Below, piece by piece: positions 1 through 64,000 of a stretch of DNA of 64,000 bases. The translations under genes were made by a program, and so were the position numbers. The notes beneath the pieces are model-generated. The model saw nothing but the letters and a program-made list of their open reading frames with translations. It had not been told where the DNA came from and ran no database searches. This DNA comes from Gloeobacter kilaueensis JS1 (GTDB taxonomy: Bacteria > Cyanobacteriota > Cyanobacteriia > Gloeobacterales > Gloeobacteraceae): the NCBI RefSeq assembly GCF_000484535.1, contig NC_022600.1, forward strand, positions 2,294,001-2,358,000, written 5' to 3'. Positions within the stretch are counted from its first letter, which is position 1; each line of letters starts with the position of its first letter.

Positions 1-1
1 C

Positions 2-928
2 TTCTGGTACGACAGCGGCAACAGCAAGCGGCGGATCTCGGTGCGCAAGTCCACCGACTTAGGCGTGAGCTTCGCCCCCAAAGTCCAGGTTTCTGCCAAC
101 TTGCTCGCTACCGGCACCAACGGCGATCTGGGCTTGAACGGCGGCTTTCGCACCAACAGCTTCCCCCACGCGGCGGTGAACCCGGTGAGCGGCGATCTGT
201 ACGCGGTCTACAACGATCGAGCCAGTAGCGCTGACCGGGGCAACGTTTACCTTGTCACCTCCACCGACGGCGGGGCCACCTGGAGCAGCCCGATTCTGGT
301 CAACGATGACGGCACGACCAACGACCAGTTCATGCCGACCGTCGCCGTCACCCCGGACGGCTCGCGGCTCATCGTCGGCTTCTACGACCGCAGGCTCGAT
401 CCGAACAACTCCCTCATCGACCGCTTCTCAGCGATCGCTACCCTCTCCGGCGGTGCTGTCACCTTCGCTCCCAACTTCCGGGTAAGCAGCCAATCTTTCC
501 CGGTAGTGATCGGTCAAGATCCAGTCGTTAACACCACCTACATGGGCGACTACGACCAGATCGCCGCCGACAACGCCTTCTTCTACAGCACCTGGGGCGA
601 CAACCGCGACTCCAACAGCTTCCACACCAACCAGCCGGACGTGCGCTTCGCCAAGATCCCGGTCACAGGCACCGGCACCATCACCCCCACGATCGCAAGC
701 TTCACCCCTGCCTCCGGCCCGGTGGGGACTCCCGTCACGATCACGGGCACCAACTTCACCGGAGCCACCGCCGTCACCTTCCGGGGAGCCGGAGCCACCT
801 TCAGCGTCAACGCCGCCGGAACCCAGATCAACACGACCGTTCCAACCGGTGCCCGCACCGGTCGCATCCGGGTCACCACACCCAACGGTCAGGCCGTGAG
901 CGCTACGGTCTTTAGAGTGACGCCCTAA
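2..928 (+). CDS. Secreted BNR/sialidase-like repeat protein with C-terminal IPT/TIG domain (5' partial)
   Basis: The frame is open from base 2, so the gene starts outside the window and only the C-terminal part (about 309 residues) is present. The first two thirds carry repeats of the Asp-box/BNR beta-propeller type (S-T-D-G-G-A-T-W near base 265 is a clear Asp box). The last 80 residues form an IPT/TIG immunoglobulin-like domain (SFTPASGPVGTPVTITG). Such proteins are usually exported and bind carbohydrate or other surface partners; no enzymatic residues can be claimed. A GTG at 41 is an internal codon rather than the likely start. High GC, like the host background. Confidence 0.75.
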   Translation, partial: FWYDSGNSKRRISVRKSTDLGVSFAPKVQVSANLLATGTNGDLGLNGGFRTNSFPHAAVNPVSGDLYAVYNDRASSADRGNVYLVTSTDGGATWSSPILVNDDGTTNDQFMPTVAVTPDGSRLIVGFYDRRLDPNNSLIDRFSAIATLSGGAVTFAPNFRVSSQSFPVVIGQDPVVNTTYMGDYDQIAADNAFFYSTWGDNRDSNSFHTNQPDVRFAKIPVTGTGTITPTIASFTPASGPVGTPVTITGTNFTGATAVTFRGAGATFSVNAAGTQINTTVPTGARTGRIRVTTPNGQAVSATVFRVTP

Positions 929-1077
929 CCGGCTGCTCTGCAAATAACCATGCCGGGTGCGGGAGCCGCTTTCCGCACCCGGTTTCACGCTGAATCCTCC
1001 AAAACAGGAAGAAATATGGAAATTTATATCCCCTCTATACCGTCTGGATCAAAGCGGAGAAGTATAAAGATTATTCA

Positions 1078-1719
1078 TCATGGATTTATCAGACGGTCAA
1101 TAAGTCCTAATAGTTTTGCTTCACTGAACTCTTGCGGGTCAAATGGTGGGTTAAGGACAAAAGTTGGCTTAAGTCTTAGAGAGCCTTCAAGGTAGTCAGC
1201 TCCATAACCCTCTTGTAAGATCTGCACATTAATTTTGCTTCCGCTTTTGTCATAATCAAAAATCTCAGTCTTACCGCGACTACCAAAGTAAGTGTCACGG
1301 CGTTTCAGATTATTATTGATGTCTGTGGAGCCAACAATGATGACTACAGAACCATAAGTTCGGTGCGCACATGTTTTCTCTGTAACTATCAGAGCTTGGC
1401 TAGGAGCTGTCCCTCCCATCCAATCTTCTGTAAAGAGGCCGCTCTCTAGGAATAGACCAGGTCCAATCGTTACAAGAGGACTCGTGTCTGCTACAGATAC
1501 ATTGGCATAATGTACAACTGAGTGGCTACCTAATTCAATCTTTAAACCATCTGTGTAGGTCAACACTACAGAACAGGACTGGCTCCGAATCTTATATCCG
1601 AGCTTAAGAGTGTTGCCAATTCCTAAAGGTTCTGATGGCCCCCCATTGCGTTCCAGGGTAGCTTTATCATTAGCATTAGCAGCTGTTCCAACAATACTAC
1701 TAACTTGCCATTCACCCAT
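1078..1719 (-). CDS. Hypothetical protein, FecR-like beta-rich
   Basis: 213 residues with no family I can name with certainty. Residues about 30-75 (KLGYKIRSQSCSVVLTYTDG followed by IELGSHSVVHY) resemble the repeating pattern of FecR-type domains, in which a raised signal level is followed by DG..IxLG..S strands. No signal peptide or membrane segment is evident. The gene is clearly more AT-rich than the genes around it, as is the 3' half of the kinase gene upstream on the same strand, from which it is separated by 163 bp. It could therefore belong to the same acquired segment. Function unknown. Confidence 0.55.
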   Translation of the reverse strand: MGEWQVSSIVGTAANANDKATLERNGGPSEPLGIGNTLKLGYKIRSQSCSVVLTYTDGLKIELGSHSVVHYANVSVADTSPLVTIGPGLFLESGLFTEDWMGGTAPSQALIVTEKTCAHRTYGSVVIIVGSTDINNNLKRRDTYFGSRGKTEIFDYDKSGSKINVQILQEGYGADYLEGSLRLKPTFVLNPPFDPQEFSEAKLLGLIDRLINP

Positions 1720-1882
1720 GATTTAATCTCCTAAATCGAACTTTTGTAGAACCAACTAGAGTGTTGGCGAGAACTAATAGTCTCAGAAGTCATGAAATAT
1801 GCAGGTAATGTAGAAATAGTTTAATTTCCTTAATGAGTTTCCCTATCAGGTATTTTTCCCAAGCAATATAAAAGCAATTTAA

Positions 1883-4708
1883 TCAACGGTTTTCCGTTGT
1901 TGTCTCTTGCATTCGCTTAACTGCGATTTCAGCCTCTCGCAAAATATATACGAATTCGGAATCATGGCGGAGTTTAGAAAAGAGAGGATCTATTTGAGCT
2001 TCTCGATAAGCACGCCAGCCTAATCTGAACGCATGTCTTAAGTGAGTAAGCGCTTCGCTTTTTCTACCGAGTACACTGTAGGCTGTGGCCATCCTGTAGG
2101 CAATGTCCAAATCCTCACTGCCATATGCAAAGGCTCTTTCTCCATACTTAATATAATTCCGCAAATAGAGATCTGAAGTTTTTCTTTTGCCTAAACTTTT
2201 ATAGATAAAGCCTATTGATGCACCATAATATTCCGCTCTCAAGACTGCTGGAATCTTTAAGTAATAGTTGAGTGCATTCTGTAAATTACCACGCTGTAAT
2301 TCCAGATTTCCAACAGCAGCATTACAATCGGCACTATTAGGAGCGACGGAAACACATACTTGAGCTTGCTTATACGCATCATTGTATTTACCTTGTATTA
2401 AGTAAAGATGACTGAGTTGTTTGTGACCGTTATAGACATCTGGTTGTAACTGAATAGCTTGGAGTAGTTGTTGTTCAGCTTCAGAATCCATGTTAAGAGC
2501 AATGTAAGCTTCTGCAAGGCTAATGTATCCATAAGCACTGATTAAGTTGAGTCTTTGAGCTTTTTTAAGGGCTTTTAAAGCTATGTCCCAATCTCCTCGA
2601 TAGCCATTAGCAAAGGCGTATACGTTCAAAGCTGCAAAGAAACTGGGATTGATAGAAATGGCTTTTTCTTCAGCCTGGAGCGCTTTTCGAAAGAAACCCT
2701 TATAAAGATATGCTAACCCCAGTGACTTATATCCTTCAGCCAAATTAGGATTGAGAGCGAGTGCTTTCTGGCTTGATACAATAGAGTAGTCCAACCATTT
2801 AGTAGAATAACCAAATTTCTCTACTCGCTGAGCATAGCTGTCTCCTAGTCCAGACCAAGCTAAAGCAAAATTTGGATCTTTTCCCAAAGCTTTCTGGAAA
2901 AGGCGGATGGCTTGTTCATTGTCTGATTTTCGATAAAACGAATAGTATTCTAGTCCTTTCCGATAGTAATTATAAGCATCAAGACTAGTTGTAGGTTTTT
3001 GAGTAATCTGGCTAATAACTTCAGGTGTCAGTTTTGCCTTTAGTATCTGAGCAATATCAGTAGCAATTATATTCTGAATTACAAAAATATCTTCATTCAA
3101 ACGATCAAAGCTTTTAGCCCAGATCTGCTTTTCAGTATTTGCTTCAATCAGTCGGCTTGTGATATGAATTCTTTCTCCATCACGCTGTATGCTGCCTGTC
3201 ACAAGAGCAGTTGCACCAAGTTCTGCACCAATTTCTCGTGGGGACTTTTTGCTATTCTTGTACCGTTTCATCGCCTCATTGCTGATAATATCTAGGCTGC
3301 CTACCTCGCCCAATTTTGTAGAGATATCTTCAGTAATACCGTCGCTCAGATAAGAATTACGTGGATCAGGATCAATATTTTTAAAAGGTAATACAGCAAT
3401 GGCACGAACTGGGGGAGGACCGAAAGGAAACTTCCCTTGCCCAAGCCAAAGAGCACTGATGCTTCCAGCAACTAAGGCTGCTGTTGCTAACCCTGCTCTG
3501 TTGCGCTTGAGAAACTTACCAGTGCGATAGAGCAAATCGCTAGCTCTGGCAGAGACAGGCTTATCCGCTAAATAGCACTCAATGTCTTTAACCAGAGCAT
3601 CTACGGAGGCGTAACGCTGGTCGGGCTGTTTGCTGAGCGCCTTGAGCAAGATGCTATCGAGATCACCTTGCAGGAGCTGACGCAGTTTGTTTGGTTTGCT
3701 TTCTTTTCGCGCTCGGGCAATTTCTTCGGCTTGGAGTGTGCTGAAGCAGGAGATTGCTTCACTTGGACGCAGCAAATTTCCTTCCTGGATCAATTGCATC
3801 TGCTCTTTTGGAGTCGTGGCGGATTTCGGATAGGGCGAATGTCCAGTGAGAAGTTCATAGAGAATGACTCCCAGTGAGTAGATATCGCTCACGAAGGAGA
3901 CAGGCTGTGATTGGACTTGCTCGGGGCTTGCATATCGAGGTGTAAAGCTCTGGGTGGCTGCAAGAGAAGAAACTGCTTCAGTCGGATTGATGAGTTTGGC
4001 GATACCAAAATCGAGCAGCTTGGGGCTACCGTCCTTTGTCACCAGGATGTTGCCCGGTTTGAGATCCCGGTGAACGATGCCCTGAGCATGGGCGTAGCTG
4101 ACAGCAGAACAGACTTGACAGAAAAGTTTCAGCCTCTCACCGATATTCAGCTTTTTGTCGTCACAGTAGCGATCGATGGGCTCACCATCGACATAATCCA
4201 TCACGAAGTAGGGCCGACCATCGGGGGTGGTACCACCGTCGAAGAGCCGGGCAATGTTTTCGTTTTTCAGGTTTGCGAGCATTTGCCGCTCAGCCCGAAA
4301 GCGCTTCACCAGTTCGGCGTTGCTGGCATCTTGGCGGATGATCTTGATTGCCACTTGCATGTCGAACTGACCATCTGCTCGCTCAGCCAGGTAGACAGTT
4401 CCCATACCGCCTTCTCCGAGTTGGCGGATGAGCTGATAGATACCGATGAGAGGCGGGTTTTCGAGTTCGGCAGTCAGGGCGTCTAGCAGTACATCCTGGT
4501 TTATCAGAGGCTGCTCAAGAAAACTGTCGAGCTTTGCGTTTTCGTGTTCTTCAAGAAAGTCTTCGACTGCCTTACGCAAGGCAGTATCTTCCCAGCACTC
4601 TTTGCTTAAAAAGGCAGCGCGAGCGTCCGCTTCGAGTTCGAGAGCAGCAGTAAACAGCTCCTGAATGCGATTGAAGCGCTCCTGTTCAGGTGTCACCGCC
4701 TTCCCCAT
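1883..4708 (-). CDS. Serine/threonine protein kinase with TolB-like domain and TPR repeats
   Basis: 941 residues. Residues 88-380 form a Hanks-type kinase: Gly-rich loop GEGGMG (98-103), catalytic lysine in VAIK (122), HRDLKPGN (213-220), DFG (233-235) and SPE in place of APE (261-263). A single membrane segment follows (about 405-422). Residues about 432-560 match the TolB-like/adenylate-cyclase-associated domain (AVLPFKN, DGITEDI), and about 570-930 are TPR repeats. The cytoplasmic kinase with an outer sensing or scaffold part is known mainly from Acidobacteria and Planctomycetes. Its start lies 23 nt inside the preceding ECF sigma gene, so the pair is probably coupled. The region coding for the TPR half (1883 to about 3500) is visibly AT-richer than the kinase half, which suggests a mosaic gene. 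Confidence 0.93.
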   Translation of the reverse strand: MGKAVTPEQERFNRIQELFTAALELEADARAAFLSKECWEDTALRKAVEDFLEEHENAKLDSFLEQPLINQDVLLDALTAELENPPLIGIYQLIRQLGEGGMGTVYLAERADGQFDMQVAIKIIRQDASNAELVKRFRAERQMLANLKNENIARLFDGGTTPDGRPYFVMDYVDGEPIDRYCDDKKLNIGERLKLFCQVCSAVSYAHAQGIVHRDLKPGNILVTKDGSPKLLDFGIAKLINPTEAVSSLAATQSFTPRYASPEQVQSQPVSFVSDIYSLGVILYELLTGHSPYPKSATTPKEQMQLIQEGNLLRPSEAISCFSTLQAEEIARARKESKPNKLRQLLQGDLDSILLKALSKQPDQRYASVDALVKDIECYLADKPVSARASDLLYRTGKFLKRNRAGLATAALVAGSISALWLGQGKFPFGPPPVRAIAVLPFKNIDPDPRNSYLSDGITEDISTKLGEVGSLDIISNEAMKRYKNSKKSPREIGAELGATALVTGSIQRDGERIHITSRLIEANTEKQIWAKSFDRLNEDIFVIQNIIATDIAQILKAKLTPEVISQITQKPTTSLDAYNYYRKGLEYYSFYRKSDNEQAIRLFQKALGKDPNFALAWSGLGDSYAQRVEKFGYSTKWLDYSIVSSQKALALNPNLAEGYKSLGLAYLYKGFFRKALQAEEKAISINPSFFAALNVYAFANGYRGDWDIALKALKKAQRLNLISAYGYISLAEAYIALNMDSEAEQQLLQAIQLQPDVYNGHKQLSHLYLIQGKYNDAYKQAQVCVSVAPNSADCNAAVGNLELQRGNLQNALNYYLKIPAVLRAEYYGASIGFIYKSLGKRKTSDLYLRNYIKYGERAFAYGSEDLDIAYRMATAYSVLGRKSEALTHLRHAFRLGWRAYREAQIDPLFSKLRHDSEFVYILREAEIAVKRMQETTTENR

Positions 4709-5264
4709 CTTTCAGGCGCTTGCGCAGCCAGGCTCTGGCAAAGTCCCAGCGCCGCTTGACAGTTCCGCTCGAAACTCCAAGAACCTCGGCGGTCTCTTCG
4801 ATCGTCAGGCCGCCGAAGAAGCGTAACTCGACAACGCGGCTGTGTTCTTCAGAAAGTTGGGATAGTTCCTCCAGGGCCGCTTCAAGATCGCTCCAGTCGA
4901 AGTCCTCTCCCTGTTGCACCACATCTCCTGCTTCATCGAAGGAGAGTTTGCGCATCTGACCACCGCGCTTGGCGGCCCCGTGGGCGCGGGCGTGGTCGAT
5001 GAGGATCTTGCGCATCAGGTGAGCGGCGACGCCTAGAAAGTGGGCGCGGCTTTTCCAGCAGGTGTCTTTCTGGTTCACCAATCGCAAATAGGCTTCGTTG
5101 ACCAGGGCTGTCGCCTGCAAGGTGTGGCCGCTGCGCTCTTGGGACATCAGGCTACCGGCACGGCGGCGCAGCTCCTTGTAGATCATTGGCGTCAGGGCAG
5201 AAAGGGCATTTTGATCGCCTTTTTGCCAGGCCAGCAGCAGTTGGGTCGCATCTAGCTCATCCAT
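4686..5264 (-). CDS. ECF-type RNA polymerase sigma factor (Sig-70_X6/TIGR02999-like)
   Basis: 192 residues from ATG at 5264; an upstream in-frame start at 5297 would add 11 residues. Sigma region 2 is visible in the N-terminal half (TALVNEAYLRLV, RKILIDHARAHGAAKRGG), and region 4 in the C-terminal half (VVELRFFGGLTIEETAEVLG, then SSGTVKRRW). This subgroup is typically paired with a Hanks kinase, as here: the last 23 nt overlap the kinase gene. No anti-sigma factor gene is nearby, so the kinase may control the sigma factor, by inference from related pairs. Confidence 0.93.
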   Translation of the reverse strand: MDELDATQLLLAWQKGDQNALSALTPMIYKELRRRAGSLMSQERSGHTLQATALVNEAYLRLVNQKDTCWKSRAHFLGVAAHLMRKILIDHARAHGAAKRGGQMRKLSFDEAGDVVQQGEDFDWSDLEAALEELSQLSEEHSRVVELRFFGGLTIEETAEVLGVSSGTVKRRWDFARAWLRKRLKDGEGGDT

Positions 5265-5439
5265 AAGCGGCACCTTCTCGATACTGCAAGAATACATGAG
5301 CCAATTTCAGCTACAGGTTTCACAAACAGCAGTAGACGCTGCTCAACTGCCGGTCAGCTTGACTTTCTATACGGTCATGAAAATAGACTTATGCAGTCCA
5401 AGGCAACAAGCTGCCTGGAAAGCCCGGCAGCCTGGGCGA

Positions 5440-5547
5440 CTACAGAAGCCAGAGGACGAAAAGTCTGACGATCAAGCCGCCGATCATTGCACCAAGTAGA
5501 GCCGGTAGGGCCAGGTTGTGCAGAAAGTAGCGCAGCTGGGTACGCAT
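5440..5547 (-). CDS. Very small one-helix membrane protein (35 aa)
   Basis: ATG at 5547, TAG at 5440. The peptide starts MRTQLRYFLHN and then has one hydrophobic helix of about 22 residues with a small-residue GxxxxGG stretch in the middle. A GGAGGG sequence lies about 12 nt upstream of the ATG, slightly far for a ribosome-binding site. It sits between the ECF sigma gene and another membrane-anchored small gene on the same strand. No family is recognised. Function unknown; it could be chance, but composition and start context look like a real gene. Confidence 0.45.
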   Translation of the reverse strand: MRTQLRYFLHNLALPALLGAMIGGLIVRLFVLWLL

Positions 5548-5598
5548 GGGTAACAGGTTCCCTCCGCATCGGTAGATTGGTGGATTGAACCCATCGGT

Positions 5599-5985
5599 CT
5601 ATTGGATCGGAGCCGGGCAGTACTGGTGGACGCGGTTGGTCGGATTCTTGCTCATCAAGGCCAGCCGACCGCCGCTAAACAGGTAGTACCAGTCTGCGAG
5701 CTGATAGCGGGTGAGGGTGCAGTCGGGCGTGACAATGGTCTCGGGCACTGCCGCCAGTTGCCGCTCGTGCTGCCTCACGAATACCTGCTCGTCTATAGCC
5801 GGGAAGGGCGTTTTAATCTGCACAGGAGTCGGAACGACAGCCGGAAGAATCGCTGGAGCAGGTATTTGCCTGGAAAATTCACCCCTGAGCATAGCGGCAG
5901 TGCTGGCGACGAGCAGGCAGGCGACGAACGCACCGCTGAGCTGGAATACGCGGCGGTTAGCCGTAGAAACGGTGTACTGTCTCAT
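5599..5985 (-). CDS. Hypothetical membrane-anchored protein
   Basis: 128 residues. One hydrophobic segment at about residues 14-33 (FQLSGAFVACLLVASTAAML) could be a signal anchor, followed by a Pro/Ala-rich linker and a short domain ending in Y-C-P-A-P-I-Q. Two cysteines in the exported part (TPDCTL and HQYCPA) could form a disulfide. It is followed after about 50 bp by the 35-aa membrane gene on the same strand. No homologous family recognised. Confidence 0.55.
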   Translation of the reverse strand: MRQYTVSTANRRVFQLSGAFVACLLVASTAAMLRGEFSRQIPAPAILPAVVPTPVQIKTPFPAIDEQVFVRQHERQLAAVPETIVTPDCTLTRYQLADWYYLFSGGRLALMSKNPTNRVHQYCPAPIQ

Positions 5986-6075
5986 AACATCCTCACCAAA
6001 TAGGGGTCTCTATCAGGTGACGCGGAGCTAGAAGACAAATTGGATCAGTTTCCGGAAAAAAACTTTTCAAACAGC

Positions 6076-7077
6076 TCAGCAGCAGCCCCCGCCGCTGTAG
6101 TGCCAGGTGCTCGGGGTGATCACCAGCTGGGGATGGGCGAGGCTGGCCAGTTTGGCGGCGGTCTTGTCGCAGACGGCGCTCGGCACATCGACCGGGATGA
6201 TGTGACCGGCCCGATCGTCGAAGTGTTCGTCGCTGCCGGTGTAGATGGCTGTCTTACCGGTGAAGATGCAGGGGCCGTCCGGTGGGACCGGCAGGTTGTA
6301 AGCGGCCAGTTCGACGCTTTCGAGCAGGAGATCGGCGGGCAGGTTGTAGCGGGTGCGATCGAGCATCCGGTAGGGACGGCGGGCGCGAACATCGATCTGG
6401 CCAAAACCGGCCTGGGCGATCAGATCCAGGTAGGTATCGAGAGGGAGGCAGCCGCTCAGGCACATCGCCCGCAACCGCTCGTCGCGCCGCAGGTGCTCGG
6501 GGACGGGCCGGGTAGCGATCGGGTCGGAGAGAATCAGCCGTCCACCGGGCTTGAGCACCCGGCGCACCTGCTGGAGGGCCACCCGCAACTCGGCAGGTTC
6601 AAAGATGTTAAATAGACAGTTCTGGGCGACCAGATCGACTGTGGCATCGGCCACCGGCAGATCGAGGGCGTCGCCGAGGTACAGTTCGACAAATTCGGGC
6701 TCGAACCAGTCGTTGAGCCGGGCCGCTTCCTCCAGGTTGATCCGGGCCCGATCGAGCATTTCATCAACCGGATCGACGGCCACCACACCCCCCGGTTGGC
6801 GGCAAAAATAAGCAAATTTGAGCGCTTCGAGGCCGCCGCCCACACCGATATAGAGAATGCGCTGATCAGGGGCCATGTCCTGCAGGTGAACGGTCGTGCC
6901 GCAGCCGTAATTCATCTGCTCCATCGCGGGCGGAATTACGAGCCCCGGCAGAAACAGTGCCGCCTGCTGCACACAGCAGAGGGCAGGCTGGGGCGTGATC
7001 GCCGCTTCTTTATAAACCTCGATGGCGGTCTGCAGATATTCTTTCACAGGACGGCTCCAGAGCGGCAACCGCTCCAT
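6076..7077 (-). CDS. arsM: ArsM-like arsenite S-adenosylmethionine methyltransferase
   Basis: 333 residues. A Rossmann methyltransferase domain carries the SAM loop YIGVGGG (76-82), acidic VDP (101-103) and the post-I segment DLVAQNCLFN (148-157). Cysteines expected in ArsM-type enzymes are present: C34-C35, C59 in NYGCG, C154, C206/C210, and a terminal GGGCC. The NYGCG plus Cys pairs and the C-terminal CC tail match the ArsM subgroup linked to arsenosugar or methylarsenic formation in cyanobacteria. It would methylate As(III), probably in the cytoplasm. No arsR, arsB or radical-SAM ArsS is next to it. It is divergent from the fasciclin gene across about 100 bp. Confidence 0.8.
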   Translation of the reverse strand: MERLPLWSRPVKEYLQTAIEVYKEAAITPQPALCCVQQAALFLPGLVIPPAMEQMNYGCGTTVHLQDMAPDQRILYIGVGGGLEALKFAYFCRQPGGVVAVDPVDEMLDRARINLEEAARLNDWFEPEFVELYLGDALDLPVADATVDLVAQNCLFNIFEPAELRVALQQVRRVLKPGGRLILSDPIATRPVPEHLRRDERLRAMCLSGCLPLDTYLDLIAQAGFGQIDVRARRPYRMLDRTRYNLPADLLLESVELAAYNLPVPPDGPCIFTGKTAIYTGSDEHFDDRAGHIIPVDVPSAVCDKTAAKLASLAHPQLVITPSTWHYSGGGCC

Positions 7078-7179
7078 GCTAACGCCCGGTAGAACGATAA
7101 TCTCTGCCCCCAGGCGGAGCCTTGAGACCGAAGTTGGGCGATAACTGAGGATGGCAATCTCAGCGAGGACTCATCGATC

Positions 7180-7584
7180 ATGGCCGATATCGTCGATACC
7201 GCTATTGGGGCCGGTTTCAAGACACTGGCAAAGGCTCTGCAGGCTGCCGAACTGGTGCATACGCTCAAGGAACACGGACCCTACACGGTCTTCGCACCCA
7301 CCGACGAAGCGTTCAGCCGCTTGCCCGCCGGTAAGCTTGAAACCTTGCTCGCTCCGGAGAACAAAGAAACCCTGAGCCAGTTGCTGCTCCACCACGTCGT
7401 TCGGGGAGTGTTGCGCTCCACGGACCTCACGACCGGTGACATTCAGTCTCTGGTAAGCAGCGACCTGCACGTGACGGTGAGCAGCGGCGTGGTCGTCAAC
7501 GACGCAAAAGTGGTCCAGGCGGACGTGCAGGCCGACAACGGCATCATCCACGCCATCGACCGCGTGTTACTCTATCCGAACTGA
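7180..7584 (+). CDS. Fasciclin (FAS1/beta-Ig-H3) domain protein
   Basis: 134 residues forming a single FAS1 domain. The H1 motif reads GPYTVFAPTDEAFSRLP and the central motif LLLHHVVRG, with the H2-like NGIIHAIDRVLLYP at the C-terminus. There is no signal peptide, so this is the short cytoplasmic or leaderless form common in cyanobacteria. FAS1 domains mediate adhesion or ligand binding; the substrate is unknown. The stop abuts the end of the convergent gluconokinase gene with no gap. Confidence 0.92.
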   Translation: MADIVDTAIGAGFKTLAKALQAAELVHTLKEHGPYTVFAPTDEAFSRLPAGKLETLLAPENKETLSQLLLHHVVRGVLRSTDLTTGDIQSLVSSDLHVTVSSGVVVNDAKVVQADVQADNGIIHAIDRVLLYPN

Positions 7585-8085
7585 TTACAGGCCCAACTGC
7601 CGCCGGACCTGCTCGATCTGCACGTCGAGGGGTTCGTGTTTGTCCATATCGACGACGATCGCCTCCGTTGGCACTTCGAGGTCGTCGAACTGGCTTTGCA
7701 GCAGGTCCGGGGGCATGAAGTGGCCCCCGGCAGCGGCGCGCTTGGCCACCCGCTGACTGGCCAGGGCAAAGCTAATTTGCAAAAAGACGAACTGGACTGC
7801 CGGATCGCCCGCTTTGAGTACTTGGCGGTAGCGCTCCTTGAGGGCGGAGCAGGCAAGAACGACGTCGCGCTTTTGCCCCTGCCAGGTCCGGATCGCCTGG
7901 TGTAATCGTGCCAGCCAGGGCAGGCGGTCGGCGTCGCTGAGCGGAAAATGGGCGTGCATCTTGGCAATCGCCTGGGCAGAATGAAAATCGTCGGCGTCAG
8001 CAAATTGCCAGCCCATAGCAGCGGCGAGCGCTTTGCTGAAAGAGGTTTTACCGGCTCCTGAAACGCCCAGGACAACAATTACCAT
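7585..8085 (-). CDS. gntK: Gluconokinase
   Basis: 166 residues from ATG at 8085; another in-frame ATG at 8094 would begin inside the dps terminator hairpin, so 8085 is preferred. P-loop GVSGAGKTS near the N-terminus, DADDFHS and CSALKERYR follow the GntK/shikimate-kinase pattern. The enzyme phosphorylates D-gluconate to 6-phosphogluconate, feeding the oxidative pentose phosphate or Entner-Doudoroff route. No other gluconate genes are adjacent. Confidence 0.9.
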   Translation of the reverse strand: MVIVVLGVSGAGKTSFSKALAAAMGWQFADADDFHSAQAIAKMHAHFPLSDADRLPWLARLHQAIRTWQGQKRDVVLACSALKERYRQVLKAGDPAVQFVFLQISFALASQRVAKRAAAGGHFMPPDLLQSQFDDLEVPTEAIVVDMDKHEPLDVQIEQVRRQLGL

Positions 8086-8091
8086 CGCCCA

Positions 8092-8121
8092 CAAAAGCGG
8101 GAGTGCATCGGCACCCCCGCT
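8092..8121 (-). terminator. Rho-independent terminator of dps
   Basis: On the minus strand an 11-bp stem (AGCGGGGGTGC / GCACTCCCGCT, one mismatch) closes a CGAT loop and runs into TTTT. It lies just after the dps stop codon and just before the gluconokinase start, separating the two genes. Confidence 0.75.
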
Positions 8122-8146
8122 CTTTACGATAGAGGACCAGCTGTCC

Positions 8147-8692
8147 TTAGCGCAGCTCTACCGGTGTGCGCACGTCAGCGCCGGAGCGGTTCTCAGCGGC
8201 GGGCTGGATCGATTCGCCCTCGATAAACGAGCGCAGCATCCAGGCCATCTCCTCGTGCTCCTCCATCAGGCCGGTCAGAAAGTCCGCCGTGCCCGTATCG
8301 TGGAACTGCTCCTCGCTGGCATCGACGTGCTCGCGCAGGTTGCGGATGATCTGCTCGTGGTCCGCCAGCAGATTGGCGACCATGCCGTAGGCGTTCGGTA
8401 CCTCTCCAGCGTGCTCCTTGATCGAGCCGTACTCGAGGAAGCCCTTGGCCGTGCCGACCGGGTAGCCGCCCAGGGCCCGGACGCGCTCGGCGATCTTGTC
8501 GCCGTTGAGGCTGAGTGCCTCGTACTGCTCCTCCCACAGCTTGTGCAGCGTGCGGAACTGGGGACCGACGACGTCCCAGTGGTACTTCTTGGTTTTGATC
8601 AGCACCAGGTTCACGTCGGCCAGATCGCGGTTGAGCAACTCGACAACGCCTTCGCGCTGTTCGGGGCTGAGGCCGATATTCGGTTTGATCAT
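8147..8692 (-). CDS. dps: Dps family DNA-binding ferritin-like protein
   Basis: 181 residues from ATG at 8692, preceded by GGAGAGCAGGA. The ferroxidase-centre signature is present: KKYHWDVVGPQFRTLH with the downstream LWEEQYEAL, and a further HDTGTADFLTGLMEEHE helix. Dps forms a dodecamer that oxidises and stores iron and shields DNA under peroxide or starvation stress. The N-terminal tail is short. It is divergent from galE, with a 12-bp palindrome between them, and is closed by a terminator hairpin. Confidence 0.93.
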   Translation of the reverse strand: MIKPNIGLSPEQREGVVELLNRDLADVNLVLIKTKKYHWDVVGPQFRTLHKLWEEQYEALSLNGDKIAERVRALGGYPVGTAKGFLEYGSIKEHAGEVPNAYGMVANLLADHEQIIRNLREHVDASEEQFHDTGTADFLTGLMEEHEEMAWMLRSFIEGESIQPAAENRSGADVRTPVELR

Positions 8693-8776
8693 GGGTCCTG
8701 CTCTCCGTGGATAGCTTTCTGCACTGCTTCCAGTCAAACTTCATCGACTTTACACAGACATCTCTCCGGCGGTCGA

Positions 8777-8788
8777 TACTCTAGAGTA
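8777..8788. promoter_or_regulatory. 12-bp perfect palindrome in the dps-galE divergent promoter region
   Basis: TACTCTAGAGTA is perfectly self-complementary and sits 28 bp before the galE ATG and 85 bp before the dps ATG. It may be an operator, but no regulator is identifiable from the sequence. Confidence 0.3.
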
Positions 8789-8815
8789 AAGCAACACACG
8801 CGACGAGGCTTCCCG

Positions 8816-9793
8816 ATGATCCTGGTGACGGGCGGTGCCGGTTATATCGGTTCCCATGTCGTTCTTGCCCTGCAGCGGGCTGGTTTTGAGGCTCTGGTCC
8901 TCGACAACCTCGTCTACGGCCATGCGGAGTTCGTTCCCGCCGACAAGCTGATCCACGGTGAACTGGAGGACCGCGAGAAGCTCAAGCAGCTTTTTGCGGA
9001 CCATCCAATCGAGGCGGTCATCCATATGGCCGCCTACGCCTACGTCGGTGAATCGGTGACAAAACCGGCTATCTACTACCGCAACAATATTTACGGCACC
9101 CTCTGCCTGCTGGAGGCGATGGTCGAGGCGGGGGTGGGCAAGATCGTCTTTTCCTCCACCTGTGCCACCTACGGCGAGCCCGATCAGATCCCAATTCCCG
9201 AAAGCCACCCCCAGCGCCCGATCAACCCCTACGGTTTTACCAAGCTGGTGGTCGAGCAGATGCTGCGCGACTTCGACCGGGCTTACGGTTTGCGCTCCGT
9301 TGTCTTTCGCTACTTCAACGCCGCTGGAGCCGAGCCGGACGGGCAGATTGGCGAGGACCACAATCCAGAAACGCACCTGATTCCGCTCGTGCTCGATGTG
9401 GCGATTGGCCGCCGCCCCCACATCACTGTCTTCGGCGACGACTATGCCACCGTCGATGGTACCTGCGTGCGCGACTATATCCACGTGAGCGATCTGGCCG
9501 ATGCCCATGTGCTGGGGCTCAAGTACCTGCGCACGGGCGGCGAGACGACTTTTTTCAACCTCGGCAACGGCAATGGCTTCTCGGTGCAACAGGTGATCGA
9601 TGCCGCCCGGCAGATCACCGGCAAACCGATCGCCCAGGTGCTTGGGGCGCGCCGCCCCGGCGATCCGGCTCAACTCGTAGGCGGCGCTGATCGAGCCCGC
9701 CAGGTACTGGGCTGGTCTCCCCGCTTTGCTGACATCGAGACGATCATCGCCACCGCCTGGCGCTGGCACCAGTCGCGCTTCGGCAAAGACTGA
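8816..9793 (+). CDS. galE: UDP-glucose 4-epimerase
   Basis: 325 residues from ATG at 8816 (MILVTGGAGYIGSH), preceded by a GAGG. The same frame stays open far upstream, but that part is antisense to dps and gntK and is not coding. NAD-binding GGAGYIGSH, the SSTCATYG segment and the YGFTK catalytic Tyr-Lys place it with extended SDR GalE enzymes interconverting UDP-glucose and UDP-galactose for cell-surface glycans. A tRNA gene follows directly. Confidence 0.95.
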   Translation: MILVTGGAGYIGSHVVLALQRAGFEALVLDNLVYGHAEFVPADKLIHGELEDREKLKQLFADHPIEAVIHMAAYAYVGESVTKPAIYYRNNIYGTLCLLEAMVEAGVGKIVFSSTCATYGEPDQIPIPESHPQRPINPYGFTKLVVEQMLRDFDRAYGLRSVVFRYFNAAGAEPDGQIGEDHNPETHLIPLVLDVAIGRRPHITVFGDDYATVDGTCVRDYIHVSDLADAHVLGLKYLRTGGETTFFNLGNGNGFSVQQVIDAARQITGKPIAQVLGARRPGDPAQLVGGADRARQVLGWSPRFADIETIIATAWRWHQSRFGKD

Positions 9794-9833
9794 TTGCCGC
9801 TCGCTGCCTGCCAGTGATAGGCTGGTTTCCCGC

Positions 9834-9906
9834 GGGGAGTTAGCTCAGTTGGTAGAGCGCAGCAATCGCACTGCTGAGGCCAGGGGTTCGAATCCCCTAC
9901 TCTCCA
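9834..9906 (+). tRNA. tRNA-Ala (anticodon CGC)
   Basis: A 73-nt cloverleaf. The acceptor stem GGGGAGT pairs with ACTCTCC and contains the G3-U70 wobble that defines alanine tRNAs. D stem GCTC/GAGC. Anticodon stem CAGCA/TGCTG closes loop ATCGCAC, giving anticodon CGC. T stem AGGGG/CCCCT with TTCGAAT loop. The CCA end is not encoded. Confidence 0.95.
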
Positions 9907-10052
9907 CTTTTTAAAATCCGCCTGTAGCTTAAAGTTGGCTCAGGGCCGATTTCCTGCACCTGCCCCAGCCCCTGTCAGATAAGTTGTATAGGTCGCAAAA
10001 GTCGCTGTGTCAGGCTAAATTTGTGCCCAATTCCGTACCCAAAAAAGCAACC

Positions 10053-10139
10053 ATGGTCACAGATTCGGCGGTTGCACAAGAAGCGCTGAGCCAGAAGCTG
10101 CAGGCGGCTCTTGACGCAGCAAATCTCAGGCTTCGCACT
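10053..10139 (+). pseudogene. Possible N-terminal remnant of a tyrosine integrase
   Basis: After the tRNA gene a short frame reads MVTDSAVAQEALSQ, then KLQAALDAANLRLR, and then runs into the end of the convergent gene. The (K/L)QxALDAANxRL pattern resembles the N-terminus of cyanobacterial phage-type integrases. The catalytic domain is absent. The position 147 bp downstream of a tRNA gene fits a decayed integration event. Assignment rests on a short motif recalled from the family, so it is tentative. Confidence 0.35.
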
Positions 10140-11300
10140 TCAGTTCGCCGGTGGGCCGAGGCCAGAATCGACGCGGTAGATCTGATAGATACCGGCGAGG
10201 AGGCTGATCACCTCGAAGTAAATGTAAGCGCCCTGGGTCGTGATGAATGCTTTTGGGTTTTTGCGCACTTCCTGCTGCGAATTGCACACCTTGCGGTAAA
10301 AGGGGGCAGCGGGATCGACTCCGGCAATCCAGACTTCGGTCGGTACGGTAAGGCTTTTCTGGTTGCTGGAGGTGGAGGTGACCATGTAGAGGTACGATTT
10401 GCCGTTGTAGGTAAAAGGCTCGACCGACCAGAGGTAGGTGCCCACCGAGGGCGGCTTCAGGACGTTCACCCGCTGCCACTTTGTACCCACTTTTTGATAG
10501 ATGCCGATCTGGGTCTTGCCGTTAATCAGGGTCAGGGCGAGCAGAGCGTTGTTGTACTCCGGAGCCTCCCACATCTGAGCGGAGAGAGTGCCGCCGGACT
10601 CGGAGGTGATCTGGGCGGTCAGATTGGTATCGAGGGTGTACTTGAAGACCTGGGCTTTGCCGTTTGCGGCGGTGGCGTTGTAGGTGACGGCGCGCTCGCC
10701 TTTGATCCACTGCACGCCGGGGGGGACGGCTTTGGGAATCTGTTTTTCGGTGGAGCTGCCAACTTCGCGCCACAGGACGATCTGGGAACCGGAACTGCCG
10801 GGGGCGAGGTAGCTGATTGTCGCCGGTGAGGAAGTGTCCTCACCCCCGATCGGCCCATAGGCGTTGGTACCGTTGGGCAGGAGGGTCGGTACCCACTGGC
10901 TGCCGTTAAACTGGGCGCTGGCCAGGGTGAAGCGGTTTTGTGAATCGTACTTGGTATAGGTGATGAATGAGCCGTTGCTGCCGATGCTCCAGGTCGGCCC
11001 GTTGCCGATGGTAGACACGGTGACAGCACCGGTATCGACGAGGAACGCCTGCCCGGTGGGAGGGACAAAATCGCCCGTCGCCGGGTCGATGTTGCCCTGC
11101 CAGAGGTTGCCGTCGCCATCGACCCAGGTGATCTGGGCAAGCGCTTGATTAAATTCAGGATCGTTGAGCTTGACAGAAGGATCGGAGACTGGAATCTCCT
11201 GGGGATCGGCCTTGAGGACGGGTGCGGTGCCAAGCAGGGTGCCGGCGGCGATTGCCAGCAAAATTGAGCGCAGCAGGGCGCGGTGGGGGAAGAATTGCAT
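10140..11300 (-). CDS. Exported hypothetical protein
   Basis: 386 residues. A signal peptide is visible (RSILLAIAAGTLLGTAPVLKA, cleavage probably after ALKA-like VLKA at about 31). The mature part is rich in short beta-strand repeats with Trp/Tyr pairs, of the kind seen in beta-propellers (ITWVDGDGNLWQGNI, WSIGSNGSFITYTKY). Near the C-terminus there is one cysteine and a hydrophobic segment (FEVISLLAGIYQIYRV). No enzyme motif is recognised. It heads a run of exported proteins on the same strand. Confidence 0.6.
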   Translation of the reverse strand: MQFFPHRALLRSILLAIAAGTLLGTAPVLKADPQEIPVSDPSVKLNDPEFNQALAQITWVDGDGNLWQGNIDPATGDFVPPTGQAFLVDTGAVTVSTIGNGPTWSIGSNGSFITYTKYDSQNRFTLASAQFNGSQWVPTLLPNGTNAYGPIGGEDTSSPATISYLAPGSSGSQIVLWREVGSSTEKQIPKAVPPGVQWIKGERAVTYNATAANGKAQVFKYTLDTNLTAQITSESGGTLSAQMWEAPEYNNALLALTLINGKTQIGIYQKVGTKWQRVNVLKPPSVGTYLWSVEPFTYNGKSYLYMVTSTSSNQKSLTVPTEVWIAGVDPAAPFYRKVCNSQQEVRKNPKAFITTQGAYIYFEVISLLAGIYQIYRVDSGLGPPAN

Positions 11301-11345
11301 GGGGAAACCAAAAGGAGACTTGTCCCTCAGTGTACGGCATCGCCC

Positions 11346-12017
11346 CTAGCGGGCACGGGGCGGCGACTGCGGATCGCGTAGCCGCTCGTAGATGGTGTAG
11401 CTGCCGTCGGCATCGCGCAGGTAGACCTGCTCGGGTCTTTTGCGGCGACTGTCAAGAAAGATCAAGTTGCGCTTGAAGATGTAGCCTGAGCTGCGAAAAC
11501 TGGAGGTCTCGGTGCGGGTGCGGTCGGTGCGGAGGTAGCTGAGGTCGTTGTAGCTCACCCAGTCGGGGCTGCTGTTAAATTCGCGGTGGGTGGCCAGGGC
11601 TTTGTCGTCTTTGAGCACCTCGCGCAGCGAGGCCGCCCACTCCTCGGCCAGGGCGCGGGCGGTACTGTTGTGGCGGGCCATATCGGCGGCGGTGACAGTG
11701 GCGAGTAACTGACCGCCCAGCAATACCTGCCAGGAGGAGCCGTTGCCCGTCACCTTGACCGCTTTTACCTCGGGGCTGTCCGTGCTCAGGGTCTTGTTGA
11801 GCCGGGCCTGCACGAGGGCGGTCCGCTCCGCCAGCGCCTCCGGATCGCTGCCGCTCAGGGTAAAGATGCCCCGCGTATCGAGGACGATCTGGCCTGGATA
11901 TTTGACCAGTTCGGGCACATCGAGCTGGGCATGGGCGCTCAGGCTCGTGAGCAGGACAATCGCTGGGGCAAGCAGCGAGAGGAGGGCACGGCGCTTTAGC
12001 AGCAGAGGATTGGGCAT
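11346..12017 (-). CDS. Exported protein resembling the periplasmic N-terminal domain of cyanobacterial MscS-type channels
   Basis: 223 residues with a signal peptide ending in LSAHA (about residue 30). The mature part follows the pattern found ahead of the channel domain in large cyanobacterial mechanosensitive channels: a VLDTRGIFTL strand, an ERTALVQARLNKTL helix, a short two-strand unit with LLGGQLLATVTAADM, and LAEEWAASLREVL. Here the channel itself is missing, and a different, charged C-terminal part follows. It could be a free domain that works in the periplasm. No partner channel gene lies in the window. Confidence 0.5.
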   Translation of the reverse strand: MPNPLLLKRRALLSLLAPAIVLLTSLSAHAQLDVPELVKYPGQIVLDTRGIFTLSGSDPEALAERTALVQARLNKTLSTDSPEVKAVKVTGNGSSWQVLLGGQLLATVTAADMARHNSTARALAEEWAASLREVLKDDKALATHREFNSSPDWVSYNDLSYLRTDRTRTETSSFRSSGYIFKRNLIFLDSRRKRPEQVYLRDADGSYTIYERLRDPQSPPRAR

Positions 12018-12093
12018 TGTTTCTCATCGGATGGCTGAACCCAATTATTAAACGGCGCAGGGAGGTTTGAAGCAACTGCGCAGAACCGGTGCG

Positions 12094-12669
12094 CTAGCGG
12101 CGGCGCAGGAAGGGACGGGGGTTGATCGCCCGGCCCCGCCGGAAGATGGTGTAGTGCAGGTGGGGCGCGGTGCTGCGACCGGTACTGCCCATCCGACCGA
12201 TGAGTTGCCTGCGGCGCACCCGCATTCCGGGCCGGACCTTGATTCGCGAGAGATGGCCATAGAGGGTGCTCCAGCCCCGACCGTGGCGGATGAGAATGCG
12301 CTTGCCGTAGCCGCCCCGGCTCCAACCGGCCAGACCCACGATGCCGGGAGCGGTGGCGAAGATCGGCGTGCCGCGCCGTCCAGCAAAGTCGATGCCGTTA
12401 TGAAAGGCGCGCCGGTGGGTAAAAGGGTCGATCCGCCAGCCAAAGCGGGAGGTGATCCGCACCCGGCCCCGCACTGGCAAGCCGCGCGGTCGGGCCACCC
12501 GGCGGGACGTCGAAGAGAGAGCTAGCCGGTAGCGGCCTGCTCGGGCCTGGGCTACGGGCTGAAAGTGAACGAAGACCAGCAAAGTCGCCAGTAACAGAAC
12601 TGCCCAGCGCCGTTGGGCCAGAACAGCAACCGCACACCGACTCGCTGCGGAACGGGGAAACACCGGCAT
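12094..12669 (-). CDS. M23-family peptidoglycan endopeptidase (LytM/NlpD-like)
   Basis: 191 residues from ATG at 12669; a GTG at 12708 is an alternative start. A membrane segment or signal peptide (RRWAVLLLATLLVFVHFQPV) precedes an Arg-rich linker and the M23 domain. Zinc ligands are visible as HNGID (H..xxxD) and HLHY (HxH), with the structural SRFGWRIDP and YGHLS motifs. It would cut peptide cross-links in cell-wall peptidoglycan. It is unusually basic and has no LysM domain. Confidence 0.9.
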   Translation of the reverse strand: MPVFPRSAASRCAVAVLAQRRWAVLLLATLLVFVHFQPVAQARAGRYRLALSSTSRRVARPRGLPVRGRVRITSRFGWRIDPFTHRRAFHNGIDFAGRRGTPIFATAPGIVGLAGWSRGGYGKRILIRHGRGWSTLYGHLSRIKVRPGMRVRRRQLIGRMGSTGRSTAPHLHYTIFRRGRAINPRPFLRRR

Positions 12670-12768
12670 CGAAAAAATCTTGAGCGAAGCTACCCAGAAG
12701 ATTCCCACGTTTGACCGGTTGGACAGAATTCCTCTTTTTGAGGAATTTAGGGCTGCACCAGGCTGTAT

Positions 12769-12978
12769 TCAGGCGATCAGGCGCTCCAGAACGCTGGCGG
12801 GGCGGTAGGAAAGCCGTATCCGCACAGGCAGGCGGGAAGATCGGCCACGCAGGTAGAGAACGTTGTTGCCGACCGGTCTGCCGCTGAGACGCAGAAACTT
12901 GTAGATGCTCGCCGGTGTGGCGGGCCGGGTCTTCAGGCAACCTGTCAGAATGGGCAGTCGAATAGCGTTCATTTGCAA
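12769..12978 (-). CDS. Doubtful small basic protein (69 aa)
   Basis: Starts MQMNAIRLPILTG and ends in an Arg-rich segment (LRGRSSRLPVRIRLSY). No ribosome-binding site, membrane helix or known domain is evident. It sits upstream of and on the same strand as the M23 peptidase gene. It could be chance coding in GC-rich DNA. Confidence 0.25.
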   Translation of the reverse strand: MQMNAIRLPILTGCLKTRPATPASIYKFLRLSGRPVGNNVLYLRGRSSRLPVRIRLSYRPASVLERLIA

Positions 12979-13108
12979 CCGCGCAAATTCTCATTTCAGA
13001 ATATCTATCGATAATTTGAACCGCAAAAATCGAGCAATTGTCTTCAGACTTTGTACCGGTGCGTTCGATGCCTACTGGAGATGTCCCCCACCTCACCTCT
13101 CCCCCCTG

Positions 13109-13157
13109 CCCCCCTCCCCTCTCCTGCCCCCGCCGGGGCAAGGAGAGAGAAGGGGGG
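13109..13157. repeat. Homopyrimidine/homopurine inverted repeat
   Basis: The left arm (13109-13130) is almost all C/T and the right arm (13135-13157) is its near-complement of G/A, with a CGCC loop; only a few positions mismatch. It lies in a non-coding gap. The form resembles the CCCTCTCC...GGAGAGGG dispersed intergenic repeats seen in many bacterial genomes. Confidence 0.6.
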
Positions 13158-13248
13158 TTCACTGTAACTGGGCTGCAGGCGGGATAGGTGAGGACAATCA
13201 GGGAGTGTGCGTGGCTGTTGGTTCGCGCAGGTAAAGCATAAATGGGTA

Positions 13249-14907
13249 TTAGAGAGTTCGCTCGCCCGTAACCCCCGAAAGGGTTGCTTCGGGAGCAAGT
13301 AGCCGTCCGTTTTCGAGCTTGAGGATGCGGTCGGCTACCGGAAAATAGCGATCGTCGTGGGTGATGACCAGGACGGTCTTGCCCCGCTCCTTCAGTTCTG
13401 GCAATAGTTTGAGGTAGAAGATGTCTTTGAAGTGGGGGTCTTGATTGGCCGCCCACTCGTCGAAGATGTAGAAGGGCCGGTCCTCCAGGTAGGCAGTAAG
13501 CAGGGTCAAACGCTTGCGCTGGCCCTGGGAAAGGGCGACGGTCGAAAATTCTCCTGAGCGGACGGAGACTTTGTGCTTCAGCTGCAGCCGCTCCAGATAA
13601 TCGCCTGCCCGCCGATCCAATTCTGGGTGATCGAGGCCGATCAAGTTCTCGAATAGATAGCCGTCCGAGAAGACGGCTGTAAATAGTTGCCGGTACTGCT
13701 CGCGGTTGTGGTCGTCGATGGGGATGCCGTCGAGGCGGATTTCGCCCGTCTCCGGCGGATAGAGCCCCAGCAGCAGCTTCGCCAGGGTCGTCTTGCCGCT
13801 GCCGTTGCCCCCGACTAGAAAGACCACCTCGCCCGGTACAAAGCTGAGGTGAATCGGGCCAAGGCTGAAGTAATCGTCCTCCTGCTCGCGGTAGTAGGTG
13901 TGGGTGGCAGCAACAAGTTCCAGTCGCTGCCAGGCCGTCGAACTGGTCGGTTCTTCGGCTGGTTGGGATTCGCCGCCGGTTGCACTGGCGAGGGTGAGGC
14001 CGAGGGCTTCGACCTTGGCGAGGGCTACCTGGGCGCGCTGCAATATTGGCAGCGCTTCAAACAGCGCCCCGATCGCCCCGGCCATGTAGAAGGCGGTGAG
14101 GGTGCAGCCGGTGAGCACCGGCGAACTCACCCCGGCCAGCAGTGGCAGCAAAAATAGCAGCGCTCCGACCAGTAGAAAGTGCAGCGCCTGCGCCCAACTG
14201 ATGGCGACAGCAAAGTACCGTCCACCCGCGACATTGTGCTCGTAGAGATTCTGCACACTCGGTCGCAGGTTGTCGCTGACAAACGCTTCGCGCCGCCGCC
14301 AGTGCAGTTTGAGTTCTTTGTTGCCCTCGGTGAGCGCCTGAAAGTGACGGATGAGCCGGTCCCACTCCTCGCGCGCCTGGATGAAGTAGCGGGTGGCTGG
14401 GGCTTCGAGGAGCTTGTAACTGCTCAGCGAGAGGACAATCGCTGCGATAGCGATTGCCAGACCGAGGGGAGCGAGCCAGGTGATGTAGCCCAGGCAGCCG
14501 ATCAAGATCGCGGCGTTGATACAGAAGGGCGGCAACTGAAAGAGGCTGGCGGCAATTGTCGGGATGTCGTCGGTGAAGGTGGCAAACAGGCGCGAGATCC
14601 CGGCGCGCTCCAGTTGTAAGAGCGGTGCGGCGAGAATCTGGCGGCTCAACTGGAGCCGCAGATCCATCAATGCCTGCTGGGAGACCTGTAATAGCAGAAT
14701 GCGCGAGAGTAGGTTGCAGACGAGCATCGCCAGCACGAGTGCCCCGAAGAGCAGGGCAAGCTGGCCCAGGGGGATGTCGCGCCGGGTGAGACTGGTGTTG
14801 ATCACCGCCAGGATCGAGGCGCTGATCGCTCCGCCGGCAAGACCGGCCACCGCCGCCAGGGCGACGTTGCGCCACGAGTAGCCGAGCAGCAACTTCAGCA
14901 GATTCAT
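13249..14907 (-). CDS. Cyclic-peptide/siderophore-type ABC exporter (PvdE/TIGR01194 family)
   Basis: 552 residues from ATG at 14907, which overlaps the NRPS stop as ATGA and is preceded by GGAGGGAAGGG; translation is therefore coupled. The N-terminal 330 residues are six membrane segments. The C-terminal ATPase has Walker A GGNGSGKTT, signature ALSQGQRKR (in place of LSGGQ), and Walker B FYIFDEWAANQDP, in which the usual E after D is present and the DEWAA motif is typical of the PvdE/SyrD-like cyclic peptide exporters. It most likely exports the product of the adjacent NRPS across the cytoplasmic membrane. Confidence 0.9.
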   Translation of the reverse strand: MNLLKLLLGYSWRNVALAAVAGLAGGAISASILAVINTSLTRRDIPLGQLALLFGALVLAMLVCNLLSRILLLQVSQQALMDLRLQLSRQILAAPLLQLERAGISRLFATFTDDIPTIAASLFQLPPFCINAAILIGCLGYITWLAPLGLAIAIAAIVLSLSSYKLLEAPATRYFIQAREEWDRLIRHFQALTEGNKELKLHWRRREAFVSDNLRPSVQNLYEHNVAGGRYFAVAISWAQALHFLLVGALLFLLPLLAGVSSPVLTGCTLTAFYMAGAIGALFEALPILQRAQVALAKVEALGLTLASATGGESQPAEEPTSSTAWQRLELVAATHTYYREQEDDYFSLGPIHLSFVPGEVVFLVGGNGSGKTTLAKLLLGLYPPETGEIRLDGIPIDDHNREQYRQLFTAVFSDGYLFENLIGLDHPELDRRAGDYLERLQLKHKVSVRSGEFSTVALSQGQRKRLTLLTAYLEDRPFYIFDEWAANQDPHFKDIFYLKLLPELKERGKTVLVITHDDRYFPVADRILKLENGRLLAPEATLSGVTGERTL

Positions 14908-17900
14908 CCCTTCCCTCCAGAGGTGTGGGCAGCCAGACACTCGCTCAGCCGGGCCGCCAGGACCGTAACCTGCGGTTCAAAGAGGCAGCTGTCGTGATCG
15001 CCCGGTACCCGGTAGCTGGTAAGGCCGGCGCGGGTGAGGGGTTGCCAGCCCGGTGCAAAATTTCGTTCCTCCCCCGCCTCGAAGAGCGCGACGGGTGCAG
15101 CGATGGCAGTGGCGGGCCGGTAGCGGGCAAGGGCGAGCAGGTTGATCCGATAGACATCCAGCAGGCGGCGGGCGAGGATCAGATCCACATCCGGCGGCAG
15201 CGCGTGGACGGCCTGGGCCTTTTCGACAAAGAGCCGCAGGCGTTCCTCCGGCTGTTCGCAGTTGCGCAATTCGGATTCTGTAAGCGGTACGCGCAGGCCG
15301 CGAGCGAGATCGGCGAGGATGGCGCTCTCGTCGCTTCCGTCCTGCCTTTCTTCACTTCCTGGAGCGGCCAGATCGAGGACCACCAGAACCGCGACGCGCT
15401 CGCCTTCCGCTTCGAGCCGGAGGGCCATCTCGAAGGCGACGGCTGCCCCCATGCTGTAGCCGCCCAGCGCGTAAGGTCCGTGGGGCTGGACGGCGCGCAG
15501 AGCCTGCAGATAATCGGCGGCCATCGACTCGACGCTCGCGTGCAGTTCCACCTCCTGATCCACCGCCGGTACCTGCAGCCCGTAGAAGGGCCGCTCCGCG
15601 CCTGACTGCCGGGCCAGATCCACCAGGCAGAGCACGCCCCCACCGGCGGGATGGACGCAGAAGAAGGGCAGCTCCTTGCCCAGGGGTTGCAGAGTTACCA
15701 GCGGCGAGGAGGGAGCGGGGGCAGATCCCTGGAGTTGCTGGGCCAGACTTTCGATCGTGGCGGAGCGGAAGAAGGCGGCAAGGGGCAGCTTCAAATCGAG
15801 CTGTTTCTGGATGCGCGCCAGCAGGTGAACGGCCAGAAGCGAATTGCCGCCCAGATCGAAGAAATTGTCTGTAACCCCTATGGGCTTGAGAGCGAGCAAT
15901 TCCTCCCAGATCTGGACCAGTTGCAGTTCCAGAGGTGTGCGCGGTGGTACCTGGGCAGACGGTCGAGCTACGAGGAACGGGTCCGGCAACGCTGCCCGGT
16001 CCAGCTTGCCGTTGGCGGTGAGGGGTAGTTGCGGGAGCGCCACAAAAAGCGAGGGGATCATGTACTCCGGCAGGCGTTCTTTCAGGTAAGCGCGCAACTG
16101 GACAGCAGGGAGCGGACGATCCTCTTCACCGACTACATAGGCGACCAGCGAACGATCTCCCGTTGTCTCGTTCTGCCAGACGGTCGCTGTTGCCTCGCGC
16201 AGGTCGGGATAGCTCACGAGGGCAGCTTCTACCTCCGCCAGCTCGATGCGGAAACCGCGCAGCTTCACCTGGTTGTCCAGCCGACCCACAAATTCCAGCA
16301 CCCCCTCCGCTCTCCAGCGCGCCAGATCCCCGCTCCGGTACAGCTTCCCACCGGACTCACTGAACGGGTCAGAGACGAACTTTTCTGCCGTCAGCTCAGG
16401 CCGATTGAGATACCCCCGTGCCAGACCGTCGCCGCCGATAAACAGCTCTCCCACCACTCCCACCGGCACCAACTCAGCCCGAGCATCCAGCACGTACACC
16501 CGCGTGTTCGCTATCGGCTTTCCTATCGGCACACTCCCTTCTAACTGCGTGTTCCTGTCCATCCGATAACAACAGGCAAAGGTCGTGCTCTCGGTGGGAC
16601 CGTAACCGTTGATGACGACTCGTTCTCCCGGTTGCTCAAGCAATTTCCGCACATGGGGAAGCGAGAGTACATCGCCCCCGGCGAGCAGTTGACGGACTTT
16701 TGCAAGGGTAGGGAGTTGTTCTGTGAGCATCAGGTGGAACAGTCCTGCTGTCAGCCACAGGGTTGTGATGTGGTGAGCTTCGATGAGCTGAGCGATTTCT
16801 GCTAAGGAGAGCTTTCGGGCAGGAGCAAGGACGAGGGTGGCACCGTGGAGCAAGGGAGCCCAGATTTCAAAGGTGGAGGCGTCGAAGGCGACGGGAGCAA
16901 GTTGGAGGAAGGTTTCGTCTTCTTCCACCTCAAAGAAAGGGTTGTTGAGGAGCAGTCGGAGGACGGCTCTGTGGGGAGTGAGCACACCTTTAGGGATGCC
17001 GGTGGAACCGCTGGTGTACAGCACGTAGGCCAGGTTCTCACCCCGGACAGTTGTTGACAGGTTTGCTGTCGGGAGATTGGCCAGTTCCAGATGATCGATG
17101 TCGATAAAGTGGGTGGCAGGAAGGTTCAGGAGGTTATTCGGAAGCGACTGGCCCAGGACAACGTTCAGCCCCGCATCCTGGATCATGAAGGCCAGTCTTT
17201 CGCTTGGATAGGCCGGATCGAGGGGAAGGTAGGCACCGCCTGCTTTCAAGACCGCCAGCAGGCTGACAATCAGTTCCGGACTGCGTTCCAGACAGATGCC
17301 AACTGGTACTTCCGCTCCAACTCCGAGGGATTGGAGGTGGTGGGCAAGCTGGTTGGCTCGGTGGTTCAACTCCCGGTAACTGAGTTTTTCTTTGCCCCAG
17401 ACGAGAGCAGTTGCTTCCGGTGTGCGTTCTACCTGCTGCTCGAAAAGTTGATGGATGCAGAGGTGGCGCGGGTAGTCGCGATCTGTAGCGTTCCACTGAC
17501 TGAAGAGTTGTATTTCCTGAGCAGTCAGTAACGGCAGGGAAGTGATGGCCTGGTCGGGGTTGGCGACGAGGGATTCTAACAGTGTGAGCAGATGACCTGC
17601 CATCCGCTCGATCGTCTCGGGCTCGAAGAGGTCCGTGTTGTACTGGAAGGTGGCCCCCAGTTCCTGGCTGGTTTCGAGCATCGTGAGCAGCAGGTCGAAC
17701 TTGGAAATTGGGTTCGGAAATTCCAGCGGTGTGAAGCGCGGGCCGTCGTCGTTCGCTGCCGCGTGCATCGGCATGTTCTGCAGGACGAACATCACCTGAA
17801 ACAGAGGCGCGTGGCTGAGGGTGCGCTCGGGCTTGAGGTAGTCCACCACCTTCTCGAAGGGCAGATCCTGGTGGGCGTAGGCTCCGAGGGTGGTCTGCCG

Positions 17901-18977
17901 CACTCTTCCCAGTAGCTCGCGGAAGCTCGGTTCACCGCCCAGGTCCGTTCGTAGAACCAGCGTGTTGACGAAAAAGCCGATCAAAGGCTCGATTTCTGAG
18001 CGGTTGCGGTTGGCGATGAGTGAACCGACCAGCAGATCGGATTGATGGGTGTAGCGAAACAGCAGCACCTTGAAGGCAGCGAGGAGCACCATGAAGAGCG
18101 TCGCTCCTTCCTGGGCAGCCAGGCGATTCAGGCCCGGCAGCAGGGAACTGGGAATGGGGAAGCTGTGGGTTCTGCCCCGGTAGCTCTGGACGGGGGGACG
18201 GGAGTGATCGGAGGGGAGGGTGAGGACCGTCGGTGCGCCGGTGAGTTTTTGCTGCCAGTAGGTGAGTTGTTCCTTGTAGGCTTCGCTCGTGAGCCATTGC
18301 TGTTGCCAGGCTGCAAAATCGCTGTACTGAATCGGCAAATCGGGCAGCGTAGCCCCTTCTCCCCGGCGGTGCGCTTCGTAGAGAATCGCCAGTTCGCGGA
18401 TGAGCACGCCCAGCGACCAGCCGTCGCTGATGATGTGGTGCATGGTGAGAATCAAGATGTGCTCTTCGTCGGCCAGACGGAGCAACTGCACCCGCAGCAG
18501 TGGTCCCTGGGCGAGGTCGAAGGGCCGGGTCGCTTCTTCGTCGGTGAGACGCCGCGATTCTCTCTGCCGCTCCCCCGCTTTCAGGTGGCTCAGATCCTGA
18601 ATGGGCAGGGTGAAGGGCCGGTGGGGAGCAACCACCTGCACAGGTTCGCCCTCGCAGTTCACGAACGTCGTGCGCAGGCTGTCGTGGCGGCGGATCACCG
18701 CATCGAGGCTGCGCTCGAAGGCAGGAATGTCAAGTTTGCCCTGAATGTGAATGCCGCCGGGGATCGTGTAGACGGAGGTGCCGGGTTCGAGTTGATCGAG
18801 GAACCAGAGCCGCTGCTGGGCAAAGGAGAGCGGAGCCGGGCCAGCCTCCTCCGGGCGGCGCGGAATGGCGGTGTTACCGCCCGGCTGGGCGGCAATGCCT
18901 TCCTCCGCGAGCATCAGATCGAGCAGGGCGCGCTTGGCGGCGGACAGTCCCAATCGGCGTTTTGGAGTCCCACTCAT
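14904..18977 (-). CDS. Single-module nonribosomal peptide synthetase (C-A-T-TE), predicted valine-activating
   Basis: 1357 residues. Condensation domain about 45-470 with HHIISDG (180-186). Adenylation domain about 510-1000 with YTSGSTGIPKG, GYGPTE and the NGKLDR lysine. Carrier domain about 1015-1080 with phosphopantetheine serine S1046 in DLGGNSL. Thioesterase about 1095-1350 with GYSMG (S1175), D1202 and H1328. Reading the binding pocket by alignment to GrsA gives D-A-F-W-L-G-G-T-F-K, one conservative change (I to L) from the classical valine code. The condensation domain precedes the only adenylation domain, so an acyl, aryl or other carrier-bound donor must come in trans, or the module works iteratively. 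No MbtH or phosphopantetheinyl transferase is in the window. Preceded by AAGGAA; coupled to the exporter. Confidence 0.95.
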   Translation of the reverse strand: MSGTPKRRLGLSAAKRALLDLMLAEEGIAAQPGGNTAIPRRPEEAGPAPLSFAQQRLWFLDQLEPGTSVYTIPGGIHIQGKLDIPAFERSLDAVIRRHDSLRTTFVNCEGEPVQVVAPHRPFTLPIQDLSHLKAGERQRESRRLTDEEATRPFDLAQGPLLRVQLLRLADEEHILILTMHHIISDGWSLGVLIRELAILYEAHRRGEGATLPDLPIQYSDFAAWQQQWLTSEAYKEQLTYWQQKLTGAPTVLTLPSDHSRPPVQSYRGRTHSFPIPSSLLPGLNRLAAQEGATLFMVLLAAFKVLLFRYTHQSDLLVGSLIANRNRSEIEPLIGFFVNTLVLRTDLGGEPSFRELLGRVRQTTLGAYAHQDLPFEKVVDYLKPERTLSHAPLFQVMFVLQNMPMHAAANDDGPRFTPLEFPNPISKFDLLLTMLETSQELGATFQYNTDLFEPETIERMAGHLLTLLESLVANPDQAITSLPLLTAQEIQLFSQWNATDRDYPRHLCIHQLFEQQVERTPEATALVWGKEKLSYRELNHRANQLAHHLQSLGVGAEVPVGICLERSPELIVSLLAVLKAGGAYLPLDPAYPSERLAFMIQDAGLNVVLGQSLPNNLLNLPATHFIDIDHLELANLPTANLSTTVRGENLAYVLYTSGSTGIPKGVLTPHRAVLRLLLNNPFFEVEEDETFLQLAPVAFDASTFEIWAPLLHGATLVLAPARKLSLAEIAQLIEAHHITTLWLTAGLFHLMLTEQLPTLAKVRQLLAGGDVLSLPHVRKLLEQPGERVVINGYGPTESTTFACCYRMDRNTQLEGSVPIGKPIANTRVYVLDARAELVPVGVVGELFIGGDGLARGYLNRPELTAEKFVSDPFSESGGKLYRSGDLARWRAEGVLEFVGRLDNQVKLRGFRIELAEVEAALVSYPDLREATATVWQNETTGDRSLVAYVVGEEDRPLPAVQLRAYLKERLPEYMIPSLFVALPQLPLTANGKLDRAALPDPFLVARPSAQVPPRTPLELQLVQIWEELLALKPIGVTDNFFDLGGNSLLAVHLLARIQKQLDLKLPLAAFFRSATIESLAQQLQGSAPAPSSPLVTLQPLGKELPFFCVHPAGGGVLCLVDLARQSGAERPFYGLQVPAVDQEVELHASVESMAADYLQALRAVQPHGPYALGGYSMGAAVAFEMALRLEAEGERVAVLVVLDLAAPGSEERQDGSDESAILADLARGLRVPLTESELRNCEQPEERLRLFVEKAQAVHALPPDVDLILARRLLDVYRINLLALARYRPATAIAAPVALFEAGEERNFAPGWQPLTRAGLTSYRVPGDHDSCLFEPQVTVLAARLSECLAAHTSGGKG

Positions 18978-19152
18978 CGGTCGATTCCTTTTTGAGCACT
19001 GATTCCTGACTGACTGACAAACACCATCAAAAGCTGCTTTCCATAAGACTGTCCATCGTCGCCTTCAAGAAAGGCCGTCTCGGAGCGTCTTCGCAATCGA
19101 TAGAGGTGCAAGCCCGTAGTTATGCTAGATAGTGTTTCGTCCAGTCAACCAC

Positions 19153-20511
19153 TTAAGCAGTGCCCAGGGCTGTCCACTGGGCTTTTGCCTTGTCGAGGGA
19201 TTCATCGAATTCTTTTTCGGCTTCGGAGTCGGCGACGATCCCTGCTCCCACCTGGCCCCAGACCTGATGGCCAGACTTTAGGAGGGTGCGGATGAGAATG
19301 TTGAGATCCAGGTCGCCTGTGCGGTCGAGGTAGCCGCAGGAGCCATAAAAAAGCGAGCGGCGCACCGGTTCGAGCTGCTCGATAATTTCCATGCAGCGCA
19401 CCTTCGGGCAGCCGGTGATCGTACCGCCCGGAAAGACGGCGCGCACCAGATCGAGGGCGTCGTAGCCCGGCTGCAGTTCGCCGACGATATTCGAGACGAT
19501 GTGCATGACGTGGGAGTAGCGCTCGATGCTCAATAGCTCATCGACCTCGACACTACCGGGCTGACAGACGCGCCCGAGGTCGTTGCGCTCGAGATCGACC
19601 AGCATGATGTGCTCAGCCCGCTCCTTGGGGCTTAAGAGCAACTCCGCTTCGAGGGCGCTGTCGCCCTCGAGGGTCTGGCCACGCGGTCGGGTACCGGCGA
19701 TGGGGCGGGTACTGACGGCCCTGCCGCGCAGGGAGACCAGCCGCTCCGGCGAGCAGCTGATCATCTCACCGAAGGGCGTGCGCCAGTAGCTGGCAAAAGG
19801 CGAAGGATTAAGCTGGGCCAGCCGCCGGTAGAGCTGCCAACCCCCGCCCGTCCACTCCAGGGCAAAGCGCAGCGAAAGATTGCCCTGGAAGATGTCCCCA
19901 GCGGCGATGTGCTCTTTGATCCGGTGGACGGCCTGCAAAAAATCGTCGCGCACGGGCAGGAGCAGGGGGCTGCTCGCCGCTGGGGGAGCAGGGGCCGCGC
20001 CGAGTGCCGGTGTCTCCAGCCGCTTGCGCCAGTACGGCCAGCTGCGCTTGCGCTCCGGCTGCTGGGAGGTAGGGCAGAGGGCGAGCCAGAGCTGATCTTC
20101 GGCGTGATCGGCGACAGCAAAGACCGTCGGCTCAAACCACCAGGCCACCGGAAAGGGCAGCGCGTCGGCGCGCCGATAAGCGAGCCTCTCGATCTCCCAG
20201 GCCAGGTCGTAGCCAAACCAGCCTACCAATCCGCCGCGAAAGGGCAGCGACCGGTACTCTTCGGGCAGTGGGGCAAGGGTGCGGGCCGTGGCCAGCCAGT
20301 CTTTTAACGTCGGTAGAACCCTGCCCAGGGGCGGCACGAGAATCTGGGCCGGACAGGCCGCCAGAATCGAGTAGCGGCCCGTGCGCGGGGTGAGCTGGGG
20401 GCTTTCGAGGAGCACGGCGATTGCCTCGTCGCCAAAGAGGCAATCGAACAGATCCGCGCCCGTGCGCCCGGCCAGGGGCAACGACAGCCAGCACCAATCA
20501 GAGCACAACAT
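19153..20511 (-). CDS. Chorismate-utilising synthase, anthranilate/aminodeoxychorismate synthase component I family
   Basis: 452 residues. The chorismate-binding domain covers the C-terminal 260 residues with PIAGTRPRG, ERNDLGRV, FPGGTITGCPK and the GSCGYLD segment. The PIAGT form (alanine) is the TrpE type; PabB enzymes usually have PIKGT with a catalytic lysine. The length is shorter than many TrpE proteins and the N-terminal domain is divergent, so TrpE and a lysine-free PabB both remain possible. It lies 175 bp upstream of the NRPS gene on the same strand; this could be chance, or it could supply a chorismate-derived unit. Confidence 0.88.
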   Translation of the reverse strand: MLCSDWCWLSLPLAGRTGADLFDCLFGDEAIAVLLESPQLTPRTGRYSILAACPAQILVPPLGRVLPTLKDWLATARTLAPLPEEYRSLPFRGGLVGWFGYDLAWEIERLAYRRADALPFPVAWWFEPTVFAVADHAEDQLWLALCPTSQQPERKRSWPYWRKRLETPALGAAPAPPAASSPLLLPVRDDFLQAVHRIKEHIAAGDIFQGNLSLRFALEWTGGGWQLYRRLAQLNPSPFASYWRTPFGEMISCSPERLVSLRGRAVSTRPIAGTRPRGQTLEGDSALEAELLLSPKERAEHIMLVDLERNDLGRVCQPGSVEVDELLSIERYSHVMHIVSNIVGELQPGYDALDLVRAVFPGGTITGCPKVRCMEIIEQLEPVRRSLFYGSCGYLDRTGDLDLNILIRTLLKSGHQVWGQVGAGIVADSEAEKEFDESLDKAKAQWTALGTA

Positions 20512-20634
20512 CTGCTATGGCAGCCCTGCAATCTCCTGGCCTTATTCTCACCCGAGGGCGAGGATGTGCCAAACTCAGGCGCATATGTCAAAGTGAGAGC
20601 AGTCTGCGATTCCGCTACCTGTCCGCCTGTGTCT

Positions 20635-21525
20635 ATGAACGTTATTCCGCCTTCTTCACCGGTTGATTTCGATAAACTGCCCATTCCTGAAGACGAGCCC
20701 CAAACACCTTTTCCTGCGCCCAGCGAACCGCTGCAGTACCGCGCTATCGGCATCGTGCGTGGCCGCTACGAGCCTTCGGAGGAGCGCCTGACCCAGGGCA
20801 AGCTGATTACCGGCGACGGCGTCGAGATCGACGCTGTGCTCTTGGGCCGTGTCCTCAGCCTGGTGCGCAAGCACCTCGATCTGAGCGTCGAGCACCCCTG
20901 GGTCGTCTACCCGCGCACCCGCGACGGCGGTGGCCTGCACACCCAGATCGTCGGAGTCTGGTCGCTCAATCCCAACGGTCTTAAGCCCGAAAAGTCCGAC
21001 GACGACGAGGAGGGCGAGGACGACGAGGACGAGGACGAGGACGAGGGCGGCAAATCAACGCTGCTTTTCTCGACCGCCAACCTCGAAGGGGTGGACGGTT
21101 TCTTTTCGATCCGGGGCGAGGTCACCTTCCAATCGGAGCAGGAAAACTTTATCCTGCTCAAGATCCGCCAGCAGAGCAAGAAAAAAAAGCCAGGCCGGGC
21201 TTTCAAGCTGCGCCTCGAAGGGTTGCTGCCGGAAGACGCCCGTGGCAAGTTCTGGGATCTGGCGGTGCGGCGGACGGACGAAGCACTGCACATCCTCGAC
21301 GGTACTCTGGTCGCTGTCCTGCCCAAGCCACCGGCCAAGCGCCGGGGTGGCCCCGGTGGCAGACCCGGCGGCGGGGGCGGACGGGGTGGTTTTCAGCGCA
21401 GTAGCCGTCCTGGTGAGGGCGGTGGGATCAGACCGCGCTCAGCCGATCGAGCAGGCGAGGGGGGCGGGCTCATCAAGCCGGAGCGGCCCTATCGCTCCTT
21501 CGATCGCCGCTCGCGGCCCGAATAG
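20635..21525 (+). CDS. Conserved acidic/RGG-tailed protein, possible RNA-binding
   Basis: 296 residues from ATG at 20635 (MNVIPPSS); an earlier GTG/ATG frame at 20566 adds an unlikely leader. The core (about 30-225) includes YRAIGIVRGRYEPSEE and FFSIRGEVTFQSE, interrupted by a run of 18 nearly pure Asp/Glu residues. The C-terminal 75 residues are Gly/Arg-rich with GRPGGGGGRGGF-type repeats, as in RNA-binding proteins. Cyanobacteria carry related uncharacterised proteins, some shown without the tail. Divergent from the chorismate enzyme. Confidence 0.7.
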   Translation: MNVIPPSSPVDFDKLPIPEDEPQTPFPAPSEPLQYRAIGIVRGRYEPSEERLTQGKLITGDGVEIDAVLLGRVLSLVRKHLDLSVEHPWVVYPRTRDGGGLHTQIVGVWSLNPNGLKPEKSDDDEEGEDDEDEDEDEGGKSTLLFSTANLEGVDGFFSIRGEVTFQSEQENFILLKIRQQSKKKKPGRAFKLRLEGLLPEDARGKFWDLAVRRTDEALHILDGTLVAVLPKPPAKRRGGPGGRPGGGGGRGGFQRSSRPGEGGGIRPRSADRAGEGGGLIKPERPYRSFDRRSRPE

Positions 21526-21531
21526 CGCTGT

Positions 21532-22716
21532 TCAATCCACCACGAGGCGGCGGAACTGCTTCTTGCCGACCTGGAGTACAGCGTTCTGAATTGCTGCCGC
21601 TTCAGCAATCTCGTATTGGGGATCGCTCACTTTTTGTTGATCCAGGCGCACCGCCCCATTCTTGATCTGGCGCATTCCTTCGGAGACGCTCGGGGTCAGT
21701 CCGGCAAGCTGGAGGATCTTTGCCAGACGCACCGGAAAGACAAGGCTGCCCAGTTGCACCTCAGGGACGTTTTCTCCTGCGCCGCTACCAAATAGCAGGC
21801 TTGCTGCATCCTTCTGGGCCTGAACGGCCTGGGCGGGGGAATGCAGCAGGCTGGTGATCGCAAGGGCAAGGGCTTTTTGCCGCTCGCGGGCCGTAGCGGG
21901 AAGCTGTTGCACCGGCATGTCCGTGAGTAGCTCGAAGTAGGTGTCCACCAGGGCGTCGGGCGTCTTTTCGAGTTTCGAGTACATCGTGAGCGGATCTTCG
22001 GTGAACCCAACGTAGTTGTCGAGGGACTTGGACATTTTTTTAACGCCATCCAGGCCCACCAGTAGCGGTACGGTGAGAGCCAGTTGGGGGGCTTTGCCGT
22101 AGAGCGCCTGCAGATGACGGCCCATCAGCAGATTAAAGCGCTGGTCGGTGCCGCCCAGTTCGATATCGGCGTCGAGGGCCACCGAGTCGTAGCCCTGCAG
22201 CAGCGGATAGAGAAATTCGTGCAGGTAGATGGCCGTGTCCTGCTCGTAGCGCTGGCGAAAGTCCTCCTTGGCGAGCATCTGGGCGACGCTGGTCGAGGCG
22301 AGAATGCGAATGATCTGCGATAAATCCAGCCCCCCCAGCCACTCGCTGTTGTCGCGGACCTCCAGCCTGTCAAAATCGAGGACGAGCCGCGCCTGGTCGA
22401 GGTAGGTCCGGGCATTTGCTTTGACTTCATCTGCACTGAGTCGCGGGCGCGTCTCCGATTTGCCCGTCGGATCGCCGATCTGGGCAGTAAAGCCGCCGAT
22501 GAGCAAGATGGCCGTGTGCCCCAGATCTTGAAACTGCCTGAGCTTGCGCAGCACGACAGCGTGGCCGAGGTGCAGGTCTGGCCGGGTGGGGTCGATCCCC
22601 AGTTTGACGCGCAGCGGTTTACCGGTGTTTAACCGCTCGGCGAGGGCCTGGGCTCCGCCGGGAAAAATCTCCGCCACCCCCTGCTCGCTCAGGCGCTGAA
22701 ATTGCTCTTGGTCCAT
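21532..22716 (-). CDS. tyrS: Tyrosyl-tRNA synthetase (TyrRZ type)
   Basis: 394 residues from ATG at 22716; an in-frame upstream extension to 22776 is unlikely because it overlaps the ycf51 3' end. Class I signatures: HLGH in DLHLGHAVV and KMSKS in [11 protein letters not shown]-terminal S4-like RNA-binding part ([10 protein letters not shown]). It charges tRNA-Tyr. The stop is 6 bp from the end of the convergent acidic/RGG gene. Confidence 0.96.
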
Positions 22717-22744
22717 GTCAAAAAAATGTTCCGCTACCGCTTTC

Positions 22745-23281
22745 TTATTTAACGGGCTGCTTGCCCTGGGCGGCAATCGCCCCTGCCCGCGCCAGCGCCT
22801 CGCGATCGATGCGGATGCGCGGCTCGGTATTGCTGCTGCCGAACTGGCGCTCCAGCGTGCCTACCGGGATGATCTGGCTTACGCCGGGGCGGGGATGGAC
22901 GATCGTGCGCGCCTGCAGCACAAAGGTCCGATCCGAGATTACCCGGCCACTGGAACCGGTATCGATCGCCGCCTGGCGGAGGGTTTTTTCGAGCGCCTCG
23001 AGGCTAATCGTCGCGGCGACGGCAATCACCGCCCGGCTGCCGCCGCGATCGAAGACGACAGAAAATTTCTCTGCCCCGGGGATGCGCTGGCGGACGATCG
23101 AAGGGAGGATGGCGAGCGTCCAGACGCCGGAGGTGAGGACGACTAAAAAGGCGGTGACACCGAAGGCGCGAAAGCGCCAGGGCTGCTTGGTGAGCCAGCT
23201 CACCAGGGTCGCCACCGCACAGAGGATGGTGACGATACCGAGGATGTTGCCGGCGGTCGTAAATAATCCCGAAAAATTCAT
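22745..23281 (-). CDS. ycf51: Ycf51 family protein (DUF2518)
   Basis: 178 residues from ATG at 23281 ([12 protein letters not shown]). Two membrane segments ([16 protein letters not shown] and [17 protein letters not shown]) precede a soluble domain with [23 protein letters not shown] and [18 protein letters not shown], which match the Ycf51/DUF2518 family conserved in cyanobacteria and some plastids. Function unknown. Followed by tyrS on the same strand after about 28 bp. Confidence 0.85.
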
Positions 23282-23390
23282 CTTCGATCGCGGTGGGACT
23301 CTTTCATGTTCGTCCAAAAATACGGTGCCGGTGGGCTCGATGCCCGATCGGGGTCCACAATGAAAGGGAGATTTTATCGACACCGCCTGT

Positions 23391-23654
23391 ATGCTGCCCG
23401 AAGATGTGCGCGAGCTGATTCTCGAAGCGTTCCCCGATGCCGTCGTCGAGGTGCAGGATCTGACCGGCACCGGCGATCACTTTGCAGCGACAATCGTCTC
23501 AGAAAGATTCAGCGGCCTGCCGATGATCAAGCAGCACCGGCTGGTCAACCAGGCTCTGCTGGACTACCTCGAAGATGGCCGCATCCACGCGCTCGCCCTC
23601 AAGACCTTTTCGCCCGAGCAGTGGCAACGCGCCTCGGTGCAACTGGAATCTTAA
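23391..23654 (+). CDS. BolA/IbaG family protein
   Basis: 87 residues. The BolA class II fold is recognisable: VRELILEAFPDAVVEVQDLTG followed by DHFAATIVSERFSGLPMIKQHRLV and an IHALALKTFSPEQW end, with His/Cys-region ligands as His in GDHF and KQHR. BolA proteins bind iron-sulfur clusters together with monothiol glutaredoxins. It is divergent from ycf51 and 12 bp ahead of the next exported gene. Confidence 0.92.
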   Translation: MLPEDVRELILEAFPDAVVEVQDLTGTGDHFAATIVSERFSGLPMIKQHRLVNQALLDYLEDGRIHALALKTFSPEQWQRASVQLES

Positions 23655-23666
23655 GGGGAGCGGGAG

Positions 23667-24071
23667 GTGCGCAGCGTCTGCCTGCTTATCGTGCTCCTCG
23701 CGCTGATCGCCGGGCCAGTGATAGCCCGACCGGCAAAGCGGGTCCAGTTGCAACTGTCAGCCCACCGGCCTGGAGCGGGAGCAGCCTATCTCGCCGCCAC
23801 CCTCCAGCCGCGCCACTACCGCTTCGCCGCCCGCAAGCCCCGGCTGGAGCGCATCGCCCGGCGGATTGGCAAGACGGCAATTCCCACTTTCTTTGCAGGG
23901 CCGCCCCCCGGCTTCAGCCTCGATCGCACCCTTCGCAATACCGGGTACGACACACTCGCGATCTTGCTCTGGCCCCTTGGCCTGGGTCGCGCTCAGATCG
24001 AATATCTCGCCGATCGGGGCTTCGAGGCGGCAAGTGGCCAGAACGTCCGCCTCTTCGAGGCGAAGTGGTAA
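23667..24071 (+). CDS. Exported hypothetical protein at the left edge of the island
   Basis: 134 residues from GTG at 23667, preceded by GGGAGCGGGAGG. Signal peptide (SVCLLIVLLALIAGPVIA). The mature part is basic, with a possible membrane-associated segment near 100 (TLAILLWPLGLG). The last ten codons (QNVRLFEAKW) plus stop lie in a 33-bp sequence repeated exactly at 28801, which suggests that this 3' end was the integration site of the following island. No known family. Confidence 0.65.
   Translation: MRSVCLLIVLLALIAGPVIARPAKRVQLQLSAHRPGAGAAYLAATLQPRHYRFAARKPRLERIARRIGKTAIPTFFAGPPPGFSLDRTLRNTGYDTLAILLWPLGLGRAQIEYLADRGFEAASGQNVRLFEAKW
24037..24069 (+). repeat. 33-bp direct repeat, left copy (attL-like)
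   Basis: Identical to 28801-28833. It contains the hairpin CGCCTC-TTC-GAGGCG. It codes for the C-terminus of the gene at 23667 and continues into its TAA stop. Confidence 0.85.
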
Positions 24072-24998
24072 TAATCCACCCAGCGCAGCTCGTGGCGATA
24101 GACGATGATCTGCCGGATTAGTTAAACAGATCAAGTTCTTGAAGACAATTGTGTCTAAAATTGGGACACCTTTTAGCAGAGATATCTCTTGCTTCCTGAG
24201 AATGGGGATAAGCCATTGAGCGGGTGAGCCAGATCCTGTAGCTCTGCCAAAAAGAGCTGTTAGGGTTGATTGTCCAGCCGGATGTCTCTAACAACCCCCT
24301 GCATCCGATCGATGAGAGCTACTCCCAAGTAGATGAACGATGGCCCGGCTGTGCGCTTCTGCATCGTCAGCAGACCCGCAAACTCGATGTCCGGCCACTG
24401 CCGCCAGAAAGTTGAGTGGCTGCAATCGGCATACTGAGCAATGGTGGCTGCTGAGGCGTAGCAGTGGCCGTACTGGTCCATTAGGCCAATCACCATCTGC
24501 ACGATGCAGCTAATTGTGTAGAGGCGGGTGCTACTGATAGCGTGATTGACCAGCCCTTTCCAGTGCATGTCTACGGCCAGTTCTTTGCACAGCTCAGCAG
24601 CAGCTGTCTTCGTCTGGGTGTGGGCCTTGGTTGAGATCCGATGGTTCTAAGCGAGGAGTGCAACGGGCGCTCTGCTGAAGACGGGCTTGAAATGCGTTGT
24701 GTCCAGCACTCTCAAGGCGCACTGTGGCGGCATACACTATACGTGGACTCCAAGCGGTTTTGGCGCTTGAGAAGCATCTGAGTCCAAGCAGAGGCACAAG
24801 CCTTTAAGGGCACCTTCCAGGTCTATGCCTGGATGGGTTTATTAATCATGAATAGTGCAGCGTACACACTAGATATAGCGTGATACTTTTCTGTGTAATC
24901 GACGCTTGGTTCATCATAGATTCATCATATCTTCATAAGAATCTATATCTATATCTAGTATTTTGTGGATAAAGATCGTATTTGTTCGAGGTATAGAC
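24072..24998. other. Mostly non-coding stretch of 927 bp at the start of the island
   Basis: Apart from the broken HTH frame (24260-24645) I find no believable gene. From about 24840 the DNA becomes AT-rich, continuing into the WYL-like gene. Confidence 0.6.
24260..24645 (-). pseudogene. Broken helix-turn-helix (HTH_36-like replication/regulatory) gene
   Basis: A frame open from about 24645, after an in-frame stop, down to the stop at 24260. There is no start codon before an internal ATG at 24568. The segment IGLMDQYGHCYASAATIAQ followed by ADCSHSTFWRQWPDIEFAG has the layout of winged HTH_36 domains (length-matched helix, A.IA..A..S..T..R....E.AGLL). Such domains occur in plasmid or phage replication and regulatory proteins. 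The missing start and N-terminus suggest a decayed mobile-element gene. Confidence 0.4.
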
Positions 24999-25316
24999 AT
25001 GGCTGACACATATGAGATTATTGCTAACGCAATCCGCAACAAACAGCAGATTATTGCAACGTATGATGGGCATGAAAGAGAGCTTTGTCCGCATTCACTT
25101 GGCACAAAAAATGGTACTTTACAATGTTTGTTTTATCAGTTTGGTGGATACAGTAGTAAAGGTAAAATTGAACCGGGCTCCTCAAATAATTGGCGATGTT
25201 TGTCACTTAGCAAATTGTCGAATGTAAAAACTAGAGATGGAAACTGGTATACAGCATACAACCATAGTAGACCAAATTCATGTATTGATAATGTGGAGAT
25301 TGAAGTAACTAGTTAA
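24999..25316 (+). CDS. Small WYL-like/SH3-barrel protein
   Basis: 105 residues from ATG at 24999 (MADTYEIIANAIRN). The N-terminal helix followed by KQQIIATYDGHERELCPHSLG and later NWRCLSLSKLSNV resembles the WYL-type fold, where a small ligand-binding barrel begins with xAIRxxxQIxxxYxGxxRxxxPH. Here no DNA-binding domain is attached. Clearly AT-rich. Its stop overlaps by 4 bp the stop of the convergent OLD-family gene, so the two 3' ends are interlocked. Possibly a ligand sensor of a defence pair; function unproven. Confidence 0.65.
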   Translation: MADTYEIIANAIRNKQQIIATYDGHERELCPHSLGTKNGTLQCLFYQFGGYSSKGKIEPGSSNNWRCLSLSKLSNVKTRDGNWYTAYNHSRPNSCIDNVEIEVTS

Positions 25317-27025
25317 GTCGTGCTTGCAAGACCACTTACAAAGTCTCTTGCGGCCCTTAGTTCCTCATCTGTTGCAAGGTCGCGTGCGAGCACTGGGTTT
25401 ACCCACCTTGGTCCATGCCCGCTTACTGTTCTAACAAAGCCTTCAAGTTCTCCAACATCCACGACATAGAGCCCCCCTGCACGTAGATTTGATAGAAGTC
25501 GTTCACATGCTACGGACGGATCACCCGATGGAACAAATACTTTACCAGCAAGTTTGGCATTACTCCAGGGTGACGACTGTTTAAGAATTGATTGAATAGC
25601 AGCCTTAGTTTGCTGTGGAAACGTTTCTGCTACAACAGCGGATAGCAAAGCTTCTATTGCCTCTTTTACTTCTTTAGTGTTTAGATCAGGCTTCCTCTGC
25701 TCCACAGATTTTTTCACTAGTTTCCAATCATTTACTATTGTTGTCCAATCAATTCCAAGAGATTCCACAATTGATTTTAAAGGTTCTAGCTCCGATAACA
25801 CGTCGAAGTCTGCAACCACTTTTACCGGTACATCAACAGCACGCAGTGCACGAATTACGGGGGGAAAACGAGCTTTTCCTCCGCAATGTGTAAACATCAA
25901 GTCTGGGCGCTTTGTTTCAGGTGTACTACTCATCGTAACTGCGTCTAGTACTGCTGAATAGAAACGACAATCAGCGTCAGCCTCACACACTACAACACTT
26001 TCATGAAATAGACCATCAAGAATATTGGAGTAACGGAGTAAGGGATCACCCCAAAGCTCTTTAATTTTCTCGCTATTTAGTAATCGTACAGTATTTACAA
26101 ATCCATTTCTTGTAATTCGTATTATACGCACATCTGCGCTTTCTGCGTTGAGAACGCCCCGTAGAATATCCGTACTATGTGTTGCAATAAACAGCTGGCG
26201 TTCTTTGTTTCGATCTTGAACCAAGGTAGTGCCTAATAGCCGTGCCTGTGGTGGGTGCAAAAAGGCTTCAGGCTCGTCAATAAGCATAATACTCTCACGT
26301 CCTACTGATGTTGCTAGTAAAACACCTGCGAAGCTACGCATACCGTCACCTTGTGTATGTAATGTTGGAAGCTCCTCTATTCTTTCAACGTAGGTCACGC
26401 TAAGTCGATCTTCATTAGCATTTGGTATAGGGCGTTCGCCAACATGTAATGGAACTATGTTTCCTGCGTTACGATGAACAACAAGATCAACACCAAAAGC
26501 TTTTCGGAACTCCGAACTCAATCTAACTTCGAGTTTGTCATCTCTTAGTAGGAAATGAATTGGGTGGCTGGGGTTGTCCCGTGCGAGCGCGATGTTCTGC
26601 GGTGGAGTACAGATTTGGAGCCGTTCGTCTGCAGACAGTAAATGGCAGAACCAACGTGAAAGCCCACCTAAAACATGGTCTCCCCGCTGCCAATCGCTAT
26701 CGATTTGGCTTCGATGAAGTCCATGTCCAAGCGCTTGATAGATTGGGTTTTCAGGAGCTGAGTTTTTTGCTCTAACAGTCCATCCTGAAAGCCATTTATC
26801 GACTTCATTCACATCGCCAATTCTTTGAATTTGAAGGCTCTTTAGAACTGGGCTCATGTGGCCACTGTTTTGAAGCTTATCTCTAATGGCACGAAGAGTT
26901 GCGCTCTTTCCAGCATTATTCGGTCCAACGATGAGAACAACATCATTAGGTGAAACTGGAACCTCACTGCCATCGCTAAACGTGAGATTATTGATTACTA
27001 CTCGAAGTGTAGTTAGTCCATTCAT
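25313..27025 (-). CDS. OLD-family ATPase-TOPRIM nuclease (putative phage-defence protein)
   Basis: 570 residues. ABC-type ATPase N-terminus with Walker A GPNNAGKS (34-41), an RSFAGVLLATSVGRESIMLIDEPEAFLHPP segment carrying the signature-like and Walker B parts (about 230-255), and an ATHSTDIL His switch. A TOPRIM domain follows (about 340-450): VVVCEADADCRFY supplies the acidic E and KVVADFDVL the DxD. The C-terminal 120 residues are family-variable. OLD proteins are ATP-driven nucleases; relatives act in Gabija, PARIS-like and retron defence. No UvrD helicase is adjacent, so this is not classical Gabija. AT-rich compared with neighbours. Confidence 0.88.
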   Translation of the reverse strand: MNGLTTLRVVINNLTFSDGSEVPVSPNDVVLIVGPNNAGKSATLRAIRDKLQNSGHMSPVLKSLQIQRIGDVNEVDKWLSGWTVRAKNSAPENPIYQALGHGLHRSQIDSDWQRGDHVLGGLSRWFCHLLSADERLQICTPPQNIALARDNPSHPIHFLLRDDKLEVRLSSEFRKAFGVDLVVHRNAGNIVPLHVGERPIPNANEDRLSVTYVERIEELPTLHTQGDGMRSFAGVLLATSVGRESIMLIDEPEAFLHPPQARLLGTTLVQDRNKERQLFIATHSTDILRGVLNAESADVRIIRITRNGFVNTVRLLNSEKIKELWGDPLLRYSNILDGLFHESVVVCEADADCRFYSAVLDAVTMSSTPETKRPDLMFTHCGGKARFPPVIRALRAVDVPVKVVADFDVLSELEPLKSIVESLGIDWTTIVNDWKLVKKSVEQRKPDLNTKEVKEAIEALLSAVVAETFPQQTKAAIQSILKQSSPWSNAKLAGKVFVPSGDPSVACERLLSNLRAGGLYVVDVGELEGFVRTVSGHGPRWVNPVLARDLATDEELRAARDFVSGLASTT

Positions 27026-27372
27026 GCTTTATCAGTTAGTAATGAGTTAACTGCATAGTTACGTGCTCAAATGTAATTTCTAAATGCATACTGCTCTAGC
27101 ATTTATCCACACCAACACCATTTCGACTACACAGGTATTTCAATACTATCAGTTTTTATTGTTTTGGAACAGTAACAATGCAGCAAGCTGATGCAATCAG
27201 CTCCTCTTCTTTCAACCGCAAAAGTGGTCCTGTTTATTTACTTTTCCTCAAATTTAATAAGAGGAAACATGCTGAGAGTACGGACATGGCACAGCTAGCC
27301 TTTCAGTCGCTATAGTCTTTGCCTGTCGCAGCTCTTTATTGTCAACCGTGGTTCTCCGCTTATAGTAGGTTC
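27026..27372. other. AT-rich 347-bp promoter region of the OLD gene with two inverted repeats
   Basis: No gene seen. AGCTGAT-GCA-ATCAGCT at 27186-27202 is a perfect 7-bp inverted repeat; TTTCCTC (27243-27249) pairs with GAGGAAA (27261-27267). Either could be an operator or a terminator of the leftward Uma2 operon's opposite side; no T-run supports termination. Confidence 0.4.
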
Positions 27373-28110
27373 TCACAGGCTCTCAGGCTCTATTCCCAGT
27401 GCCCTTAGTTGCTCCGCCAGGGCTGCAGCTCGCCGCTCCGCCTGTTCAGCTCTCTGGCGTTCTTGCTCCAATTCCGTTGGTATCCACCGACCTGCTACGT
27501 CATACCACCGCAACCACTCTCGCTCCACTCCTGCAAAGCTGCCCTGCCACAAACCCAGCCCGATCTGTAATGGTTCTATCCACAGCCTCGGCTCCGCCAT
27601 TTCTTGATATTCTGCTCCCTCCAACTGAAATAGCCGATAGGTGTTGCCCTCTCGGTTGAACAGCACATAGTACGGCACCCGCAGGATGCTCTCGTACACC
27701 TCCCACTTCGAGGGCGGCTGCCGACCCCGCAAAGTCTGACCCTGGTCTTCCTCCAGGGTTCCTGGTGAGAGTAGCTCGATCACTACCACCGGTGCGCGGC
27801 CCTCCCGCCAGAGCACGTAGCTGAGGCGACCCGCATCAACCAGGCGGGGTACGCCCACGACGGCAAACCAGTCGGGCCGCTTGTAGTAGCTGGTGTTGAG
27901 CGAGTCGTAGTACAGATTGAGGTCGGCGGCGGTGAAGACCTGATCAGCCGGGTAGGTAGCAGGCTGGAAAGTCTGGCTGAGCAGTTGCGGCTGCCAATCG
28001 TGAAACTCGTCTGGCAAACCGGGTTCCTCGGGATTCTCACTCGGCAGCTCATACATCGAGGGCAGCGGTGGCGGTGGTGATGAGGTGCGTACCGGTTTAT
28101 AAGTCGTCAT
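27373..28110 (-). CDS. Uma2 family restriction-endonuclease-like protein
   Basis: 245 residues from ATG at 28110 (MTTYKPVRT). The PD-(D/E)xK-type core is visible as KRPDWFAVVGV (D), APVVVIELLSPGT (E-x-hydrophobic) and KWEVYESILRVPYYVLFN, the standard Uma2 order. A C-terminal coiled coil (ELEQERQRAEQAERRAA) ends the protein. Uma2 proteins are numerous in cyanobacteria and their role is unclear. Last gene of a three-gene operon. Confidence 0.9.
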   Translation of the reverse strand: MTTYKPVRTSSPPPPLPSMYELPSENPEEPGLPDEFHDWQPQLLSQTFQPATYPADQVFTAADLNLYYDSLNTSYYKRPDWFAVVGVPRLVDAGRLSYVLWREGRAPVVVIELLSPGTLEEDQGQTLRGRQPPSKWEVYESILRVPYYVLFNREGNTYRLFQLEGAEYQEMAEPRLWIEPLQIGLGLWQGSFAGVEREWLRWYDVAGRWIPTELEQERQRAEQAERRAAALAEQLRALGIEPESL

Positions 28111-28156
28111 CGGGCCTCTACTTGTACAGGATCCTCTGTCCACGGGGCGCTCTCGC

Positions 28157-28375
28157 TCAGGGCGTGTTGCCGTTGGCTAGCCGGGCGTTCTCCGCAGCCC
28201 ACTTTGCGTGCAACTGCCCAATAGGGCTTTGCTCATAATCGCGGTCTAACATCTCCTGGATTGCCTGCAGTTCCTTGCTCCAGGCACGCATCTCCGCAGA
28301 AACTGCCCGTAGCTGTGCGATCAGCCGCTGATGGGTCGCCTCATCCGGCACATAAGGGGCAGATGGCTCGTTCAT
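28157..28375 (-). CDS. Small helical hypothetical protein (72 aa)
   Basis: 72 residues, nearly all predicted helix (HQRLIAQLRAVSAEMRAWSK, then LQAIQEMLDRDYEQ). Starts inside the stop of the preceding 113-aa gene (ATGA overlap at 28372-28375) and lies 46 bp ahead of the Uma2 gene. Size and coupling are like an antitoxin or adaptor, but no family is recognised. Confidence 0.6.
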   Translation of the reverse strand: MNEPSAPYVPDEATHQRLIAQLRAVSAEMRAWSKELQAIQEMLDRDYEQSPIGQLHAKWAAENARLANGNTP

Positions 28376-28713
28376 GACAATCTCCAGAACTGTTGCACTT
28401 CGCGAATACTCTGCAGGAAGGCCGCGATGCGGTTGCTACCTGATGTGGCGCTCTGTCTGAGTAAGTTCATCTTAGCGGTGGCTGTCTGGATATCATCGCG
28501 GGCAATACCTGCCATCAGACCGCTCAAGCGCCGGTAGAGATCCTGGGCATCGTCGCTGACGTTGCTGAGAGCCTGAAGATCATTAAGGGTTAGGTCGCTC
28601 TGCCCGTGCTGCTCGAAAAGAGTGCGCTCAATGCTCCCCGCAAAGTCAATGACATCGAGTAGTTGAGAGGCAAGGGCGAAGATTTCGTTTTTCAGTTCAT
28701 CCGACAGTCGCAT
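28372..28713 (-). CDS. Helical hypothetical protein (113 aa), first gene of Uma2 operon
   Basis: 113 residues, all-helical, no cysteine or catalytic motif visible (MRLSDELKNEIFALASQLLD at the start). Coupled by ATGA to the 72-aa gene. Normal host-like GC, in contrast to the AT-rich OLD gene next door. Function unknown; the conserved three-gene order would need comparison with other genomes. Confidence 0.6.
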   Translation of the reverse strand: MRLSDELKNEIFALASQLLDVIDFAGSIERTLFEQHGQSDLTLNDLQALSNVSDDAQDLYRRLSGLMAGIARDDIQTATAKMNLLRQSATSGSNRIAAFLQSIREVQQFWRLS

Positions 28714-28800
28714 CAGCTTCTGGTAGTGGAGATAGAGGTGCGTGGCGGCTCGGTTGCATGTTGCGCTTGAGGGGCATCTTCAGCCAGACAGATGCGCCGC

Positions 28801-28833
28801 GCCAGAACGTCCGCCTCTTCGAGGCGAAGTGGT
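28801..28833 (+). repeat. 33-bp direct repeat, right copy (attR-like)
   Basis: Exact copy of 24037-24069 in the same orientation. Read in the same frame it also ends in K-W followed by a stop (TGA instead of TAA). The rplM promoter follows within 40 bp. Confidence 0.85.
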
Positions 28834-28844
28834 GACGAGGGCTC

Positions 28845-28874
28845 TTTGAAGCCGGGGTCGCTATTGTGTATAAT
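28845..28874 (+). promoter_or_regulatory. Probable promoter of rplM operon
   Basis: A perfect -10 hexamer TATAAT at 28869-28874 lies 42 bp before the rplM GTG; TTTGAA at 28845-28850 with 18-bp spacing is a weak -35 candidate. Confidence 0.45.
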
Positions 28875-28915
28875 CCTAATTTGTGTGCGCAACGGCAGCA
28901 CAGGAGCAGTGGACC

Positions 28916-29374
28916 GTGACAGCTAAGACTTTTCTGCCCGCAGTGGACGCCATCGAGCGTCAGTGGTTGGTGGTAGACGCCGCCGGCCAGCATCTGGGGC
29001 GTCTGGCGAGTGTCGTCGCCAATCTTTTACGGGGCAAACATCGCCCCAACTTTACCCCGCACCTCGACACGGGCGACTTTGTGATCGTGATCAACGCCGA
29101 AAAAGTCCAGGTGACGGGCCGCAAGAGTTCTCAAAAGCTATATCGCCGCAACTCAGGCCGCCCCGGCGGCATGAAAGTCGAAACCTTCAGCCACCTGCAG
29201 GCGCGCCTGCCCGAGCGGATCGTCGAAAAGGCGGTCTGGGGGATGTTGCCCCACACCCGCCTGGGCCGCCAGCAGTACACCAAGCTCAAGGTCTACAAGG
29301 GGGCGCTCCATCCCCACGCTGCCCAAAAACCCGCACCCTTCGATCTGAGCACGGTGCTCGGAGGTCAACCATGA
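28916..29374 (+). CDS. rplM: Ribosomal protein L13 (uL13)
   Basis: 152 residues from GTG at 28916, with AGGAG nine bases upstream; the alignable family start (T-A-K-T-F-L-P) fits this better than an upstream ATG-less extension. Hallmarks: [64 protein letters not shown]. 50S subunit assembly protein. Overlaps rpsI by ATGA. Confidence 0.97.
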
Positions 29375-29772
29375 TTCAAAATGCTGCCGTCTACTGGGGA
29401 ACGGGCCGCCGCAAGTCGGCGATTGCCCGCGTGCGCCTCGTACCGGGTACGGGAGAGCTGATTATCAATGGCCGCCCCGGCGACGAGTATCTTCACTTCC
29501 GCCAGCCGCTGGTCAGCCACGCCAGGGCTCCCCTCGAGACACTCGGCCTCGAAAATCAGTACAATATAGTAGTAAACGCGTCCGGTGGTGGCGTTGCCGG
29601 CCAGGCCGGGGCTATCCGTCTGGGTATTGCCCGTGCTCTGTGCGAATTGTCCCCCGACAACCGTCATCCTCTCAAGGTTGAGGGCTACCTCAGCCGTGAC
29701 CCGCGAGCGAAGGAGCGTCGCAAGTACGGTCTAAAGAAGGCGCGCAAAGCTCCTCAATTCTCCAAGCGCTAA
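29371..29772 (+). CDS. rpsI: Ribosomal protein S9 (uS9)
   Basis: 133 residues from ATG at 29371, preceded by GGAGGT and overlapping the rplM stop by 4 nt. [14 protein letters not shown] near the N-terminus and the conserved C-terminus [12 protein letters not shown], whose last residues reach the ribosomal P site. Standard rplM-rpsI pair. Confidence 0.97.
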
Positions 29773-29788
29773 GCGGAGGCAACCAGTC

Positions 29789-30013
29789 ATGGCGAAAGCC
29801 GGTATTCATCCTCGTTACGAGCAGGCCCGCATCGTCTGCGGCTGCGGTACTGTCTACGAAACCCGTTCCACCAAGCCCGGCGTGATCAACGTCGAGATCT
29901 GCGCCGCCTGCCACCCCTTCTTCACTGGCCAGCAAAAGATCGTAGACGCCGAGGGCCGGGTTGACCGCTTCCTCAAGAAGTACGGCAACGTCCAGGTCCG
30001 TTCCAAGCGCTGA
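29789..30013 (+). CDS. rpmE: Ribosomal protein L31, zinc-binding type
   Basis: 74 residues. Cys17-Gly-Cys19 and Cys38-x-x-Cys41 (ICAACHPF) form the zinc site of the C+ form of bL31. [18 protein letters not shown] is the family core. Preceded by GGAGG and 16 bp after rpsI. Confidence 0.96.
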
Positions 30014-30106
30014 ATATCCATGTTCTGTGCTGCTTTGCCGTTTCATTAGCGCCGCTGTTTGGTTTTAGTCCAGACAGTCAAGCTGCACTTGCAAAGGAGC
30101 ACAGTC

Positions 30107-31201
30107 ATGGCCAGCCCCGATTTGATGGTTCAAAAGCTCAAAGACATCGAGCGCACCTACAACGATCTGACCGATCGCTTAGGCGATCCGGGCCTGGTCA
30201 GCAATCCCCAGGAGATGCTGCGGATCGTGCGGATGCGCTCGGGCCTTGAGCGCACGGTCGAAGCCTACCACCAGTGGCTCAAGCTGGGCGACGAACAAAA
30301 ATCTGTCCGCCAGATGGTGCGCGACGAACAAGATCCCGAGTTGCGCGAACTGGCCGAAGAAGAACTCGCTGGCATCGAGGAGCGCATCGCCCGACTCGAA
30401 GACGAGATCACCCTGCTGTTGTTGCCGCGCGATCCGAACGACGAAAAGAACGTCATGCTCGAAATTCGGGCCGGGGCGGGGGGAGACGAGGCGGCGATCT
30501 TTGCCGGGGATCTGATGCGCATGTACACGCGCTACGCCGAAGGCCAGGGCTGGACGGTCAAGCTCGTGAGCGAATCGGTGGCCGACATGGGCGGCTTCAA
30601 AGAAGTGATCCTCGAAATTCAAGGCGAGAGCGTCTACTCCAAGCTCAAGTTCGAGGCGGGGGTCCACCGTGTCCAGCGGGTGCCGGTCACCGAGACCCAG
30701 GGCCGGGTTCACACGAGCACGGCGACGGTGGCGATCATGCCCGAAGTCGAGGCGGTCGATGTCGAGATCAACCCCAACGACATCGAGATCACGACCGCCC
30801 GCTCCGGCGGCGCAGGCGGCCAGAACGTCAACAAGGTTGAGACCGCCGTGCATCTGGTCCACAAGCCCTCCGGCATTCACATCCATTGCCAGGAGGAGCG
30901 CTCTCAGCTGCAAAACAAGGAACGGGCGATGCAGATTCTGCGCGCCAAGCTCTACGACATCAAGCAGCGCGAGCAGCACGAGCAGGTTTCAGGAATGCGC
31001 CGCTCCCAGGTCGGTACCGGCGATCGGTCTGAAAAAATTCGCACCTACAATTACAAGGACAACCGGGTGACCGACCACCGCCTGAGCCAGAACTTTACCC
31101 TCACCACTGCGATCGGCGGGGAGATCGAACCGCTCATCCAGTCGGCAATCGCCGCTTCCCAGCGCGAACAACTGGCGGAACTGGCCCGCAGCAGCGGATG
31201 A
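30107..31201 (+). CDS. prfA: Peptide chain release factor 1
   Basis: 364 residues from ATG at 30107, with AAAGGAG upstream. The GGQ motif lies in [16 protein letters not shown]; codon-recognition region with [17 protein letters not shown] (the P-x-T-type anticodon loop region). Terminates translation at UAA/UAG. Overlaps era by ATGA. Confidence 0.96.
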
Positions 31202-32112
31202 TTCTCCCTGAAGCGCCGCCTGATTTTCGTTCGGGCTTTGTCGCTATCTTGGGCCGTCCAAATGTCGGTAAATCGACGCTGGTGAACCGGCTGGTAGGCG
31301 AAAAAGTAGCGATCACCGCTCCCACCGCCCAGACGACGCGCAACCGCCTGCGGGGCATTCTCACCCTGCCCACCGCCCAGATTGTCCTGGTCGATACCCC
31401 CGGCATTCACAAGCCCCAGCACCGCCTGGGAGAGGTGCTCGTCCACAATGCCCGCCGGGCAGCCGCCTCGGCGGACGGCATCTTGTTTCTGGTCGATGGG
31501 TCCGTCGAAGCCGGTAGCGGCGATCGCTTCATCGCCGAGAGCCTCAAGGGGCTCCCGACGCCCCTCTGGCTGGTGCTCAACAAGATCGACCAGCGCTCAG
31601 CGCGCAGGGCCGATCTGATCCGCGAGAGTTACCGGACACTCTTTGATCCGCCCGTCGAACTGCGGGAAGTATCCGCCCTCAAAGGCACAGGTATTGAGTC
31701 GCTGCTGGCCGATGTCATCAACCGTCTGCCCCGTGGCCCGTACTACTATCCGCCGGAGCTTTTTACCGATCAACCGGAGCGCTTCATCATGGGTGAGCTG
31801 GTGCGCGAGCAGGTTTTGCTCGCTACCCGCGAGGAGATTCCCCACTCGGTCGCGGTGGTGATCGAGCGGGTCGAAGAAGGGGAGCAACTGACGCGGGTGC
31901 TCGCCACGATCCTGGTCGAGCGCGATTCGCAAAAAGGGATCTTAATTGGCAAGGAGGGCCAGATGCTCAAGAGCATCGGCACAAAGGCCCGCACCCAGAT
32001 GCAGAAGCTGGTCGGTCACAAAGTCTTCTTGCAACTGTTCGTCAAGGTCAAGGAGCGCTGGCGGCAGTCGGACGCCACCCTCAAAGATCTGGGCTACCGG
32101 CGGGAAGATTAA
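31198..32112 (+). CDS. era: GTPase Era
   Basis: 304 residues. G1 [10 protein letters not shown]3 DTPG, G4 NKID, then a KH domain at the C-terminus ([20 protein letters not shown]). Binds 16S rRNA and assists 30S maturation. Starts inside the prfA stop; ends overlapping the purC stop by 4 bp (convergent). Confidence 0.96.
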
Positions 32113-32822
32113 AACGAGGTCGCCCCGACCCGCTCCAGTACCTCCTGGTAGGCGGCGTCTACGTCGCCCAGATCGAAGCGGAAGCGGTCCTTGTCGAGCA
32201 CCCGGTCCTCGTCGAGGGTCCACAGCCGGCAGTTGTCGGGGCTCAATTCGTCGCCCAGTTGCAGTTGACCGGCGTTGTCGTAGCCGTATTCGAGCTTGAA
32301 ATCGACCAGTCGAATGCCGCAGCGCAAATAAAAGGCACCGAGAATGTCGTTGACTTTGAGGGCGGAGTGCCGCAGCTGGGCCAGCTGGATCGCATCGACG
32401 AGGGTGAGCACCTTGAGGATGTGATCGTCGTTGAGGAGCGGATCGCCCAGATCGTCGCTCTTGTAATAAAACTCGATGAGCGCTTCGCCCAGCACCGTGC
32501 CCGTCTCAAGGCCGGTGCGTTTGGCAAGACTGCCGGCGACGATGTTGCGCACCACCACCTCCAGCGGAATCATCTGCAACCGGCGCAGGCGCAGCAGGTT
32601 CTCGCCTGCCTGTTCGATAAAGTGCGTCGGCACCCCCGAGCGCTCCAGCAGCGTAAAGAGTTTGGCTGAAACCGTGGCATTCACCCGGCCCTTGTGGGCG
32701 ATTGAGCCCTTTTTTTGGGCGTTGAAGGCAGTGGCGTCGTCTTTGAATTCTGCCAGTAAGATTGCCGGATCACTGGTCGTATAAAGAATCTTGGCCTTGC
32801 CTTCGTACAATTTTTCTGCCAC
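32109..32822 (-). CDS. purC: Phosphoribosylaminoimidazole-succinocarboxamide synthase
   Basis: 237 residues from GTG at 32822 (V-A-E-K-LYEGKAK), supported by AGGA eight bases upstream; a longer frame to 32867 is less likely. KLYEGKAKILY, FKDDATAFNAQKKG, PLEVVVRNIVAGSLAKR and DFKLEYGY are the family motifs. Joins aspartate to CAIR in purine synthesis. The companion pur genes are not in the window. Confidence 0.96.
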   Translation of the reverse strand: MAEKLYEGKAKILYTTSDPAILLAEFKDDATAFNAQKKGSIAHKGRVNATVSAKLFTLLERSGVPTHFIEQAGENLLRLRRLQMIPLEVVVRNIVAGSLAKRTGLETGTVLGEALIEFYYKSDDLGDPLLNDDHILKVLTLVDAIQLAQLRHSALKVNDILGAFYLRCGIRLVDFKLEYGYDNAGQLQLGDELSPDNCRLWTLDEDRVLDKDRFRFDLGDVDAAYQEVLERVGATSF

Positions 32823-32870
32823 GGACTTTTTCCTGCCAGGCGACGAGATCAAGTTAGCACAGGCCACCCG

Positions 32871-33086
32871 TCAGCTTACCGGCTCCAGATCGCTGCCGTC
32901 GATTAAAAATGCGCCCTGCTTGAAGCGCACCGCCCAGTAGTTCGCAGGCCGCCTGTCGAGAATCTGGCCCTCCTGGCCGACCTCCAGGAAGCTCGAAGGC
33001 CGCAGCATCGGCATCGTATCTGCCGTCTTGACAAAAGGAGGAATCCGCACCAGCCGCACCGTCTGGCCTACCTGCATCTCCGCCAT
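32871..33086 (-). CDS. sipA: SipA (NblS-interacting protein, DUF3148)
   Basis: 71 residues of SH3-like barrel: VGQTVRLVRIPPFVKTADTM, PMLRPSSFLEVGQEG, ILDRRPANYWAVRFKQGAF. This matches the small cyanobacterial DUF3148/SipA family, which binds the histidine kinase NblS (Hik33) that controls light and stress genes. The NblS gene is not here. Located 49 bp upstream of purC on the same strand. Confidence 0.8.
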   Translation of the reverse strand: MAEMQVGQTVRLVRIPPFVKTADTMPMLRPSSFLEVGQEGQILDRRPANYWAVRFKQGAFLIDGSDLEPVS

Positions 33087-33137
33087 TGCGAAACTCTTTA
33101 GCGCTGGCTCCAGTGTAGCGCCCGGTCTTTTTAAGAG

Positions 33138-33170
33138 TTTTCCACAGCCTTGTGCATAAGTTGTGAATTG
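33138..33170. promoter_or_regulatory. Cluster of DnaA-box-like sites between sipA and yidD
   Basis: TTTTCCACA at 33138-33146 (the form common in cyanobacteria), TTATGCACA on the minus strand at 33151-33159, and CAATTCACA (two mismatches) on the minus strand at 33162-33170, all in a 98-bp divergent gap. Confidence 0.4.
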
Positions 33171-33202
33171 TTAGGCTAAAAGCAGTGATCGCCCGTTCTG
33201 CC

Positions 33203-33460
33203 ATGATGCCCACCCGCCGGGTTGCCACCGGGGCAATCCGCTTTTACCAGCGATTTCTCTCGCCACTCACCCCCCCCAGTTGCCGCTTTGTGCCCACCTG
33301 CTCGGAGTACACGCGCCAGGCGATCGATCGCTTTGGCGTCATCCGGGGGGTGTGGCTGGGCAGCCGTCGCCTCTGCCGGTGTCATCCGTGGCATCCGGGC
33401 GGTTACGATCCGGTGCCGGAAAACCTGGACAAACCCCGGATGCCCGAACCCGGACGTTAG
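33203..33460 (+). CDS. yidD: YidD membrane-insertion efficiency factor
   Basis: 85 residues from ATG at 33203 (33206 and a GTG at 33185 are alternatives). Core [31 protein letters not shown] and [17 protein letters not shown] are typical, with the four conserved cysteines. Assists YidC in inserting membrane proteins. Separate from rnpA/yidC here and followed closely by tatC. Confidence 0.94.
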
Positions 33461-33487
33461 AATTGTGAGCGGTATGGTTTGAAAACG

Positions 33488-34282
33488 ATGACCGCCATTC
33501 GACCCGATCCGCAGCAAGAAGAACAACAGCCGCCCGACGCGGCGGGCCTCAGCGAGCCCACCGAAGAAAACGAATTTCCTGACGAAGTCGAGATGACCCT
33601 GAGTGAACATCTCGAAGAGCTGCGCACCCGCATCTTCTGGGCACTCGGCGCTTTTTTGGTAGCGACGATCGGCTGTTTTGTCTTTGTAGGACCAATCGTC
33701 CAGCTTTTACAAAAACCCGCCGGAACAGCGGTCAAGTTCATCCAGACCGTCCCCGGCGAATACTTTTTTGTCTCCTTTAAAGTCGCCGGTTACTGCGGCC
33801 TGCTCATCGCCGCCCCGGTGATCCTCTATCAGGTCATCCGCTTTGTGCTGCCGGGGTTGAGCCGCCGCGAGCGCAAGTTCCTGTTACCGATCGTCAGCGG
33901 CTCCAGCGTTCTATTTGTGCTGGGCATCGTCTTTGCCTACTTCGTGCTCGCCCCTGCCGCTTTGCTCTTTTTTGTCAGCTACGGTGCCAACGTCGTCGAG
34001 CAGACCTGGACGATCGAGCGCTACTTCGACCTGATGTTCTTTATGCTCCTCAGCTCCGGCATCGTCTTTCAGCTGCCAATTCTCCAGGTACTGCTGGGGG
34101 TGACGGGGATCGTCTCCTCCGCCCGAATGTTCTCAGTCTGGCGCTACGTCGCCCTGCTGGCAGTCGTGGTCGGGGCGGTGGTCACTCCCTCCACCGACCC
34201 CCTCACCCAGAGCCTGCTCGCTGGAGCGGTGACGGGCTTGTATTTTGGCGGGGCCACCACCGTCCGCCTGCTCGGAAAATAG
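33488..34282 (+). CDS. tatC: Sec-independent protein translocase TatC
   Basis: 264 residues from ATG at 33488. A charged, Glu/Pro-rich N-terminal tail is followed by MTLSEHLEELRTRIFWAL, the invariant TatC start, and six membrane segments; PILQVLLG and TPSTDPLTQ are conserved loops. Receptor for twin-arginine signal peptides, which here would act at the cytoplasmic membrane. TatA/B are not in the window. Confidence 0.96.
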   Translation: MTAIRPDPQQEEQQPPDAAGLSEPTEENEFPDEVEMTLSEHLEELRTRIFWALGAFLVATIGCFVFVGPIVQLLQKPAGTAVKFIQTVPGEYFFVSFKVAGYCGLLIAAPVILYQVIRFVLPGLSRRERKFLLPIVSGSSVLFVLGIVFAYFVLAPAALLFFVSYGANVVEQTWTIERYFDLMFFMLLSSGIVFQLPILQVLLGVTGIVSSARMFSVWRYVALLAVVVGAVVTPSTDPLTQSLLAGAVTGLYFGGATTVRLLGK

Positions 34283-34392
34283 CCATAGAGGTAGGGCTCG
34301 CTAAGATGAACTTGCTTGCCACACACCGCCCAGATTGGCTCAGGGAACACTGCCGCCGCCTGTAAGCCCAGTCGTTCGGTTATTGCGCGCCT

Positions 34393-35061
34393 CTATACTC
34401 GGCGCACGACAATCTCGACGCGGCGGTTTTTCTGGCGGCCCGCCGGATTGTCGGACCCATCGGGGTTGGCATTCGGCGCTACCGGATGGGACTCACCAAA
34501 ACCGGTGGTGCGCATCCGTCCGTTCTCGATCCGGGCGTTCTGGAGGAGCCAGCCCTGGACGGCAGCGGCGCGGCGGCGCGAGAGATCGAGGTTGTAGCTG
34601 TCACTGCCCATCGAGTCGGTGTAGCCTTCGATGCGCACCGGCTTGCCCGGATAGCCCTTGAGGACTATGGCCACCTTCACGAGGGCAGCCGCTGCGTCTG
34701 GCCGAATGTTGTCCTTATCAAAGTCAAACAACACATCGGCGTCAAGGACGATTCGGGTTTCTGTCCTGGTATCGATTGCCCTGAGCTGGGTCTTGGCCTC
34801 GCGCACCTGGCTGGGAACCACCTTCACAGGCACCGTCACCGTCGGCACATAGCGGCTGGGGATCGTTTTGTTGGGCACGGCGACAGAAGGCGTCGTCCGA
34901 TTCGGCACAGTGACGGAGGGGGTGGGCGCGCTCGGCACCGTCACCGTTGGGACTGTCTGGGTGGGGACGGTGCGCGTCTGATTTTGCTGGGCGGCACAGG
35001 GGAAGGACCAGATGCCGGCAACCATGACAAGAATCAAGCCAGGCAGTAGCTGACTTTTCAT
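34393..35061 (-). CDS. OmpA-family protein with Val-Pro repeat linker
   Basis: 222 residues. Signal peptide MKSQLLPGLILVMVAGIWSF with Cys-Ala-Ala (possible lipobox-like region). Residues about 30-85 form a low-complexity linker of eight VP units (TVPT, TVPS, TVPN, AVPN) spaced 5-10 residues. The OmpA peptidoglycan-binding domain follows (VLFDFDKDNIRPDAA, GYTDSMGSDSYNLDLSRRRA, GFGESHPV, NRRVEI). It should tether the outer membrane or a periplasmic protein to peptidoglycan. Confidence 0.92.
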   Translation of the reverse strand: MKSQLLPGLILVMVAGIWSFPCAAQQNQTRTVPTQTVPTVTVPSAPTPSVTVPNRTTPSVAVPNKTIPSRYVPTVTVPVKVVPSQVREAKTQLRAIDTRTETRIVLDADVLFDFDKDNIRPDAAAALVKVAIVLKGYPGKPVRIEGYTDSMGSDSYNLDLSRRRAAAVQGWLLQNARIENGRMRTTGFGESHPVAPNANPDGSDNPAGRQKNRRVEIVVRRV

Positions 35062-35105
35062 CTAAAAAGTTCTCCTGATAGCACCTTGTTTTTTAGGGAA
35101 AAGAT

Positions 35106-36449
35106 TTACTTGTTGAGCGGGATCGCCCGTGTGGCAAAGTTCTTTTCGCGGGTGGGCGAGAGCTTGCGGGCCTTGAGAATCGCCGCCATCAAAAAGGCAA
35201 AGGCGATCACCCCGGCAAAGGCGAGGACCGAATCGCCCAGCACCCGCGCTGAGTCCCAGAGCGCATGGATAGATGCGGCACTCAGGTAGCCCACGAGAAT
35301 GATCCACCAGCGCTTGGCCGCGCTGCGCTTGAGGGCGGCGAGGCCAATGAAGTAGCCCAGATAGCCGCTGTAGGCCATATGCCCGGCGACGTTGCCGATG
35401 ATGCGCGGAATGAGCAGTTGCAGCCCCGCCATCTGCCCGAGGCCAAGCCCGGCCTGGGCTCCGATACTCTGGACGGTGGCGGGGACGTACTGGGCCAGGG
35501 TCTCGTAGAGGGTGAAGCCGACGCCGCAGGCAGCTCCGAGCAAGATGCCGTCGAGCGGTTCGAGCACGCCGATCCGCTCGCGCCAGGGCGAGGCGAGGCG
35601 GCGACCGATGATCAAGGCGGCCAGCACCGGTAGCGCCTTGACGAATTCTTCGAGCATCCCCGCTCCGAAGAAGAAGGTCGTCAGTTGCTCAAAAAATCCA
35701 ACGGGCACACCCTGGTGCATCCGGCCGATCATCGCGTCGGTGTTGCCCGGCAGGACGTAGCGAAAGACAAAGAAGAACAGCTCCATCAGCGGACTGACCA
35801 GGATCAAGCAGGTGCTGAGGGCTGCACCGACGATCACCCACCAGGGTTTGGTCTTGCCGCACAGCTGGTAGACGAAGTAGTAGCCCACCCCCGCCAGATA
35901 AAAAGCAAGGATCAAGTTGAACAGCATCGGCTTGCCGACACTGTTGAACATGGCGATGACAAACATCACCGTGATGATCCCTGGGATCAAGTACGCCTTG
36001 TTGAGCAGGTCGCGGCCAGTGGAGGTGATGGGCAGAAGCTGGGTGATGCTGATCCGATCGGGCGGTGCGTCGGCGACTGGCAGCGGTTCCGGCAGGGGCA
36101 GGCGGCTTTTTTCACACTCGAAGAGAAATTCGGGGCCGTTGTGGCCGAGCATGATCCGATCGCCGCTCTGGAGAATGTGGCTGCCTTCGAGGCGGGTGCC
36201 GTTGATGTAGGTGCCGTTGGCGCTGTTGAGATCGCAGATCTGCCAGCCGGTGCTGCCCGGCAGGGGCAGGATCTGGGCGTGGTTGCGGGAGACGCCGCTG
36301 TAGCGGCTCGAATCGAGAACGATCTGACAGCTGGGGGAACGGCCCAGGGTGACGGTCTCAGCATCGGCAAGGGAGTGGCGATCGCTGCTGGGGGTGCCTT
36401 CCAGGCTGAGCTGCCGCAAGAAACCTTTGTTCCGATTTTTGAGTGACAT
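35106..36449 (-). CDS. FHA domain fused to PrsW-type intramembrane glutamic protease
   Basis: 447 residues. FHA phosphothreonine-binding domain at residues 30-115 (LGRSPSCQI, SRNHA, NSANGTYING). A linker then leads into about eight membrane segments with PrsW protease motifs: EE at 267-268 with K271, E316 in FTLYETLA, and the HALWD motif near 402. PrsW cleaves anti-sigma factors or other membrane proteins in related bacteria. The cytoplasmic FHA would let a Ser/Thr kinase recruit the protease to phosphorylated clients; that link is inference. Confidence 0.93.
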   Translation of the reverse strand: MSLKNRNKGFLRQLSLEGTPSSDRHSLADAETVTLGRSPSCQIVLDSSRYSGVSRNHAQILPLPGSTGWQICDLNSANGTYINGTRLEGSHILQSGDRIMLGHNGPEFLFECEKSRLPLPEPLPVADAPPDRISITQLLPITSTGRDLLNKAYLIPGIITVMFVIAMFNSVGKPMLFNLILAFYLAGVGYYFVYQLCGKTKPWWVIVGAALSTCLILVSPLMELFFFVFRYVLPGNTDAMIGRMHQGVPVGFFEQLTTFFFGAGMLEEFVKALPVLAALIIGRRLASPWRERIGVLEPLDGILLGAACGVGFTLYETLAQYVPATVQSIGAQAGLGLGQMAGLQLLIPRIIGNVAGHMAYSGYLGYFIGLAALKRSAAKRWWIILVGYLSAASIHALWDSARVLGDSVLAFAGVIAFAFLMAAILKARKLSPTREKNFATRAIPLNK

Positions 36450-36570
36450 GATGTTTCTCTGGCCGCTTGCAAGAGTGGGGGCAGGTGGCGGGATGTTGCG
36501 GAATTCTCAGTGACCCGTCACCATTTTCTCTCACAGGTCAAGTTTTCGTAGAGGCGCTTCTGGCTGAAGT

Positions 36571-37854
36571 TCACAAAGCACCGGCGGCTGTGCAATCGAG
36601 TACACCGCCCAGGTGGGAGGTAATGTTGGCAGCACTCAGTTGGGGACGGCCAGTAGGGCCATCCGGATAGTCGATCACCGTCACCGAGCCGTTGCCCTGC
36701 TTGAAGCGCCAGAAATCCTCCGGTCCAGCTCCGAGGGTGGCAGCGACGATCGCCTTGTTGATCGCATCGTGGGCCACCACCAGAGCAGTCCCCTCGCCCA
36801 CAGTCTGGGCGATCTGCTGCCAGGCTGCCCACGCCCGTGTCCAGACCTGGGCAAGGTTTTCGCCCTCAGGCATCTGGACAGTGTGGGGCTCGCGCTGCCA
36901 CTGATCGAGCTGTCCGGGAAAGAGCGCTTCGATCTGGTGGCGGAACTTGCCTTCCCACTGGCCGTGGCTGATTTCCTGCAGCGCGTCCACCAGTTCCAGC
37001 CTCACCTCATGATGGAAGCGCAAGATAGCCTCCGCCGTGCTGCGCGGACGCAACAGCGGACTGCTGAAGGCCCGCTGGATCGCCACTTCTTTGAGAAAGT
37101 AGGCGGCCTGCTCCGCCTGCCACTGTCCCTGGGCATTGAGGGGCACGTCGATCTGCCCCTGAAAGCGCTCCTGGCGGTTCCACTCGGTCTCGCCGTGGCG
37201 GACGAGCAACAGGCGCACGCCGCGCTTGAAGGGCGGCAGGGGAGAACCGGTGTGGGCGGTGAGGTTCAGCGATTCGAGCTGGGCGTAGCCGCTTTTGTCG
37301 AAATTCAGCACGCTGATGCCGGTATTAGACTGCAACAGCAAGGGGTAGGCGCGGGGGGGCAGCCCGAGGGCTGTTGCCAGCAAGGCTTTATTGATCGCGT
37401 TGTGGGCCACCACCAGCACACAACCGCCGTCGCAGCTCTCCAGGAGCGCCTGCCAGAACTGGCCTGCCTGCTGCCAGAGGGCCGGTAGCGGCGCAAAATT
37501 GCCGAGCAAGAGCTTCTCAGGCGCTGTGCGCCAGGTAGTGTGTTGCTCTGCAAAGTGCTCGGCCAGCTGGACGTGGTTGAGCCCTTCCCAGCCGGGCAGG
37601 TCGATCTCCAGCAGCCGATTATCGAATGTAACCGCCAATTCAGGACGCTCGGAGAGCAAAATTTCGGTTGTCTGGCGGGCGCGCTTGAGGGGGCTGGAGA
37701 AAACCCGATCAAAGGCGACGTTCTTGAGCGCGGCGGCGGCGGCCCGCGCCTGCTCTACACCTTTTTCGGTCAGCTCCGAAAGATCCGTGCGTCCCTGCAC
37801 CAGCCCCTGCACATTCCAGGTACTCTGTCCATGACGAACCAGCACGACGCGCAT
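36571..37854 (-). CDS. Two-domain histidine phosphatase (phosphoglycerate mutase-like)
   Basis: 427 residues from ATG at 37854 (MRVVLVRHGQSTWN). Two complete histidine-phosphatase domains in tandem: the first with VRHGQS and VVAHNAINKALL, the second (from about residue 210) with VRHGETEWN and VVAHDAINKAIV. Each has its RHG catalytic histidine and its second histidine. The substrate cannot be read from sequence; mutase, phosphoserine phosphatase and sugar-phosphate phosphatase roles are all known in this family. Divergent from the TPR gene. Confidence 0.9.
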   Translation of the reverse strand: MRVVLVRHGQSTWNVQGLVQGRTDLSELTEKGVEQARAAAAALKNVAFDRVFSSPLKRARQTTEILLSERPELAVTFDNRLLEIDLPGWEGLNHVQLAEHFAEQHTTWRTAPEKLLLGNFAPLPALWQQAGQFWQALLESCDGGCVLVVAHNAINKALLATALGLPPRAYPLLLQSNTGISVLNFDKSGYAQLESLNLTAHTGSPLPPFKRGVRLLLVRHGETEWNRQERFQGQIDVPLNAQGQWQAEQAAYFLKEVAIQRAFSSPLLRPRSTAEAILRFHHEVRLELVDALQEISHGQWEGKFRHQIEALFPGQLDQWQREPHTVQMPEGENLAQVWTRAWAAWQQIAQTVGEGTALVVAHDAINKAIVAATLGAGPEDFWRFKQGNGSVTVIDYPDGPTGRPQLSAANITSHLGGVLDCTAAGAL

Positions 37855-37932
37855 CCGTACACCTCTTTTTGACCGGGGACGCAAACGCACCCATATTAGC
37901 GCTGCTGCAAAGCTAGAACAGGAGAAAACCGC

Positions 37933-38583
37933 GTGCAGGTACAAAGGCGAGTGGGGCGTTTCTGGCGAATACTCACGATCTTTTTGCTCTTCTGGCCTGC
38001 CGCCCTCCCTGCCCAGGATCTAAGCCGCCGCGAGCACGACTGTGCGCTCCAGAAGCGGGGTCTGGCCGCCGGGCGCAACCGCCATCTCAACGCCTGTGTC
38101 AACTACGGCTGGCAGTTGCACCTGCAGGGGCGCAATCGAGACGCTATCGGAATTCTCACAGAAACTGCCAGCCTGGTACCCGACGACGAAAAGCCACTCA
38201 ACGCCCTCGGGGTGATTTATCTGTTCACGGGCAACTATTCCCGCGCCGTCGAAGCCAACCGGCGCGCCCTCCAGCGGCAGCCCAACAACGAGGTGGCCTT
38301 CTACAACCTCAGCCTCGGACTGTGGGAGTTGGGCCGCTTTGAGGAGGCAGCCCGCGCAGCCCGGGAAGCAACCCGCTTAGACAGCACCAACCCCCATCCC
38401 TGGGTGGCTCTCGCCATCGCCGAAGCAAAAGCGGGCCGCCCTGATCTGGCCCAGAGCGCCTATGCCCAGGCCATTCGCCTTGATCGCCGCTACCGGCAGT
38501 CGCCCTACCTGGCCCGCCTGAAGCGATCAGATTTTAGCGACCGGCAGATCGCCGCCGCCCGCGCCTTACTTCATAACAGATAG
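37933..38583 (+). CDS. Exported TPR protein
   Basis: 216 residues from GTG at 37933, with AGGAG nine bases upstream. Signal peptide (ILTIFLLFWPAALPAQ). Then three to four TPR units, for example NALGVIYLFTGNYSRAVEANRRAL and NLSLGLWELGRFEEAARAAREA. The partner is unknown; a periplasmic scaffold role is likely. Convergent with the permease gene downstream. Confidence 0.88.
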   Translation: MQVQRRVGRFWRILTIFLLFWPAALPAQDLSRREHDCALQKRGLAAGRNRHLNACVNYGWQLHLQGRNRDAIGILTETASLVPDDEKPLNALGVIYLFTGNYSRAVEANRRALQRQPNNEVAFYNLSLGLWELGRFEEAARAAREATRLDSTNPHPWVALAIAEAKAGRPDLAQSAYAQAIRLDRRYRQSPYLARLKRSDFSDRQIAAARALLHNR

Positions 38584-38594
38584 TTCGCCTTCTC

Positions 38595-39899
38595 CTAATC
38601 GGTCCTGAGGGCCTGGATTGGGTCCAGCCGGGCCGCCTGGCGGGCCGGGTAGACACCAAAAAAGACGCCGATGGCGAGGCAGACCACCAGCGACAGCGCA
38701 ATCGATTCGGGAGCGACGCTCGTCTGCCAACCCAGCGTCGCGCTCACCGCCCAGGCTGCCCCAAGGCCCAGGGCGATGCCTGCCAGACCGCCACTTGTAG
38801 AAAGCACCACCGCCTCGATCAAAAATTGCCAGAGAATATCGCTGCGCCGCGCTCCGATCGCCTTGCGGATGCCGATTTCGCGGGTGCGCTCGCTCACCGA
38901 GACGAGCATGATGTTCATGATCCCGATGCCGCCCACCACCAGCGAGATCGCAGCGGTGACACCGAGCAAGATCGTAAAGATACCCGTGACGCTGTTGGAC
39001 GCCTCGACCAGGTCAGCCTGGTTGCGGATGATAAAGTCGTCCTCGCGGGGCGGCACGATCTTGTGGCGCAGGCGCAGCAGGTTCGTCATCTGGTACTGGG
39101 CGGCGTCGATCTGATCGGCGCTTTTTGCAGAGACAGAAATGCTGCTCAAGGCAATGCCGTTGAGAGAGTTGACGCCCACGATCCGGCGGGCCATCGTCGT
39201 CAAGGGCAGCACCACCTGATCGTCTTGATCGCGAAACTGGGTCGCTCCCTTGTATTCGAGGGTGCCCACCACCAGAAAATCTTCGCCCTGGATGCGCACA
39301 CTCTTGCCCACCGCACTGCGCGCATCGAGGCCGAGGGCGTCTACGACGGTCTGGCCCAGGACCGCCACTTTTGCCCCCTGCTCCAGTTCGAGCTGGTTAA
39401 AAAACCGTCCGCTCAGCGGCAAAAAGTCGCGCACCGCGACGTACTCGGGGGTGGTACCGAGCAGATTGGTGTTGGTATTCGCTTCGCCGTAAACCACCTG
39501 GGCGCGGCCATTTAAGCTCGGAGCAACGCCCGCGATCGACTGAGAAGAAGCGGCGATCGCCCTGGCATCGTCCCAGCTGAGGGTCGTTGCCGTTCCGGCT
39601 CCCCGCGAAGCGCCGGGGGTACCGGCGAAGACGGCAGCACCGTTCTGGACGAAGATCAAATTCGAGCCCAGGGACTTGAGTTGGGCCTCGGTCTGCTGCT
39701 GTGCCCCCCGGCCAATGGCCACCATCGCAATCACAGCGGCGATGCCGATAATCACCCCGAGCATGGTGAGGGCCGAGCGCAGCTTGTTTGCCAGCAGCGA
39801 TCCCCAGGCCAGACCAATCGTCTCGATCAGATCCAGGCCACCCCGGCGAACCGGAGGTTGGGGGCGAGGGCGGGCAGTGAGGGTTTGCTTGAGTTCCAT
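38595..39899 (-). CDS. MacB/FtsX-type ABC transporter permease
   Basis: 434 residues from ATG at 39899. N-terminal membrane helix (ALTMLGVIIGIAAVIAMVAIG), a large periplasmic MacB_PCD-like domain (about 70-270), and three C-terminal membrane segments with the FtsX motif (VGGIGIMNIMLVSVSERTRE, IGIRKAIGA). It lacks an ATPase domain, so a separate ATPase subunit is needed. Lies 13 bp downstream of its adaptor gene. Confidence 0.93.
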   Translation of the reverse strand: MELKQTLTARPRPQPPVRRGGLDLIETIGLAWGSLLANKLRSALTMLGVIIGIAAVIAMVAIGRGAQQQTEAQLKSLGSNLIFVQNGAAVFAGTPGASRGAGTATTLSWDDARAIAASSQSIAGVAPSLNGRAQVVYGEANTNTNLLGTTPEYVAVRDFLPLSGRFFNQLELEQGAKVAVLGQTVVDALGLDARSAVGKSVRIQGEDFLVVGTLEYKGATQFRDQDDQVVLPLTTMARRIVGVNSLNGIALSSISVSAKSADQIDAAQYQMTNLLRLRHKIVPPREDDFIIRNQADLVEASNSVTGIFTILLGVTAAISLVVGGIGIMNIMLVSVSERTREIGIRKAIGARRSDILWQFLIEAVVLSTSGGLAGIALGLGAAWAVSATLGWQTSVAPESIALSLVVCLAIGVFFGVYPARQAARLDPIQALRTD

Positions 39900-39912
39900 C
39901 AGGTGCCTCTGC

Positions 39913-41274
39913 CTAGCGCGGTACGCCCCGGTTGCCCCGGCTGCCGCTGCCCCCCGGCGGTCCCCCGAGCGGTGAATTGTTGCTGCGCACGGGCCGGTCG
40001 TTGGGCCTGCGGCTACTCGGAAAGGTGATGTAAACCCGGTCGCCTTCTTTAAGGCCAGCCAGCACTTCGGTCTGGGCACCGACCGTCGCTCCGACTTTGA
40101 GCGGCTGAAAGTGGGCGCGTGTCCTACCTGGCACGTAGACGCCCATCCGGCCCTGTTCGTTGAGGACAGCTGTCGTCGGTACCAGCAGAGCGTTCTTGTG
40201 ATCGCCCACCTGAAACTTCGCCGTCAGATTCATCGCCGATCTGAGCAACCGGCGGTCCGGGTCGGTGATCCGCACCCGCACCTCGAAGCTGGTGACGTTC
40301 TGGACGACCACGCCTTCCGGGGCGACCAGGCGCACGACGCCACTAAAGGTCCGATCCGGGTAAGCGTCCACCTGCAATTGCACCTTCTGTCCTGGATAGA
40401 TGTTGCGGATGTCCGACTCGGCGACGCTGGCCACCGCCTCCAGTTGCCCGGCCATCGCCAGAATCGACGAGGAGGTGGCGGAAGTGGTGGCACTCGCCGA
40501 GGTGGTGGGGGTGACGAAGGAACCGGGGTTGGCAAATTTTTGGGTGATCACCCCGGCGAACGGGGCGCGAATTGCGGTGTCGTTTACCTGGGTCTGGATG
40601 TCCTTGAGGGTGCCCTCCGCCTGGATCACCTGGGCGCGGGCGGTGTCTTTGTCTTCGATGCGAAAGCCCGCTTTTTGCAGGCTGTACTGCTGGCGCAGGC
40701 CGCCAATCTGGGCGAGGCTCGCCTCATACTGGGAGCGGCTGACATCGAGGGTGTTGCGGCTCACCGCCCCGGCAGCGTAGAGCTTTTCGTTGCTCTCGTA
40801 GGTCGAGCGGGTGGCGATGAGCTGGGCTTCGGCGTTGCGCAGATTTTGCTCGGCCTGGGCAATTTCCTGGGGCCGGTTGCCTGCCTCCTGCTTGCGCAGG
40901 TTGGCTTGGGCGGCGGCGAGGGCACCCTTCGCCTGCAAAAGCTGCCCCTGCAGATTGCTGTCGTCCATGCGGGCGAGGATCTGACCGGCTCTGACCTGCA
41001 TTCCTTGATCGACGTACAGGGCTGCGAGCCGACCCGGCTGCTTGGGGGAGATATTTACAGGTGTGAGGGGCTTGATCGTTCCGGCGGCTGAGACGGTGAC
41101 GGTGATGTCCTGGCGGGTTGCCCGGACGGTCTGCTGATCCAGTTGCGCCTGATCGGCTGGCTGCGGAGAACGAGCAAAGATAAACCAGACAACAGCCAGA
41201 AGAGCCGCCGCCCCTGCGGCGAGGAGCAGCCACCTTGATCCCTGCTGGGTTTGCTTTTTACTGACAACGGCCAT
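39913..41274 (-). CDS. MacA/HlyD-like periplasmic adaptor
   Basis: 453 residues. N-terminal membrane anchor ([20 protein letters not shown]). Half-lipoyl motif [20 protein letters not shown], a coiled-coil hairpin about 110-200 ([14 protein letters not shown]...), and the beta-barrel segment. Two low-complexity stretches are notable: a Thr/Ser/Ala stretch ([14 protein letters not shown]) and a C-terminal Gly/Pro/Arg-rich tail. It bridges the permease to an outer-membrane channel. Confidence 0.93.
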
Positions 41275-41374
41275 CGGCAGATTCGATCGACACTATGGAT
41301 CCAGACGCCCGCGACAGGCCGGAGGTTCTGCCCGTCGGCGGCAACTGGACTTTCGGCCAGGTTTGCTCCATACC

Positions 41375-42544
41375 ATGGATAGTATGGCTGACATTGCTGC
41401 AACGGACGACAGGCTCCAGTCCCTCCTCGATCATGCCCTCGCAGACCGGCCCCTGTCGGTGCCTGACGCTGCTTTTTTGCTCTCACAGACAGACCCGCAC
41501 CGGCGCGAGCGCATCCGGGCGGCGGCGGACAGCCTGCGCTCGGCCCTGGTCGGGGAGCGGGCCAGCTACGTGATCAACCGCAACATCAACTTCTCGAATA
41601 TCTGTATCCAGCACTGCTCGTTCTGCGCCTTTCGCCGCGATGCGGGGGAGGCCGGCGCTTACCATCTCGACTTTGCCCAGATTCTTGCAAAGACCGCCGA
41701 GGCGGTGCGCTACGGTGCCACCGAAATCTGTATGCAGGGAGGGCTCAACCCGGCGGTGCGCCCCGACCGTGGCCGGGTGCTCGACTACTACCTGCAACTG
41801 GTCGATGCGATCAAGTCGCGCTTTGCCCCCATTCACCTGCACGCCTTTTCACCCCAGGAGTCGTTTTTTATTGCCCGCGCCGATGGGCTGCCTGTCGAAA
41901 CGGTTCTGGCCGAACTGCAGGCAGCGGGGGTCGATTCGATGCCGGGCACAGCGGCGGAAGTGCTCTACGAACCGGTGCGCCGTCGGCTCTGTCCAGAAAA
42001 GCTCAGCACCTTCGAGTGGGTGCAGACCGTCCAGGCTGCCCACCGCCTTGGCCTGCCCACGACGAGCACGCTGCTTTCAGGCCACATCGAGACACCGACG
42101 CAGCGGGCGATTCATCTGGGGGTGCTGCGTTCGATCCAGCAGCGCACCGGCGGCTTCAGCGAATTCGTCCTCCTGCCCTACGTGGGCCTGGCTGCTCCCC
42201 GTGCCCTGCGCTCGCGGGTAGGCCGCGATCAGCCCCTGCTGGCGGACACGCTGCTTATTCAGGCTGTCGCCCGTTTGTTCTTCGGTCGCTGGATCGTCAA
42301 TCACCAACCGAGCTGGGTAAAACTGGGCATCGCTGGGGCGAGCGAGGCGCTGCGCTGGGGCTGCAACGACATCGGCGGCACCTTGATGGAGGAGCACATC
42401 ACGACGATGGCCGGAGCCCAGGGCGGCACCTGTCAGTCTCCAGAGGCTCTGCGCCAGGCAATTCGCGCCGCTGGCCGCGAACCCTACCAGCGCGACACGC
42501 TCTATCGAGAAATTCGAGCAAGGGACCTGGCAAGCACCGGTTAG
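41375..42544 (+). CDS. cofH: FO synthase subunit 2 (CofH)
   Basis: 389 residues from ATG at 41375; TTG at 41363 and ATG at 41384 are alternatives. Radical-SAM CxxxCxxC cluster site CIQHCSFC, then [14 protein letters not shown] and [18 protein letters not shown], the CofH hallmarks. With CofG it makes the 7,8-didemethyl-8-hydroxy-5-deazariboflavin (FO) chromophore, used in cyanobacteria for photolyases. cofG is not nearby. Overlaps the HAD gene by 4 bp at its 3' end. Confidence 0.95.
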
Positions 42545-43149
42545 TGCCCGAGGATCCAGTCCACTGCCTTACTCAAGTCAGAAGCCAGATAATCCGGCTC
42601 GACGCGGTACTGGTACTGGCCCGTCCGTACCTGCGTTCCAAAACCCGTTTCGACCAGGATGCCCCGGCAGCCGGCGTTGCGGGCCAGGTCCACATCCGTC
42701 GCCTTGTCGCCGACCATGAAGCTCTGGCGCAGGTCGATGTCGAACCGCCAGGCTGCCGCCACCAGCATACCGGTGTTTGGCTTGCGCCAGGCGGACCAGT
42801 AGCTGTACCCGGCCTGGGTGCCGCCCTCGTCCGGCCCGAGCGTCGGCGCAAAGAGCACCCGGTCGAGCCAGGCATCCGCCTCAGTCTTCAAGAGCATCGC
42901 AAGCCGCCGATGCAGCGCCTCGACGTGTTCGAGCGGGTAGTAGCCCCGCGCCGGACCGGACTGATTGGACACCAGAACCGTGAACAATCCCCGCTCGTTC
43001 AACCGCCGCACCGCCTCCGCTGCGCCGCTGATGAGTTCGAGATCTTCGAGTGTGTGCAGGTAGCCGCGCTCCTGGTTGAGTACACCGTCGCGGTCGAGAA
43101 AAACCGCCGGCTGCAGGCCATTTGATCCCTGGGATTCAACGGCTGACAT
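42541..43149 (-). CDS. gmhB: HAD-IIIA phosphatase, GmhB/histidinol-phosphatase-like
   Basis: 202 residues from ATG at 43149. DRDGVLN is the catalytic motif I, followed by [29 protein letters not shown] and [22 protein letters not shown] (motif IV). These fit D-glycero-D-manno-heptose-1,7-bisphosphate phosphatase, which supplies heptose for lipopolysaccharide; histidinol phosphatase is the alternative. The two Cys-metal sites of canonical GmhB are not evident. Starts inside the 3' end of the hydrolase gene. Confidence 0.82.
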
Positions 43150-43987
43150 AGCGTTGCTGAAGCCAGCTTTGAATGTCGCTCTGGACCTGGGCGCTTCTAT
43201 GATCGTGCAGCAGGTCGTGGCGGCAGTCGGCGTATTCTTTGAGCATCCGGTCGTTGCTGCCGAGGCGGTCAAAAAACTGGCGCGTGCCTGCTACCTCGAC
43301 GACCGCATCGACCGGTGCCAGCAGAACCAGGGTCGGCAGCGTCAATCTCTCAGCCCGCACGATGCAGAGCCTGCCGGCCCGGCGCAACTCACTCACCAGC
43401 CGGGCGCGGGTGATCCCATTGATGAGCGGGTCGGCTGCGATCCGCTCCTGCTCCCGCACATCGGTTGTCACCCTGGCCGGGTTGTACTCTCTTGTGAGGA
43501 TGCGGTGGGGAGCCAGCCAGTTGAGCAGGTGCATCGCTACTTTTGTCGCCCTGGGCAGACGGTTTTCGATCGAGAAGGCCGGTGATACACAGATGAGCCC
43601 CCGAATGCGCTCAGGCCACTCCAGGGCAGCGAGCGTTGCCACCACAGCCCCCATGCTGTAGCCCAACAGCACGACGGGCCGATCCTTTCCTGTATTACCC
43701 AGCCCCTCCAGTGCCGCCTCGACATCGATCAAAAATTGCCCAAAGCGGTCCACCCGAGCAGGCGGTCCCTCGGAGCGGCCCTGACCGCGCAGATCCAGTC
43801 CCCAGACCCGCCAGCCCATCGGCGCAAGGCAATCCGCCAGCCTCGTATAACGCCCGCCATGCTCGCCCTTACCAGGAATCACCAGCACCGTCCCGCACAC
43901 AGGCACGGTCGCCTCCCAGCGCGAGAGGTGCAAGCGCAGACCATCTGCCGTTTTTAGCTGTAGATCGGTGTGCGCCGTGCTGACCAT
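43136..43987 (-). CDS. Alpha/beta hydrolase, monoacylglycerol lipase-like
   Basis: 283 residues from ATG at 43987; an upstream frame to 44104 is unlikely. Nucleophile elbow LGYSMGA, the oxyanion region VIPGKGEHGGRY, LDLRGQGRSEGP, and an acid/His end (HDLLHDH). This is the Hydrolase_4/serine aminopeptidase S33 group, which includes lysophospholipases. It shares 14 bp with the start of the HAD gene, so the two are co-transcribed. Confidence 0.88.
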   Translation of the reverse strand: MVSTAHTDLQLKTADGLRLHLSRWEATVPVCGTVLVIPGKGEHGGRYTRLADCLAPMGWRVWGLDLRGQGRSEGPPARVDRFGQFLIDVEAALEGLGNTGKDRPVVLLGYSMGAVVATLAALEWPERIRGLICVSPAFSIENRLPRATKVAMHLLNWLAPHRILTREYNPARVTTDVREQERIAADPLINGITRARLVSELRRAGRLCIVRAERLTLPTLVLLAPVDAVVEVAGTRQFFDRLGSNDRMLKEYADCRHDLLHDHRSAQVQSDIQSWLQQRYVSR

Positions 43988-44189
43988 CCGCCCGCTAGTG
44001 AGAACATGGGTATTATCGCATCGGCCTGCCAGACTCTGCGGCACTCCCCGTGGACTCCAACTCAACTCTGAGCTATAAGTCCTGCTGATAGCAAATATAA
44101 GCAAAAAGCAATTGAGTAAATGCTGAGAAGTCTGTGAACTAATGTATCGTTTATAGTGATGAACCTTACTATCTGGATTTATCAGAACT

Positions 44190-45272
44190 ATGACTGCAAC
44201 ACTTGAGCGTCGTTCGACTCAGGGATTGTGGGAGCGCTTCGCCGACTGGGTCACCTCCACCAACAACCGCTTCTACGTCGGTTGGTTCGGCGTCTTGATG
44301 ATCCCCACCCTGCTTTCGGCTACCATCTGCTACATCGTCGCCTTCATCGCCGCCCCGCCGGTGGACATGGACGGCATCCGCGAGCCGATTTCCGGCTCCT
44401 TGCTTTACGGCAACAACATCATCACCGGCGCTGTCATTCCCAGCTCCAACGCTATCGGTCTTCACTTTTATCCGATTTGGGAAGCAGCCAGCATGGATGA
44501 GTGGCTCTACAACGGCGGGCCTTACCAGCTTGTCGTCTTCCACTTTTTGATTGGGGTGTTTTGCTACCTGGGTCGGGAGTGGGAGTTATCGTATCGTCTG
44601 GGCTTGCGTCCCTGGATCTGCATTGCCTACAGTGCGCCTGTGGCGGCAGCGACGGCGGTGTTTTTGATTTACCCGATTGGTCAGGGCAGTTTCAGCGATG
44701 GGATGCCGTTGGGTATCTCCGGCACGTTCAACTTCATGTTTGTCTTTCAGGCGGAGCACAACATTCTCAACCACCCCTTCCACATGCTGGGAGTGGCGGG
44801 AGTGTTCGGTGGTTCGCTTTTCAGTGCGATGCACGGTTCGTTGGTGACCAGCAGCCTGATTCGTGAGACTTCTTACGAGGAGTCGCAGAACTACGGTTAC
44901 AAGTTTGGTCAGGAAGAGGAGACGTACAACATCATTGCGGCCCACGGCTACTTTGGTCGTCTGATTTTCCAGTACGCGAGCTTCAACAACAGCCGTTCGT
45001 TGCACTTTTTCCTGGCGGCGTGGCCGGTTGTAGGGATCTGGTTCACGGCGCTGGGCATCAGCGTGATGGCGTTCAACCTGAACGGGTTCAACTTCAATTC
45101 GAGCATCGTGGATTCGCAGGGCCGTGCGATTTACACGTGGGCGGACGTGGTGAACCGGGCGAACTTGGGAATGGAAGTGATGCACGAGCGCAATGCGCAC
45201 AATTTCCCGCTGGACCTGGCGTCGAGCGAGAGTGTGCCTGTGGCGGTGAGCACCGCTGACCTCAACGGCTAA
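44190..45272 (+). CDS. psbA: Photosystem II protein D1
   Basis: 360 residues with five transmembrane helices. Functional residues present: Y161, H190, D170, E189, H198, H215, H272, H332, E333, D342 and A344, and S264 at the QB site. Residue 130 is Glu (GREWELS), the D1:2 high-light form, rather than Gln. Positions 184 (Phe) and 194 (Asn in NILNHPFH) differ from the usual Ile and Met. After A344 a 16-residue extension is removed by CtpA. Strong terminator follows. Located on the cytoplasmic membrane if the host lacks thylakoids. Confidence 0.98.
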
Positions 45273-45305
45273 TTCCAGCAATCTTTCCTCAAAGTTTGTT
45301 GACAG

Positions 45306-45327
45306 AGGCTCCTTCGGGAGCCTTTTT
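45306..45327 (+). terminator. Rho-independent terminator of psbA
   Basis: AGGCTCC-TTCG-GGAGCCT (45306-45323) followed by TTTTG. 33 bp downstream of the psbA stop. Confidence 0.85.
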
Positions 45328-45385
45328 GTTTGGTTTGGAGCAGAAATGTTATGGTCGGGACTGTCCAAAAAGAAGAGACAGTCCT

Positions 45386-47221
45386 GTGAACCGCAATGTC
45401 TATCTGGTCGCCTTGCTGGCTGCGCTGGGCAGCCCGGTGGCGGCGACGGCCCCAGCATCCGCCGCTCCCCGTCTGGCGTTCGTTCAGTCGGTGGCCGAGG
45501 CTCAAAAATTCATGCAGCGCGCCGAGGGCGAACTGGCCGAATTGAATGTCAAGGCCAACCGCGCCAGCTGGGTGGGTGCCACCTACATTACCGACGACAC
45601 CGAAGCGCTCTCAGCGGATGCCCAGACGAACCTCAATTCAGCGATCCAGCGCTTTGCCATCGAGGCGAAGCGCTTCGACAACCTGCAGATGCCGCCGGAA
45701 CTGGCGCGCAAGTTCAAGTTGTTAAAGTTGAACCTGATTGCCCCGCCGCCCAGCGACAGCAAAGAACAGCAGGAGTTGACCCGGCTGACGGTCGGCATGG
45801 AGAGCGAGTACGGCAAAGGCACCTACTGCCGCTCGCCAGTAGATGGCAAACAGGAATGCCTGCAGCTCAACGACCTCGAGCGCATCCTGCGCACCAGCCG
45901 CGATCCAAAAGAATTGCTCGATGTCTGGCAGGGCTGGCACCAGATTGCCCGGCCCCTGCGCCCGCGCTACGAGCGCTTTGTGCAGCTTTCAAATAAAGGG
46001 GCGCGGGAGCTGGGCTTCGCGGATACCGGCGCAATGTGGCGCTCGAACTACGACATGAGCCCGGCCCAGTTCAGCGCCGAGGTCGAGCGGCTCTGGCAGC
46101 AGGTGAGGCCGCTCTATCTGTCTCTCCACGCTTACGTGCGCACAAAACTGGGCGAGCAGTACGGTACGCAGCTGGTACCTGCCGACGGTCCGATTCCGGC
46201 CCATCTGCTGGGCAACATGTGGGCGCAGGAGTGGGGCAATATCTATCCGCTGGCTGCTCCGGCCAACGACCAGCGCGGCTATGACCTCACCCAGCTGTTG
46301 ACGGCCAAAAAAGTCGATGAGCGCGAGATGTTCCGCTACGGCGAGCGCTTCTTTACTTCCCTCGGTTTTGCGCCGTTGCCTAAAACTTTCTGGGAGCGCT
46401 CGATGCTCACCAAACCGAGGGACCGGGACGTGGTCTGCCACGCCAGCGCCTGGGACATCGACAACCTCGACGACGTGCGCATCAAGATGTGTGCGGAGGT
46501 GACGGACAGCGACTTTGTGACCATCCATCACGAGTTGGGCCACAACTTTTATCAGCGCGCCTACAAGACCCAGCCTCCCCTGTTTCAAAACAGCGCCAAC
46601 GACGGCTTCCACGAGGCGGTGGGAGACACGATCGCCCTCTCGGTCACCCCCGACTATCTGGTCAAAGTGGGCCTGCTGGGTAAAGCTCCCGGTCCCGAAT
46701 CGGACACAGGCTTCCTGCTCAAGCAGGCGCTCGACAAGGTTGCCTTCTTGCCCTTCGGCCTGCTCATCGACCAGTGGCGCTGGAAGGTCTTCTCAGGCGA
46801 AACCCAGCCCAAAGATTACAACAAGAGCTGGTGGGAGTTGCGCGAGCGCTACCAGGGGATCGCACCGCCTTTGGCCCGCAGCGAAGCCGACTTTGACCCG
46901 GCAGCCAAGTACCACGTTGCGGCCAATACGCCCTACATCCGCTACTTTCTGGCGAGGATACTGCAGTTTCAGTTCCACCGGGCGCTCTGCCGCGAGGCGG
47001 GCTATACCGGTCCCTTGCATCGCTGCTCGATCTATGCCAACCGCGCTGCTGGGACAAAACTCGCAGCGATGCTCGCCGCCGGTCAGAGCCAACCCTGGCC
47101 CGATACGCTCTACGCGATGACGGGCGAGCGCCAGATGGACGCCTCGGCCATGCTCGACTACTTCGCGCCGCTCAAAAGCTGGCTTGACGCCCAGAACCAG
47201 GGCAAAAAAGTCGGCTGGTAG
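45386..47221 (+). CDS. M2 family (angiotensin-converting-enzyme-like) dipeptidyl carboxypeptidase
   Basis: 611 residues from GTG at 45386, which puts a signal peptide directly at the N-terminus (YLVALLAALGSPVAA). Zinc site HHELGH in TIHHELGHNFYQ, with the downstream Glu in DGFHEAVGDT as third ligand. MWAQEWGNIYP and the YHVAANTPYIRYFLARILQFQFH end match the ACE family. It would remove C-terminal dipeptides in the periplasm. M2 enzymes are uncommon in cyanobacteria and better known from Acidobacteria, Proteobacteria and animals. Confidence 0.93.
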   Translation: MNRNVYLVALLAALGSPVAATAPASAAPRLAFVQSVAEAQKFMQRAEGELAELNVKANRASWVGATYITDDTEALSADAQTNLNSAIQRFAIEAKRFDNLQMPPELARKFKLLKLNLIAPPPSDSKEQQELTRLTVGMESEYGKGTYCRSPVDGKQECLQLNDLERILRTSRDPKELLDVWQGWHQIARPLRPRYERFVQLSNKGARELGFADTGAMWRSNYDMSPAQFSAEVERLWQQVRPLYLSLHAYVRTKLGEQYGTQLVPADGPIPAHLLGNMWAQEWGNIYPLAAPANDQRGYDLTQLLTAKKVDEREMFRYGERFFTSLGFAPLPKTFWERSMLTKPRDRDVVCHASAWDIDNLDDVRIKMCAEVTDSDFVTIHHELGHNFYQRAYKTQPPLFQNSANDGFHEAVGDTIALSVTPDYLVKVGLLGKAPGPESDTGFLLKQALDKVAFLPFGLLIDQWRWKVFSGETQPKDYNKSWWELRERYQGIAPPLARSEADFDPAAKYHVAANTPYIRYFLARILQFQFHRALCREAGYTGPLHRCSIYANRAAGTKLAAMLAAGQSQPWPDTLYAMTGERQMDASAMLDYFAPLKSWLDAQNQGKKVGW

Positions 47222-47226
47222 CCTGC

Positions 47227-48207
47227 TTAAGGCAGGGCGGCGGTGCGCGATTGCGCCTTGATGAAGCGAGCGTCAAAGAGCGCATTCAAGTCGGGCCTGG
47301 TCTTGGCCAGGCCCGACTTGACCAGAAAGCTCGCGATAATCTTCGATTGGTAGTGCAGGTTGGTGGGCACCTTCGTCTCCGGCGCAAAGGTGGCAAGATT
47401 TTCAGCGAGTGAGAAGATGCGCGTGCCGCTGTCGTAGCTCTTGTAATCTTCTATACTCGTCCCTGCCCGTCTGGCCATGATCTCGACCGCCTCTTTCGGG
47501 TTTTTCTGGATGTAATCGAGGGTATCGAACCAGGTCTTGACGATCTTTTGCACCTCGTCGGGATGGGTTTTGACGAACTCTTCGCGGAAGACAAGATGAT
47601 CTGAGATGGCACCGGGAAAATCTTTGGAGCTAAAGAGCACCTTGCCCTTGCCGGTACTGAGAGCCTTGGTGGTAAAGGGCGCAAACACCCCCACCCCGTC
47701 CAGTCTCCCGGCGGCGAAGGCGGCAGCGGCAGCGCCGGTCTCGATAGGCGTGAACTGGATGTCTTTGGCGCTCAACCCCGCCTTCTCAAGGCCCAGCAGC
47801 AGCAGGTAGTGATCCACCGTGCCCAGCTCCGCGCCGAGCTTTTTGCCCTTGAGGTCTTTGATCGAGGAGATGTCTTTTTTGACGATAATCTGGTCGTTGC
47901 CGGCGGAGTTGTCGTTGGTAAGGACGATCTTGAGCTTTGCTCCCGCCGCCGCCGGTGAGATCGTGTCGTTGAGCGTCTGACAGTTGGCATCGAGCTTGGC
48001 CGCCACCAGGGCGCTAATCGAATCGGCGTAGCCCTCGAACCAGACCATCTGCACATCGACATTATTTTTCTTAAATAGTCCCTTCTCCTCGGCTACCTTC
48101 CAGGGAAACCAGCCCGGCCAGGCGCTGTAACCGATCTTGATCGGCGCTGCAAGCAGGGGAGCAGTTAGATTGAGCCAGAGCAGGGCGGTGAGCAGAGCTT
48201 TGCGCAT
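47227..48207 (-). CDS. SsuA/TauA/NMT1-type ABC transporter substrate-binding protein
   Basis: 326 residues from ATG at 48207. Signal peptide (ALLTALLWLNLTAPLLA). IKIGYSAWPGWFPWKVAEEKGLF, LKGKKLGAELGTVDHYLL and FREEFVKTHPDEVQKIV follow the sulfonate/nitrate/thiamine-precursor binding group. No permease or ATPase gene is adjacent. The 3' coding region contains a perfect 14-bp stem hairpin. Confidence 0.9.
   Translation of the reverse strand: MRKALLTALLWLNLTAPLLAAPIKIGYSAWPGWFPWKVAEEKGLFKKNNVDVQMVWFEGYADSISALVAAKLDANCQTLNDTISPAAAGAKLKIVLTNDNSAGNDQIIVKKDISSIKDLKGKKLGAELGTVDHYLLLLGLEKAGLSAKDIQFTPIETGAAAAAFAAGRLDGVGVFAPFTTKALSTGKGKVLFSSKDFPGAISDHLVFREEFVKTHPDEVQKIVKTWFDTLDYIQKNPKEAVEIMARRAGTSIEDYKSYDSGTRIFSLAENLATFAPETKVPTNLHYQSKIIASFLVKSGLAKTRPDLNALFDARFIKAQSRTAALP
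47287..47320. repeat. Perfect 14-bp stem inverted repeat inside the 3' coding region
   Basis: CAAGTCGGGCCTGG, a TCTTGG loop, and CCAGGCCCGACTTG. It codes for the K-S-G-L-A-K-T-R-P-D-L part of the binding protein and lies 66 bp past the end of the convergent M2 gene. No T-tract follows on either strand. Confidence 0.7.
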
Positions 48208-48342
48208 GTCGAGAACTCTCCGGAAGAACACTTGATCGTGGCGCTATTCAGACACCCTTGCCGTCGAGAGTCCGTATTCGCCGCTACTGTCCTGGTGCTT
48301 ACCTCTGGGATAGTAAAAAAGTCTGTCTCAGCGCCTGCAGCC

Positions 48343-48600
48343 ATGACCATCCACCCCGATCTGACGCGCCACGTCGAGGAGCGCTTTTTGCCCGCGCTGC
48401 CCTCGCCCCACCGCGAGGCCGCCCGGATTCTCTACACCCAGTTGCGCCGCCTAGACGCGCTCAGCGCCCAGGCAGCCGACTGGTTCGGCCCCGATCAGCC
48501 TGCCCCTCGCGCCCAGTGTGAACAGGCACTCATCGAGGTGGCTGTCGAAGTGCGGGAAGCCTACAAGATCGTTCTGGCCCTGGCACAACCGCCGGTATAG
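48343..48600 (+). CDS. Small hypothetical protein (85 aa)
   Basis: 85 residues from ATG at 48343 (MTIHPDLTRHVEERFLPALP). Helical, with the RILYTQLRRLDALSAQAADWFG segment central; no membrane segment or metal site. Divergent from the substrate-binding protein. No family recognised. Confidence 0.5.
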   Translation: MTIHPDLTRHVEERFLPALPSPHREAARILYTQLRRLDALSAQAADWFGPDQPAPRAQCEQALIEVAVEVREAYKIVLALAQPPV

Positions 48601-48686
48601 ACCACACCGAACCGTGGCCGTGTCTTGCAACGAATCTGTAGTAGGATTGGGCTGCTCGGTAGAGCATTCGCGTACACTTGCGGTCG

Positions 48687-49079
48687 ATGATAAGTATGGA
48701 CAACGGTATCGTCAGCAAACCCAGCCCCTATTCAGTCTCTGAGACGATCGACAGACTGGTGGCGGTGCTCGAAGCGAAGGGCATCGCCATCTTCTCGCGC
48801 ATCGATCAGCAGGCCGAAGCCGAAAAAGTCGGTCTTGCCCTGACGCCCATTCAACTACTTATCTTTGGCAATCCACGGGCAGGCACGCCGCTGATGGCCG
48901 CCGTTCCCGTGAGCGCCCTCGATCTGCCCCTCAAGGCGCTTGGCTGGGAGGACAGCCAGGGCCAGGTCTGGCTGAGCTACAACCGGCCCGACTACCTGCA
49001 GCAGCGCTTTGGCCTGAGCGACGCGCTCATCAAAAATATTGCCGGGATCGGTGCGCTCGTCGATCAGGCGCTGGCCTGA
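48687..49079 (+). CDS. DUF302 domain protein
   Basis: 130 residues from ATG at 48687; an in-frame TTG at 48678 and ATG at 48696 are alternatives. SVSETIDRLVAVLEAKGIAIF, IDQQAEAEKVGLAL and LLIFGNPRAGTPLM are the DUF302 pattern, ending with IAGIGALVDQAL. Small heme- or ligand-binding roles have been proposed for some members; none is evident here. Confidence 0.9.
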   Translation: MISMDNGIVSKPSPYSVSETIDRLVAVLEAKGIAIFSRIDQQAEAEKVGLALTPIQLLIFGNPRAGTPLMAAVPVSALDLPLKALGWEDSQGQVWLSYNRPDYLQQRFGLSDALIKNIAGIGALVDQALA

Positions 49080-49102
49080 GGCACTCGCTTACAATCGGCG
49101 AC

Positions 49103-50185
49103 ATGGTGATCTACAGCTTCGATCCGGCTGCGGGCCGGCGGTGGATAGCGGCACTGGCAGGAGTCCGGCCTGCCTTTGCCTGTGTGCTGGGCTTTACTGC
49201 CACCTGCCTCATCCCCGGCATCTCGGCGGCGGGGCTCACCCCCGAGGCGCGCCGCTCCACGGCGGCGGGCGACGCGCTGATGCTTTTGAGGGGCGAAACG
49301 AGCCGGCTTCCCACCGCTCCAGAAGGGTACCCCTCGCCGGTGATCATCAGCCGTGCGGTCGTCGAACTGCTCGATCTGCCCGTCTGGGTATTGGATGCGG
49401 GGCTGGTGGAGTCCTGCAGTGGGGCGGTCGATCTGGGTGGTGCGCCGGCGCGCTGCCTCAGCAGCGGCTCCGCCCTCGATCTTGCGGTCGTGGAGCATCT
49501 TTTTGAGCAGGGATTGCACTGGGGGGAGCGCCTCGCTTCTGCGGGCGATTATCTGGCGATCGGCGAGTGCGTCGCCGGGGGCACGACGAGCGCTCTCGCG
49601 GTGCTCTGCGCCCTGGGTTACGAGGCAGACGGCCTGGTCAACAGTTCCCATCCCACCTGCAACCACGATCAAAAGCGCGCCCTGGTGGAGCAGGCCCGCG
49701 CCCGCGCCTGCTTGAGCCCTTCTGCTTCTGCCCTGGAGATGCTTGCGGCGCTGGGGGATCCGGCCCAGCCGGTCATTGCCGGGATGGCGATTGCCGCCAG
49801 TGGCCGGGGGCCGGTTCTCCTCGCCGGTGGCACCCAGATGCTGGCGATTGCGGCGGTAGCCCAGCACCTGGCAGAGCAAAATGGACTCTTCTGGCGGGCG
49901 GACCGCATCGCTGTCGGTACGACCCGCTGGGTGGCTTCCGACCCGAGCGCCGACGCGGCCCTGCTTGCTCAGCGCATCGGCGTCGTGCCCCTTATCGCAA
50001 GCGAGCTGAATTTTGCTTGCTCGCGCTTTGCGGGCTTACGCGCCTACGAGCGGGGCTACGTCAAGGAGGGCGTCGGTGCCGGTGGCCTCGCCATCGCCGC
50101 CGAACTGGCCGGTCTCGGGCAGGAGCGCCTGCTGGAGCGCATCGAGCAGCTGCTTGTAAAAGCGCTTACCCCGGCAGTGCAATAA
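49103..50185 (+). CDS. cobT: Nicotinate-nucleotide-dependent phosphoribosyltransferase CobT (TIGR00303 type)
   Basis: 360 residues, the cyanobacterial/archaeal branch of CobT rather than the E. coli one. AIGECVAGGTTSALAVLCALGY carries the conserved glycine stretch, then HDQKRALVEQA, AGMAIAASGRG and LLAGGTQMLAIAA. Transfers phosphoribose from NaMN to the lower-ligand base in cobamide synthesis. No other cob genes in the window. Follows the DUF302 gene by 23 bp. Confidence 0.92.
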   Translation: MVIYSFDPAAGRRWIAALAGVRPAFACVLGFTATCLIPGISAAGLTPEARRSTAAGDALMLLRGETSRLPTAPEGYPSPVIISRAVVELLDLPVWVLDAGLVESCSGAVDLGGAPARCLSSGSALDLAVVEHLFEQGLHWGERLASAGDYLAIGECVAGGTTSALAVLCALGYEADGLVNSSHPTCNHDQKRALVEQARARACLSPSASALEMLAALGDPAQPVIAGMAIAASGRGPVLLAGGTQMLAIAAVAQHLAEQNGLFWRADRIAVGTTRWVASDPSADAALLAQRIGVVPLIASELNFACSRFAGLRAYERGYVKEGVGAGGLAIAAELAGLGQERLLERIEQLLVKALTPAVQ

Positions 50186-50377
50186 TCAGCCTTCTTGAAC
50201 GCTCTGCGGTTGAATCTGCTCCGGCAGGCGCTGGCACCTTTGCTGGAGGGTCAATCCCGCCTGGGTAAGGGCTGCGTGTACCGGCAGGGGCTCGCTTATG
50301 GTCAGAACTTGCACCTGGAGCACCGCATCGCTCAAAGCGGGATCGGGGCCAAAACAACAGTCGCGCTCTTCGCTCAT
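50186..50377 (-). CDS. Possible small protein (63 aa)
   Basis: MSEERDCCFGPDPALSDAVL start, then a helix-rich part (ALTQAGLTLQQRCQRLPEQ). Its stop directly abuts the end of cobT. The start is 170 bp from the ntcA start, divergent. A compact globular composition speaks for it, but no family is recognised. Confidence 0.35.
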   Translation of the reverse strand: MSEERDCCFGPDPALSDAVLQVQVLTISEPLPVHAALTQAGLTLQQRCQRLPEQIQPQSVQEG

Positions 50378-50471
50378 CTTCCGATCGCTCAGGACATTTC
50401 TCTATTTTGTATGTTTACACACATCCCTGACCAAAAAATTGTTCTCTTGTGAGCCAATTTCAGCTAATTTG

Positions 50472-50485
50472 GTAGTCTTCAACAC
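50472..50485 (+). promoter_or_regulatory. Possible NtcA-like site upstream of ntcA
   Basis: GTA-N8-CAC, one base off the GTA-N8-TAC consensus, centred 69 bp before the ntcA GTG. ntcA is autoregulated in other cyanobacteria. No convincing -10 box at the expected distance. Confidence 0.25.
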
Positions 50486-50547
50486 AATAAAGTTGCGATG
50501 CTCAGCTTAATTGTTGAGAAACTTTTACTGCTGCTGGAGAGTCCACC

Positions 50548-51216
50548 GTGAATTGGGACGACCCGTTCGCCAGTTTGTTTCGCCAGGCAGAAAATGGCGG
50601 TCAATTTCCGCCGGTTGTCGAACACTACGATCGGGGCAAGACGATCTTTTTTCCCGGCGATCCGGCGGTGCGCGTCTACTTTCTCAAGCGCGGTGCGGTC
50701 AAGCTCTCGCGCGTCTACGAGCACGGCGAGGAGATCACCGTTGCCCTGCTGCGCGAAAATAGTGTTTTCGGTGTTCTTTCACTGATCACGGGCCACCGCT
50801 CCGATCGCTTTTACCACGCCGTTGCCTTTACACCGGTGGACCTGATTGCCGTCGGCGTCGAGCAGATGGAGCGGATCATCCTCGAAGATCCGGATATTTC
50901 AAAGTTGCTCTTCCAGGGTCTGGCTTCGCGCATTCTCCAGACCGAGATGATGATCGAAACCCTCGCCCACCGCGACATGGGTTCGCGCCTCGAAAGCTTC
51001 CTGCTCATTCTCTGCCGCGACTTTGGTCTGCCGACCAAAGACGGTGTGACGATCGACCTCAGACTCTCGCACCAGGCGATCGCCGAAGCGATCGGTTCGA
51101 CGCGGGTGACGATCACCCGGCTGCTGGGGGATCTGCGCAAGAAAAAATTGATCTCGATCAGCAAAAAACGGATTACCGTCCACGACCCGATCAAACTCGG
51201 CCAGCGCTTTGCGTAG
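50548..51216 (+). CDS. ntcA: Global nitrogen regulator NtcA (CRP/FNR family)
   Basis: 222 residues from GTG at 50548. Effector domain with [21 protein letters not shown], long C-helix with [22 protein letters not shown], and helix-turn-helix [24 protein letters not shown], the NtcA-specific recognition helix. Senses 2-oxoglutarate and activates nitrogen assimilation genes. Convergent with the atp operon. Confidence 0.96.
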
Positions 51217-51253
51217 GTAGAACCGTCTACAGTAGCTTCCAAATTCGGAGCTT

Positions 51254-51281
51254 GGGGCATTACCCTTCTGGGCAATGCCCC
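51254..51281. terminator. Hairpin between convergent ntcA and atpA
   Basis: GGGGCATTACCC-TTCT-GGGCAATGCCCC, a 12-bp stem with one mismatch. No T-run on either side, so termination strength is uncertain. Confidence 0.5.
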
Positions 51282-51292
51282 TGCTAGAGGCG

Positions 51293-52843
51293 TCAGGCTG
51301 ACTTCTTGAAGGTGCTCTTGAAGTCGGCGATCGCTTTTTTGAGGATCTCGACCGCCTTGTCGGTGAGCTGCTGGCTGTTGCCGACTTCGCTGCCGTAGTC
51401 GGGGGCACTCTTGTCGAGGTAAGCGAGAAACTGTGCCTTAAAAGGCCCGATGTCCTTGACGGCGATATCGTCGAGGTAGCCGCTGGTGGCAGCGTAGATG
51501 ATCGCCACCTGCTGGGCCACCAGAAGCGGCGAGTACTGGGGCTGCTTGAGGATCTCGCGCAGGCGCTGGCCACGGGCAAGCTGGGCCTGGGTCGCCTTGT
51601 CAAGGTCCGAGGCGAACTGGCTGAAGGCTTCGAGTTCGGCGAACTGGGCGAGTTCGAGCTTGAGCTTGCCGGCCACTTTTTTCATCGCCTTGGTCTGGGC
51701 GGCGCTGCCGACGCGGGAGACGGAGATACCGGCATCGATCGCCGGGCGCAGGCCCGAGTTAAAGAGGCCCGAGTCGAGGAAGATCTGGCCGTCGGTGATC
51801 GAGATGACGTTGGTCGGGATGTAGGCCGACACATCGCCTGCCTGGGTTTCGATGATGGGCAAAGCCGTGAGCGAACCTTCGCCTAAGTCGGGACTGAGCT
51901 TGGCGGCGCGTTCGAGCAGGCGCGAGTGCAGGTAGAAGACATCGCCCGGATAGGCTTCGCGGCCAGGGGGACGGCGCAACAATAGCGACATCTGCCGGTA
52001 GGCGACTGCCTGCTTGGAGAGGTCGTCGTAGACCAGCAGGGCAGAGTTGACTTTTTGGTTGTAGCCCGGCAGGTCGATGCCGTTGTACATCGCGTACTCA
52101 CCCAGAGTACAGCCGGTGTAGGGGGCGAGGTACTGGAGGGCCGCCGGGTCGTTGGCGTTGGCGGCGACGATGATCGTGTATTCGAGGGCACCGCGCGAGC
52201 GCAAAACTTCGACGATCTGGGCGACGGTGGAGGCTTTTTGACCGATGGCGACGTAGACGCAGATGACGCCCTTGCCCTTCTGATTAAGGATGGTATCGAC
52301 CGCGATCGTCGTCTTGCCGGTCTGGCGGTCGCCGATAATCAGCTCGCGCTGGCCCCGGCCAATCGGAATCATCGCGTCGATGGCAGTGATGCCGGTGGCG
52401 AGGGGTTCATAGACCGACTTGCGCTTGATGATGCCGGGAGCGGGCGATTCGAGCAATCGCGTATCGGCGGCGCTGATGTCGCCCTTGCCGTCGATGGGCC
52501 GGGCAAGGGCATCGACGACACGGCCCAAAAAGGCCGGTCCCACCGGAATCTGGGCGATGCGGCCCGTGGCGCGCACGGTGGAGCCTTCTTGAATATGGAC
52601 ACCCTCGCCCATCAGTACCGCGCCGACGTTGTCCTCTTCGAGGTTGAGGGCGATGCCGATCGTGCCGTCCTCAAATTCGAGCAACTCGGAAGCGGCGCAC
52701 TTTTCGAGGCCATAGACGCGGGCGATGCCGTCTCCTACCTGCAGGACGGTGCCGACGTTGCTGACCTGCAATTCGTTGTTGTACTTCTGGATTTGATCGC
52801 GGATGACGGAGCTGATCTCGTCCGGTCGAATGCTGAATACCAT
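51293..52843 (-). CDS. atpA: ATP synthase F1 alpha subunit
   Basis: 516 residues. Walker [26 protein letters not shown] and the [10 protein letters not shown]-type arginine-finger region ([15 protein letters not shown]). Last gene of the atp operon, 17 bp after delta. The gamma gene expected next is not found. Confidence 0.97.
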
Positions 52844-52860
52844 TGACGGCTACCTCTTCT

Positions 52861-53412
52861 TCAAGAAAGTGTGAGCTGCAGGGTGAGCTTGCGCAACTGG
52901 CCGCGCAGGCTGGCGTCGATGATTTCATCGCCGATCTTAATAATCATGCCACCGAGCAACTCCGGGTTGATGCGCGTGCGCAATTCGACGCGCCGGGCGC
53001 TGGTGCGGGTCTGGATGCGCGCAAGCAGCGCCTCCTGTTGCTCTTGGCTCAAGGGAACGGCTGAGATCACCTCAGCCAGGGTGACCTGCTGGAGCTTGCG
53101 CAACAAAATCTGGAACTGGTTGCAGATGGGGCGCAAGAAGCCGATCCGCCGCCTATCGACCAGCAACTGCAAAAAGTTGAGCACGTAGGGATGGACCTTG
53201 CCCTCGAAGATCTGGGCGAGGACGCGCTTTTTGTCGGCGAGCGACACCAGGGGCGTCGCGAGCAACCGCTCCAGTTCGGGGTTGGCGTCCAGCACCTCAA
53301 GAAGAGCCTCGGTGGTCCTGCCGAACTCGTCGAGCAGTCCCTCCTCGGAGAGGCCCAGATCCTTGAGCGCCTCGGCGTAGCGCAGGGCAATCTGTTCGGA
53401 ATCTTTTTGCAT
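52861..53412 (-). CDS. atpH: ATP synthase F1 delta subunit
   Basis: 183 residues. N-terminal helical domain (IALRYAEALKDLG), FLQLLVDRRRI central segment and the C-terminal PELLGGMIIKIGDEIIDASLRGQL motif typical of delta/OSCP. Named atpD in some cyanobacterial literature. 3 bp after the b gene. Confidence 0.96.
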   Translation of the reverse strand: MQKDSEQIALRYAEALKDLGLSEEGLLDEFGRTTEALLEVLDANPELERLLATPLVSLADKKRVLAQIFEGKVHPYVLNFLQLLVDRRRIGFLRPICNQFQILLRKLQQVTLAEVISAVPLSQEQQEALLARIQTRTSARRVELRTRINPELLGGMIIKIGDEIIDASLRGQLRKLTLQLTLS

Positions 53413-53415
53413 GGC

Positions 53416-53943
53416 TTAATCGAGTAGCTGGATGCTTTGATCGAGCAGGCGGCGCTGGGTCTGCTCGTCGAGTTCGCCCGGCAGGCGCTGCTGCAGCCTT
53501 GAGAGGGCGTCGCGGATCACCTGCAGGCGCACCTGGGCCAGGGCGCGCTGCTGCTCGCTCTGGAGATCCTGCTCGATGCTGTCGCGGATGCGGGCAATGT
53601 CAGCCTGGGCCTGATCGAGAACCTGGGTACGGACGCGCTCGGCGTTGGTGCGCGCCTCGGCCAGAATTTGCTGGGCCTGGGCCTGGGCTGTCGAGAGGTT
53701 GTTGCGGGCAACGACCAGTTCCTGCTCGGCCTGACGGCCCCGGTCCTCGACTTCGCGGATGCTGCTTTCGATCTCAGCGCGCCGTTCGCCCAGGATGCGG
53801 CCCAGGTAGCCCCGGCCTAACCAGAACAGGAGGCCAAAGACGATGACGATGTTGAGGAGGTTGGTGTTGAGCAGGTCAAGGTTGAGGCCGAAGCGGTGCT
53901 CGGGAATCTCCACCTGGGCCAGCAGCGGAGCCAGTAGACTCAT
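53416..53943 (-). CDS. atpF: ATP synthase Fo subunit b
   Basis: 175 residues. One membrane segment ([15 protein letters not shown]) and a long charged coiled coil ([20 protein letters not shown] onward) forming the peripheral stalk. A leader of about 25 residues precedes the helix, as in cyanobacterial and plastid b. Overlaps b' by 4 nt. Confidence 0.96.
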
Positions 53944-54461
53944 AGCCCCCTCCTGCCGCCGGTGGCGTTCAGGAGCTTGTCCCCCAGGCTGCGGCTTATC
54001 GCCTCGACCTCGGAGGCGAGGCTTGAGAGGGCGCGCTGCTTCTGGCTGTCAAGCTCAGCGCGGGCAGCGTCGATGCGCGATTGCGCTTCGGCCTGGGCCT
54101 GGGACACCTGCTGGGCGCGGATCTGCTGGGCCTCGGCTTCGGCTTTGGCAATCACCTGCTGGGCTTCGAGGCGGACCGTGCGCAACTCCTGCTCGTACTG
54201 CTCGGCGAGGGCCTTGGCCTCGTCAAAGCGCCGCTGGGCACTGGTGGCGTTCGAGCGGATGTACTCGCTGCGCTCCTCGACCACCCGCGAGATCGGGCGG
54301 TAAAAAAAAGCGTTGAGCAGCACCATCAAGACGAGAAACTGGACAATCTGCAAAAGCAGCGTGCCACCAAAGTCGAACAGTCCGCCGGAGGTTGCTTCGC
54401 TGCCAGCCTCCGCCAGCAGGGCAGGGGCGATTAGCCAGCCTGGATCAAAGAGCGTACTCAC
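53940..54461 (-). CDS. atpF2: ATP synthase Fo subunit b'
   Basis: 173 residues. [29 protein letters not shown] is the b' signature, followed by a long coiled coil rich in Ala/Glu/Gln. Called atpG in many cyanobacterial annotations. The b/b' pair is characteristic of photosynthetic bacteria and plastids. Confidence 0.95.
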
Positions 54462-54486
54462 CTTCCCACTCCTTCAGCCGCGTAGA

Positions 54487-54759
<273 letters not shown>

Positions 54760-54792
54760 CTAACGTCCAACAAGGTAAAAAACGGGCACGCC

Positions 54793-55524
54793 TTACTCGT
54801 GCTCCGCGTGATGGTCCTCGACAGCCTCACCGATATAAGAAGCAGCGAGCGTTGCAAAGACCAGAGCCTGGATAGCGCCTGTAAACAAGAACAGGACCAT
54901 CAGAGGAGCCGGTACCAGAATCGGCACCAGCAAGACGAGTACACCGACCACCAGCTCCTCAGCAAGAATGTTGCCAAATAGACGAATGCTGAGCGAGAGG
55001 GGCCGGGTAAAAAATTCGAGTACCCAGACAGCCGCCAGAATCGGCGACTCAAGGTAGTGCTTGAAGTAGCCGACGCCGGACTTGCGGATACCGGCGAACA
55101 GGTAGGCTACCAGGGCGATCAGAGCCAGACCGACGGTGGTGTTGATGTCGTTGGTAGGCGATGCCAGTTCGCCCTCCGGCAGGTGGACGAGCTTGAGGGG
55201 CAACTGCCCCAGCCAGTTCGACAAAAAGACAAACAAGAAGATCGTGCCCACCAGCGGCAGCCACTTGCGATATTCTTTTTCGCCGATCTGGTCGCGGGCG
55301 ATGCTTGCGAGAAAGTCGTAGACGTACTCGAGGAAATTTTGATAACCCACCGGCACCCGCTGCAACTTGCGCGTTCCAAAGAAAGTCGCAGCGAGCAGGA
55401 CCGCAATCACGATCCAGGTGGTGAGCATCGTCTCGCCGTGAACCGTGAGTGGCCCGAGGTTCCAGACAAGATGCTTGCCAACTTCGACGTCGGCGAGTGT
55501 CAAGGTTTCAAGCGCCAACTTCAT
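54793..55524 (-). CDS. atpB: ATP synthase Fo subunit a
   Basis: 243 residues, five to six membrane segments. The catalytic arginine region is [15 protein letters not shown] and the second conserved helix is [18 protein letters not shown]. Cyanobacterial-type [11 protein letters not shown] loop. Overlaps the atpI stop by 4 nt. Confidence 0.96.
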
Positions 55525-55955
55525 CCACCTATCCTCCGAGTGCCGGCCCAGTTGCCCTCGCCATACAGCGTGCGCAGCGTGTCGAACAAAATCGCCGCCT
55601 TGACCGTCAAAAAGCCAAAAAATGCCGGCAGAATCTGCAGGGTTCCGGATTTGATCACCAGGATCATCACCGCCGCAAAGACGCCGATGCGGCCAAAGGA
55701 ACCCACCTTGCCACCCGCAGCACCGATGCCGCTGACGCTGCGATCGAGCATCCGCAGATAAAGAAGGCCGCTCGCGGCTCCAACCAGATAACTGAGCGCT
55801 GTGTTGAACGAGTAGGTGACAAGAACAATCGCAAACGCCGCCGCTGCAATAGCCATCGTTGTCAGATAAATTCTGCGCTTGAGGGCCTTGTACTCAGCTA
55901 ATGGATCCTCCGCTGCCCCCGGCTGTGACCCGTCGGCCTGCAACTCGCTCACCAT
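55521..55955 (-). CDS. atpI: ATP synthase subunit I (AtpI)
   Basis: 144 residues with four hydrophobic segments ([61 protein letters not shown]). First gene of the atp operon, where a c-ring assembly factor of this size is expected. N-terminal 20 residues are acidic and probably disordered. Confidence 0.85.
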
Positions 55956-56095
55956 CTTCGTTCAGCAACCCCAGATTGTCTTCACAACAGGCATCCGGCA
56001 TCACTATACCACAGGGAACGCAACAAACCTTCAAGAATTAATAGGAATTTTTACTCATCGATTCTGCAGCAAAAAAGCGAGGGGCGACCGGCCCC

Positions 56096-56269
56096 CTAGA
56101 GCCCAAACAGGCGCGACAGCAGAAAGTAGACAAAAAATACCGCTCCTGCCGTCAGCACCACCAACCCGCCCGCCAGCATCAGCGCCTCCTCGCGCTGGTG
56201 CCAGCCGCGCTCGACAAGGTGAATCGCCCAGGTGAGGAGGGCCGCTGCTATAATGACAGTTGTTAACAT
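56096..56269 (-). CDS. Small two-helix membrane protein (57 aa)
   Basis: 57 residues from ATG at 56269 (MLTTVIIAAALLTWAIHLVE); a longer reading frame upstream is not plausible because it overlaps the divergent gene. Two membrane helices joined by a charged RGWHQREE loop. Divergent from the Npun_F0494 gene with 33 bp between starts. Function unknown. Confidence 0.6.
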   Translation of the reverse strand: MLTTVIIAAALLTWAIHLVERGWHQREEALMLAGGLVVLTAGAVFFVYFLLSRLFGL

Positions 56270-56302
56270 ATCTTCACAATAGCAGAGAAATGGGCGCGGT
56301 CG

Positions 56303-56668
56303 ATGGATTTTCAGCAACAGACGATCGAGCGGGCGGAGCGGGCGATTCGCCTGGGAGCCATCCTGCCTGCGGGGCTGGTGCCGATGGCAGAGCGCAGTGT
56401 CGCAGCGGCGGAGCTGGCGGGGCGCTCGGGGTTGCAACTGGGATACACGCGGCAGGCACTGTCGGCGGCGGCGGTTGAAGCGGAGTTGATGTGGCTCTTT
56501 AAGGTAGGGGTGGTGCGCCGCGAGGTGGACGGCCAGGGGATCACCGATCGCTTTCGACTGACGCCCCTGGGGGCACAGGTTCTGGTCCGACTCAAGGACA
56601 CCCATTCCCTCGCGCCGCTCACCCTGGTGGACGCATGGCACAATCAGTTTACCCGCTGGCTTTCTTAG
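56303..56668 (+). CDS. Npun_F0494 family protein
   Basis: 121 residues. AERAIRLGAILP, GYTRQALSAAAVEAELMWLF, VGVVRREVDGQGITDRFRLTPLG and the WHNQFTRWL end match the cyanobacterial family of that name, whose role is unknown. A TATAAT at 56249-56254 could be its -10 box, although it lies inside the divergent gene. Confidence 0.8.
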   Translation: MDFQQQTIERAERAIRLGAILPAGLVPMAERSVAAAELAGRSGLQLGYTRQALSAAAVEAELMWLFKVGVVRREVDGQGITDRFRLTPLGAQVLVRLKDTHSLAPLTLVDAWHNQFTRWLS

Positions 56669-56713
56669 AAGGCTCTGCTAAACTACATCTGGTGTCAAGC
56701 TACCGGATTAGCC

Positions 56714-57334
56714 ATGGACGCAGCGCTAAAGATCGTTCTTGAGAAGGCCCGTTCCCTGGAGTTGCGCGCCCTGCGCACCGAGGTAAGCGTACTTAAGGAT
56801 GTGCTGGTGGTACGGGCGGTGCTGCAGCTGGCTGGTCAGGAATTTACGGCCCACGCCGTCGCCGAGCGCCCCTCGGCTCTCGAGCGCGCCGAGGACGAAG
56901 CCCAACTGCGCGTCTTTGCCCTGGCCGGTATCGAGCCGAGCCGTAATCTGGTTGCGCTCTCCTCGCCCCACGACACTGCTCCGGATCTCAAACCCGCCAC
57001 CCCTGCGCCGCAGGTCACCCCAGTTGCTGTCGAACCTGCTTCTCGGAGTGGCCTTTTTGACAACAGTGGTCCGCTCGTACCCGAAAACGATCCAACCGAC
57101 GCAGAGATCAGCTTTGAGCCGGACGACGAACCTTTTGATCGCGAGGCATTGATGGGCGAGGTGCTCAGCTTGATGTCAGCTATCAAGATGGAGCCCAAGG
57201 AAGGCCGCGCTTATTTGATCGCCACTTACAACAAGCGCAGCCGCACCGAGCTGAGCGATGAAGAACTGCAAAGTTTCGTCGAGTACCTGCGCGCCCAGCA
57301 CCACACCCGCCAGTACTCGCCTCTGCCGTTCTAA
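56714..57334 (+). CDS. Hypothetical cyanobacterial protein (206 aa)
   Basis: N-terminal alpha/beta part (LEKARSLELRALRTEVSVLKD), a variable Pro/Ala-rich linker (about 100-130) and an acidic helical C-terminus (REALMGEVLSLMSAIKMEPK, SDEELQSFVEYLR). The two conserved ends with a soft centre suggest two small domains. No enzyme motif is seen. Confidence 0.65.
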   Translation: MDAALKIVLEKARSLELRALRTEVSVLKDVLVVRAVLQLAGQEFTAHAVAERPSALERAEDEAQLRVFALAGIEPSRNLVALSSPHDTAPDLKPATPAPQVTPVAVEPASRSGLFDNSGPLVPENDPTDAEISFEPDDEPFDREALMGEVLSLMSAIKMEPKEGRAYLIATYNKRSRTELSDEELQSFVEYLRAQHHTRQYSPLPF

Positions 57335-57461
57335 GGACAAAGAGCGACAGGCAATCGACTGCGATTGAAATATATCGCAATAATTCTCAACGGCTGCTCA
57401 AATTTCACTACAATTTACGTATCCAGCTGGCAAGGCCAGGCACGGGCGGAGGGCAGCGACG

Positions 57462-57767
57462 ATGAACGGCTTGGACAAGTTTACAAAAAAATACCGTCTG
57501 GTATGTACGCTTACTTACGGAGACATCTACGGGCAGGTGGTGATCTGGCTGGGGGTGATCTTCGTCAGTCTGGCGGTGGCGCTGGCGACGATGAACAATC
57601 AGCCCTTGCTCTCGGTGATGTTGCTGGGTCTGATTCTGGTGGTGTCGCTGCCTTTTTTGCTCTTCTCGTTTGTGACGACCCTTTTTAATCACATCGAGGT
57701 GATGCAGACCAACCTTGGCGACGACCGGCCTCTGCAGACCAAGTCCTACACGCGCACCAACGATTAA
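57462..57767 (+). CDS. Small two-TM protein (101 aa)
   Basis: 101 residues with GGAGGG nine bases upstream of ATG. Cytosolic start (MNGLDKFTKKYRLVCTLTYG), two membrane helices (VVIWLGVIFVSLAVALATM and LLGLILVVSLPFLLFSFVTTL) and a soluble tail ending TKSYTRTND. Cyanobacterial-type hypothetical; function unknown. Confidence 0.65.
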   Translation: MNGLDKFTKKYRLVCTLTYGDIYGQVVIWLGVIFVSLAVALATMNNQPLLSVMLLGLILVVSLPFLLFSFVTTLFNHIEVMQTNLGDDRPLQTKSYTRTND

Positions 57768-57845
57768 AAGCACTGTCAGCCACAGATAGGTCGCGAATCG
57801 TACAATGCCCAGGTGGCTTCCCGGTTCGGTATCTGTGAGGTGCCC

Positions 57846-58700
57846 ATGGTTTCTGTCGCGTCTTTGAAACGCTCAACGGCTCTGGTCTTTGCGGCATTGC
57901 TTTTGTTTATCTGGGCTATTTGTCCCGGCGCTGCCCAGCCGCAGACCCAGCTTGTCTGGTACGGCCAGTCCGCCTTTAAGCTCGTCACCCCCGCCGGTCA
58001 TGTGCTCTTTATCGACCCCTGGCTGCTCAACCCGGTCAACAAAAACGGCAAGAACGACCTCGCCCAGGTAGACAAAGCGGATTTGATCTTGATCAGCCAC
58101 GGCCACTTCGATCACGTCGGCCAGGCGGGCGAGATTGCCAGGCGTACCGGGGCAAAGCTCGTCACCACCCTCGATCTGGGCAACGCCCTGGCCCGCTACG
58201 GCGGCTTTCCCAAAGATCAGATGAGCTACCAGACGCTCGGTAACTTTGGCGGGGTGCTCTCGTTTTTCGATGGCGAAGTCAAAGTGGCCCTCGTGCCCGC
58301 CGTGCATAGCTCCCACGTCAACGGCAAAGACATCGGAGCCACCGGCGACGACGAGTATCACTGGGGCGGTGCCCCCGCCGGGTTCGTCATCGTCGTCAAA
58401 GGCGGTCCCACGATCTATCACACCGGCGATACGGACCTGTTCGGCGACATGCGCTACGTCCCCCAGTTCGGCAAGATCGACCTGATGCTCGCCTGCATCG
58501 GCGATCACTTTACGATGGGACCGGCGCGGGCCGCCGAGGCCGTCGCCTTAGTCGATCCAGCAAAAGTCGTGCCGATGCACTACGGCACCTTCGTGCCGCT
58601 GATGACTGGCACACCGGAGCAATTCGCCAGTGAACTCAAGCAGCGCAAACTCGATGGCAAGTTGCTGCTGCTGCGCGTCGGTGTGCCGATGACGTTTTAG
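57846..58700 (+). CDS. Exported metallo-beta-lactamase-fold hydrolase (UPF0173-like)
   Basis: 284 residues from ATG at 57846. Signal peptide (LVFAALLLFIWAICPGAA). Zinc motif SHGHFDHVG, with further His/Asp ligands in PAVHSSHV, YHTGDTDLFGD and VVPMHYGTF. The family includes UPF0173 metal-dependent hydrolases; substrate unknown. Unusually it carries an export signal, so it would act in the periplasm. Confidence 0.92.
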   Translation: MVSVASLKRSTALVFAALLLFIWAICPGAAQPQTQLVWYGQSAFKLVTPAGHVLFIDPWLLNPVNKNGKNDLAQVDKADLILISHGHFDHVGQAGEIARRTGAKLVTTLDLGNALARYGGFPKDQMSYQTLGNFGGVLSFFDGEVKVALVPAVHSSHVNGKDIGATGDDEYHWGGAPAGFVIVVKGGPTIYHTGDTDLFGDMRYVPQFGKIDLMLACIGDHFTMGPARAAEAVALVDPAKVVPMHYGTFVPLMTGTPEQFASELKQRKLDGKLLLLRVGVPMTF

Positions 58701-58710
58701 GCATCAAGCA

Positions 58711-59490
58711 TCAGCGGACGCACGACCCGGCAGCCAGCCAGTCCGATTCAAGCTCGACGGGCGGGAGGAGGCCATTTTGTTGTGTACCGGACCAGCCGTG
58801 AAAGTCGTGGCTGCCCCAGCAGGCTTTGCCCCGTTCCCGCGCCTGCTGCCCCCAGAAGCGCCGGGCGGTGGGGGGATGGTCGGGGTGGATCACTTCGATC
58901 GCATCGACCGCCTCGATGAGCGGCTCCAGATCCGGCAGTTCCGGGTAGCGGCCCGGATGGGCGAGGCCGATTTCGGCTTTCGATTCGCGCAGCCAATCAA
59001 TCGCCTCGCGCCAGTGGGGAATGCGCGGCCTGAGCCGCTCCAGGTACGCCTCACCGTGGGCGGCGGCCCAGGCGTTGACGGCCTGGCGGGTACTCACCGT
59101 CTGGCACAGATAATCGATCGCCTGCTCGCGGGTAGTCGGGTCGAAGGCGAGGGTGGCGAGCTTTTCGTCGCCGGTCGCCCCCAGAAAACCTTCCTGCCAG
59201 AGGCGGTTGTATTCGTCTTGAAAGTAGCGGGTGTGCGCAAGGAGCCTGCCTGCCGGCATCACCCCCAGACCCAGCAGATGGACCTCGGTGCCGTCGTCGC
59301 TGAAGCAGCTGAGTTCGATGCCAGGAATCACCCAATCGGGAAGAGCCTCCAGGCTCTGCCAGCCCGCCACCGAGTTGTGGTCGGTCATGGCGAGGCGTTC
59401 GTAACCGAGCGCCTTTGCCTGGGCGATCAGTGCCGCCGGACTGTAGCGCCCATCGGAGAAGCAGGTGTGGTTGTGCAGGCCGACCAGCAT
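58711..59490 (-). CDS. PHP-domain phosphoesterase
   Basis: 259 residues. Metal motifs LHNHTCFSDGRYSP, MTDHNSVAGW, IPGIELSCF, GLAHPGRYPE and CWGSHDFHGW are in the PHP order. Relatives (TrpH/YciV) are 5'-3' exonucleases or nucleotide phosphatases. Convergent with the MBL gene and divergent from valS. Confidence 0.9.
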   Translation of the reverse strand: MLVGLHNHTCFSDGRYSPAALIAQAKALGYERLAMTDHNSVAGWQSLEALPDWVIPGIELSCFSDDGTEVHLLGLGVMPAGRLLAHTRYFQDEYNRLWQEGFLGATGDEKLATLAFDPTTREQAIDYLCQTVSTRQAVNAWAAAHGEAYLERLRPRIPHWREAIDWLRESKAEIGLAHPGRYPELPDLEPLIEAVDAIEVIHPDHPPTARRFWGQQARERGKACWGSHDFHGWSGTQQNGLLPPVELESDWLAAGSCVR

Positions 59491-59631
59491 GGCATTCCTC
59501 CTGGATCGTCTCTACCGTAATCACTGTCGGCCCGCCGCTGCAAGTTGCCTGCAACACTTCCGGCGCTATTTCAGCACATTCGTCCCGGACGATACCATAG
59601 ATAAACCGCACCGCCAGAGCAACCGACCCCT

Positions 59632-62325
<2,694 letters not shown>

Positions 62326-62336
62326 GGAGGCGCAAA

Positions 62337-63023
62337 TTGCAGGCAGAATGGACTCCCATGCTCCAGGCCCTCGCCGAACACCGCGAGCGCGAGCACAGCG
62401 GACGCAACCCCCTGGCGCTTCTTCCGGACGAGGTGCAGGCGCTGCCCTTCTGGCGCGAGGTGGTCTCAGGCAAATTGCGCGACCGGCTGGGCCTGCCCTT
62501 CTGGCAACTGGTGAAGCCCAAAAAGAACGACCGCTGCCTCTATATCAACTGTGGCCCCAGCTTCCTCACCGATCCGTGGGTCGAATGGGGGGCGCTCTTC
62601 TGGGGACTGGACCTGGACGGAACGATGGTACGGGCCGTGCGCGCCCGCGCTCCCCGGCTCAACTCTAAATTGTTCAAAGACATGCAGGAGGGCGCTCCCC
62701 ACGACCTGGACCGCTACAGCGACGGGCAGTTCGACTGTGTGATCGCCGCCGGTTTCAGCTTCTTTTTGCCGCAGGTCTACGACGAGCAGGTGCTCACCGC
62801 CATCCGGCGCGTCCTCAAACCGGAAGGCCACCTGCTCTGGGAAGCGGTCAACCCGGCTTCTCCCTGGTTCGAGGACTGGAGCATCGGCCAGATGTACCTC
62901 GGGCTGGAAGTTGTTACCGCTCCTGCCCTTACCGGCTGGCAATCCCTGTTGTCCGAAATTGGCCCGGTGCGCAGCCGCAAGGGAGGCGAGCTATTCGAGC
63001 TATTCGATGTAGCGCGGCTCTAA
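62337..63023 (+). CDS. Class I SAM-dependent methyltransferase-like protein
   Basis: 228 residues from TTG at 62337, chosen because AAGGAGG lies six bases upstream. LYINCGPSFLT replaces the usual glycine-rich loop, LDLDGTMVRAVRARAP is the acidic loop, FDCVIAAGFSFFLPQ motif IV and LTAIRRVLKPEGHLLWEAV motif VI. Related cyanobacterial proteins are uncharacterised. 11 bp after valS. Confidence 0.82.
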   Translation: MQAEWTPMLQALAEHREREHSGRNPLALLPDEVQALPFWREVVSGKLRDRLGLPFWQLVKPKKNDRCLYINCGPSFLTDPWVEWGALFWGLDLDGTMVRAVRARAPRLNSKLFKDMQEGAPHDLDRYSDGQFDCVIAAGFSFFLPQVYDEQVLTAIRRVLKPEGHLLWEAVNPASPWFEDWSIGQMYLGLEVVTAPALTGWQSLLSEIGPVRSRKGGELFELFDVARL

Positions 63024-63104
63024 CACCGCCAGGCGCGACCCGACTAGGACGGCAACGACGGCGACCAGAGCGACGGTAAGACCGCGAGGCGATGTCCGAT
63101 CCAC
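63000..63104 (-). CDS. Doubtful one-helix membrane peptide (34 aa)
   Basis: GTG at 63104, TAG at 63000. One helix (GLTVALVAVVAVLVGSRLAV) and an end of LEPRYIE. GGTGGGG lies about ten bases upstream. Overlaps the methyltransferase 3' end by 24 bp. May be chance. Confidence 0.22.
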   Translation of the reverse strand: MDRTSPRGLTVALVAVVAVLVGSRLAVLEPRYIE

Positions 63105-63320
63105 TGAGCGGCAACCCCACCATCCAACTAGAAAATGCCCTGTACTTAGCGCACAGGAGTAGAGACAGACATTGCTTACCACTGCATTACTGCAACAAGG
63201 CTCCCAGGTGTTTTTCGGCTACCCATCTGCAGTAACTCTCAGCCTCGATTTCGATAATCGTGCCGTGATGCACCAGCCCCAACGGGAGACTCGGGACCGG
63301 TCAATCGCTGCCACTGCCAT

Positions 63321-63995
63321 CTACTCGAGAAAAGATTGTATTTCTTCAATCGTATAAGGCGGTACGCGACGATGGATGACCGCGTGACAGTTCGGGCAAA
63401 CCGGTCTGAGATCGGCAATGGGATCAACTTCATATTCCGCGCCGACACTAGATAGAGGTTGCAGGTGATGGACATGAATGAGCCCTTTAGCGACCGAACC
63501 GTACACGCTACTCAGCTCGATCCCACAAGCGCAACAGCGTGTACCGTAGTGCTTAATGCATCGCTGGCGGGCCTCTGAATTGCGCTCATAATTATTGACC
63601 GCAATTCTGGTTATCGCTCCTTCCCAAAATGCTTCAGCGGCAGGTACCTCTTCTGGAAGCAACGTTTTAGAGAGAGTGTTTTTGGGCAATGCTTTATTTG
63701 GTGCTAAGTTTGGGTACTGGCAGCAACACCATTCAAAGGCATTGTTGATTCTTGAAAACGTACTCTCGCCGAGGTGTTGACCAAACCGATACCCGAGGTT
63801 ACGCCAAGTTAGCCGTTCTAGAGTTTGTGCTGTGTAACATTTATAGCGGGTTGTCGCGTCCTCCCAGCCAGCTTTGAACTGCCCTCGACGACGCTCATTT
63901 GGTGGCTTACGGACATCAGCAATAACTGTGATATTTCTGCAGACCCGCTCGAATTGACTCGTATCATTCAAGTGATTATCTGTCTTTGTAGGCAT
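63321..63995 (-). CDS. HNH endonuclease family protein
   Basis: 224 residues. C-terminal HNH domain: CCACGIELSSVYG, HVHHLQPLS and DPIADLRPVCPNCHAVIHRR, with a CxxC pair on each side for zinc. The N-terminal 120 residues carry no known domain but have a DNA-binding look (RRGQFKAGWEDATTRYKCY). McrA-type or homing-like nuclease is possible. The start at 63995 is five bases from the window edge and could be internal to a longer gene. Noticeably lower GC. Confidence 0.88.
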   Translation of the reverse strand: MPTKTDNHLNDTSQFERVCRNITVIADVRKPPNERRRGQFKAGWEDATTRYKCYTAQTLERLTWRNLGYRFGQHLGESTFSRINNAFEWCCCQYPNLAPNKALPKNTLSKTLLPEEVPAAEAFWEGAITRIAVNNYERNSEARQRCIKHYGTRCCACGIELSSVYGSVAKGLIHVHHLQPLSSVGAEYEVDPIADLRPVCPNCHAVIHRRVPPYTIEEIQSFLE

Positions 63996-64000
63996 GGCAT

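Follow-up and report, generated by a model that had tools for sequence, protein, structure and literature searches.

Islands inserted by tyrosine integrases at the 3′ end of a gene are exemplified by SGI1 at trmE (PMC8409611), with its flanking direct repeats, its preserved target-gene 3′ end and a single repeat copy at the empty site. In other elements, the integration site lies within one of the element's own genes. Mycobacteriophage BPs has its att site in the repressor gene and shows integration-dependent immunity (PMC4557955), and in the case of the archaeal SSV-type suicidal integrases, integration splits the integrase gene (PMC8371274). Here we describe an island of about 4.7 kb in Gloeobacter kilaueensis JS1, within a window of 64,000 nucleotides (NC_022600.1, positions 2,294,001 to 2,358,000), which is the whole stretch of DNA that was analysed and in which all unprefixed coordinates below are counted. 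The island shares with SGI1-type islands the flanking direct repeats, the kept 3′ end and the single-copy empty site. Its features, from left to right, are the following.

23667..24071, plus strand: host-gene open reading frame of 134 aa, exported-looking; the insertion targeted its 3′ end
24037..24069, plus strand: left 33-bp repeat copy, the final 33 bases of the host gene through the first base of its stop codon (TAA)
24070..24120, minus strand: outermost left segment of the island, rep residues about 248-262 (IRQIIVYRHELRWVD; rep HMM, E=0.0036)
24130..24553, minus strand: rep residues 1-142 (the broken HTH gene), with one frameshift near 24300; 50-54% identical to pGMOR2
24963..25316, plus strand: 117-aa open reading frame with a weak WYL match; 51% to a hypothetical protein of colicin-N plasmids
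25313..27025, minus strand: intact gene for an OLD-family ATPase/TOPRIM protein of 570 aa, predicted from its domain matches to be defence-like
27373..28143, minus strand: Uma2 gene; 80% DNA identity to its closest relative, in G002
28157..28375, minus strand: plasmid-operon gene orfB; 36% identity with a 74-aa pGMOR2 gene
28372..28713, minus strand: plasmid-operon gene orfA, with a 113-aa product; 34.5% identity with a pGMOR2 gene over its full length (E=1e-20)
28742..28810, minus strand: outermost right segment of the island, rep residues 275-297 (TFWRGASVWLKMPLKRNMQPSRH), entering the repeat (rep HMM, E=5e-5)
28801..28807, plus strand: GCCAGAA, 7 bp of microhomology that the host gene shares with the antisense of the conserved F-W-R codons of rep
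28801..28833, plus strand: right 33-bp repeat copy, syntenic with rplM and followed by the host-gene stop TGA
28846..28874, plus strand: promoter-like site of rplM (TTGAAG-17-TATAAT), about 10 bp past the host-gene stop
28883..29374, plus strand: rplM, the right-hand neighbour

As the preliminary description of this locus had stated, the two 33-bp direct repeats (24037-24069 and 28801-28833) are identical and lie in the same orientation; they flank 24070-28800, and the match between them ends at exactly 33 bp on either side. This pair is the longest exact repeat within the window, where about 1e-10 such pairs would be expected by chance. Read in frame with the gene at 23667, each copy encodes QNVRLFEAKW, followed by TAA on the left and TGA on the right, again in agreement with the earlier reading. 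A search of the whole 4,724,791-bp genome, allowing up to three mismatches, found these 2 copies only, and the repeat is therefore not REP-like; REP-like dispersal, which the preliminary description had raised as the observation that would count against it, was looked for and rejected. The hairpin reported in the repeat (CGCCTC-TTC-GAGGCG) is real, but it carries little weight, since about 3% of random 33-mers from the window contain a comparable one and since it lies in conserved coding sequence.

An empty site reading 23667-gene, one repeat, rplM had been proposed as a test of the island, and this arrangement was found in a congeneric genome, G002. There, an intact orthologue of the host gene (52% amino acid identity) ends in a single repeat copy that matches the JS1 repeat at 30/33 positions; it ends in GGCCAAAACATCCGCCTCTACGAGGCGAAGTGG TGA, directly followed by the promoter of rplM and by rplM. 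When the window was aligned with this locus by BLAST, one match led from the gene into the left repeat and another from the right repeat across rplM, and there was no remnant of an insertion at the G002 site. Within the JS1 island itself, terminal inverted repeats did not exceed 6 bp.

The two ends of the island proved to be related to each other. We built an HMM from relatives of a plasmid gene, rep, leaving out the window, and searched it against the 64 kb in six-frame translation. The right edge came out first (E=5e-5, profile positions 62-85), then the left edge (E=0.0036, profile positions 39-54), and the third match followed at E=0.79. At the DNA level, the right edge is 76% identical to pGMOR2 over 66 nt (3.6e-6). 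Thus, the ends of the island are neighbouring parts of one plasmid gene. Counted in rep codons, the left edge ends at 262 and the right edge restarts at 275, from which it follows that the relic is a plasmid in circular permutation, with the opening inside rep. Between the two edge segments, about 39 nt of conserved rep sequence are absent, and the conserved block at this spot (consensus QVLAMADAQPAGS), which is kept in the relatives that cover it, is missing from the island. The broken HTH gene noted earlier is indeed broken, and turned out to be the N-terminal part of rep with its frameshift; its one relative in the plasmid collection is on pGMOR2. With a frameshift, stops and a lost linker and C-terminus, the island rep is a pseudogene, and the island is therefore a relic rather than a working plasmid.

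The plasmid in question, pGMOR2 (NZ_CP063847.1), is an 8.8-kb circle from Gloeobacter morelensis MG652769. Its 482-aa gene, which we call rep, is by inference replication-initiator-like; it has weak matches to HTH_36 (5e-4, below the cut-off) and to a PHROG replication-O-like family (0.006), and no relative of it was found in the PDB. Like pGMOR2, the island has the rep-like gene followed by 113-aa and 74-aa genes in the same order and orientation; the matches run over 28713-28375 for the 113-aa gene and over 28372-28190 for the 74-aa gene. Whereas pGMOR2 is free, has an intact rep and encodes a relaxase, MobC and an ISAs1 transposase, the rep of the island is split and in decay; mobilisation genes are absent from the island, which carries the OLD-family, Uma2 and 117-aa genes instead. 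We put the probability that the island goes back to a small circular plasmid of the pGMOR2 family, now decayed, and that this plasmid was opened inside rep, near 0.88. A point against it is that the plasmid relative is distant by sequence (34-54% amino acid identity). With rep reduced to a pseudogene, the island can probably no longer move.

The AT-rich middle of the island (43% G+C, against 61-63% in the flanks) contains the OLD-family gene and the 117-aa open reading frame; of the AT-rich, defence-like genes mentioned earlier, the OLD-family gene is borne out. In the 570-aa protein, an AAA_21 domain (8e-16) precedes an OLD-like_TOPRIM domain (3e-5), both over their cut-offs, and the protein also matches the PADLOC Old model (7e-26) and PDB 6p74 (2e-6); its best plasmid relative is 34% identical. 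It is likely to be retained cargo, with a predicted defence-like role. The layout of ATPase and TOPRIM is common to Gabija GajA and the OLD-family nucleases, from which the island protein is nonetheless distant, and no GajB-like partner was recognised adjoining it. The best relatives of the 117-aa open reading frame are on small E. coli plasmids of the colicin-N type, surprisingly long-range kin. The presence of Uma2, also claimed before, was confirmed; Uma2 genes occur in many copies across the genus. No relatives of rep or of the OLD-family gene were confirmed in viral contigs.

The target gene is not kept throughout the genus. Its 134-aa product has no Pfam match and belongs to no known family. 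Orthologues are found in G002 (see above) and in G005 (37%), whereas in G003 the gene is internally deleted, with its last ~47 bp (the 3′ block) retained between bolA and rplM, and in G001 it is entirely absent; the gene is thus dispensable in the genus. The −10 region of rplM is conserved across four species. The host-gene stop occupies 28833-28835, and the −35-like element of rplM lies about 10 bp further on, at 28846. Insertion at the stop codon is less surprising in this setting, because those ~10 bp alone separate the stop from the rplM promoter.

How did the plasmid enter? We lean towards a single illegitimate insertion, by microhomology or template switching, with duplication of 33 bp of target, and favour it over integration by a tyrosine integrase. 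In this scheme, the copying strand would exit the end of the host gene just after ...GAAGTGGT (...AAGTGGT) and continue into the plasmid. It would copy nearly the whole plasmid circle and then return through GCCAGAA, 33 bp upstream of the point of exit. The outcome would be 33 bp of duplicated target, about 39 nt of omitted rep and a microhomology at the return joint, and the position of the stop codon would reflect what the host tolerates. The motif GCCAGAA occurs in rep of pGMOR2 and of most relatives, and another joint between rep and chromosome, in G002, falls on the microhomology TGGGCG. Against a one-step switch, a duplication of exactly 33 bp that finishes within the stop codon and re-forms a stop would be coincidental, and an att site accounts for it better. 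If the insertion did occur in this way, perfect direct repeats at gene 3′ ends need not be integrase att sites.

The chief competitor to insertion at a microhomology is site-specific recombination, in which a plasmid with a 33-bp attP core inside rep recombined with the end of the host gene through a tyrosine integrase that was supplied in trans or has since been lost. Integration would split rep and halt replication, and excision would restore rep, with the host gene intact throughout. We consider this account the less likely of the two, although several observations fit it well: the 33-bp repeats are perfect and lie at the 3′ end of a gene whose coding sequence is preserved, the empty site in G002 is clean, and att sites within an element's own gene have precedent (PMC4557955, PMC8371274). 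When the halves of rep are joined through one repeat, they are in frame with no stop at the joint (a 1 in 3 outcome by chance), the translation of the joined circle reading ...RHELRWVD-YYHFASKRRT-FWRGASVW.... Other observations weigh against it. No integrase gene or recognisable relic of one matched anywhere in the island, near either end or elsewhere, as the preliminary description had already remarked, and none is annotated on pGMOR2. Five tyrosine-recombinase matches in the genome, all away from the island, could in principle work in trans, but none of the five genes has a comparable repeat nearby, and a trans-acting integrase with a matching att was rejected on this account. The core would also have to replace a segment of rep that is conserved in other members of the family, and the 7 rep-native base pairs at the junction suggest that microhomology played a part at one stage or another. 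Searches for the 33-bp core gave no match in viral contigs and chance matches only in plasmids. Thus, of what had first been proposed, the acquired island, its insertion at the gene 3′ end and the 33-bp target duplication hold, while the tyrosine-integrase mechanism was not borne out.

A stronger form of site-specific integration would have plasmids of the Gloeobacter family carry a recombination site in rep as a rule, so that integration silences replication and excision restores it, with the recombinase acting in trans. We regard this as improbable. If it were true, bacterial plasmids would have their own equivalent of the integration-dependent immunity of phages and of the archaeal suicidal integrases. 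To our knowledge, a replication switch of this type has not been described for bacterial plasmids.

Numerous rep fragments of the pGMOR2 family are also scattered elsewhere on Gloeobacter chromosomes (loci L162-L172, in G001-G003), often broken near codons 262-285. The breaks at these other loci lie near the same codons as those of the island, and some are at a palindromic element or a microhomology. In a hand tally, 12/15 of them fell in a 50-codon domain that makes up 26% of the two domains compared, an interval that was chosen post hoc. We do not claim an att-like hot spot in rep shared by these loci: two of the breaks involve the palindromic element or a microhomology, and the idea is further weakened by one junction that is old and common to two species. 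The palindromic element (CTGGTAWCGCTGTGGGCGAA and its reverse complement) lies inside rep in G002 (L165:9981-10024), and one of its arms is found in G003 (L199:1470-1489), at a position matching a further joint between rep and chromosome in G002. G. violaceus has a second locus with permuted rep, of about 6 kb (G001, L163:4721-10832), with the C-terminal part of rep on the left and the N-terminal part on the right; both of its joints share TGCAGC. This locus, the one comparable permuted case, cannot be taken for an independent clean integration, its right junction being common to G003. A reversible att site that splits rep is without a second clear case to support it.

A two-step history is considerably less probable than either mechanism above. 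Here, the repeats and the rep edges would come from separate events, an earlier insertion at this site being followed by recombination of the plasmid by homology. Old rep remnants are indeed scattered over Gloeobacter chromosomes, with one junction common to two species, and relatives of Uma2 and of the small genes are found at chromosomal sites in the genus. However, the repeats are still identical, both rep edges directly abut them and the empty site of G002 holds no remnant. Finally, the reading that no insertion took place and that the repeat is REP-like or due to chance has only the short hairpin to speak for it and is extremely improbable, given 2 copies in 4.72 Mb, a chance count of about 1e-10 and an empty site in a relative.

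The JS1 genome itself offers an integrase island for comparison. At about 812,350-823,690 of the genome, a tRNA-Ser is associated with 72-bp direct repeats that are 97% alike and 11.2 kb apart, with a 384-aa tyrosine recombinase beside them; it is the one clear island among the five recombinase regions. This is the canonical form of an integrase island in this genome, and the rep island differs from it. The rep island is also unlike the SGI1-type islands (PMC8409611) in that it is without an integrase, its ends are the halves of rep and one joint has a 7-bp microhomology. It is instead a known kind of event, an integrated plasmid relic with defence-like cargo, and as such an instructive but fairly ordinary plasmid capture. 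It nevertheless suggests how a captured plasmid may be recognised when no integrase is at hand, since the ends of an island may be adjacent parts of one plasmid gene, and it ties the rep fragments scattered over Gloeobacter chromosomes to a living family of small plasmids. As in BPs (PMC4557955) and the SSV-type elements (PMC8371274), insertion split a gene of the element itself; in those systems the split gene encodes a repressor or an integrase and site-specificity is demonstrated, whereas in the Gloeobacter island the split gene is rep-like and site-specificity is putative.
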